NCBI GenBank assembly: GCA_030743815.1
Contig: JASLRT010000097.1
Location: 1 to 37,038, forward strand
Reading direction: 5' to 3'
Length of the DNA: 37,038 nt
Origin: Candidatus Neomarinimicrobiota bacterium
Lineage (GTDB): Bacteria > Fidelibacterota > Marinisomatia > Marinisomatales > S15-B10
Part shown: piece by piece, positions 1-37,038 of the stretch
How positions within the stretch are numbered: the stretch's first letter is position 1
Layout of the letters: the number at the start of each line of letters is the position of its first letter
Program-made: the position numbers and the translations under genes
The notes under the pieces: generated by a model
Databases searched by the model: none
What the model saw: only the letters and a program-made list of their open reading frames with translations
What the model was told of the DNA's origin: nothing

Positions 1-2
1 AC

Positions 3-2402
3 ACCCAGAATATCGACAGGCTGAACATACCGAGTTTGCAGTTGTGGGACGGCCCCAACGGTGTTCGCAGCAACAGCGGTCAGCCGACAACAGCCTTCCC
101 TGTAGGGATAGCCATGGGGGCGACGTGGAACCGGTCACTGATTGAAGAGCTTGGAACCGCCCTCGGCCGAGAGTGCCGGTCCATGGGGGTAGAGGTTCTG
201 CTAGGTCCTACCGTTAATATTATCCGCACGCCCCTTGGAGGGCGCAATTTCGAGGCTTATTCCGAAGATCCATACTTAACCGGAGAAATCGGTGTTGCTT
301 TTGTCAGGGGGCTTCAGGGTCAGCATGTGGGGTGCAGTGTGAAACACTACATCGCCAACAACCAAGAGAAGAACCGTAACAGTGTCAGTGCCGAGGTCTC
401 TGAAAGGACCCTAAGAGAGATTTACCTTCCCGGATATAAAAAAATTGTTCAAGAAGCCAACCCAATGACTTTTATGGCTGCTTATAACCGAATCAACGGG
501 GTTTTTGCTTCTGAGCATACATACCTTATCGATGATATTCTGCGGGGGGTGTGTGGTTTCCAAGGAGTTGTTCTCTCCGACTGGGGTGCGGTACAAAGTA
601 CAGTCCCTTCGCTGACGGCGGGGCTCGATCTCGAAATGCCCGGCCCGGGAAACTTCTACGAAAAGCCTTTGCGCAAAGCCGTCAAAAACGGTGACGTCAG
701 TGTAGAGCTGGTGGACGTGAGTACTCTAAGAATGCTGGAGTTAATTTTGAAAACAAGCTCTCTTAATAAAGACATTAGCGATACCACTTACGCCCTTTCT
801 GCTGAAATGACAAAGAACCGCGTGCTGGCGCGAAGGGTTGCCGAAGAATCTATCGTGCTGTTGAAAAATGAGGCTGGTCTGCTTCCCATTAACCCTGATG
901 CTGTAATGTCCATAGCAGTTGTAGGACCGAACGCCGACAGGGAAATCAGCCAGGGTGGCGGAAGCGCCCGCGTTACATCCCAGCACAACATTACCCCACT
1001 GGACGGTATAAGGAGTGTCAGTACTAAATACAGTGTCCCGGTCTCATCACATCCGGGCGTAGAGAATCACCCTGCGGTCCCTCTGATCGAACCAGCCCTG
1101 ATCCTGCCTATGGAGGGCTCCCCCGAAGCGGGTCTAAAGGGAGAATATTATAAGTCACCAAATTTTTCGGGCTCTCCCTATAAGACAGTGACTGACAAGA
1201 CACTTCGGATATTCGGTCTTGTCGAAGGAGACGATTCTTTCGCTTCCGTAAGGTGGTCCGGCGTTTTCACGGCACCGCAGACAGGTGAATATACGTTCAG
1301 TGCCAACGCAGGCCTCGGAAAGGCAAAAATTTTTCTGGATGGTAAAAAAGTTAGTTTCACCGATAAAACTCCACCGCTCTTTGGCGGCAGAATCCCTGGC
1401 GCAAGTATCGGATCTATCCTTTTAGCTGAGGGCAATCACCCCATAATGGTCGAGTATTCAGCTAGGATGAATTTTTTCATGCGCCTGCTGCTAAAACTGA
1501 TGATGCCGGGAATGTCGGGTATTCTGGAAAGCTTCAGACTCCTGGAGATTGGGTGCCGGGTGCCGGAACCTGACATGAACATCGCCGTCGAGACCGCCAA
1601 AAATGCTGCCTTTGTAATTGTTGTTGCGGGAACACCCGATAACTACGAAACAGAGGGTGATGACAGGCCCTCTATGAAGCTTCCCGGCAGGCAGGATGAG
1701 TTCATCCGGGCGGTTTTGGAAGCAAACGAAAACAGTGTGGTTGTTATCAACAGCGGCTCCCCCGTTGAGATGCCGTGGGCAGACGACTGTCGCGCCATTG
1801 TTCAAATGTGGCTGCCGGGACAGGAGGGTGGTAGCGCCCTGGCCAACGTCCTGTTTGGTTCAGTCAACCCGTCTGGGAAGGTGCCGGTTACTTTTCCCAA
1901 AAAACTCGAAGATAATCCGTCCTTCAATAATTACCCCGGAGATAAAACGGTTAAATATGAAGAAGGCCTTTACATCGGTTACAGGCACTACGATTCCAGC
2001 GAAATAGAACCGTTGTTCCCCTTTGGACATGGCCTTTCATACACCCACTTCGACTTTGATTCTCTAGCGGCCCCCGATTCAGTAAAGATGGGAGATGAGT
2101 TTCAGGCGTCTCTAACCGTAACAAATGTGGGTGAAGTTGCGGGAAGTGAGGTTGTACAGCTTTACATAAGGGATCTTGTAGCCTCTGTCGATCGTCCTTA
2201 CAAAGAACTGAAGGGGTTCAACAAAGTTCGCTTGGATCCGGGCGAGTCAAAGCGCGTAACTTTTTCTATAAACAAGCTCGACCTATCGTTTTATGACACC
2301 ACATCTGGTGCGTGGGTCGCTGAGACAGGAGAATTTAAGTTGCTGGTTGGAAGCTCGTCAAAAGAGATAAAAAGCCAAAAGAGCATTTACCTTACCAGGT
2401 AG
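3..2402 (+). CDS. Glycoside hydrolase family 3 beta-glucosidase with PA14 insert (5' truncated)
   Basis: The enzyme should release terminal beta-linked sugars, typically glucose, from oligosaccharides by a retaining mechanism. The frame is open to the window edge and reads TQNIDRLNIPSLQLWDGPNG, so the TTG at 36 is not the true start and the N-terminus lies outside. Visible GH3 signatures are LWDGPNGVR, the GGRNFEAYSEDPYL segment, VKHYIANNQE and the nucleophile motif VVLSDWG, with the Asp codon at 579-581. A PA14-like domain, beginning near GLKGEYYKSPNFSG and including GVFTAPQTGEYTF, is inserted in the C-terminal sugar-binding half. A fibronectin III-like domain closes the protein (TVTNVGEVAGSEVVQLY). 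PA14-bearing GH3 enzymes are mostly beta-glucosidases, but xylosidase or other specificity cannot be excluded. The neighbouring oxidoreductase on the opposite strand converges on it. Confidence 0.93.
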   Translation, partial: TQNIDRLNIPSLQLWDGPNGVRSNSGQPTTAFPVGIAMGATWNRSLIEELGTALGRECRSMGVEVLLGPTVNIIRTPLGGRNFEAYSEDPYLTGEIGVAFVRGLQGQHVGCSVKHYIANNQEKNRNSVSAEVSERTLREIYLPGYKKIVQEANPMTFMAAYNRINGVFASEHTYLIDDILRGVCGFQGVVLSDWGAVQSTVPSLTAGLDLEMPGPGNFYEKPLRKAVKNGDVSVELVDVSTLRMLELILKTSSLNKDISDTTYALSAEMTKNRVLARRVAEESIVLLKNEAGLLPINPDAVMSIAVVGPNADREISQGGGSARVTSQHNITPLDGIRSVSTKYSVPVSSHPGVENHPAVPLIEPALILPMEGSPEAGLKGEYYKSPNFSGSPYKTVTDKTLRIFGLVEGDDSFASVRWSGVFTAPQTGEYTFSANAGLGKAKIFLDGKKVSFTDKTPPLFGGRIPGASIGSILLAEGNHPIMVEYSARMNFFMRLLLKLMMPGMSGILESFRLLEIGCRVPEPDMNIAVETAKNAAFVIVVAGTPDNYETEGDDRPSMKLPGRQDEFIRAVLEANENSVVVINSGSPVEMPWADDCRAIVQMWLPGQEGGSALANVLFGSVNPSGKVPVTFPKKLEDNPSFNNYPGDKTVKYEEGLYIGYRHYDSSEIEPLFPFGHGLSYTHFDFDSLAAPDSVKMGDEFQASLTVTNVGEVAGSEVVQLYIRDLVASVDRPYKELKGFNKVRLDPGESKRVTFSINKLDLSFYDTTSGAWVAETGEFKLLVGSSSKEIKSQKSIYLTR

Positions 2403-2413
2403 CTGTTGTTCCC

Positions 2414-2432
2414 AAGACTTGAGTCAAGTCTT
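2414..2432. terminator. Perfect palindrome between convergent genes, probable bidirectional terminator
   Basis: AAGACTTGA-G-TCAAGTCTT is a perfect inverted repeat of 9-bp arms placed in the 40-bp gap between the convergent GH3 and Gfo/Idh stop codons. It is followed by ATAATCT rather than a long T run, so terminator function is inferred from position and symmetry. Confidence 0.5.
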
Positions 2433-2442
2433 ATAATCTAGA

Positions 2443-4053
2443 TCATACCACTCTTTCGTTTACCGAATCCCACTCCACCCGCCTGCCTTCCCGAAACGCT
2501 TTTGTAGCCATGTGGCACGCGATGGCCTCTTCAAAACCCACATCAATATTGCACTTGGGTGTTGTATCGTGACGTATCCCGTCTAGCCAATCCTTTATAT
2601 GAAGATGGGAAGGATCCACTCTTTTTCCGCCGCGATAAGTGTACACAAGACCTTTACTGGCGAAATATCTGGTGCTGGCGGACGTAATTCCATCTATCTG
2701 TTTGGATCCCGGACTGTAGGCGAAAAGCGGTAGGGATGTGCTAATTTCCCCGCTGTCGATCTTCTGTCTAAACCTTGTTGATTGGTGATCTGCTGACACG
2801 CTCAACGGGCTGCTGGAGGCTGACCCCTCATTGCCGAGCTGCATGGTTGCGTCATGTCCCATAAACAGGTTGCCCCGGCTCCGCCCGGAGGCCAGGGTGG
2901 CACTGTAAATCAGCGTTAGATCGTTGTCGGGATATTCAAACGTTACCTGAAAAACGTCTGGCACGTCGCGCCCATCCTTATAGTGATAAATGCCACCACT
3001 GGCAACAGCATGCTTTGGAATTCCCACGTTCATTATCTGGTTGAAAGCGTCAAATTCATGAGAAAAAAGATCTCCCGACAGCCCCGTACCGTAATCATAC
3101 CAACAGCGCCAGCGGAAGAACCTTTCCAAACTAAACGAAACTCTGTTCGGTGACGGCTGCTGGAAAGTCTTCCAATCGATGGTCTTTGGATTCCCTTCTG
3201 GATGAATATTATATACCCACGCACCACCGGGTGAATTGCGGTTGGTGGTTAACTCAACAAGCGTCACGCCACCCAGTATCCCACTTTCAACAATTCTTCT
3301 CGCCTGCTCATGTGTTTCCACCTGCCTGTTCTGGTGCCCGAGCTGGAACACATTCCCTGTCTCTTTTACCGCTTTCCGTACGGCGAATGTTTCTTCTATG
3401 GTCCGCGTCATACACTTTTCACAATAGACATGCTTGCCAGCTTCCAGAGCATCTATTGTTATGCGCGAGTGCCAGTGGTCCGGTGTGGCCACTATAACAG
3501 CATCAATATCTTTGCTGTCAAGAAGCTCTGTATAGTGTCTATACCGTTTTGCGCCTGTGAGTGCTCGCGTACCAGCGCCGGGCCTTATATCATTCCTCGA
3601 AGCGGTCATGGCCCTTTCAGCCCGCACATCGAAAAGGTCACACACACCGTTTAACACAACATTAAGATCTTGCTGCTCCATAAAGGTTTCAAAACCTTTA
3701 TCAAGCCTGTTCTTCTCGGCATCTGACGCCTTCCTCTCCGTCCAGTCGGGGTGTGCGAAGCCGACGCCTCTTGTAAGGTGTTCTCCTCTACCGCCATAAC
3801 CTATGATACCGAGCCGGATCAGTTCTCCCTGTGCTCTGGGCGGTACAACAGTAGGTGCCTCTATTTGCGTACCTAATTCGGCAAGTATGTTCATCTTTCT
3901 TAACCCGTCGAAGGCCCTCTTCTTCAAGAGTTCATAAACAAATAGCGCCATAGCAGGGATTGATGCGAGGGCCCTTAAGGCTTCCCGCCGACCAAATTTT
4001 ATCCCTGAATCACTCGTTGACTGCGCGCCAGATTGTCCGTTTTTATCGTTCAT
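2443..4053 (-). CDS. Gfo/Idh/MocA family oxidoreductase with Tat-like N-terminus
   Basis: This is an NAD(P)-dependent sugar or inositol-type dehydrogenase of the glucose-fructose oxidoreductase superfamily, 536 aa. The N-terminus has a twin-arginine-like stretch (FGRREALRALASIPAMAL, about residues 20-37), which suggests export through Tat, as in many exported family members. The Rossmann glycine motif LGIIGYGGRG lies at residues 81-90. ATPDHWH follows at 189-195. The usual EKP motif reads EKC at 212-214, keeping the lysine but losing the proline. The C-terminal substrate-binding domain is complete. The ATG start is supported by GAGGT a few bases upstream. Proximity to a GH3 glycosidase hints at carbohydrate processing, but the two genes are convergent, not an operon. 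The substrate cannot be named. Confidence 0.9.
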   Translation of the reverse strand: MNDKNGQSGAQSTSDSGIKFGRREALRALASIPAMALFVYELLKKRAFDGLRKMNILAELGTQIEAPTVVPPRAQGELIRLGIIGYGGRGEHLTRGVGFAHPDWTERKASDAEKNRLDKGFETFMEQQDLNVVLNGVCDLFDVRAERAMTASRNDIRPGAGTRALTGAKRYRHYTELLDSKDIDAVIVATPDHWHSRITIDALEAGKHVYCEKCMTRTIEETFAVRKAVKETGNVFQLGHQNRQVETHEQARRIVESGILGGVTLVELTTNRNSPGGAWVYNIHPEGNPKTIDWKTFQQPSPNRVSFSLERFFRWRCWYDYGTGLSGDLFSHEFDAFNQIMNVGIPKHAVASGGIYHYKDGRDVPDVFQVTFEYPDNDLTLIYSATLASGRSRGNLFMGHDATMQLGNEGSASSSPLSVSADHQSTRFRQKIDSGEISTSLPLFAYSPGSKQIDGITSASTRYFASKGLVYTYRGGKRVDPSHLHIKDWLDGIRHDTTPKCNIDVGFEEAIACHMATKAFREGRRVEWDSVNERVV

Positions 4054-4468
4054 GACCTACCTCACGTTTATTATTCCTGTTGGTTCCCCCGTGCCGTTGC
4101 CATCGCCGTTACTTCCTTCATCACCCAGATGATATCGACAAGATTGGGTCTAATCCAGGCCATTTCCACGCCTCTGCTCTCTGCATACTTAAGGATCTAT
4201 GCTCATGGACTGTTGCGCCATGTGAGCGCCCCGGAATTTAGATGGCCTAACTCTCCCCTTCAACTTCTTCCTTAAACAACCGTAACTGCCAGATCCGCCA
4301 CACCAAAACAGCTCTCTATGCCAATCTTACATACACGCCCTGTCAATAAGGTCTACCGGTGTGCATATTTGTCATACGCTCTTTGTTGGCACGCTCCTTG
4401 CCTTAAATGGGGTGAATGTCTGTTCTGGTAAAACTTAATAGAACAACTAAAGAAAAGGAGATAGAACA
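4054..4468. other. 415-bp intergenic region upstream of hsp20
   Basis: The gap contains no convincing gene. An 80-codon open frame at 4033-4275 overlaps the oxidoreductase start in antisense and resembles no family I know. I see no tRNA cloverleaf and no RNase P, SRP or 6S RNA signature. The only strong signal is the sigma-54-type promoter at 4387-4401 near its right end. Confidence 0.6.
4387..4401 (+). promoter_or_regulatory. Sigma-54 (RpoN) -24/-12 promoter upstream of hsp20
   Basis: TGGCACG, then CTCC, then TTGC matches the RpoN consensus TGGCACG-N4-TTGC exactly. The invariant GG (4388-4389) and GC (4400-4401) are separated by the required 10 nt. The predicted start near 4412 would give a leader of roughly 55 nt before the hsp20 ATG at 4469. 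No sigma-70 -35/-10 pair or CIRCE element is obvious in the same stretch. Confidence 0.75.
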
Positions 4469-4933
4469 ATGACACTCGTAAAATGGACACCCAGAATGAC
4501 TGGTATAACCCCCTTCAGGTCGCGCTCGCTGTTGAGCGATTTTGACCGCCTTTTTGGTCCCGTCTTTCCGCTGGGACTAGATGGACAATCATCTCGTGGC
4601 GCCGAATGGCTTCCCGCCTTTGATGTGATGGAAAAGGACAAGGAATACGTGGTGCGCGTTGAGTCGGCCGGCATGGAGAAAGGTGATTTTAACGTGACTG
4701 TGAAAGATGGCGTCCTGACGATCACCGGCGAGAAGAAAGCGGAGGATGAAAAAGATGGCAACGACTACACCTACCGCGAATCCCGTTATGGTCGCTTCGC
4801 CCGCTCATTCCGCCTGCCTGACGAGGTTAACGAGAAGAAGGTCAAAGCCAATTATAAGAACGGCGTACTGACCATCTCCATTCCCCGCTCAAAACCGGTG
4901 GAAGTGAAAGAGCTTGAGGTAGAGATCAGCTAA
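4469..4933 (+). CDS. Small heat-shock protein, Hsp20/alpha-crystallin family
   Basis: This is an ATP-independent holdase that binds unfolding proteins and keeps them refoldable; it acts as cytoplasmic oligomers. At 154 aa it is of normal family length. A variable N-terminal arm (residues 1-50, including FDRLFGPVFPLG) precedes the alpha-crystallin domain beginning near PAFDVMEKDKEYVVRVE and containing the typical GVLTITGEKK strand. A YGRFARSFRLPDEV segment follows, and then the conserved NGVLTISIPR motif near the end. The start is well supported by AAAAGGAG 8 to 9 nt before the ATG. It appears monocistronic, with its own sigma-54-like promoter upstream and an intrinsic terminator downstream. 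That promoter implies enhancer-dependent control rather than the usual sigma-32 or HrcA scheme. Confidence 0.96.
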   Translation: MTLVKWTPRMTGITPFRSRSLLSDFDRLFGPVFPLGLDGQSSRGAEWLPAFDVMEKDKEYVVRVESAGMEKGDFNVTVKDGVLTITGEKKAEDEKDGNDYTYRESRYGRFARSFRLPDEVNEKKVKANYKNGVLTISIPRSKPVEVKELEVEIS

Positions 4934-4965
4934 CAGCCCTCTCTATAGAAGTTCTAAAAGAAGAG

Positions 4966-4990
4966 CCCCCGTCTAACGCGGGGGTTTTTT
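4966..4990 (+). terminator. Intrinsic terminator of hsp20
   Basis: The stem CCCCCG (4966-4971) pairs with CGGGGG (4979-4984) across a 7-nt loop and is followed directly by six T. It lies 32 nt after the hsp20 stop codon. Confidence 0.9.
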
Positions 4991-5033
4991 ATATACCGAA
5001 ACCTGTAATACTTCCCACGTATCTAGTTAGCTC

Positions 5034-5591
5034 TTACAGAGATCGGTTTACAGACAATATCCTGTTTAGGTGGGTGCCTCTACCATCAAGGGCGCTGTTC
5101 CACCCTATTCCCACCACTTGAATTCCCGCATAGGAGGCACACAATCCCACATGTGTTGCCACCTCCGAGACATCCTCCCCTCGCGCCCCCGAGAACCTTT
5201 TACAGCCAACCGTGCTCACCTCTCGCTGCGGTACCCCTAAGACTTTCTTTGAATAGATCTTGCTGACGTCTGGAAACCGGGGTTGTTCACCAATGGGTGT
5301 TCGTCCAGAGAGAGGGTTCTCACCGGAGAGATTCCGATGGTCTGTGATCTGAACAACAGGTTCCTCTGACTTCACCCTATCTATCAGCCACAGGTCTTCT
5401 ATGTTTAGGTTTTCATTTACTTTAATAAAGTTCCTAGGGTGAAGGGCTTTAAGAGTAAGGGCCTTCGGTTTCACGGCAACGTGCTTACCCTTTCTATAGA
5501 TGGTGTGATTAGCAATGGCCTGCCCGTCTGATGAGAAACCAGCAAACGCCTTTCCGTAAAATTTCGGGCTGTGCGGCAAGTAATAAACCAT
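5034..5591 (-). CDS. Purine nucleoside phosphorylase-like protein, shortened and diverged
   Basis: The 185-aa product is not a standard annotated enzyme, but its middle resembles type II purine nucleoside phosphorylase. VQITDHRNLSGENPLSG (residues 80-96) corresponds to the PNP segment around DHINLTGxNPL. PRFPDVSKIYS (104-114) matches the PNP RFPDMSxAYD region. The stretch from DVSEVATHVGL to GIGWNSALDG (140-170) parallels the end of PNP around EVIVARHxGLxVLGISLITNxAAG. Intact PNPs are about 270 aa and carry a GSGLG phosphate loop, a GRxHxYEG motif and TNAAGG; I cannot find any of these here. Either it is a degenerate relative or a distinct subfamily with changed activity. Its start is 1 nt after the yggS stop, so it is very likely co-transcribed with gyrA-yggS. 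Confidence 0.6.
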   Translation of the reverse strand: MVYYLPHSPKFYGKAFAGFSSDGQAIANHTIYRKGKHVAVKPKALTLKALHPRNFIKVNENLNIEDLWLIDRVKSEEPVVQITDHRNLSGENPLSGRTPIGEQPRFPDVSKIYSKKVLGVPQREVSTVGCKRFSGARGEDVSEVATHVGLCASYAGIQVVGIGWNSALDGRGTHLNRILSVNRSL

Positions 5592-5592
5592 T

Positions 5593-6288
5593 CTACCGCG
5601 GTCTTTCGCCGAACAGGGCCGTCCCGATCCTGATCATGGTCGCTCCTTCCTCCACCGCCATCTCGAAGTCCGCCGTCATGCCCATGGAGAGTTCCCGCAT
5701 CTGTTTCTCGTTTGTGAGCTGCGCGTTCAGGTTGTCGCGCATTTCTCGTAGTCTCTGAAAGGTCCTCCTGGTGCGTGCTTTGTCTTGTGTAATTTCCCCG
5801 ATAGTCATGAGGCCGTCAACGCGTAAGCCTGGCAGGTCAGCCATCTCTAGTAGAAGGTCCGTTTCATTCAAAGCAAAGCCAAATTTTGCTGGGTCGGCCG
5901 CTGTGTTAACTTGAGCCAGAACAGGAAATGGCTCCCCCTTTTCAGCGGTTGCCTTTGACAGTCGCCGCGCCAACTTAATAGAGTTCACTGAATCAATTGT
6001 ATCGAAAATTGCTAGGGCTTTGCGGGCCTTATTAGACTGGAGGTGACCGATGAGGCGGCGCTTCAGGCCTGGAAGTTGTGGAAGTTTTTTGAATTTCTGT
6101 TCCGCCTCTTGAACCCTGTTTTCACCGATGGTCAACAGGCCAGACTCGTAAGCGCTGATAATATATTTGCCGGGGAAAGCCTTGGTAACGGCAACGATTT
6201 CAACCGGGGGTTCGTTCTCGCGGCTAGTGGATCTGAGGGCATTTTCGATCCGCTCCCTGACCAATTCAAGAGTGGTGAGATTAATCAC
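5593..6288 (-). CDS. yggS: YggS/PROSC family pyridoxal-phosphate homeostasis protein
   Basis: This cytoplasmic PLP-binding protein of the alanine-racemase-like TIM-barrel fold buffers free PLP and affects amino-acid and vitamin B6 homeostasis; no robust catalytic activity is known for the family. At 231 aa it has normal length. The PLP lysine lies in IVAVTKAFP (about residue 36). Other hallmarks are GENRVQEAEQK, RRLIGHLQSNKARKAL, VNTAADPAKFGF and GLMTIGE, followed by the C-terminal phosphate-binding stretch LSMGMTADFEMAVEEGATMI with the RIGTALFG ending. It starts 8 nt after the gyrA stop codon and continues into the PNP-like gene with a 1-nt gap. Confidence 0.95.
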   Translation of the reverse strand: MINLTTLELVRERIENALRSTSRENEPPVEIVAVTKAFPGKYIISAYESGLLTIGENRVQEAEQKFKKLPQLPGLKRRLIGHLQSNKARKALAIFDTIDSVNSIKLARRLSKATAEKGEPFPVLAQVNTAADPAKFGFALNETDLLLEMADLPGLRVDGLMTIGEITQDKARTRRTFQRLREMRDNLNAQLTNEKQMRELSMGMTADFEMAVEEGATMIRIGTALFGERPR

Positions 6289-6296
6289 TCAAATAA

Positions 6297-8792
6297 CTAC
6301 TTTGCTTCTTTGTCCGGCACCCCGTTGTCAGACGGTTCTAGCGCCGCTCCCTCCTCCCCGGAACCTTCCTCTATAACCCTCGTGATGCCTGAAATTTTGT
6401 CCTTTTCGTCCAGGCGTATCAGCTTCACTCCTTGCGTAACGCGCCCAATCGTCCGAATCTCTGAAACCTGCTGCCTTATAAGCACGCCACGATCTGTTAT
6501 AACCATTAAGTCGTCTGAGTCAACCACCTCCATTACGGCCACCATTTTGCCAACCTTCTTCGAGGTGCGCATCGCCATTACACCCATGCCGCCCCGTTTC
6601 TGGGCGCGGTACTGCATGATGTCGGTTCGCTTGCCGTAGCCCTTCTCCGTGGCGACTAGAATCGTCCCCTCTCGCCTTATCACAACCATGCCTACAACTT
6701 TATCACCCTTAGAGGACTTGCGGATGCCAATCACTCCCCTCGTTTTTCTTCCTGTGGATCGAACGTCCTGCTCAGAAAAGCGGATAGACTTACCTTCCCA
6801 TGTGCCCAAGAGAATGTCGTTGTCCCCCTCTGTAATTTTTGCTTCAATAAGTTTGTCGCCTTCCCGGATGTCTATTGCATAAATGCCGCCCTTACGGGGA
6901 TTGCCATACGCTGAAAGGTTTGTCTTTTTTATAATTCCCTGCTGTGTGGCCATAACGATATAGCGGCTTTTATCAAACTCTTTAACGCTGACATACGCTT
7001 CAACCTTTTCGCCCGGCTCTGTCCCCACCAGGTTTACAATTGCTCTGCCGCGTGCTGCCCTGCCCCCCGGCGGCACCTCATGTACCTTCGCCCAATAGCA
7101 CTTACCCTTGTCGGTGAAAAACAGCATGTAGTCGTGGGTGTTGGCAATGAACATGTGTTCAACAAAATCTTCTTCCTTCGCTTTGGCGCCCTGCAGCCCC
7201 CTACCTCCCCGGCGCTGACTACGGTAGGTTGAAGCAGCGGTTCTCTTTATATATCCGTTGTGTGTGATGGTTATGACAACATCTTCTTCTGCGATCATGT
7301 CTTCCACGGAAAAGGTTTTTCCCACAGGAATAATCTCCGTCCGCCTCTCATCACCATACATCTGCCGAACCTCTTCCAGCTCCTTTTTTATTATTGCCAT
7401 TCGTTGTGGGCGGCTTTCCAGAATTCCTTTAAGTTTCGCGATCAACTGAATTATTTCTTTATACTCCTTGACAACCTTTTCTACCTCAAGGCTCGTTAGT
7501 TTCTGAAGCCGTATTTCGAGGATCGCCTTGGACTGTCTCTCAGAAAGATCAAACGCGTTCATCAGCCCCTCCTTGGCGTGGGCGGGATCTTTACTCTGGC
7601 GAATAAGATTAATAACTTCGTCAATGTTGTCTAGTGCAATTTTCAACCCTTCCAGTACGTGGGCCTTTTCTTCTGCCTGCTTAAGATCAAATTCTGTCCG
7701 CCGCACAACAACCTCGTGGCGGTAGTCAACAAAATGCTGCAGCATGTCCTTAAGCGGCATAATCTTCGGTATGCCGTCTACGAGCGCCAAAAGGATAATT
7801 CCGAAAGTGTCCTTCATTTGCGTGTTCACATATAGCTGGTTCAGGACCACCTCTGGCACGATGTCGCGCTTCGTTTCTACAACTACTCGCAGCCCCTCTT
7901 TATCAGATTCATCACGAACGTCCGCAATCCCTTCAATTCTTTTTGACCTCACCAGATCTGCAATTTTTGCTATCAGGTTTGACTTGTTTACCTGGTATGG
8001 AATCTCATTTATGATTATGTTAGATTTGCCCCCTCTAACAGTTTCAATAAGGGCTTTCGCTCGCACCGTAATTTTTCCGCGCCCCGTACTGTACGCCTCC
8101 CGGATACCGTCAATACCTTCGATCATCGCTCCCGTGGGAAAGTCAGGCCCCTTTATGATACCCATTATTTTATCAACATCCAAATCAGACTCATCGGTGA
8201 GTCTAATAAGTACATCAACCACTTCACTAAGATTGTGGGGAGGAATTTTTGTGGCCATGCCAACAGCAATTCCTTCCGAGCCATTAACCAGAAGGCTGGG
8301 CAGAACTGTGGGTAGAACTTGCGGTTCTTCCAGCGACTCATCAAAGTTGGGCACCCAATCCACGGTTCCCTTATCAAGATCGCGTAACATTTCACTGCCC
8401 ATGCGCGTCATCCGCGCCTCCGTATACCTCATGGCCGCTGCGTTGTCACCATCAACAGATCCAAAGTTTCCCTGTCCATCCACCAGGGGATATCGCATGG
8501 AAAAATCCTGCGCCATTCTCACCAGCGCATCATACACAGAAGAGTCGCCGTGGGGGTGATATTTTCCCATAACGTCTCCCACGATGCGAGCACTTTTTTT
8601 GTGTGCGCGATTCCACTGCACACCAAGATCGTTCATCCCGTAAAGTATGCGGCGGTGAACCGGTTTTAACCCATCCCTCACGTCTGGCAGCGCCCGTGCT
8701 ACAATCACAGACATGGAGTAGTTCAGGTAGCTCTCCTTCATCTCGTCTACAATGTCGCGCTTGATTGAAATATCTCTGCTTATTTCACTCAT
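6297..8792 (-). CDS. gyrA: DNA gyrase subunit A
   Basis: This breakage-reunion subunit of the A2B2 gyrase introduces negative supercoils ahead of forks and polymerases. At 831 aa it is full length. The catalytic tyrosine is Y123 in [11 protein letters not shown]. The quinolone-resistance region reads [17 protein letters not shown], with Ser84 and Asp88 at the positions equivalent to E. coli S83 and D87, so the two classical resistance sites are wild type. The GyrA box QRRGGRG, needed for DNA wrapping and distinguishing GyrA from ParC, opens the C-terminal beta-pinwheel. The gene follows gyrB after 8 nt and precedes yggS after 8 nt, implying one transcript. Long open frames on the opposite strand are codon-bias shadows. 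Confidence 0.98.
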
Positions 8793-8800
8793 ATTTTTTC

Positions 8801-11085
<2,285 letters not shown>

Positions 11086-11115
11086 AGCTTACAATGTAGT
11101 TCTGTCTCTCCTTAT

Positions 11116-11153
11116 AAAAAACCTCGTTTCGTTGGGCGCACAACGAGGGTTTT
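11116..11153 (-). terminator. Intrinsic terminator after dnaN
   Basis: Read on the minus strand, AAAACCCTCGTT pairs with AACGAGGTTTT (one bulged C) around a 13-nt loop and runs into TTTTTT. It lies 38 nt beyond the dnaN stop and 30 nt before the dciA-like start, so dnaN and the dciA-gyrB-gyrA group are at least partly separated. Confidence 0.75.
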
Positions 11154-11191
11154 GCAACAAAACTGTTTGCTTCGAGCTATTTCGCCCAGCA

Positions 11192-12307
11192 TCACTGCCC
11201 GCTTGTGCGCATTGGCATAAGGAGCATGGTGATTTCTTCCTGTTCTTGTTGGGCGTCCGGACTAATGAGCGTAGCGCTGATAGGGGTGTTGAGTCGCAAA
11301 TAAGCTGATTCCGTATCCAGGTGAGAAAGAATGTCACTGAGATAGAGCGCATTAAAACCGATTGTCAGCTCTTCGCCATTATATTCGACATCAACCGTTT
11401 CTTCGGCGCTAGAAGAACTTTCCGGATCTTCGGTTGTTATTTGGCTTTTCCCATCAGCAAATTTTAACGTCACCTGCCTTGTTGCACGATTAGAGAAGAT
11501 GGAAACCCTCTTTACGGCCGCCAGCATTTTCTCTCTATCTACTTTGACAATTTTATCGTTTTCCTGCGGCAAGACGGAGCGGTAGTCAGGATATCTTTCA
11601 TCTATTATTCTGGAAAAAGCCGTGATTCCATTAAAGGAAACCGTAAGGTGGTTATCGCCAACCCAGAGAACAACTTCTTCTTGTTCGTCGAGATAAGGAA
11701 GGACAAGGTGTAGAAATTTTTTCGGTACAATAACATCACCGGAATATCCCGCTGTCTCGTAGTCCGTGCGGGAGCAGATGGCGAGACGATGACCGTCTGT
11801 CGCCACAGATGCGACACGTTCCTCTCCCACCTCAAACAGTGCTCCCATGAGTGCTGGCTTTAACTCGTCAGAGCTGAGAGCAAATGACGTTTTCAAAATC
11901 AGCCGCTTGAATACGTCTGAGCTGATCTTGATCTCCTTTTTGTTGTCCACCTCAGGGGTTGCCGGAAACTCCTCGGCGCTTGATCCTGCAATATCGTAAT
12001 TTCCAAAATCAGTTCTAATTTCGACCCTGTTATCCTCGTCCGCTTCAATAAAGATCTCCGTATCCGGCATGGCGTTCACTGTTTCGCTCAGGGTTCTGTA
12101 AGGTATGGCTACAGCACCCTCCTCTTCTATTTTTGATTCAACTAGGGCAACAATGCTGATTTCAAGATCTGTCGTTCTCAGGTTTAGGGAGCCTTTTGCG
12201 GTAAATAAAACAGTGTTGAGAATGGGTATTGTAGAGCGTGTTGGTGTTGCTTTACCAAGGTTTTGCAGTGCTGTTTGAAGGGTTTGTTTTGATAGGTTGA
12301 TTTTCAT
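11192..12307 (-). CDS. dnaN: DNA polymerase III beta sliding clamp
   Basis: This is the ring-shaped homodimeric processivity clamp that tethers DNA polymerase III and recruits repair factors. The product is 371 aa, the standard length, with three repeated clamp folds. Visible hallmarks are STIPILNTVLF near the N-terminus, the VNAMPDTEIFIEADE segment, VASVATDGHRLAICSR in domain 2, and the C-terminal LLMPMRTSGQ, which corresponds to the conserved PMR[LV] ending. The start ATG is preceded only by a weak GGATAA element about 10 nt upstream. Upstream lies a 362-bp AT-rich gap; downstream is a terminator. dnaN and dnaA are about 11 kb apart here, unlike the classical dnaA-dnaN-recF order. Confidence 0.97.
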   Translation of the reverse strand: MKINLSKQTLQTALQNLGKATPTRSTIPILNTVLFTAKGSLNLRTTDLEISIVALVESKIEEEGAVAIPYRTLSETVNAMPDTEIFIEADEDNRVEIRTDFGNYDIAGSSAEEFPATPEVDNKKEIKISSDVFKRLILKTSFALSSDELKPALMGALFEVGEERVASVATDGHRLAICSRTDYETAGYSGDVIVPKKFLHLVLPYLDEQEEVVLWVGDNHLTVSFNGITAFSRIIDERYPDYRSVLPQENDKIVKVDREKMLAAVKRVSIFSNRATRQVTLKFADGKSQITTEDPESSSSAEETVDVEYNGEELTIGFNALYLSDILSHLDTESAYLRLNTPISATLISPDAQQEQEEITMLLMPMRTSGQ

Positions 12308-12669
12308 GAATTATTATCCATTATTTGCGGAAATTTTTTGAAATCTTAGGATAAATCTCAGAAATGATGTTAGCGAATAATACCTTTACTGACAACAAGT
12401 TTTTCCTTCTCACCACCACATATTAATTAGAATAAACTTAGATTAGATAAAAATTTTATATAATAGTTATTATCACTGTTGATAAATAAGGACGGGGAGA
12501 ACAAGTTTTTACCAACCGCACTGTTTTTTGTTCAAAAGAGACACCAGATAAGGTATTACTTTATGTTAGGAAGATGTTAACAACCTGCTTTTGCACGGCA
12601 CATAAAGTGGTGTCTGCTTTTTCTGGTGTGAACGGTGGTTTCAGGATTAATAAGATGTGAATAATAATG
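12308..12669. other. AT-rich intergenic region with DnaA-box-like sites, candidate oriC
   Basis: This 362-bp gap between the dnaN start and the SurA-like stop has no credible gene. The core 12421-12490 is very AT-rich and could serve as an unwinding element. Box-like 9-mers are TTATTCACA on the minus strand at 12656-12664 (fits TTWTNCACA exactly), TTATCAACA on the minus strand at 12477-12485 (one mismatch to TTATCCACA), TTATCCATT at 12314-12322 and a minus-strand TTATCCTAA at 12345-12353. TTATCA-CTGT-TGATAA forms a perfect dyad at 12470-12485. The region must also hold the dnaN promoter. Origin function is an inference; the dnaA upstream region is a competing candidate. Confidence 0.4.
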
Positions 12670-13977
12670 TTACTCAAGAAAGCTTTTGATGAAAATAGAA
12701 GAAGAGGTCCTCTCTATCCAGCTGTTGAAAAAATCGGAGCGCTTCTTTGCCAGGGCCATCTGTTCTATCTCAACCCAGTGGGTCTCAAGTGTTGGGATCC
12801 CTCCCGCACTCGCATCAGAAATCAGCAGGAGATGGTATCCGTCGGAAGCCGTCACGGGAGGAGAAACCTCCCCAACGCTTAAGATGGAAATCACCTGTGA
12901 AATCTCTTTAATAGGAAAGGTGGTTGGGTCAATCCAACCAAGCTTACCATCGTTATCTTTGGTGTTTGCGTCTGCGGAATAGGTGGCAGCCATGCTGGAA
13001 AAAACGTCTTCGTTTGTAATGCTGTCTTTTATAGAAAGAGCCAAGGCGTAAACACTGTCTTCGTCAGCTGGTGACACTTGGGGTGAAACCAAGATGTGCC
13101 TGACATTAATTTTTTCCCCAAGCTTCTCAACTAGTTGGAGAATGTGGTAGCCGAAAACGGTAGGAACTACCGGGCTGACGTCACCCCTATCGAGTGAAAA
13201 GGCCGCCTCCTCGAACGCTTGGACAAAGGTCCCCCGGCTGACCAGGCCCAGTTCGCCGCCGTTCGAAGCTGAACCGGGATCGTCTGAGAACTGTTCTGCG
13301 AGAGAGGCAAGATCGTCTCCTTTAAAAACGCGCTGTCGCAGGGAGTCGGCCAGCGAGCGAGCGCGGAGACGGCTTTCATTTCCCGGCTTAATTTCAAACA
13401 GGATGTGCCTCAGATCGTATAGGGTTGGTATGACCCCAAGGCTGTCCTGGTATTCTGTATAAAAGGAATTAACCTCGTCCTTGGTTACAGAGACGTTCTG
13501 CAGAAGTTCAGTGCGGAATCGCTCTCCAATTAACTGCTCCCGCATATCGGACCAGGTTTCTCGGCGCAACTCGCTGACGCTCTTACCAAGAGCCTCTTCA
13601 AGCCGCGCCTCAGACCCAAGGCGGGTAACATATGAGCTGACGTATTGATCGAGCGCTGTGTCCACCTCTCTTTCAGCAACTTCGATGCTCTCTACTTCGG
13701 CAATTTCGAGAATAATCTTCTGGGTGATAAAATTTTGAACGACATCTTCTTGTAGTTTTAACACGCGCTCACCGTCCAGCCGCGGATCAAGCCTAAGCTC
13801 GATAGCAGTCATTTGAACAAGCTGGGCAACATCGCTCTTAAGGATCACGTGTTCGCCCACAATCGCGGCTACACCGTCAATGGTGTTCCTTTCCTGGGCG
13901 TTAAGACACAGAAGGAAGACGAGACAGAAAGAAGCAAGAACAAGGCTGCGCGAACGCACGCTTATCTGGCCCCCCAA
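12670..13977 (-). CDS. SurA-like periplasmic chaperone with two parvulin domains
   Basis: This exported chaperone/peptidyl-prolyl isomerase probably escorts outer-membrane proteins. At 435 aa it is close to E. coli SurA (428). A signal peptide (SLVLASFCLVFLLCLNAQ, about residues 11-28) is followed by the SurA N-terminal module with VAAIVGEHVILKSDV. The first parvulin domain spans about 187-284 (LRHILFEIKPG, SDDPGSASNGGELGLVSRG, FGYHILQLVEK). The second spans about 290-395 (NVRHILVSPQ, KDNDGKLGWID, SDGYHLLLISD). Its start overlaps the end of the upstream PPIase-like lipoprotein gene by 16 nt, so the two are translationally coupled. It is the last gene of the rpmH-to-surA minus-strand run. Confidence 0.9.
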   Translation of the reverse strand: MGGQISVRSRSLVLASFCLVFLLCLNAQERNTIDGVAAIVGEHVILKSDVAQLVQMTAIELRLDPRLDGERVLKLQEDVVQNFITQKIILEIAEVESIEVAEREVDTALDQYVSSYVTRLGSEARLEEALGKSVSELRRETWSDMREQLIGERFRTELLQNVSVTKDEVNSFYTEYQDSLGVIPTLYDLRHILFEIKPGNESRLRARSLADSLRQRVFKGDDLASLAEQFSDDPGSASNGGELGLVSRGTFVQAFEEAAFSLDRGDVSPVVPTVFGYHILQLVEKLGEKINVRHILVSPQVSPADEDSVYALALSIKDSITNEDVFSSMAATYSADANTKDNDGKLGWIDPTTFPIKEISQVISILSVGEVSPPVTASDGYHLLLISDASAGGIPTLETHWVEIEQMALAKKRSDFFNSWIERTSSSIFIKSFLE

Positions 13978-14825
13978 TCGATGTTGAAGCCCGGCGAAGC
14001 TCCGGACAGATGTCGGCTTGTGAGGCTGTCCATAAGATGGGTGTACAAGACGGCACCCTTTTCACGCAGAACGCTCTGGACCACTACATCATAAACTTCG
14101 TCGAGACCTTGGTACGTTTGAGCGCGGTAACGCGCCAGAACTTCAATAACATGGTAGCCGCGACTGCCCAAAATAGGACCAAAGACACCCCTCCCAGCCT
14201 TGGGGCCGAAAACAACAGATCGAAGTTCTTCGCGAAGGTCCTGGGGAGAAACAACTGCGGCCTCAACCCGATAGTTGTTCAATAGGTCGAGGCGAGACTC
14301 GCCATCGTACCGCAATAACTTGGACTTTACCTCTAGCGCCACGGAATGTTGGGGTAGCAAGAAATGCAGCATTTTTACCGAATCGCTATGTCGCAGGTAT
14401 TGGTGGCGGTTTTTCATATAGTGGTTTCGCAGCTCTTCAGGGGAGACGTTAGTTGCAGCCGAAGAAGAGAGATATGTGTCAAGGAAGGCGGCACCATAAC
14501 GCTGTTTGCGGAATTCGTTAACCTGCTTTTCAATCATCGTATTTTCCGTCATCCCCCCATCAACTGCGGCCTGATAGAGAAGTTCCCTTGTAACCCAGCG
14601 CACCACGGCTTGGCGGGAAGCGAAGATAGAATCAGAAGAGGGGTGCTGCAACACAAGTGTGGCGAGAACTTCAGCCGTAAGGGCGCTGTCACCGACCTTA
14701 ATTATATGAGAAGCCCCTTCAGGGGGGCCTGAGCAACCAAGTAGAAGAAAAAAGAAAAAGGGCGTCACGTGGCTGAAATGTACTGTTGGCGAAACAACTA
14801 ACACACTTTTTCTAATAACACGCAT
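13962..14825 (-). CDS. Probable SurA/PpiC-related lipoprotein
   Basis: The 287-aa protein has a hydrophobic N-terminus ending in a lipobox-like LLLGC (Cys31), suggesting a lipid-anchored periplasmic protein. The remainder resembles the N-terminal and isomerase parts of SurA/PpiC relatives. An opening strand (HIIKVGDSALTAEVLATLV) is followed by helices (NEFRKQRYGAAFLDTYL), then SPEELRNHYMKNRHQYLR, and a parvulin-like tail with RGVFGPILGSRGYHVIEVLARY. The catalytic parvulin core is short and may be inactive. The gene sits between mfd (24-nt gap) and the SurA-like gene (16-nt overlap), so the pair probably forms a chaperone module. The extra-long signal region with four consecutive Phe is unusual. 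Confidence 0.75.
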   Translation of the reverse strand: MRVIRKSVLVVSPTVHFSHVTPFFFFLLLGCSGPPEGASHIIKVGDSALTAEVLATLVLQHPSSDSIFASRQAVVRWVTRELLYQAAVDGGMTENTMIEKQVNEFRKQRYGAAFLDTYLSSSAATNVSPEELRNHYMKNRHQYLRHSDSVKMLHFLLPQHSVALEVKSKLLRYDGESRLDLLNNYRVEAAVVSPQDLREELRSVVFGPKAGRGVFGPILGSRGYHVIEVLARYRAQTYQGLDEVYDVVVQSVLREKGAVLYTHLMDSLTSRHLSGASPGFNIDWGAR

Positions 14826-14849
14826 TAAGAACCCAAAGTTAGACGTGGC

Positions 14850-17800
14850 TCAAATGGAATCAAAAAGGTAATGCAGAACAGAAAACGCCTCAGAATTTGA
14901 CGACGCGCTAACAGTAAGCGTAAAAGTTCCGTCCTTGTGGTTGCCAAACGAGGCGGCCATGTTCCGGGCAGAAAGAACAGAAGAGAGTTTTTCAAAAGAG
15001 TGGGAAGGGTGCCCACGCTCTTCCACGGGCAGAAAGTAGAGAGTAACGCTGTCAGCCACAAATTTAATGCGCTCTATGCCGGCGTGAGACGCACGGGCTT
15101 GGACGGAGGCGGAATCAAACAAAAGCTTGGCTGGTGTGGGAAGAGGTCCGAAGCGATCTCTTATTTCGTAGCGTACATCGTCGACATCATCAACGGTGCG
15201 TGTTTCACCGAGCAGGCGGTAAAAGTAAAGGCGGTCGCCAATCTCAGTAATGTAGTCTGACGGCAAAAGAGCCTCTCCCTTAATGGAAATGTTTGTTCTG
15301 ACATGACGGGGTGTTTCTGGAGCGCGCTCGAGACGCCTGTTAGCCACCTCTTCTATAATTTTATAGTACAAGTGGTGTCCAACAGAGGTAAGGTGGCCCG
15401 CCTGTTCAACGCCGAACAGGTTGCCGGCACCGCGCATCTGAAGATCTTGTAAGGCGAGTGCGTACCCGGAGCCGAGCGAAGTGTGGTGCTGGATATACCT
15501 GAGCCGCTCGGCGGCTGTAGTGGATATTTTCTTGTTTTTCGGAGTAAGAAGGTAGCAAAACGCTTGGCGGTCTCCTCTGCCGACGCGCCCCCGCATCTGG
15601 TAAAGCTGGGCCAGCCCGAACTTGTGCGCATTATTTATAAAAATAGTGTTGGCAAGTGGTATATCCATGCCAGCCTCTATAATGGTGGAACAGACGAGAA
15701 CATCAATCTTTTTGTTCAGGAAGTCAAGCATAACGGACTCAAGTGCTGCATCAGTGAGTTGGCCGTGTGCGACAGCGACACAGAGATTGGGGAGAAGCTC
15801 ACGAAGCACATCTGCAGTCGATTCGATTGTTTTAACTCTGTTGTGTATAAAAAATGACTGCCCCCCCGCTTCTGCTTCTTCGAGGGCGGCCTTTCTGATA
15901 ACGCTTTTATTGAATGGAGAGGAAACTGTAATTACAGGAAAGCGCTCCCTTGGCGGTGTTGAAATGTTTGATATATCGCGGATACCGAGGAGCGAAAACT
16001 GTAGAGTGCGCGGTATGGGGGTGGCACTTAAAGTCAGGACGTCTGTGGTGCTACGCTCGGCCTTCAGAAGTTCTTTGTGTTTGGCGCCAAAACGGTGCTC
16101 TTCGTCAACGATTAAAAGGCCAAGCAGAGGGATGGAGAGATTTTGTGAAAGAAGGCGGTGCGTGCCAACGACGATATCTACCTCCCCCCTATTTGTGGCT
16201 CGGATTAATGAGATGGACACACTTCTTTTGGTAAAGCGTGACAGAAGCGCGACGCGAACGCCCAGCGGCTCAAGCCGGGATTTAAAAGAAAGAAAATGCT
16301 GGTTAGCCAGGATTGTGGTTGGGACCAGAACCACAACCTGCTTCTTATCATAAACGGCCTTAAACGCGGCCCTTATAGCAACCTCTGTTTTTCCAAAGCC
16401 GACGTCACCACATAGAAGCCTATCCATAGGGCTTGGGCGCTCCATGTCAAGAGAAATGTCTTCGTATGCGTTAAGCTGACCGGAGGTCTCTTCGTAAGGG
16501 AAAGACTCCGCAAGGCGTGTGTGGAGTTCGCCGTCGCTGGAGAAAGCAAAACCGTTAGCCTTGTGCCGAGCGGCGTAGAGATCAAGGAACGCCTGAACAA
16601 CCTTTTCAGCTGATCGGCGCGTCTTCTGTTTTAGTTGCGCCCAACGAGAATTGCGCAAACTGGAAAGAGCAGGTGAGTCGTTGTCTGATCCGACATAAGG
16701 GTGAACAAGGTGAAGGCGATCCATTGGCAAATGCAAGTAATCGCCATCAGCATATTCAAGGTCAACGGCCTCATAGCTGCCATGGGATGTTTCCACAACA
16801 GAAAGGCCTCGATACCGCCCAATACCAAGGTCTTCGTGCACGAGGGGTTGACCCCATCCAAAAAGAGAGCTTTGAAGCGGTTTCACGGGTGGCTCTCTAG
16901 TCGTTGGTATTAGTGTTCGAAGCCGTGCGCGGCGGTATAATGTGTTTAGTGAAGTAGAAAACAACGACAGGGGCTCACTATAAAAAGAGTAATGTCCCGG
17001 AAATGATACAGGTGTAAAATCAGCTAAAAACACAGTTTTTTTTGGTATTGAGCGGACGTGCTGTGGCAGAAAGATAAGTTTTGTGCAGTTCCCCCCACTT
17101 CTTTTATCAATCAGCGTGAGATCGGCATCAAGGGCAGTCCAGTTTTCATTGAAAGGTCCCTTGGGGATGCAATTGAGATTGACAGGTTGTTTCGATGGTA
17201 TGCCGTCGCTTGCCGCCGATACAATAGTTAGCACATCTGAGCCGCCAACACTAGAAACATTAAAAAAAGACGCGTCTTTAGAGAGGAAATCGCGTAGAGA
17301 AACACCTGCGCGGTTTTGTTGAGAGATCTTTATGGGGGGTAAAACGGTGAGCTGTGAAGTAACTGCTTCGTGTGTTTTGCGCTGTGACTCTGGATCAAAA
17401 TAACGAGCCGTAGAAAGCTCTTCACCAACGTATTCGAGACGCAACGGCTGATCGTTCCCAAAGAAAAAGACATCCAGAATGCCACCGCGGACAGAAAAGG
17501 AGCCTGGGCTGAAAACTGAAGAAGTTCGCTCATAGCACCACGCTGACAACAACGCCAAAACATCTTGATATTTATATGATTGCAAGGGCAAGGCCCGTGT
17601 GTTCGGAGGGTCTTCAAGGGTGGTTTTAATACGCCAATGGTCTGCGGTATATTGATGAATAAGCAGGACACTGGAATGAGAAGAAAGGAAAAGAGCCAAG
17701 CTTTGAATGTCAGCGAATGACGACACCTCTGAAGAAGAGAGAGCAAAAGATTTAAACGGTAAAAGAGCCAAAAAAAGATCAAAAAGATAAGAGAGAGAAA

Positions 17801-18002
17801 CACCCCGGCCTAATGAAATAACAAAATTGGATGAAGCGACACGTAGACGGGCGGCGAACAAAAAGGGTATAAGATCAATGTGTGTGTTGGTCAGGGAGGG
17901 TGGACTATCTTTACCAAACCAAGGAGACAGGGGGTTGTTGTTAAAGATGTGGTCTAGCAGAGGTTCTGCTGTGAAAGGAGGCGTTTCACGTGGAACAACC
18001 AC
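14850..18002 (-). CDS. mfd: Transcription-repair coupling factor
   Basis: This DNA translocase removes RNA polymerase stalled at lesions and recruits UvrA. It is 1050 aa, somewhat shorter than the usual 1150. The N-terminal UvrB-like part shows VFSPGSFSVRGGILDVF (about 163-179) but no Walker A, as is normal in Mfd. The RNA-polymerase-interacting domain lies near 384-435 (GQPLVHEDLGIGRYRGL). The helicase part has Walker A GDVGFGKTE at 532-540, VDEEHRFG, TLSATPIPRTLQ, and the QMRGRVGRGDRQAFCYLL motif. The TRCF domain follows. The GTG start overlaps the mnmG stop by 1 nt (TAGTG). Codons 3 to 7 (VPRET) are spelled by a parS-like sequence. Confidence 0.96.
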   Translation of the reverse strand: MVVPRETPPFTAEPLLDHIFNNNPLSPWFGKDSPPSLTNTHIDLIPFLFAARLRVASSNFVISLGRGVSLSYLFDLFLALLPFKSFALSSSEVSSFADIQSLALFLSSHSSVLLIHQYTADHWRIKTTLEDPPNTRALPLQSYKYQDVLALLSAWCYERTSSVFSPGSFSVRGGILDVFFFGNDQPLRLEYVGEELSTARYFDPESQRKTHEAVTSQLTVLPPIKISQQNRAGVSLRDFLSKDASFFNVSSVGGSDVLTIVSAASDGIPSKQPVNLNCIPKGPFNENWTALDADLTLIDKRSGGNCTKLIFLPQHVRSIPKKTVFLADFTPVSFPGHYSFYSEPLSLFSTSLNTLYRRARLRTLIPTTREPPVKPLQSSLFGWGQPLVHEDLGIGRYRGLSVVETSHGSYEAVDLEYADGDYLHLPMDRLHLVHPYVGSDNDSPALSSLRNSRWAQLKQKTRRSAEKVVQAFLDLYAARHKANGFAFSSDGELHTRLAESFPYEETSGQLNAYEDISLDMERPSPMDRLLCGDVGFGKTEVAIRAAFKAVYDKKQVVVLVPTTILANQHFLSFKSRLEPLGVRVALLSRFTKRSVSISLIRATNRGEVDIVVGTHRLLSQNLSIPLLGLLIVDEEHRFGAKHKELLKAERSTTDVLTLSATPIPRTLQFSLLGIRDISNISTPPRERFPVITVSSPFNKSVIRKAALEEAEAGGQSFFIHNRVKTIESTADVLRELLPNLCVAVAHGQLTDAALESVMLDFLNKKIDVLVCSTIIEAGMDIPLANTIFINNAHKFGLAQLYQMRGRVGRGDRQAFCYLLTPKNKKISTTAAERLRYIQHHTSLGSGYALALQDLQMRGAGNLFGVEQAGHLTSVGHHLYYKIIEEVANRRLERAPETPRHVRTNISIKGEALLPSDYITEIGDRLYFYRLLGETRTVDDVDDVRYEIRDRFGPLPTPAKLLFDSASVQARASHAGIERIKFVADSVTLYFLPVEERGHPSHSFEKLSSVLSARNMAASFGNHKDGTFTLTVSASSNSEAFSVLHYLFDSI
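17982..17997. promoter_or_regulatory. parS-like ParB-binding site in mfd start
   Basis: CGTTTCACGTGGAACA differs by one end base from the parS consensus, read here as TGTTTCACGTGNAACA. It lies inside the first codons of mfd, 1.9 kb from a perfect copy. Two such 16-mers so close together near dnaA are unlikely by chance. Confidence 0.7.
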
Positions 18003-19873
18003 TACAGAGATGCTACAAGAACGGTGAGGGCGGCCACATCAGATGGGGACACGCCTGAAATGCGAGAGGCTTGACCCAATGTTTCTGGCCGAACAATAGA
18101 AAGCTTCTCTTTTGCTTCAGAAGAAATAGAGATGCAGGAAGAAAAATTAAATGATTCAGGTATACGCGTGTTTTCTCCTCGCCTCATGTTTTCGACCTGA
18201 AGATACTGCTGTTTAATGTATCCTTCGTATTTTATAGAGGTTTCAACTTCATCTAGAACGTCCTGTAGAGAGCAGCCGCCAAGAGGAGTTCGGGCGGTGT
18301 TAAAAAGATTAAACTCTTGTAGCAGGCTGATAGAAACAGGCGGGCGCTTCAAGAGCCTGTAAAGAGTCGTAGACGAATTAACAGCACTTTCGCACAATGA
18401 AGATAAAAGTGTATTAGCAACCTCTTTTTTTACTGCCTTCTGAGATAATTCAGACAAAATTGACTTAATAAGACCCCCCTTTTTTTGCACAAGATCATAA
18501 GAAGAATCACAAACCAAACCGAGACTATGACCGACTTCAGAGAGACGCAGATCAGCGTTAGTGTGGCGCAAAAGTAGTCGATACTCAGCGCGAGCAGTAA
18601 ACATGCGATAAGGCTCCTGCGTGTCTTTAGTAACAAGGTCGTCGATCAAAACGCCGATATAGCATTTATCGCGTGAAAAAGATATGGGCTCGCGATCAAG
18701 CACCAAGTTGGCAGCATTAATGCCAGCGATAAGTCCTTGGGAGGCAGCCTCTTCATAGCCGGAAGTTCCATTAATCTGTCCAGAGAGAAAAAGGCCAGAA
18801 ACGTCTTTTAACTGTAAATGTCTGTTTAGCTGTGAGGGAAAGAAAAAATCATATTCAATAGCATAGCCAGGCCTGAAAAAAGAAACGTTTTCCAGGCCGG
18901 GAATTAAGCGTAAAGCCGCCAGCTGAAGCTCCTCAGGAAGGCTGGTAGAAAAGCCGTTTGTATATATCTGTTTTGAGCCACGCCACTCGGGCTCTAAAAA
19001 GATCTGGTGAGCGTCATTATCGGGAAAACGAACCACTTTATCTTCAATGGAGGGGCAGTATCTAGGGCCGACCCCCTGAATCTCACCACAATAGAGGGGC
19101 GACATGTGAAGATTCTCGCGAATGAGATCGTGAACAAAAGGATTAGTTTTAATTATATGACACGGCTCGTTTGGTGGAGAAAAGGAACTCGTTTTAAACG
19201 AAAATGGACGCGGCCCCATATCTCCAGACACAACCTTTAATTCTGACCAATTTATAGATTCGCGGACTAGGCGAGGAGGCGTGCCAGTTTTAAGTCGACC
19301 GGCCCTTAAACCAAGCGAGACAAGAGATTCAGTGATACCCGTGCTTGCCTCTTCACCCATGCGACCGGCCCTTATTTTGCGGCGCCCAACATGTATAAGT
19401 CCGTTAAGAAAAGTGCCACAAGTTAAAACTAGTGCGCGGCAGTGAAGGGAAGCTCCAGATGATAGTACAACGCCCGCAACTGAATGGCCGCGAACAAGGA
19501 CACGATTTACCTCAGACTCGAGGATGCGAATGTTTTCAATAGAATTAATATGGTCACCGACAAAGCTTACATAGGCTTTTTTGTCAATCTGCGCTCGCGG
19601 TGACCAGACGGCGCGACCCTTTGATTTGTTTAACATTTTAAATTGAATTCCGGAGGCATCTGCTGCAACACCCATAATTCCGCCGAGAGCGTCAATTTCA
19701 CGAACAAGATGTCCTTTAGCCAAACCGCCAATGGCGGGGTTACAGGACATTCTTGCTATAGCGTTAATGTCTATAGTTACGAGCGCGACAGAGCACCCCA
19801 TGCCCGATGCTGCCAAAGCAGCCTCAACGCCGGCGTGACCACCACCCACAACGATTACGTCATACTTGTTCAT
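18002..19873 (-). CDS. mnmG: tRNA uridine-5-carboxymethylaminomethyl modification enzyme MnmG
   Basis: This FAD-dependent partner of MnmE installs the carboxymethylaminomethyl group at U34 of certain tRNAs. It is 623 aa, full length. The N-terminal dinucleotide motif is VIVVGGGHAGVEAALA (residues 6-21). Family signatures RMSCNPAIGGLAKGHLVREIDALGG, LKTGTPPRL, FQPGYAIEYD-type PGYAIEYDFF, and GTSGYEEAASQGLIAGINAA are all present. The C-terminal helical domain ends with ASRISGVSPSDVAALTVL. It starts 28 nt after the mnmE stop, and that spacer is largely a parS site. No Shine-Dalgarno is visible before the ATG. It overlaps mfd by 1 nt. Confidence 0.98.
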   Translation of the reverse strand: MNKYDVIVVGGGHAGVEAALAASGMGCSVALVTIDINAIARMSCNPAIGGLAKGHLVREIDALGGIMGVAADASGIQFKMLNKSKGRAVWSPRAQIDKKAYVSFVGDHINSIENIRILESEVNRVLVRGHSVAGVVLSSGASLHCRALVLTCGTFLNGLIHVGRRKIRAGRMGEEASTGITESLVSLGLRAGRLKTGTPPRLVRESINWSELKVVSGDMGPRPFSFKTSSFSPPNEPCHIIKTNPFVHDLIRENLHMSPLYCGEIQGVGPRYCPSIEDKVVRFPDNDAHQIFLEPEWRGSKQIYTNGFSTSLPEELQLAALRLIPGLENVSFFRPGYAIEYDFFFPSQLNRHLQLKDVSGLFLSGQINGTSGYEEAASQGLIAGINAANLVLDREPISFSRDKCYIGVLIDDLVTKDTQEPYRMFTARAEYRLLLRHTNADLRLSEVGHSLGLVCDSSYDLVQKKGGLIKSILSELSQKAVKKEVANTLLSSLCESAVNSSTTLYRLLKRPPVSISLLQEFNLFNTARTPLGGCSLQDVLDEVETSIKYEGYIKQQYLQVENMRRGENTRIPESFNFSSCISISSEAKEKLSIVRPETLGQASRISGVSPSDVAALTVLVASL

Positions 19874-19885
19874 TTATATGTTTTG

Positions 19886-19901
19886 TGTTTCACGTGGAAC
19901 A
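19886..19901. promoter_or_regulatory. parS ParB-binding site between mnmE and mnmG
   Basis: TGTTTCACGTGGAACA, read on the other strand as TGTTCCACGTGAAACA, fits the published parS consensus TGTTNCACGTGAAACA at every defined base. It fills 16 of the 28 nt between mnmE and mnmG. parA and parB are not in this window. Confidence 0.88.
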
Positions 19902-21272
19902 CTATTTTCCCACACAGAAACCAGAAAAAATATTGTTGATAATTTCATCGGAGGTGGTTCGCCCAACAATGGAATCAAGTGAGGACAAAGAAGACCGGAC
20001 ATGAAGAGCAAGCACATCTAAGGGGGTGCCATCAGAAACGGCAGACAAGGCGCACTCTAAATGTTCAAAGCAACTGGTAAGCGCTTCGAAATGACGCGCA
20101 TTGGTGAGCAGAATTTCACTGTCTGTTGATGTGGGAGCCATCAAATCACCTATAGTTGTGACTAAACCAGCAATGCCGGATCCGGTAAGGGCAGAAACTA
20201 AAAATGTGGACAACCTTTTAGAGGAGTTTGTGTATTGTTTTTTTTGCTTTGACGAGAGAAGGTCGCTCTTATTAAGTACGGGTATAAACTTCTGATCATA
20301 TGGACTGTTTGCAATTGAATCGGACAAATCAGAGGGGGACGATGTGTTGTCGTGAACCCAGAGAAGTAGATCGGCTCTGTCAATAAAAGATTGAGCGATG
20401 GAAAGCCCACTGGACTCGATCTCGTCAGAGGCTGGCCGGTTTCCTGCGGTGTCTATGATTTGTACGGGAAGGCCGTTTATCTGGTATTGAACTTCGACCG
20501 GGTCTCTTGTGGTACCTGGGGTTGTTGAAACGATGACACGCCTTTCAGATAGGATTGCATTTAGCAGGCTTGACTTGCCGACATTTGGTGCCCCCACAAT
20601 AACGACTACAGCACCACGAACAATCCGGCGACCAGTTTCGTAGGTTAATAATAGTTTTTTAACAGTAGCGAGAACTGAGTTAAGGCTTTCTATGCGCTCC
20701 TTAACGGTTAATTCCGGCACCTCACTTGAATCAAAATCGAGCTCCGCCTCAATTACCGAAAGAAAGTCAACCAACTGTTGTCGCAAAAGGTTTATTAGGT
20801 TGGCAAATTTCCCACTCATTATCTTATAGCTGGCCGCACGGCCGACATCCGTTTTGGCGCTAATTAATTCTGCAACTGCCTCAGCCTGGCTAAGATCCAT
20901 CTTGCCGTTAAGAAAAGCCCTTTTGGTAAATTCGCCCGGAGCGGCCGCATCACAACCATATAAAATACAGGCTTTTATAATATTTTTTGGCACAACATAT
21001 CCACCATGGCTTGAAATTTCTAAAACATCTTCTCCTGTGTAGGAGTTGGGCGCCGGGAAAAATGTGACAACCGCTTGATCTATTTCTAAGCCATCAAAAT
21101 CAAAAAGCGGCGTTAAAAGAGCATGGCGAGGCCTAAAGTCGTCCGCTGGCCTGTTTGTTATTGATATGGCGGTGTCGATAGAAGCGGGACCGCTGATGCG
21201 AATTACAGCAATTCCGCCCACCCCAGAAGGTGTCGCTAGAGCTACAATAGTAGAAGCACCAAATGAGCTCAT
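19902..21272 (-). CDS. mnmE: tRNA modification GTPase MnmE
   Basis: This K+-activated GTPase works with MnmG in wobble-uridine modification. It is 456 aa, standard length. The N-terminal tetrahydrofolate-binding domain shows TIVALATPSGVGGIAVIRISG and EISSHGGYVVPKNI. The G domain inserted in the helical domain has a P-loop VGAPNVGKSSLLNAIL, the switch region STTPGTTRDPVE, the DTAG motif IIDTAGNR and NKSD. It ends with the obligatory C-terminal FCVGK, in which the Cys is required for modification. The start lies 8 nt after the yidC stop codon. Its stop is adjacent to the parS site. Confidence 0.98.
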   Translation of the reverse strand: MSSFGASTIVALATPSGVGGIAVIRISGPASIDTAISITNRPADDFRPRHALLTPLFDFDGLEIDQAVVTFFPAPNSYTGEDVLEISSHGGYVVPKNIIKACILYGCDAAAPGEFTKRAFLNGKMDLSQAEAVAELISAKTDVGRAASYKIMSGKFANLINLLRQQLVDFLSVIEAELDFDSSEVPELTVKERIESLNSVLATVKKLLLTYETGRRIVRGAVVVIVGAPNVGKSSLLNAILSERRVIVSTTPGTTRDPVEVQYQINGLPVQIIDTAGNRPASDEIESSGLSIAQSFIDRADLLLWVHDNTSSPSDLSDSIANSPYDQKFIPVLNKSDLLSSKQKKQYTNSSKRLSTFLVSALTGSGIAGLVTTIGDLMAPTSTDSEILLTNARHFEALTSCFEHLECALSAVSDGTPLDVLALHVRSSLSSLDSIVGRTTSDEIINNIFSGFCVGK

Positions 21273-21280
21273 TATTTAAA

Positions 21281-23020
21281 CTATCTTTTAGGTTTTTGGG
21301 GGAGAGCGGGCTGACTGGGCGGGTGTACAAGATATTTCTGTTGAAGAATAGTCAAAACATTAAAAAGTGTATAATAAAGATTTAGACCGGAGGGGAAATT
21401 GTTAAACAGAAGAAAAAAGAAAACTGTCATAAAATACATCATAATCTTTTGTTGTGACTGAATTTGTGCGCCAGACATTTTTTGCTGCACAAAAATAGAG
21501 ACACCCATAAGGAGGGGAAGAACCGCAACCTGGTCACCGTAAATAGGGAGGCTGAAGCCTTCTGGAAAGCGATAGATTGTATCGGGGGCAGAAAGGTCTT
21601 TAATCCAAAGCATAAACGGTGCGCCACGCAACTCAATTGTGGTGCGAAAGACAGTGAAAATGGCAAACAGAAGGGGCATTTGAAGTAACATGGGAAGGCA
21701 CCCGCCCAAAGGGTTAACACCGTGCTCCTTATATAGCTTCATTGTCTCTTGGTTAAGGCGCTGTGCATCCCCCCCGTATTTTTCGCGCATAGTAGCAATA
21801 AGTGGTTGTATCGCTTGCATTTCTTTAGTTGACTGGTAACTTTTCTTTGTTAATGGATAAACTAGTATTTTCACAGCCACTGAAAAAATAACAAGTAAAA
21901 CACCATAGTTAGGAATATAGTCGTGCATTGCCACGAGCAAATAGAGAACCCCCTTAGATATGCCCCTGATAAAAGACCAGCCAAAATTCATGGTCTTTTC
22001 CAGCCCCACATTCAAATCTTTTATGTTGTCATACTTGAGGGGGCCAAGATACAGAGAGCATGATGCGTGGCTCCTTGAAGGCAGGCCTACAGCCATGTTG
22101 TATGTTGGGACTAAAAGCGCGCCACTTGCGTTTGAATAAGACTCGTCAAATGAAGACAGGCTGCCGAAATTGCTGGCGGTGCGGGGTATAAGCGCAGCGG
22201 TGAAATATTTGGATCTCAACGCGGTCCAGCCAGTTTGGCCTGTTGAGGCTATCTCTTTTCCAGGGTCGCCCTTGTGCTTGGTGGTCTCACCACCTTGGAA
22301 AAGGTGTGCGGCAAAATACTGAACATCGTCTTTTTTATTGGCCTCAGTAGTCGGAACACCACCGTGCCAGACTAATCGGAATTGTTCTTGAGAAATTTCA
22401 GTGCGACTGATCTCTGAAAGATCGATTTCAAAATCGATGAGGTAGCTGTCGGCGTAAAAGGTAAGGCTTCTTGTTATTGAGCCACCCGGGCTTTCAAAGA
22501 GAAAGGTCACAACCTCTTTCTCACCGTCAACGAAAAGCGTACTTCCGCCAGAGAAGCCGTCAACTAAAGAGAAAGGAAAATCGAGCAGAGCGACATTGCC
22601 GTTAACATCTTTAAACTCAACCAATGGATTTAAATCGTTCTGCCCTGGATTAATAAGCTGAACGTATTCACCGTCTTTATAGAGATAATTTTTTAGAAGA
22701 AAGGATGAAATTGTTCCGCCGCCCATTGATGATATGGTGGCTGAATATAAAGGTGTTTCAACGTGAAACGTAGTCGCAGCCGGGGACGTAGTTGAAAGGC
22801 TACTCATTACATTCGATGGCGGCTCAGTTAGTGATCCGGCCGAACTTTCTAATGTTGAGCCAGACGCGGTGGGGTCGTAATCAAAGGGTTGATCCTCAGG
22901 AGTAGTAACCGGTGCTCCACTCTCTGGTGAAGGAGTAAGGCCGACAGTTTCGTAGTAATAGGGCATCAACATGAGTATGCCGGCGATGATGAGAAATGCG
23001 AGGAGCGTTTTTTTGTCCAC
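21281..23020 (-). CDS. yidC: Membrane protein insertase YidC
   Basis: This protein inserts and folds inner-membrane proteins, alone or with SecYEG. It is 579 aa, the long form with an N-terminal membrane anchor (LLAFLIIAGILMLMPYYYE), a low-complexity Ser/Thr/Pro linker, and a large periplasmic beta-domain (about 80-340), typical of diderms. The conserved C-terminal insertase core begins near KGVLYLLVAMHDYIPNYG and includes VKILVYPLTKKSYQSTKEMQ, the cytoplasmic helical hairpin REKYGGDAQRLNQETMKLYKEHGVNPLGGCLP (split here only for description), and NNFPSGLNLYYTLFNVL. A proline-rich basic tail (PSQPALPQKPKR) ends it. It is flanked by yidD (8-nt gap) and mnmE (8-nt gap). Confidence 0.98.
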   Translation of the reverse strand: MDKKTLLAFLIIAGILMLMPYYYETVGLTPSPESGAPVTTPEDQPFDYDPTASGSTLESSAGSLTEPPSNVMSSLSTTSPAATTFHVETPLYSATISSMGGGTISSFLLKNYLYKDGEYVQLINPGQNDLNPLVEFKDVNGNVALLDFPFSLVDGFSGGSTLFVDGEKEVVTFLFESPGGSITRSLTFYADSYLIDFEIDLSEISRTEISQEQFRLVWHGGVPTTEANKKDDVQYFAAHLFQGGETTKHKGDPGKEIASTGQTGWTALRSKYFTAALIPRTASNFGSLSSFDESYSNASGALLVPTYNMAVGLPSRSHASCSLYLGPLKYDNIKDLNVGLEKTMNFGWSFIRGISKGVLYLLVAMHDYIPNYGVLLVIFSVAVKILVYPLTKKSYQSTKEMQAIQPLIATMREKYGGDAQRLNQETMKLYKEHGVNPLGGCLPMLLQMPLLFAIFTVFRTTIELRGAPFMLWIKDLSAPDTIYRFPEGFSLPIYGDQVAVLPLLMGVSIFVQQKMSGAQIQSQQKIMMYFMTVFFFLLFNNFPSGLNLYYTLFNVLTILQQKYLVHPPSQPALPQKPKR

Positions 23021-23028
23021 AAGCTAAA

Positions 23029-23313
23029 TTATGGAGCGGGGTCAAAACCGCCAGATGAAAAGGGGTGACAGCGCAAAATACGCTGAAGACCAAACCAAAA
23101 ACCGATAATCGGGCCCCGACTTTTTACCGCCTGAATGAAATAATCAGAGCAGGTGGGATGAAAGCGGCAGCTGTTTGGAAAAAGGGGCGACATAAAAACC
23201 TGGTAGGCCCTGGCTATAAGCACAATAAAAGCGGTGACCACGCGCCCAACATAACTGGTTGAAAGACCTAATGAAAACATCATTTGAGTGTTGGGATGAT
23301 TTAAGAAAAACAT
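23029..23313 (-). CDS. yidD: Membrane protein insertion efficiency factor YidD
   Basis: This is a small membrane-associated protein that helps YidC-dependent insertion. Family motifs are present in order: YQVFMSPLFPNSCRFHPTCS, DYFIQAVKSRG, and RILRCHPFSSGGFDPAP at the end. Measured from the ATG at 23313 it is 94 aa; typical YidD is 70-85 aa, so the ATG pair at 23280-23283 is also a plausible start, and a TTG exists at 23319. None has a clear ribosome-binding site. It begins about 45 nt after the rpmH stop, with no space for an rnpA gene between them. Confidence 0.93.
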   Translation of the reverse strand: MFFLNHPNTQMMFSLGLSTSYVGRVVTAFIVLIARAYQVFMSPLFPNSCRFHPTCSDYFIQAVKSRGPIIGFWFGLQRILRCHPFSSGGFDPAP

Positions 23314-23358
23314 TCGCAAGGCTTAAAATCCAAGCAACCGGCGCCGGCAAACATTGTG

Positions 23359-23493
23359 TCAGGCAGACAGACGCTTACGACCCCTGCGACGGCGCCGCCG
23401 AAGAACCCTTCTACCCCCAGGGGAAGAAGCCCTTGCGCGGAACCCGTGTTTGTTTTTTCTCTTTCTTTTGCTCGGTTGATATGTTCTTTTCAT
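23359..23493 (-). CDS. rpmH: 50S ribosomal protein L34
   Basis: This 44-aa basic protein of the large subunit starts with the hallmark [20 protein letters not shown] and ends RRGRKRLSA. The start at 23493 is chosen because it gives the standard L34 N-terminus and is preceded by GGGGA; a longer upstream frame running into dnaA has no family similarity. It is the first gene of the minus-strand run to yidD-yidC-mnmE-mnmG-mfd and is divergent from dnaA across 127 bp. Confidence 0.98.
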
Positions 23494-23564
23494 AATAATT
23501 CCCCATGAAAGATCAACGCTAAAGTTAAAATAGTAAATAGAGCAAACCAAGCCATAGAATCTAT

Positions 23565-23593
23565 TTGCCAGGCGTAGTTTATAGCAATAAATT
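23565..23593 (+). promoter_or_regulatory. Possible sigma-70 promoter of dnaA
   Basis: TTGCCA (23565-23570), a 17-nt spacer and TAAATT (23588-23593) give a plausible but imperfect pair. Transcription would begin near 23600, just before the DnaA boxes. Other pairs are possible in this AT-rich stretch. Confidence 0.35.
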
Positions 23594-23608
23594 AAAGCCG
23601 AAAAGGAG

Positions 23609-23628
23609 TGTGGACAACCTGTGGACAA
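23609..23628 (-). promoter_or_regulatory. Tandem DnaA boxes overlapping the dnaA start codon
   Basis: Two copies of TGTGGACAACC sit back to back with an 11-bp period. Each contains TTGTCCACA on the minus strand, a canonical DnaA box. The first lies between the ribosome-binding site and the start; the second includes the GTG start codon. One-turn spacing places both boxes on the same helix face. Confidence 0.75.
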
Positions 23629-24988
23629 CCTAAAAATAGATAGAAACGGATTTTGGAATAGAATATCAAAAGAACTTGAGTCAGCTGTGAGTTCTCAGAC
23701 ATACGCAACCTGGTTTGAGCCACTTAGGGCTGTGAACATAGAAGAAGAAACTGTTACAGTTGAAGTGCCGAGCAGGTTCTACTATGAGTGGATAGACAGT
23801 CACTATGGATCTCTGATACAGGAGAAGATAAAAAGTGTGCATGGGCTTGATATGCAAATAAGATATACAGTTGTAGTGGGTGAAATGGATGGTAAAACAC
23901 TTAATAAGGTAAAGAAAATAAGGAAAACAGAAGAGAACGCGGAAGAGAAACAGTATGACCGGGGTAGCAAGCTTAATAAACGATATACGTTTGATTCGTT
24001 TATTGAAGGGGGGAGCAATCAGCTTGCAAAGGCCGCAGCAAGAGCTGTTGCAGACTCTCCGGGACAAACATCGTTTAATCCCCTGCTAGTTTACGGCGGT
24101 GTTGGGCTGGGGAAAACGCACTTGCTACAGGCGATAGGTAACTGCGTTATTAAGAACAGGTCTGAGTGCAGGGCCCACTATACAACAAGCGAAAAATTTA
24201 CACTTGACTTTATATCAGCCATTCAGAACAACAGAACGTCAATATTTTCTAAGAGACACAGGAACCTTGACCTTCTATTGGTGGACGACATTCAGTTCCT
24301 GCAGAAAAAAGAACAAACGCAGGAACAATTCTTTCACACATTTAATGAGCTTTATCAGCAGGGACGTCAGATAGTGCTGACGACAGACAGACACCCGCGA
24401 GAGCTTTATGGATTAAAGGACAGGCTCGTTTCGCGGTTTCAGTCGGGCCTGATTGTTGATATACACGAGCCGGACCTTGAAACTCGTATCGCTATATTAC
24501 AAAGCAAGGCTGAGCGGGACAGGCTGGACATTCCATCTGAAATCCTGGAGTTTATCGCCACGAACATCAGGGGCAATATACGGGAAATGGAGGGGGCGCT
24601 TATAAAACTACTCGCATTTTCATCGCTGTCACACTCTGACGTTACCATGTCTCTAGCACAGAGAGCATTGCGCGAAACTCTTGGAAGTACGGGGCTATAT
24701 AGAATAACAATTGATGACATTATTAGCGGGGTAAGTAGAATGACGAAGGTCTCAGAAAAGCAGCTCACCGGACGGGGAAGAAAGATGGAGGTGGCGCTGG
24801 CAAGACAAATGGCCATGTATCTCTGCCGGGAGATGGTGGGGGCGTCGCTTGAAAATGTGGGGCTTCATTTTGGGGGGCGCGACCACACGACCGTGATACA
24901 CGCTTGTAGGACAATTAAGAGCAAAATGGAGAAAGATCAGGCATTCGCGGAGCAGGTAAAAGGTCTCCAGGCACAAATGGGCGGATGA
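23621..24988 (+). CDS. dnaA: Chromosomal replication initiator DnaA
   Basis: This AAA+ initiator binds DnaA boxes at oriC and opens the duplex. It is 455 aa. Domain I (about 1-85) includes [21 protein letters not shown]. Domain II is a short charged linker. Domain III has Walker [15 protein letters not shown] (about 157-170) and Walker [10 protein letters not shown] (218-226). Domain IV holds the box-binding signature [13 protein letters not shown] near the C-terminus. The GTG start is the first usable start in frame, with GGAG 12 nt upstream. Autoregulation is likely because two DnaA boxes overlap the start. It is divergent from rpmH and 90 bp upstream of lexA. Confidence 0.98.
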
Positions 24989-25049
24989 AGAAGTTACGGC
25001 GACCAAGACAGGTGAGTAGAAATAAATTCTTTAGAGCTTTGCGGCCGCG

Positions 25050-25070
25050 GCGGTAATTTATATACACCGC
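25050..25070. promoter_or_regulatory. Inverted repeat before lexA, candidate SOS operator
   Basis: GCGGT and ACCGC are perfect inverted arms separated by an 11-nt AT-rich core (AATTTATATAC), ending 8 nt before the lexA start. LexA usually represses itself through a dyad at this place. The motif does not match the E. coli or Bacillus LexA box, so assignment rests on symmetry and position only. Confidence 0.4.
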
Positions 25071-25078
25071 ATGTATCC

Positions 25079-25675
25079 ATGTATTTGACAAAGCGTCAAA
25101 AAGAGATATTAGATTATCTAAAAGATTTCGTGTCGAAAAACGGCTACGCCCCCACGTTTAACGAGATCGCGGTGGCATTCGACTTCAGGTCTAAAGGGAC
25201 GGTCTATAAGCATATTAAGGCGCTAAAGAACAAAGGGTTAATTCAGCACGAGTGGAACAGAACGCGCGCAATTGAAGTGATTGAAGAAAGCAGAGAGAGT
25301 AGAATGCTTCCTGTTTTAGGAGTGGTGGCGGCAGGGATCCCTATTGAGGCAATAGGGTCTTTTGAGGAGCTGGAGCTACCAGACTCGTTTATCAGAGGGG
25401 GGAGCCACTATGTCCTGAAGGTTTCCGGCAACTCCATGGTAGACGAGCAAATAAGAGATGGGGATCTTGTAATTGTTTGTGAAAAGGACATGGCCGAAAA
25501 TGGAGAAACTGTTGTTGCTCTGATTGACGGTTTTGAGGCGACCATAAAGAAGTTCTTCAGGCGAAATGGAAAAGTCGAGCTTCGCCCAGCAAACGAAAAT
25601 CTGAAGAGCATAGAGTTGGGAGAAGAAAGAGTTCAAATACAGGGTATTGTTGTAGGTATCTTACGGCGGTATTAG
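25079..25675 (+). CDS. lexA: LexA repressor (SOS regulator)
   Basis: This transcriptional repressor of DNA-damage genes is inactivated by RecA-stimulated self-cleavage. It is 198 aa, normal length. The N-terminal winged helix-turn-helix shows LTKRQKEILDYL, GYAPTFNEIA and SKGTVYKHIKALKNKGLI. The cleavage site is Ala85-Gly86 in VVAAGIP. The catalytic Ser119 lies in VSGNSMVDEQIRDGDL and Lys157 in ATIKKFF. No Shine-Dalgarno is visible ahead of the ATG; the region immediately upstream is AT-rich with a dyad. The gene lies 90 bp after dnaA and 10 nt before the selenoprotein peroxiredoxin, with which it is probably co-transcribed. Confidence 0.97.
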   Translation: MYLTKRQKEILDYLKDFVSKNGYAPTFNEIAVAFDFRSKGTVYKHIKALKNKGLIQHEWNRTRAIEVIEESRESRMLPVLGVVAAGIPIEAIGSFEELELPDSFIRGGSHYVLKVSGNSMVDEQIRDGDLVIVCEKDMAENGETVVALIDGFEATIKKFFRRNGKVELRPANENLKSIELGEERVQIQGIVVGILRRY

Positions 25676-25685
25676 AAAGGAAACC

Positions 25686-26150
25686 ATGATAGAAATCGGC
25701 ACGAGCATTCGAGCGGTTACACTGGAGAACCAACATGGGGAGAAGGTCACGCCTGCCGGCTCGAATAGAAAAGTCGTATTCTTCTTCCCTAAAGCGAACA
25801 CTCCGGGGTGAGCCACTGAAGTGGCCGAGTTTCAGTCACAGATAGAGAAGTTTTCGGAAGAAAGAGTTGACATATATGGAGTCTCAGCGGACCCTGTTTC
25901 AGCACTGCTTAAGTTCAGCGATAAACACAATATTGAGTATTCATTACTAAGTGACTTGGAAAAAGAACTTATAAGTCAGTTTGGTGTCTGGGGAAAAAAG
26001 AAACTTTACGGCAAAGAGTATGAGGGAATTTTCCGCAGCACCGCCATTCTTGATGGAAAAAATGTGGTGACGCACGTGTTTCCAAAAGTGTCACCGAAAG
26101 GACACGCCGACCAGGTCCTTGAAATTCTTCGAGACTTTGGATACTCGTAA
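25686..26150 (+). CDS. Selenocysteine-containing peroxiredoxin (Bcp/PrxQ type), TGA at 25809-25811 read as Sec
   Basis: This thiol-type peroxidase reduces hydrogen and organic peroxides. The frame from ATG 25686 (preceded by AAAGGA) runs MIEIGTSIRAVTLENQHGEK into FFFPKANTPG, then an in-frame TGA at codon 42, then ATEVAEFQSQ to a TAA at 26148-26150: 154 residues counting Sec. In E. coli Bcp the same place is FYPKAMTPGC, so TGA occupies the peroxidatic cysteine. Downstream family features remain: GVSADP, YSLLSDLEKELISQFGVWG and the active-site Arg117 in GIFRSTAILDG. No cysteine occurs anywhere in the protein, so it would be a 1-Sec enzyme resolved by an external thiol. Small hairpins follow the TGA. 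A calling program would start at GTG 25821 and lose the active site. A sequencing error TGC-to-TGA is the alternative. Confidence 0.88.
25812..25836 (+). promoter_or_regulatory. Candidate bacterial SECIS element after the TGA
   Basis: Two alternative hairpins lie immediately after the TGA. GCCAC (25812-25816) pairs with GTGGC (25821-25825) around TGAA. Alternatively ACTGAA (25815-25820) pairs with TTCAGT (25831-25836), giving a 10-nt loop that begins with G, as bacterial SECIS loops usually do. The loop is closer to the TGA (about 12 nt) than in typical elements, so assignment is tentative. Confidence 0.5.
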
Positions 26151-26163
26151 CCTACCTGATAAG

Positions 26164-26835
26164 ATGGACAAGCCTCATAGGCAGTTGGCTTGGAAACTAT
26201 TCTTCAACGCGGTGGCTCAGATGAGTCCTGAGGATGCTGTACAAATTATGGCACCTATCCTCAAGAAAGCCAGTGGTCAAGCTGAAGACCACATGAGGCT
26301 CTCTCCCGAGACAGCACTGCTGTTAGTAATCGATGTGCAAGAAAAGATTTTCGCCACCATGCACGAGGAGGTTGAGACGGAGGAAAACATTAATCGTATT
26401 GTTGCAGGGGCGAAGATATTGAAGTTACCCATTATCTGGACGGAACAGTATCCGAGGGGGCTCGGCCCAACGATCGCCTCTGTTCAAGAGTTACTGAAAG
26501 ATAACGAAAAACTGGAGAAGATCGCTTTCAGCTGTCTCGGTGATGCTGCTGTAAAAGAAAGCTTGCGAACACATAACAGAAAGCAAGTACTTGTTTGCGG
26601 CATTGAGGCCCATGTGTGTGTCTATCAGACAGTTGTTGATCTAGTAGAAGAAGGTTATGATGTCCATTTGGTGACAGACGCTACCATGTCACGAAAAGAA
26701 TCAAACTATCGCTTGGCCGTGACAAAAATGGGGAGGATGGGCGCGCAGCTGACATCGGTGGAAATGGCTCTTTTTGAACTTCAGAGGGTGGCCAAAGGTG
26801 ACACATTTAAAGCAATCGCCGGCACCATCAAATAG
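26164..26835 (+). CDS. Isochorismatase-family cysteine hydrolase with N-terminal extension
   Basis: This 223-aa member of the isochorismatase-like hydrolases (nicotinamidase, YcaC and related amidases) has an unassigned substrate. The triad is visible as Asp57 in LLVIDVQEK, Lys119 in LEKIAFSC and Cys152 in GIEAHVCVYQT. The conserved VTDATMSRKESNY segment follows. The hydrolase fold starts only near residue 50; the first 48 residues (including LAWKLFFNAVAQMSPEDAVQIM) form a helical extension not usual in the family. I chose ATG 26164 because the TTG at 26119 lies within the peroxiredoxin gene in another frame, though neither start has a strong ribosome-binding site. The gene begins 13 nt after the peroxiredoxin stop and is probably in the same transcript. 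Confidence 0.88.
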   Translation: MDKPHRQLAWKLFFNAVAQMSPEDAVQIMAPILKKASGQAEDHMRLSPETALLLVIDVQEKIFATMHEEVETEENINRIVAGAKILKLPIIWTEQYPRGLGPTIASVQELLKDNEKLEKIAFSCLGDAAVKESLRTHNRKQVLVCGIEAHVCVYQTVVDLVEEGYDVHLVTDATMSRKESNYRLAVTKMGRMGAQLTSVEMALFELQRVAKGDTFKAIAGTIK

Positions 26836-26968
26836 AATAAGATCTTCAGGCCAAGCCCAAGCAATTGAACGTTGTCATATAGGTTGTTGAAGGGGAAATT
26901 CCTGTCACAGGCAGCTGGAATAATGACGCATTTACCAGGCTATTGGTTTGAATAAAAGGAGAACAACC

Positions 26969-29716
26969 ATGATATCACCCATGAAACGCACCCACACCCC
27001 TGTGATGCTGCTAGTGGCTGTGTTTGCAGCGGCAATTGGTTGGTCTACTCCAGTGACGGAGGAGATTGACATCCCGCACGAGAAACACGTTTTGGACAAC
27101 GGATTAACGCTCATCATCCATGAGGACCACAAGGCGCCCATCGTTGCCGTAAATGTCTGGTATCATGTGGGATCAAAGAATGAAAAGCCGGGCCGGACGG
27201 GTTTCGCACACCTGTTTGAGCACCTCATGTTCAACGGATCAGAGAATTTCAATGACGACTATTTTATTCCTTTAGAGAAAGTAGGTGCTACTGACCTCAA
27301 CGGGACCACGAACGAAGATCGGACAAACTACTTTCAGAACGTACCGTCTAACGCCACGGACTTAGTACTGTGGATGGAATCTGACCGAATGGGCCATCTT
27401 CTCGGCGCGATAGACCAGGATAAATTAGATGAGCAACGCGGCGTCGTTCAGAATGAAAAGCGGCAAGGGGAAAACCAGCCGTATGCGATCGCCTATGAAC
27501 TGATTACCAAGAACACCTTCCCGAAGGGGCACCCCTATTCATGGACAGTGATCGGTTCCATGGAGGACTTAGATGCCGCTGAGCTGAATGATGTGCATAA
27601 GTGGTTCAAGGACTACTACGGCGCTGCCAACGCTGTCATCGCCATCGCTGGCGACATTGATGCGGAGGCGGCCAAAGCGAAGGCTGAGGAGTACTTCGGT
27701 ACGATCCCGCCTGGCCCGCCGGTGAAAAGGCAGGACATGTGGATTGCCAAAATGTCGGGTACGCATCGGCAGATTGCTCAGGATCGAGTTCCGTTGCCGA
27801 GGATTTACAAGGTCTGGAACATTCCTCAGTGGGGCTCCGCTGATGCCGATTATCTTGACTTGGTAAGTGACGTCCTGGCGGTGGGAAAGAACTCACGCCT
27901 GTACAAGCGGCTGGTGTACGAAGACCAGATTGCAACTAATGTGAATGCTTATGTGGATCTGCGCGAAATTGGTGGACAGTTCGCTATCGTGGCCACTGCG
28001 CAACAGGGCGTAGATCTCACGGAGGTTGAAAAGGCTCTTGATGAAGAAATCGCGACCTTTCTAAGGAAAGGCCCCACGAAGCGTGAGATGGAACGGATAA
28101 AAACACAGTACAGGGCGAGGTTCATCAGAGGTATCGAAAGGATAGGCGGCTTTGGCGGCAAGTCTGATATCCTTGCCAGGAACGAAGTGTATGGCGGAAC
28201 TCCCGATCACTACAAAGTGACGCTGGAGAGGATCGCCTCCGCCTCCAGGAACGATCTGAAGAAGACAGCAATGAAGTGGCTTTCTGACGGCGTATACATT
28301 CTGGAGATTCACCCCTTTCCCAAGCACATGACCACTGAGACAGATGTAGACCGTTCGAAGTTACCGGACGTGGGAGGGTTTCCCGCTCTTGAGTTGCCCG
28401 ATATCCAGAAGGTAACTCTCTCAAACGGCCTGGAAATCATTCTCGCTGAGCGTCATGAGATTCCTGTGGTGAGTCTGACACTGGTGGTGGATGCGGGCTA
28501 TGCGGCGGACCAGTTTGGCCTCGCCGGAACAGCCAGCATGTCCATGTTGATGCTGGATGAAGGGACTAATAGTAGAAGCGCGCTCGAGATTAGTGACGAA
28601 CTTAAGGTGTTGGGAGCACAAGTAAGTGCGGGGGCAGACTTGGATATATGCATCGTCTCTCTATCAGCGCTGAAGGAAAATCTCGACGCCTCTTTGGATG
28701 TCTTTGCAGATGTAATCCTCAACCCCACTTTTCCCAAGGATGAACTTGAGCGGCTGAAGAAGCAGCGGCTTGCTTCCATCAAGCAAGAAGAAACAAGACC
28801 CATAACCATGGCCCTTCGTGTCCTGCCAGCGCTGTTGTATGGCGAGGGGCACGCTTATAGCAACCCGTTGACTGGCAGCGGAACAGTAGCGTCGACGGAG
28901 TCCATGACCCGGGACGACTTGGTCAGCTTTCACGACAGTTGGCTTCAACCCCAAGGCGCTACCATGGTAGCCGTTGGAGATATTACGGTAGATGAATTGG
29001 TTACCAGCTTGGAGAACCTGTTCAGTGACTGGAAGCAGAAGACGGAGTTACCTGGAAAGAATATATCAGAGGTGTCCCTTCCCGCTCAGTCGAGGGTCTA
29101 TCTCATGGATAAACCAGGGGCAATTCAGTCTATCATCATCGCGGGACACTTGGCGCCGCCCACGAATAATCCTGATGAAATAAGAATTGAGACCATGAAT
29201 ACCATTCTGGGAGGCGCTTTTACCTCTCGTATCAATATGAACCTGCGGGAGGACAAACACTGGTCCTACGGTGCCAGGAGTTTGTTCTGGGAGGCCAAGG
29301 GTCAGCGCATGTTCTTCGCCTATGCTCCAGTGCAGACAGATAAGACAAAGGAGTCCTTGGTAGAATTGAACAAGGAACTGCGGGGAATCATAGGAGAGAA
29401 TCCGGCGTCAAAAGAAGAGCTGTCAAAAGCGCAGAAGAGCCAGACGCTGCGGTTGCCGGGCAGGTTCGAGACCATGAATGCAGTTTCGGGAGCCATTGTT
29501 GAAATGGTCAAGTTCGGAATTCCTGAGGATTACTATGAAACCTATCCCGGTCTGGTTCGTGGGCTAGATATCGCCGAGATATCTCAGGTGGCTAAGAACG
29601 TGCTCTACCCTGACAGACTGACGTGGCTGGTTGTGGGGGATAGGGAGAAGATAGAAGCGGGAATCAAAGAACTGGGGTACGGCGAAGTTCAGATCATTAC
29701 GGTGGGCGGAGAATAG
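26969..29716 (+). CDS. Exported double-length M16 zinc metallopeptidase
   Basis: This is a predicted periplasmic M16 (pitrilysin-type) peptidase of 915 aa, consisting of two M16 halves fused in one chain. The ATG at 26969 follows AAAAGGAGAAC at a good distance and opens a signal peptide (VMLLVAVFAAAIGWS). The upstream TTG at 26948 would precede the ribosome-binding site and is rejected. The N-terminal half carries the inverted zinc motif HLFEH (81-85) with the distal Glu163 in VVQNEKRQGEN. The C-terminal half lacks HxxEH but holds the substrate-binding R/Y motif LREDKHWSYG. Such proteins clear peptides in the envelope. Two smaller M16 genes follow it, giving a local cluster of three. Confidence 0.95.
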   Translation: MISPMKRTHTPVMLLVAVFAAAIGWSTPVTEEIDIPHEKHVLDNGLTLIIHEDHKAPIVAVNVWYHVGSKNEKPGRTGFAHLFEHLMFNGSENFNDDYFIPLEKVGATDLNGTTNEDRTNYFQNVPSNATDLVLWMESDRMGHLLGAIDQDKLDEQRGVVQNEKRQGENQPYAIAYELITKNTFPKGHPYSWTVIGSMEDLDAAELNDVHKWFKDYYGAANAVIAIAGDIDAEAAKAKAEEYFGTIPPGPPVKRQDMWIAKMSGTHRQIAQDRVPLPRIYKVWNIPQWGSADADYLDLVSDVLAVGKNSRLYKRLVYEDQIATNVNAYVDLREIGGQFAIVATAQQGVDLTEVEKALDEEIATFLRKGPTKREMERIKTQYRARFIRGIERIGGFGGKSDILARNEVYGGTPDHYKVTLERIASASRNDLKKTAMKWLSDGVYILEIHPFPKHMTTETDVDRSKLPDVGGFPALELPDIQKVTLSNGLEIILAERHEIPVVSLTLVVDAGYAADQFGLAGTASMSMLMLDEGTNSRSALEISDELKVLGAQVSAGADLDICIVSLSALKENLDASLDVFADVILNPTFPKDELERLKKQRLASIKQEETRPITMALRVLPALLYGEGHAYSNPLTGSGTVASTESMTRDDLVSFHDSWLQPQGATMVAVGDITVDELVTSLENLFSDWKQKTELPGKNISEVSLPAQSRVYLMDKPGAIQSIIIAGHLAPPTNNPDEIRIETMNTILGGAFTSRINMNLREDKHWSYGARSLFWEAKGQRMFFAYAPVQTDKTKESLVELNKELRGIIGENPASKEELSKAQKSQTLRLPGRFETMNAVSGAIVEMVKFGIPEDYYETYPGLVRGLDIAEISQVAKNVLYPDRLTWLVVGDREKIEAGIKELGYGEVQIITVGGE

Positions 29717-29779
29717 TTGGCTTCCCGGGCTTAAGTATCTCACAAACCAAAGCGTTTCCTGACAATATAGAAGGCATGT

Positions 29780-31078
29780 ATGACAGAAGGGTTTGAGTTC
29801 ATAAAGGAGTCGGGCGGAATCAAAGAATACCGCCTAATAGAAAACGATCTAACGGTCTTGTCTATGGTAGACCACTCGGCGCCGGTGGTAACATTTATGG
29901 TGACATATCGGGTGGGGTCCCGCAATGAGGCGATAGGACATACTGGTGCAACTCATCTGCTGGAGCATCTTATGTTCAAGGGATCGACGAATTATAGTAA
30001 GGATAACAGCAAGACAATCTGGAGAGTGTTACAGGACGTTGGCGCTGTTCTGAATGCGACGACGTGGTTCGACAGGACAAACTACTTCGAACTTCTCCCC
30101 AGTGAGCACCTTGAAAAAGCAATTTCTATTGAGGCAGATCGGATGCGACACGCGTTCCTGCGGGACGAAGACCGCCAGCCCGAAATGACGGTTGTGCGTA
30201 ACGAATTCGAGCGCGGCGAAAATGAACCGTTCGAAGTGCTGGACAAGAATATCTGGGCCACCGCCTATCAGGCCCACCCCTACCACCACGCTACAATCGG
30301 CTGGCGCTCGGACATTGAGAACGTTTCCACGGAACGCCTGCGACAGTTTTATGACACATTTTACTGGCCGAACAACGCCACGGTAAGCATTGTTGGGGGC
30401 GTTGAGGGGAAAACAGCCTTGGGCTTGGTGATAAAACATTTCGGGTCGATAGGTAGGTCTACGCAACAGATTCCGGTGATGTATACAACTGAACCTGAGC
30501 AAGAGGGTCAGAGGCGTGTCGTTCTGAAGCGGGCTGGCGAGGTGCCGATTGTGGGCATCGCTAATAAATCACCCGAAGGGCGCCACGGCGACAGCTATGT
30601 ACTTCAGGTGCTGGCATCCATTCTCACATCTGGGAAAAACAGCAGATTCTACAAAAGCATTATGGATCGTGGGCTGGCTACAGATGTTTCCGTTTGGGCC
30701 CACCCGCTCCACGACAACGGACTTTTTATTACTTATGCTTTTGTAACCCCCGGCACAGAACCGGAGCGGGTAGAGAAATTAATCTGGGATGAATATGAGA
30801 GTCTTAAGGAAAAGGGTGTTAAGAAGCAAGAGGTTGATAAAGCGAAAACTAGAATACGGGCAGAGACAGCTTTCAGCCGTGACGGCTCTTACTCGATTGC
30901 CAGCCACCTGAATGAGGCGATTGCCTTGGGCGACTGGACCTTTTATACGACGTATCTGGAGCGGATAGAACAGGTAACGGTAGAGGATGTACAGCGCGCA
31001 TGTAAAACATATCTTATAGAGGATACGAGTACTGTGGGTCACTTTGTTCCCACGCAGGCGGGCGAGGCTGAAGGGTAG
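29780..31078 (+). CDS. M16 metallopeptidase, catalytic subunit
   Basis: This 432-aa single-length M16 peptidase has the zinc motif HLLEH (59-63) and distal Glu142 in VVRNEFERGENEP. It has no signal peptide, so it is probably cytoplasmic, unlike its upstream paralogue. It resembles the catalytic partner of two-subunit M16B enzymes, in which an active chain pairs with a metal-free chain; the next gene is exactly such a chain, 39 nt downstream. The fold continues through HPYHHATIGWRSDIENV and the GGVEGKTALGLVIKHFG segment. The ATG at 29780 is used; another ATG at 29776 is out of frame. Confidence 0.94.
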   Translation: MTEGFEFIKESGGIKEYRLIENDLTVLSMVDHSAPVVTFMVTYRVGSRNEAIGHTGATHLLEHLMFKGSTNYSKDNSKTIWRVLQDVGAVLNATTWFDRTNYFELLPSEHLEKAISIEADRMRHAFLRDEDRQPEMTVVRNEFERGENEPFEVLDKNIWATAYQAHPYHHATIGWRSDIENVSTERLRQFYDTFYWPNNATVSIVGGVEGKTALGLVIKHFGSIGRSTQQIPVMYTTEPEQEGQRRVVLKRAGEVPIVGIANKSPEGRHGDSYVLQVLASILTSGKNSRFYKSIMDRGLATDVSVWAHPLHDNGLFITYAFVTPGTEPERVEKLIWDEYESLKEKGVKKQEVDKAKTRIRAETAFSRDGSYSIASHLNEAIALGDWTFYTTYLERIEQVTVEDVQRACKTYLIEDTSTVGHFVPTQAGEAEG

Positions 31079-31117
31079 ACCTGGGCGGAAAACCGAAAGA
31101 ACACCAGCTAACGAAAA

Positions 31118-32395
31118 ATGGATTTGATCGCGCCACAGATAAATGACGTTACGCCTGTTGATGGAGTCAGGGTCCTCTCTTTGGAGACGGGAGTGCGGGA
31201 TGTTGTCACTATCACCGGCAGTCTGTTGGGAGGCGAGGTGTTTAGTCCGGACAGCAACAGCGCTGTGGCTGAAATGACGGCGTCTATGCTGGATCAGGGC
31301 ACAGAAGAGAGGGACAAGTTTGCTATTAGCGAGACCTTGGAAAATGTGGGCGCGGCCCTCACATTTAGTTCTGATAATTACCGCGTGCGCTTTGGTGCCA
31401 GATGTCTATCAAAAGATGTAGGTGTCGTTCTGGAACTGTTGGCTGAGCAACTTAGGACACCAGCCTTCAAAAAGAGAGAACTTGACACTCTAATTAAGCG
31501 CAGGGTAGGTGAGTTGAAAAAGCACTCAGAGGACACCAGAGCGCGTGCAATGGAAGCGTTCCTGCAGACACTCTATCCTGAAGACCACCCCAACTTCTAC
31601 ACCCCTATGGAGAGACAGCTTGCCGAAACAAAAGCAATTCAGGCGCAGGAACTGAAGAAATTCCACGGGGACAATTACGGCACCAGGAAGCTTACGATCG
31701 TTGCTGTGGGTGACGTAAATCATGAAAAAATTACAGGCGGTGTAAAAAGACATTTTTCAGGGTGGCAAATGTCGCCGCTATCAATCGCCCGGCAGGATGA
31801 AGTCGTAGCCAACACAATTGGTGAGCCGGTAGACAAAACGATTGAGATGAAAGGCAAAACAAGTGCAGACACGGTTTTTGGTCAGCCGATCGGTATTGAT
31901 CGGGACCATGAAGAGTTCCATCCTCTTATGCTGGGGCATTTCATCTTGGGCGGAAATTTTTCAGCCCGCCTCATGTCAACGGTACGCGACCAGGAAGGAC
32001 TGACGTATGGAATCCAGGCCATCGTTGCGGGGGTTGACAATGGAAATGATGGCTACTGGTACGTCTGGGGGACTTTTGCTCCAGAACTGACGGCTCAGGG
32101 ACGAAAATCGGCGGTTAAGCAGCTGAAAAAATGGATTGAGAACGGGGTCACTGAGGATGAGCTGGCAAGAAAGAAAACGACAATTGGTGGAATGTATAGG
32201 GTCGGCCTTGCAACAACTGCCGGCCTTGCCGGGCGGATCCTCACAACTGTTGAGCGCGGTCGCACGCTGGATTACATAGACAGCTATCCAGACAGAATTG
32301 GTGCAATAACATTGGACCAGGTGAACAAGGCCATCAGAGGCTATTGTGACAGCGGGAAGCTGGTAACAGTGGTGGCCGGCGCTACAAACAAGTAA
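31118..32395 (+). CDS. M16 peptidase-like protein, non-catalytic subunit
   Basis: This 425-aa M16-fold protein lacks the HxxEH zinc motif: the corresponding region reads AVAEMTASMLDQGTEERD. It keeps the C-terminal R/Y substrate-binding motif in RLMSTVRDQEGLTYGIQ. This is the signature of the partner subunit in heterodimeric M16B peptidases, in which the second chain shapes the binding chamber. It has no signal peptide. It follows the catalytic subunit gene by 39 nt and precedes a reductase gene by 8 nt, so these genes are likely one operon. Confidence 0.93.
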   Translation: MDLIAPQINDVTPVDGVRVLSLETGVRDVVTITGSLLGGEVFSPDSNSAVAEMTASMLDQGTEERDKFAISETLENVGAALTFSSDNYRVRFGARCLSKDVGVVLELLAEQLRTPAFKKRELDTLIKRRVGELKKHSEDTRARAMEAFLQTLYPEDHPNFYTPMERQLAETKAIQAQELKKFHGDNYGTRKLTIVAVGDVNHEKITGGVKRHFSGWQMSPLSIARQDEVVANTIGEPVDKTIEMKGKTSADTVFGQPIGIDRDHEEFHPLMLGHFILGGNFSARLMSTVRDQEGLTYGIQAIVAGVDNGNDGYWYVWGTFAPELTAQGRKSAVKQLKKWIENGVTEDELARKKTTIGGMYRVGLATTAGLAGRILTTVERGRTLDYIDSYPDRIGAITLDQVNKAIRGYCDSGKLVTVVAGATNK

Positions 32396-32403
32396 TAGCC
32401 GTT

Positions 32404-32850
32404 GTGGACGTAATTCTTACGGCAGCCATTACTGCTAACGGAATGATTGCGCACCACGCTGAAGAGGTGATTCAGTGGTCAGAAGATCTCCACCTCTTCA
32501 GAGAACAGACGATGGGCCAGACCGTTGTGATGGGGTCAAACACTGAGAACACCTTGGCCGCGGAACTGGAGGGGAGAGAGACGGTGGTAATGCATCGCGA
32601 TATGGACCCTTCAAGAGTATTGGGACAAGTCAAAACAGAAAAGTGTTTCATCGTCGGCGGAGCAAGAACATACAGTCGTTTTGCACCATTCCTGACACAT
32701 CTCTTTCTGACGGTTCATCCCCAGGTGTTCTCCAGCAACTCTCTACCGCTGTTCAGCCATCTTGATAACGACATGCGGCTGGAATTCAAGAGATTGGTGG
32801 ATGTGAATAGCGAAAGGGGAATCTATCAGCTCCAGTATAAGGTTCTGTAG
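32404..32850 (+). CDS. RibD C-terminal / dihydrofolate-reductase-fold protein
   Basis: The 148-aa protein belongs to the DHFR-like reductase fold shared with the RibD C-terminal domain. Recognisable parts are ILTAAITANGMIA at the start, TVVMGSNTENTL (matching the DHFR/RibD GRxTxE-type region), the nucleotide-binding strand KCFIVGGARTYSRFAPF, and FLTVHPQVFSSNSLPLF. It is about 60 residues shorter than RibD-C and close to DHFR in length. The start is GTG, 8 nt after the M16 subunit stop, with no strong ribosome-binding site. The substrate is unknown; DHFR-like and flavin-pathway roles are both possible. It would be cytoplasmic and use NADPH, by family inference. Confidence 0.75.
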   Translation: MDVILTAAITANGMIAHHAEEVIQWSEDLHLFREQTMGQTVVMGSNTENTLAAELEGRETVVMHRDMDPSRVLGQVKTEKCFIVGGARTYSRFAPFLTHLFLTVHPQVFSSNSLPLFSHLDNDMRLEFKRLVDVNSERGIYQLQYKVL

Positions 32851-32904
32851 CGTGAGACCTAACAGGAGTAATTCCACAGACCGAACCTAGGTGTGATCTA
32901 TTAA

Positions 32905-33528
32905 ATGTTCGAGATTCCACCAACAGATGAACCAGCCGCCGGCGCAATCATCTTTCTGCACGGCTGGGGTGCCAACGGCCGCGACCTTGTTCCGCTTGGT
33001 CAAAGTCTGGGATTTAACAATGTGCAACTCGTTTTTCTTGAAGGAGAGTGTGAAGTGCCGGGAACGATGGGACAGGGCAGGGGGTGGTTCGCAATTCCTC
33101 CAAACGAACATCTTGAAGAGGAACGCTTCGCCAGCAGGCGAAAGATAATCTCTGCCATCGAAGAGATTTCATCTCGAGGAATTGACCGCAGTAGGGTTAT
33201 TCTGCTGGGATTCTCTCAGGGGGCCAGCATGAGTCTTGATGTGATGTTGAACCATGAGAAAGGGTTGGGTGCCGTTGTTGCTTTGAGCGGGTTCCTGATG
33301 GAGACAGAGAAAGTACGCAAGATGAAGAATCTCCATGTGGACGTACCCATCTTTGCCGCCCACGGCACCCACGATCCGCTTCTGCCGTTTGAGCCGAGTA
33401 AGTCGTCAGTCCTGACGCTTTGTGAGGTAGGGTTCGATGTGGAGTGGCATGAGTATCCCAAGGCGCATGAAATTGTACAGGAAGAACTGTCTGCTGTCCA
33501 GCAGTTTATAAAAAGGGTTCTCTCTTAA
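32905..33528 (+). CDS. Alpha/beta hydrolase, phospholipase/carboxylesterase family
   Basis: This 207-aa serine esterase belongs to the carboxylesterase/thioesterase-2 group (abhydrolase_2, YpfH-like). The oxyanion-side motif IFLHGWGANGRDL occurs at residues 16-28. The nucleophile Ser104 is in ILLGFSQGASMS, Asp157 is in AAHGTHDPLLPF and His188 is in YPKAHEI, completing the triad. No signal peptide is seen, so it is probably cytoplasmic. It lies 54 nt after the RibD-C-like gene, with no obvious terminator between them, and converges on the SRPBCC gene with a 7-nt gap. The natural ester is unknown. Confidence 0.93.
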   Translation: MFEIPPTDEPAAGAIIFLHGWGANGRDLVPLGQSLGFNNVQLVFLEGECEVPGTMGQGRGWFAIPPNEHLEEERFASRRKIISAIEEISSRGIDRSRVILLGFSQGASMSLDVMLNHEKGLGAVVALSGFLMETEKVRKMKNLHVDVPIFAAHGTHDPLLPFEPSKSSVLTLCEVGFDVEWHEYPKAHEIVQEELSAVQQFIKRVLS

Positions 33529-33535
33529 ATTATGG

Positions 33536-34600
33536 TTACTTTGTTGTAGAAGCCAGAGTAGCCGTGTAATCCAGAGAAGGAGCGTCTACAGGAACCTCGG
33601 GCCGTTCACCTGACCGCTTCGCCTTTACAAGAGCCGACTTCACTTTTGCGCGGAAGGTTCTATCTTCAATTGCGTTAATGATCTCTATATCGCCATCGAG
33701 CCCCTTGAGGACGTACTGATTGATTCTGGCTTCTTCGCCGACTTCGGCAGCGGGCGCCAGCTCTGTTGCGCTCGCCGCAGTGGAGGGGACGCCCCCGCCT
33801 AACATAAACTGGTTAACTATTTCAACAGCTTCAGGTGTCGCATCAGGGGTGATGCCGGCTCGCTTGGCTTTTACATAGGCAGATTTCGCCTTTGCCCGCA
33901 AAGGTTTCTCCGTAATGTTATTCAATAGATCCATCCCATCAGCTAGTGCCTTTGCCACCAGAGCGTCGATGAATGCGTCATTGATAATGATCTTTTCTTG
34001 AGCGGGCGCTGCTTCAGCCGCCACCTCAGCTTCCGGCGCCTCGGGCAGTGCCTCGACAAGGTTTCGCAGGACGTCCTTTCCACGCCACGAAAACATAGCT
34101 GCGGTAATAAAGCCGAGAAGGGTGTTGTTGCTGGAGTGATAATTAACTTCAAGACAGTTGGTGTACGGTTTTAGTTTGAAGGAGACAATCTCACGGTTGA
34201 AGGGAAAGAAGCGCATCTCCATGCTAAGGGTTCTGCAGGGATCAATGGTGACGAAGCGGCAAGGAACAAAAGGTGCACCGAAGAAGGGCTTAATCTTAAA
34301 ACGGCTTCCCACTTCCATTCTATATTCTAGCAGAGAGTGGCGGTGAGCCCAACGCACAGCACTCTCATTTGTAACACGAACGCGCTTAATCCATGGGAAC
34401 CAAAGGTTGTAATTCGCCAGATCGGTGAGAGTTCTCCACACGGTTTCGGCGGGGGCACCAACATCCATCTGTGCCACAGCTGAGGTCGCTCTAGGGTGGA
34501 AGCTGACAGAGCAGTCAAGATCGAGGTGCTGATCTTGAGACGCCTGTTGGATGAAGTACAAGATTACAGCAAGAAGAGCGATGCTTGCACCGGCTAACAT
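33536..34600 (-). CDS. Membrane-anchored SRPBCC-domain protein with duplicated C-terminal unit
   Basis: The 354-aa protein begins with a membrane helix (LAGASIALLAVILYFIQQA). An SRPBCC (START-like lipid/ligand-binding) domain follows at about 40-185, shown by MDVGAPAETVWRTLTDLANY at its start and by FFPFNREIVSFKLKP and LRNLVEAL at its end. An Ala/Glu/Pro linker leads to a unit repeated twice, at about 206-253 and 292-335. Both copies share the pattern RAKxKSAxVKAKRxGxxP preceded by a GxxIxN-type helix. I do not recognise this repeat. Polyketide cyclase/dehydrase-like domains often bind hydrophobic ligands, but no ligand can be inferred. The gene is divergent from the sodium symporter; GGGGAG precedes its ATG. 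Confidence 0.75.
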   Translation of the reverse strand: MLAGASIALLAVILYFIQQASQDQHLDLDCSVSFHPRATSAVAQMDVGAPAETVWRTLTDLANYNLWFPWIKRVRVTNESAVRWAHRHSLLEYRMEVGSRFKIKPFFGAPFVPCRFVTIDPCRTLSMEMRFFPFNREIVSFKLKPYTNCLEVNYHSSNNTLLGFITAAMFSWRGKDVLRNLVEALPEAPEAEVAAEAAPAQEKIIINDAFIDALVAKALADGMDLLNNITEKPLRAKAKSAYVKAKRAGITPDATPEAVEIVNQFMLGGGVPSTAASATELAPAAEVGEEARINQYVLKGLDGDIEIINAIEDRTFRAKVKSALVKAKRSGERPEVPVDAPSLDYTATLASTTK

Positions 34601-34680
34601 GGTGAATATCTCCCCTGATTTCTGATCATTTCCCTGGATTTTTTAGGGGTGAAATCTAATAATGAAAGGACTCTTCCTGT

Positions 34681-34705
34681 AGTGATTTTGTAGCGAAGAA
34701 TCACT
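34681..34705. promoter_or_regulatory. Inverted repeat overlapping the symporter -35 region, candidate operator
   Basis: AGTGATT (34681-34687) and AATCACT (34699-34705) are perfect 7-bp inverted arms separated by 11 nt. The right arm touches the first base of the -35 element. The 25-bp dyad has the dimensions of a dimeric repressor site; the regulator is unknown. Confidence 0.45.
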
Positions 34706-34733
34706 TGTCTGTTAAAAAATGATCGGCTATTAT
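34705..34733 (+). promoter_or_regulatory. Sigma-70 promoter of the sodium:solute symporter
   Basis: TTGTCT, a 17-nt spacer and TATTAT form a good -35/-10 pair. Transcription would start near 34740, about 25 nt before the ATG at 34766, and GGGGGAAAG lies in that leader. Confidence 0.6.
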
Positions 34734-34765
34734 TTCAGCCAGCCAAGCAGGGGGAAAGAGCAGAC

Positions 34766-36646
34766 ATGGATTCCAAACTCATCTGGCTTATGACCTTTGT
34801 AGGCATCTACTGGGCCTACTGTCTTTTTTGGGGTGTAAAGGGGGCGAGGAGTTCCCGCACCTCAGCTGACTACTTTCTTGCGGGCCGCTCTATCGGAATC
34901 TGGGTTTTTGTTCTGGCGGCCACAGCAACCAGCTTCAGCGGCTGGACATTTATCGGCCATCCCGGCAAGATCCTGACGGACGGATTGCCCTATGCTTTTG
35001 CATCCTTCTATGCTTTAACAATTCCATTTACCGGTGTTCTGTTTCTTAGGAGGCAGTGGGTTTTGGGCCGGGCGTTCAAATACATCACTCCGGGCGAGAT
35101 GTACAGCGACTATTACGGTGGCAATGCTATCAGACTCCTGACAGTATTGGTGGCGTTTCTCTTTAGCGTTCCATATTTAGGTGTTCAACTGCGGGCCTCC
35201 GGGGATCTGTTCAATGTGCTAACAGACGGGATGGTCAGCGTCAACTTCGGCATGTTCGCCCTATCTGTAGTGGTGATGATCTATGTCGCTTCTGGCGGCC
35301 TCAGATCGGTAGCCTATGTCGATTGTGTTCAGTGTGTTCTGCTGGCGCTTGGAATCTCTATCCTCGGTGGTATTGCTATTCATTTCTCCGGCGGTTGGTC
35401 GGGGTTTACGGCCGGCATAGCAGATTTTGTGCGTAACGACAGTGCTACAAATGGTAACCTAACACCAGCAGGCCACTCTCCAGTTGTAGCTATTCCGGGA
35501 AGCATTCAATTCGTCTCGTCGGGCTCCAAGGCAGCTGGCGGCACGTGGACCGGCATGATGTGTATGACCTACATGTTTGCCCTTATGGGGATTCAGTCAT
35601 CTCCAGCTTTTTCAATGTGGGCTTTCTCCAATAAGACAAGCCGGTCATTTCGCTGGCAGCAGGTGGCGGCTTCATCTCTGGTTATTGGTCTAATCCTGTT
35701 CACATTCACAATCTTTCAGGGAATGGGGGGCAATGTTCTGGTGGCCCGAGGTGTTCTGGAGAGTGCCAACGACAAAAACCTCGTGCCACAGCTTATTAAT
35801 CTGCTTTCCGACTCTACCCCTTGGCTGGTAGGACTCCTAGCGGTTTGTGCTCTGGCGGCCATGCAGAGTACCGGCGCGGCGTACATGTCAACATTCAGCG
35901 GCATGGTAACACGAGATATCTACAAAAAGTATATTTCTCCGGAGGCATCAGACAAAATTCAGAAGTTGAGTGGAAGGATATTCGTTGTTCTGGTGACAGG
36001 AGCGGCCCTTATCGTAGCAGCGAAATCGACGCAGGCGATCGTCATGTTAGGCGGACTTGCAGTGGCCTACGGATTTCAGATGTATCCAGCCCTCATGGGC
36101 ATCTGTTACTTCCCTCAATTTACCCGGAAGGGCGTCGTGGCCGGCCTTGTTATGGGCCTTGTAGTGGTGACGCTGACAGATCGAACGTCCGCATGGTTTG
36201 GCTTGCCGTGGGGTGCCTATCCCCTTACCATCCACAGCGCAGGCTGGGGGATACTCTTTAATCTGGTGGTGGCGTTGGCGGTGTCGAAATTCTCAGGCGA
36301 CACAGATGACGACAGAAAACGGAAGGACAAACGCCACGCCTTTCTCCAGGCTGTTTCAGGGTTGACGCCGGAGAGAAAAAAGAGGGTGTCCCTCGCGTGG
36401 GGATTGACACTCGTTTGGTTTCTGGTCGGATTTGGGCCGTTCGCCACCATTGGGAATACGTTGTTCTCTGATCCTAACCAGCCCGCCACGTGGGCTCCGT
36501 TCGGACTTCCGTCTCTATGGGTGTGGCAGCTTCTGTTCTTGGTGTACGGCATTTTCGTCATGTGGTTCTTGGCGTTCCATATGGGGCTCTCAGAACCAAT
36601 CGATCCGCAGAAGGTAGAGGCGACGCACCGGGAACGGTTTAACTGA
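34766..36646 (+). CDS. Sodium:solute symporter (SSS family)
   Basis: This is a Na+-coupled solute importer in the inner membrane, 626 aa, with about 13 hydrophobic segments. Family features are the DYFLAGRSIGIWVFVLAATATSFSGWTFIG region in the first helices (here given in part: DYFLAGRSIG), the ITPGEMYSDYYG motif, VASGGLRSVAYVD, and the SSPAFSMWAFSNKTSRS loop. An extra soluble-looking loop lies near residues 210-260 (SATNGNLTPAGHSPVV). The C-terminus is hydrophilic after the last helix (EATHRERFN). The SSS family covers sugars, amino acids, organic acids and pantothenate, and the sequence alone does not settle the substrate. It has its own promoter with an adjacent dyad. Confidence 0.92.
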   Translation: MDSKLIWLMTFVGIYWAYCLFWGVKGARSSRTSADYFLAGRSIGIWVFVLAATATSFSGWTFIGHPGKILTDGLPYAFASFYALTIPFTGVLFLRRQWVLGRAFKYITPGEMYSDYYGGNAIRLLTVLVAFLFSVPYLGVQLRASGDLFNVLTDGMVSVNFGMFALSVVVMIYVASGGLRSVAYVDCVQCVLLALGISILGGIAIHFSGGWSGFTAGIADFVRNDSATNGNLTPAGHSPVVAIPGSIQFVSSGSKAAGGTWTGMMCMTYMFALMGIQSSPAFSMWAFSNKTSRSFRWQQVAASSLVIGLILFTFTIFQGMGGNVLVARGVLESANDKNLVPQLINLLSDSTPWLVGLLAVCALAAMQSTGAAYMSTFSGMVTRDIYKKYISPEASDKIQKLSGRIFVVLVTGAALIVAAKSTQAIVMLGGLAVAYGFQMYPALMGICYFPQFTRKGVVAGLVMGLVVVTLTDRTSAWFGLPWGAYPLTIHSAGWGILFNLVVALAVSKFSGDTDDDRKRKDKRHAFLQAVSGLTPERKKRVSLAWGLTLVWFLVGFGPFATIGNTLFSDPNQPATWAPFGLPSLWVWQLLFLVYGIFVMWFLAFHMGLSEPIDPQKVEATHRERFN

Positions 36647-36701
36647 AGGAGAAATCAGCGGAAAAATGAAGAACCCCCTAGCCCGGTAGCGGAATTTTGT
36701 G

Positions 36702-36719
36702 TTTGCGGTGTTCCGCAAA
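36702..36719 (+). terminator. Hairpin after the symporter gene, possible terminator
   Basis: TTTGCGG-TGTT-CCGCAAA is a perfect 7-bp stem with a 4-nt loop, 55 nt past the symporter stop. It is followed by ACATTAAATTTTC, so the T run is delayed and the terminator call is only moderate. Confidence 0.5.
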
Positions 36720-36809
36720 ACATTAAATTTTCACTGTTAGGTTTATTTAAGATTCGGACAATACGAATATTATGTTAAATTCCTCTAATTAGATAACAGG
36801 AGTCTCATT

Positions 36810-37038
36810 ATGAAAAAAATGTCAGCCGTCCTTACAATTCTGTTCTCAACCATTCTATCTGCCCAAACCATTGCCGTGGTAAGCTACATGAAAGTTGAAC
36901 CGGGTAATACGCAAGAATATTTAGAAGTAGAAAAGATATGGAAGAAAATTCATCAAACCCGCTTAGAAAAAGGTATGATCAAATTTTGGGGATTATACAG
37001 TGTCATGTATACTGGTACAGCCAGTGAGTATAATTATG
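36810..37038 (+). CDS. Secreted protein of unknown function, N-terminal part (cut by window end)
   Basis: An open frame starts at ATG 36810 after AACAGGAG and runs to the window end without a stop, giving at least 76 residues. It begins MKKMSAVLTILFSTILSAQT, a clear Sec signal peptide with a likely cut after the Ala-Gln region. The mature part reads IAVVSYMKVEPGNTQEYLEV and continues IWKKIHQTRLEKGMIKFWG. The arrangement recalls small exported proteins of marine Bacteroidetes-type bacteria with dimeric alpha-beta-barrel-like sequence, but I cannot name a family. The region upstream (36720-36800) is AT-rich, with TATTAT at 36768-36773 as a possible -10 element. Confidence 0.8.
   Translation, partial: MKKMSAVLTILFSTILSAQTIAVVSYMKVEPGNTQEYLEVEKIWKKIHQTRLEKGMIKFWGLYSVMYTGTASEYNY

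Follow-up and report, generated by a model that had tools for sequence, protein, structure and literature searches.

A lexA-adjacent gene of a Candidatus Neomarinimicrobiota bacterium very probably encodes a selenocysteine-containing peroxiredoxin

The window, by which we mean the whole stretch of 37,038 nucleotides that was analysed, is contig C97 of a 2.1-Mb metagenome-assembled genome (MAG) of a Candidatus Neomarinimicrobiota bacterium, which is 97% complete. A single reading frame, here named prxU, runs from ATG 25686 through an in-frame TGA at 25809-25811 to a stop codon ending at 26150, and lies in a cluster with dnaA, lexA and an isochorismatase-family gene. The features of the cluster are as follows.

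23621..24988, plus strand: dnaA, the upstream end of the conserved cluster (Pfam Bac_DnaA).
25062..25076, plus strand: ATACA-N5-TGTAT dyad just 5' of lexA, a candidate LexA operator (chance alone would give 0.05 in the window, for a dyad picked after inspection).
25079..25675, plus strand: lexA, ending 10 nt 5' of prxU (Pfam LexA_DNA_bind and Peptidase_S24; TIGR00498, 202.7 bits; conserved neighbour).
25676..25681, plus strand: AAAGGA, a Shine-Dalgarno-like sequence 4 nt 5' of ATG 25686 (from the sequence).
25686..26150, plus strand: prxU, the probable selenocysteine (Sec)-containing Bcp/PrxQ peroxiredoxin of 154 aa with Sec42 (translation, Pfam, orthologues, PDB alignments).
25809..25811, plus strand: TGA, the probable Sec codon, in the place of the peroxidatic residue (TGA in 60/80 orthologues, TGT/TGC in 20/80).
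26119..26835, plus strand: isochorismatase-family hydrolase with a probable start at ATG 26164 (Pfam Isochorismatase, 7.3e-31; conserved neighbour).

Read with TGA as U, the prxU product is 154 aa long with Sec at residue 42 (MIEIG...VVFFFPKANTPGUATEV...RDFGYS), and its Cys count is zero. An earlier note on this DNA had proposed a Bcp-like peroxiredoxin in which the TGA takes the place of the peroxidatic Cys of FFFPKANTPG-C and no other Cys is left in the chain, and these points held up on closer analysis. The ATG, the TGA and the Bcp-like C-terminus share one frame, the Pfam AhpC-TSA match spans the TGA (residues 4-130, E 8.9e-26), and solved Bcp/PrxQ structures from the PDB align ungapped to residues 28-149, placing residue 42 on the active-site Cys. 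The best NCBIfam model is NF006960, thioredoxin-dependent thiol peroxidase (BCP; equivalog), with a score of 127 bits when C is written for U, which falls below its curated cut-off of 140. The PrxQ active-site motif P(K/A/R)(D/A)xTxGC (PMC5302317) is present as PKANTPG-U with Sec replacing Cys, and the same residues form a TxxU motif, T39-P-G-U42, in an AhpC/TSA domain with UGA at the peroxidatic Cys. A mechanical gene call places the prxU start at GTG 25821, which leaves out the active site, just as the note had expected of standard annotation.

To follow the codon through the order we searched 101 genomes, 92 of which gave a match, and scored the codon on the best match of 80. In these 80 orthologues, each from a separate genome of the same order, the aligned position is TGA in 60 and TGT or TGC in 20, with no third state, an alignment with homologues that agrees with the note's reading of the codon. 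This bears on whether the gene is instead a pseudogene, an ordinary Cys peroxiredoxin whose TGA arose through a recent nonsense mutation or through a mistake in sequencing or assembly. Our data come from one MAG, and a decayed copy of the gene does sit at the same place in one relative, G003, but the presence of TGA at the same codon in 59 other genomes excludes a sequencing error. The remaining prxU frame is also intact, the genome encodes the full Sec machinery, and a hairpin matching most of the bSECIS model comes after the UGA. An error or pseudogene is in the main refuted, and we regard it as highly improbable.

SelA, SelB, SelD and tRNA-Sec, all of which the note had predicted for this organism, were found in the genome. 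SelA (522.6 bits) adjoins SelB (351 bits), and the tRNA-Sec (67.8 bits) has a UCA anticodon. SelD (L019, G000:C46:37755-38678; 402.7 bits) carries an in-frame TGA at its active site, SHGSGUACKLGPEDL, and is itself a selenoprotein. Judged by eye, no second selenoprotein was apparent among the other in-frame TGAs listed in the window. Relatives carry a second, distant Prx-like family of ~170-190 aa, often with one in-frame TGA (for example G005:C69:14371-14718), and the genome of the window has a distant, stop-free match to this family on contig C101.

The UGA might instead be read through or reassigned without selenium, or translation might begin only at GTG 25821, in which case the protein would be short and lack the active site. 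GTG 25821 is indeed the mechanical start, but the relatives conserve the first 41 residues at the protein level, and the sole replacement of TGA in those relatives is Cys. Genes in the window also end on TGA as a stop, which argues against reassignment. A selenium-free product of either kind has, in our judgement, very little chance of being the correct reading.

Cys forms occur chiefly in genomes that lack SelA. SelA is present in 55 and absent in 5 of the Sec-form genomes, against 5 and 15 of the Cys-form genomes (80 genomes, Fisher 2.5e-8, a descriptive value only, as genome relatedness is still in it and independent tree pairs are too few). Five Sec-form genomes have no SelA over the cut-off; tRNA-Sec is over its own cut-off in four of them and just under it in the fifth, which points to assembly gaps. 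Fourteen of the 20 Cys forms sit in reduced genomes of family f15, without SelA over the cut-off, and the tree requires about five switches between Sec and Cys. Two further Cys-form genomes, G004 and G007 (L133, L134), retain SelA and tRNA-Sec. The Sec peroxiredoxin is common in this abundant, uncultured marine group.

Two hairpins can be drawn in the RNA that follows the UGA.

25821..25839, plus strand: putative bSECIS hairpin GUGGC-C-GA-GUU-UC-A-GUCAC with loop GUU at 25829-25831 (conservation, covariation, synonymous null p = 0.015).
25812..25825, plus strand: competing hairpin GCCAC-UGAA-GUGGC right 3' of the UGA, probably not a SECIS (minimum-energy fold of the free RNA).

The first begins 9 nt 3' of the UGA. 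The bSECIS model asks for a loop of 3-9 nt with a G in the first two positions, a spacing of 16-37 and an energy of at most -7.5 kcal/mol (PMC13188914); the window hairpin fits it with a 3-nt loop that starts with GU, a UGA-to-loop spacing of 17 nt and a stem of more than 4 bp, whereas its energy of -5.8 kcal/mol is weaker than the model limit. Among the closest relatives, in families f1, f3 and f5, the RNA 3' of the UGA reads GCGACUGA-GUU-UCAGUCGC or something similar. Set against these, the window hairpin carries U-A in place of C-G (changed on both sides), G-U in place of A-U and a single C-A mismatch. As a control we slid the pairing partners, upon which pairing in the hairpin dropped from 83% to 19-44%. 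The remaining families have a second hairpin slightly further downstream, with a stem of approximately GGGAUUC/GAAUUCC and a 6-nt loop of CGGGAU or CGUGAU, which is 92% paired over 49 sequences and shows both-sided changes at four pairs. Under a synonymous-recoding null the window hairpin gave p = 0.015, and p was at most 0.05 in 49/59 Sec forms and 3/20 Cys forms. An Rfam scan of the window returned no match at the gathering score. The perfect hairpin at 25812-25825 was rejected as a SECIS; it lies ~5 nt from the UGA, against 16-37 in the model, and is missing from the predicted folds of relatives. It should be melted when the UGA is in the ribosomal A site. The hairpin, the conserved lexA cluster and the order-wide spread of the Sec trait are additions to what the earlier note had described.

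With the frame, the family, the residue, the machinery and the conservation of both UGA and hairpin established by the analysis, we put the probability that prxU encodes a selenoprotein peroxiredoxin, reading UGA 25809 as selenocysteine, at about 96%. On this reading it is a selenoprotein truncated by gene callers and recovered from the raw sequence. SelB-GTP-Sec-tRNASec, acting with the putative downstream bSECIS hairpin, would insert Sec at UGA 25809 in place of termination. Sec42 would then react with H2O2 or organic peroxides to give a selenenic acid, and thioredoxin, glutaredoxin or a small thiol would return it to the selenolate in a 1-Sec mechanism. Both the peroxidase activity and the external reductant are what membership of the family would predict.

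The active site is of interest for what surrounds Sec42. 2-Cys PrxQ enzymes hold a resolving Cys at +5 or +36, and prxU has neither, with A47 and S78 at these positions. Ser78 (+36) stands where Xanthomonas Bcp has a second Cys, which we take to be its resolving Cys. Across the 60 Sec forms no Cys occurs at +5, 30 carry one at +36 and the other 30 have neither; the tree requires about ten changes at +36. In the part that was read, 16/60 Sec forms are free of Cys altogether, prxU of the window among them. As its chain holds no Cys, the selenenic acid of the window protein would, by known 1-Cys Prx chemistry, have to be resolved by an outside thiol.

The Sec-form relatives read from families f1, f3 and f5 retain the order dnaA-lexA-prxU-isochorismatase, with lexA close to prxU, although in G011 lexA is split in two pieces. 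The cluster of the Cys forms G004 and G007 lacks both lexA and the isochorismatase gene, and a search of these genomes, which are 64% and 76% complete, gave no LexA over the cut-off. Dyads similar to that of the window (GTAC/TGTAC) lie right 5' of the lexA start in several relatives. The gene spacing suggests that lexA and prxU may be co-transcribed, and control of the selenoprotein by LexA is plausible. It is possible, though we hold this only tentatively, that prxU belongs to the SOS regulon, with LexA repressing its own operon through the start-codon dyad and DNA damage inducing a 1-Sec peroxidase. If so, selenium-based peroxide removal would be coupled with DNA repair in Neomarinimicrobiota.

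The same setting raises the question of whether prxU, while a true selenoprotein, serves chiefly as a redox sensor or signalling partner within the LexA cluster and not as a bulk peroxidase. Its conserved position beside lexA and dnaA and the lack of a resolving Cys would be in keeping with such a role, but the protein has the complete PrxQ active-site motif and the conserved GI-x-RST stretch, like working peroxidases, and a resolving Cys is unnecessary for a cycle of the 1-Cys type. We consider a sensor role unlikely, and favour a selenoprotein that works as a peroxidase.

Several relatives appear to record the loss of selenocysteine. Three Cys forms, G054, G063 and G075 (L087, L089, L083), have kept the hairpin (synonymous-recoding p 0.00-0.01). 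Their position inside a mostly-Sec clade of family f7 suggests that Sec gave way to Cys recently and that the hairpin is a fossil. SECIS-like remnants in Cys homologues were known earlier from FdhA and a HesB-like protein (PMC1794560). In G003 the gene is present as a decayed copy interrupted by several stops (L141, G003:C98:108098-108493); it lies between intact lexA and isochorismatase genes, and represents a recent selenoprotein loss. Through its Sec forms, its Cys forms, the fossil hairpins and the copy in decay, the order supplies a series for studying how Sec is lost.

Sec-containing peroxiredoxins of the COG1225, TxxU type have been known since 2001-2005. According to the citation in PMC13188914, the first was PrxU of E. 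acidaminophilum (Sohling 2001); 43 genes followed from the Sargasso Sea (COG1225, TxxU; PMC1088965), and 253 sequences from the GOS data (PMC2398784). Our literature search on Marinimicrobia or Neomarinimicrobiota and selenocysteine, made mostly on titles and abstracts, found no report of the gene; an orphan SelD was reported from three SAR406 single cells in 2016 (PMC5029168). The window prxU resembles the known Sec-Prx (COG1225 / PF00578) in its domain, in the TxxU motif (TPGU), in Sec at the peroxidatic position and in having widespread Cys homologues, and differs from them in its Neomarinimicrobiota host and its conserved place next to lexA. The window copy itself holds no Cys. With the Cys-type Bcp/PrxQ proteins (Xanthomonas Bcp, PDB 5iiz, 3gkk) it shares an ungapped alignment over residues 28-149 and PKANTPG-x; unlike Xanthomonas Bcp, it has Sec for the peroxidatic Cys, Ser78 at the position of the second Cys (+36) and a residue other than Cys at +5. 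New for Sec-Prx are its occurrence in this host group, its place in a cluster with lexA, the Sec-loss series, and how often a resolving Cys is missing altogether; through the cluster, selenium may be linked to LexA, the regulator of the SOS response.
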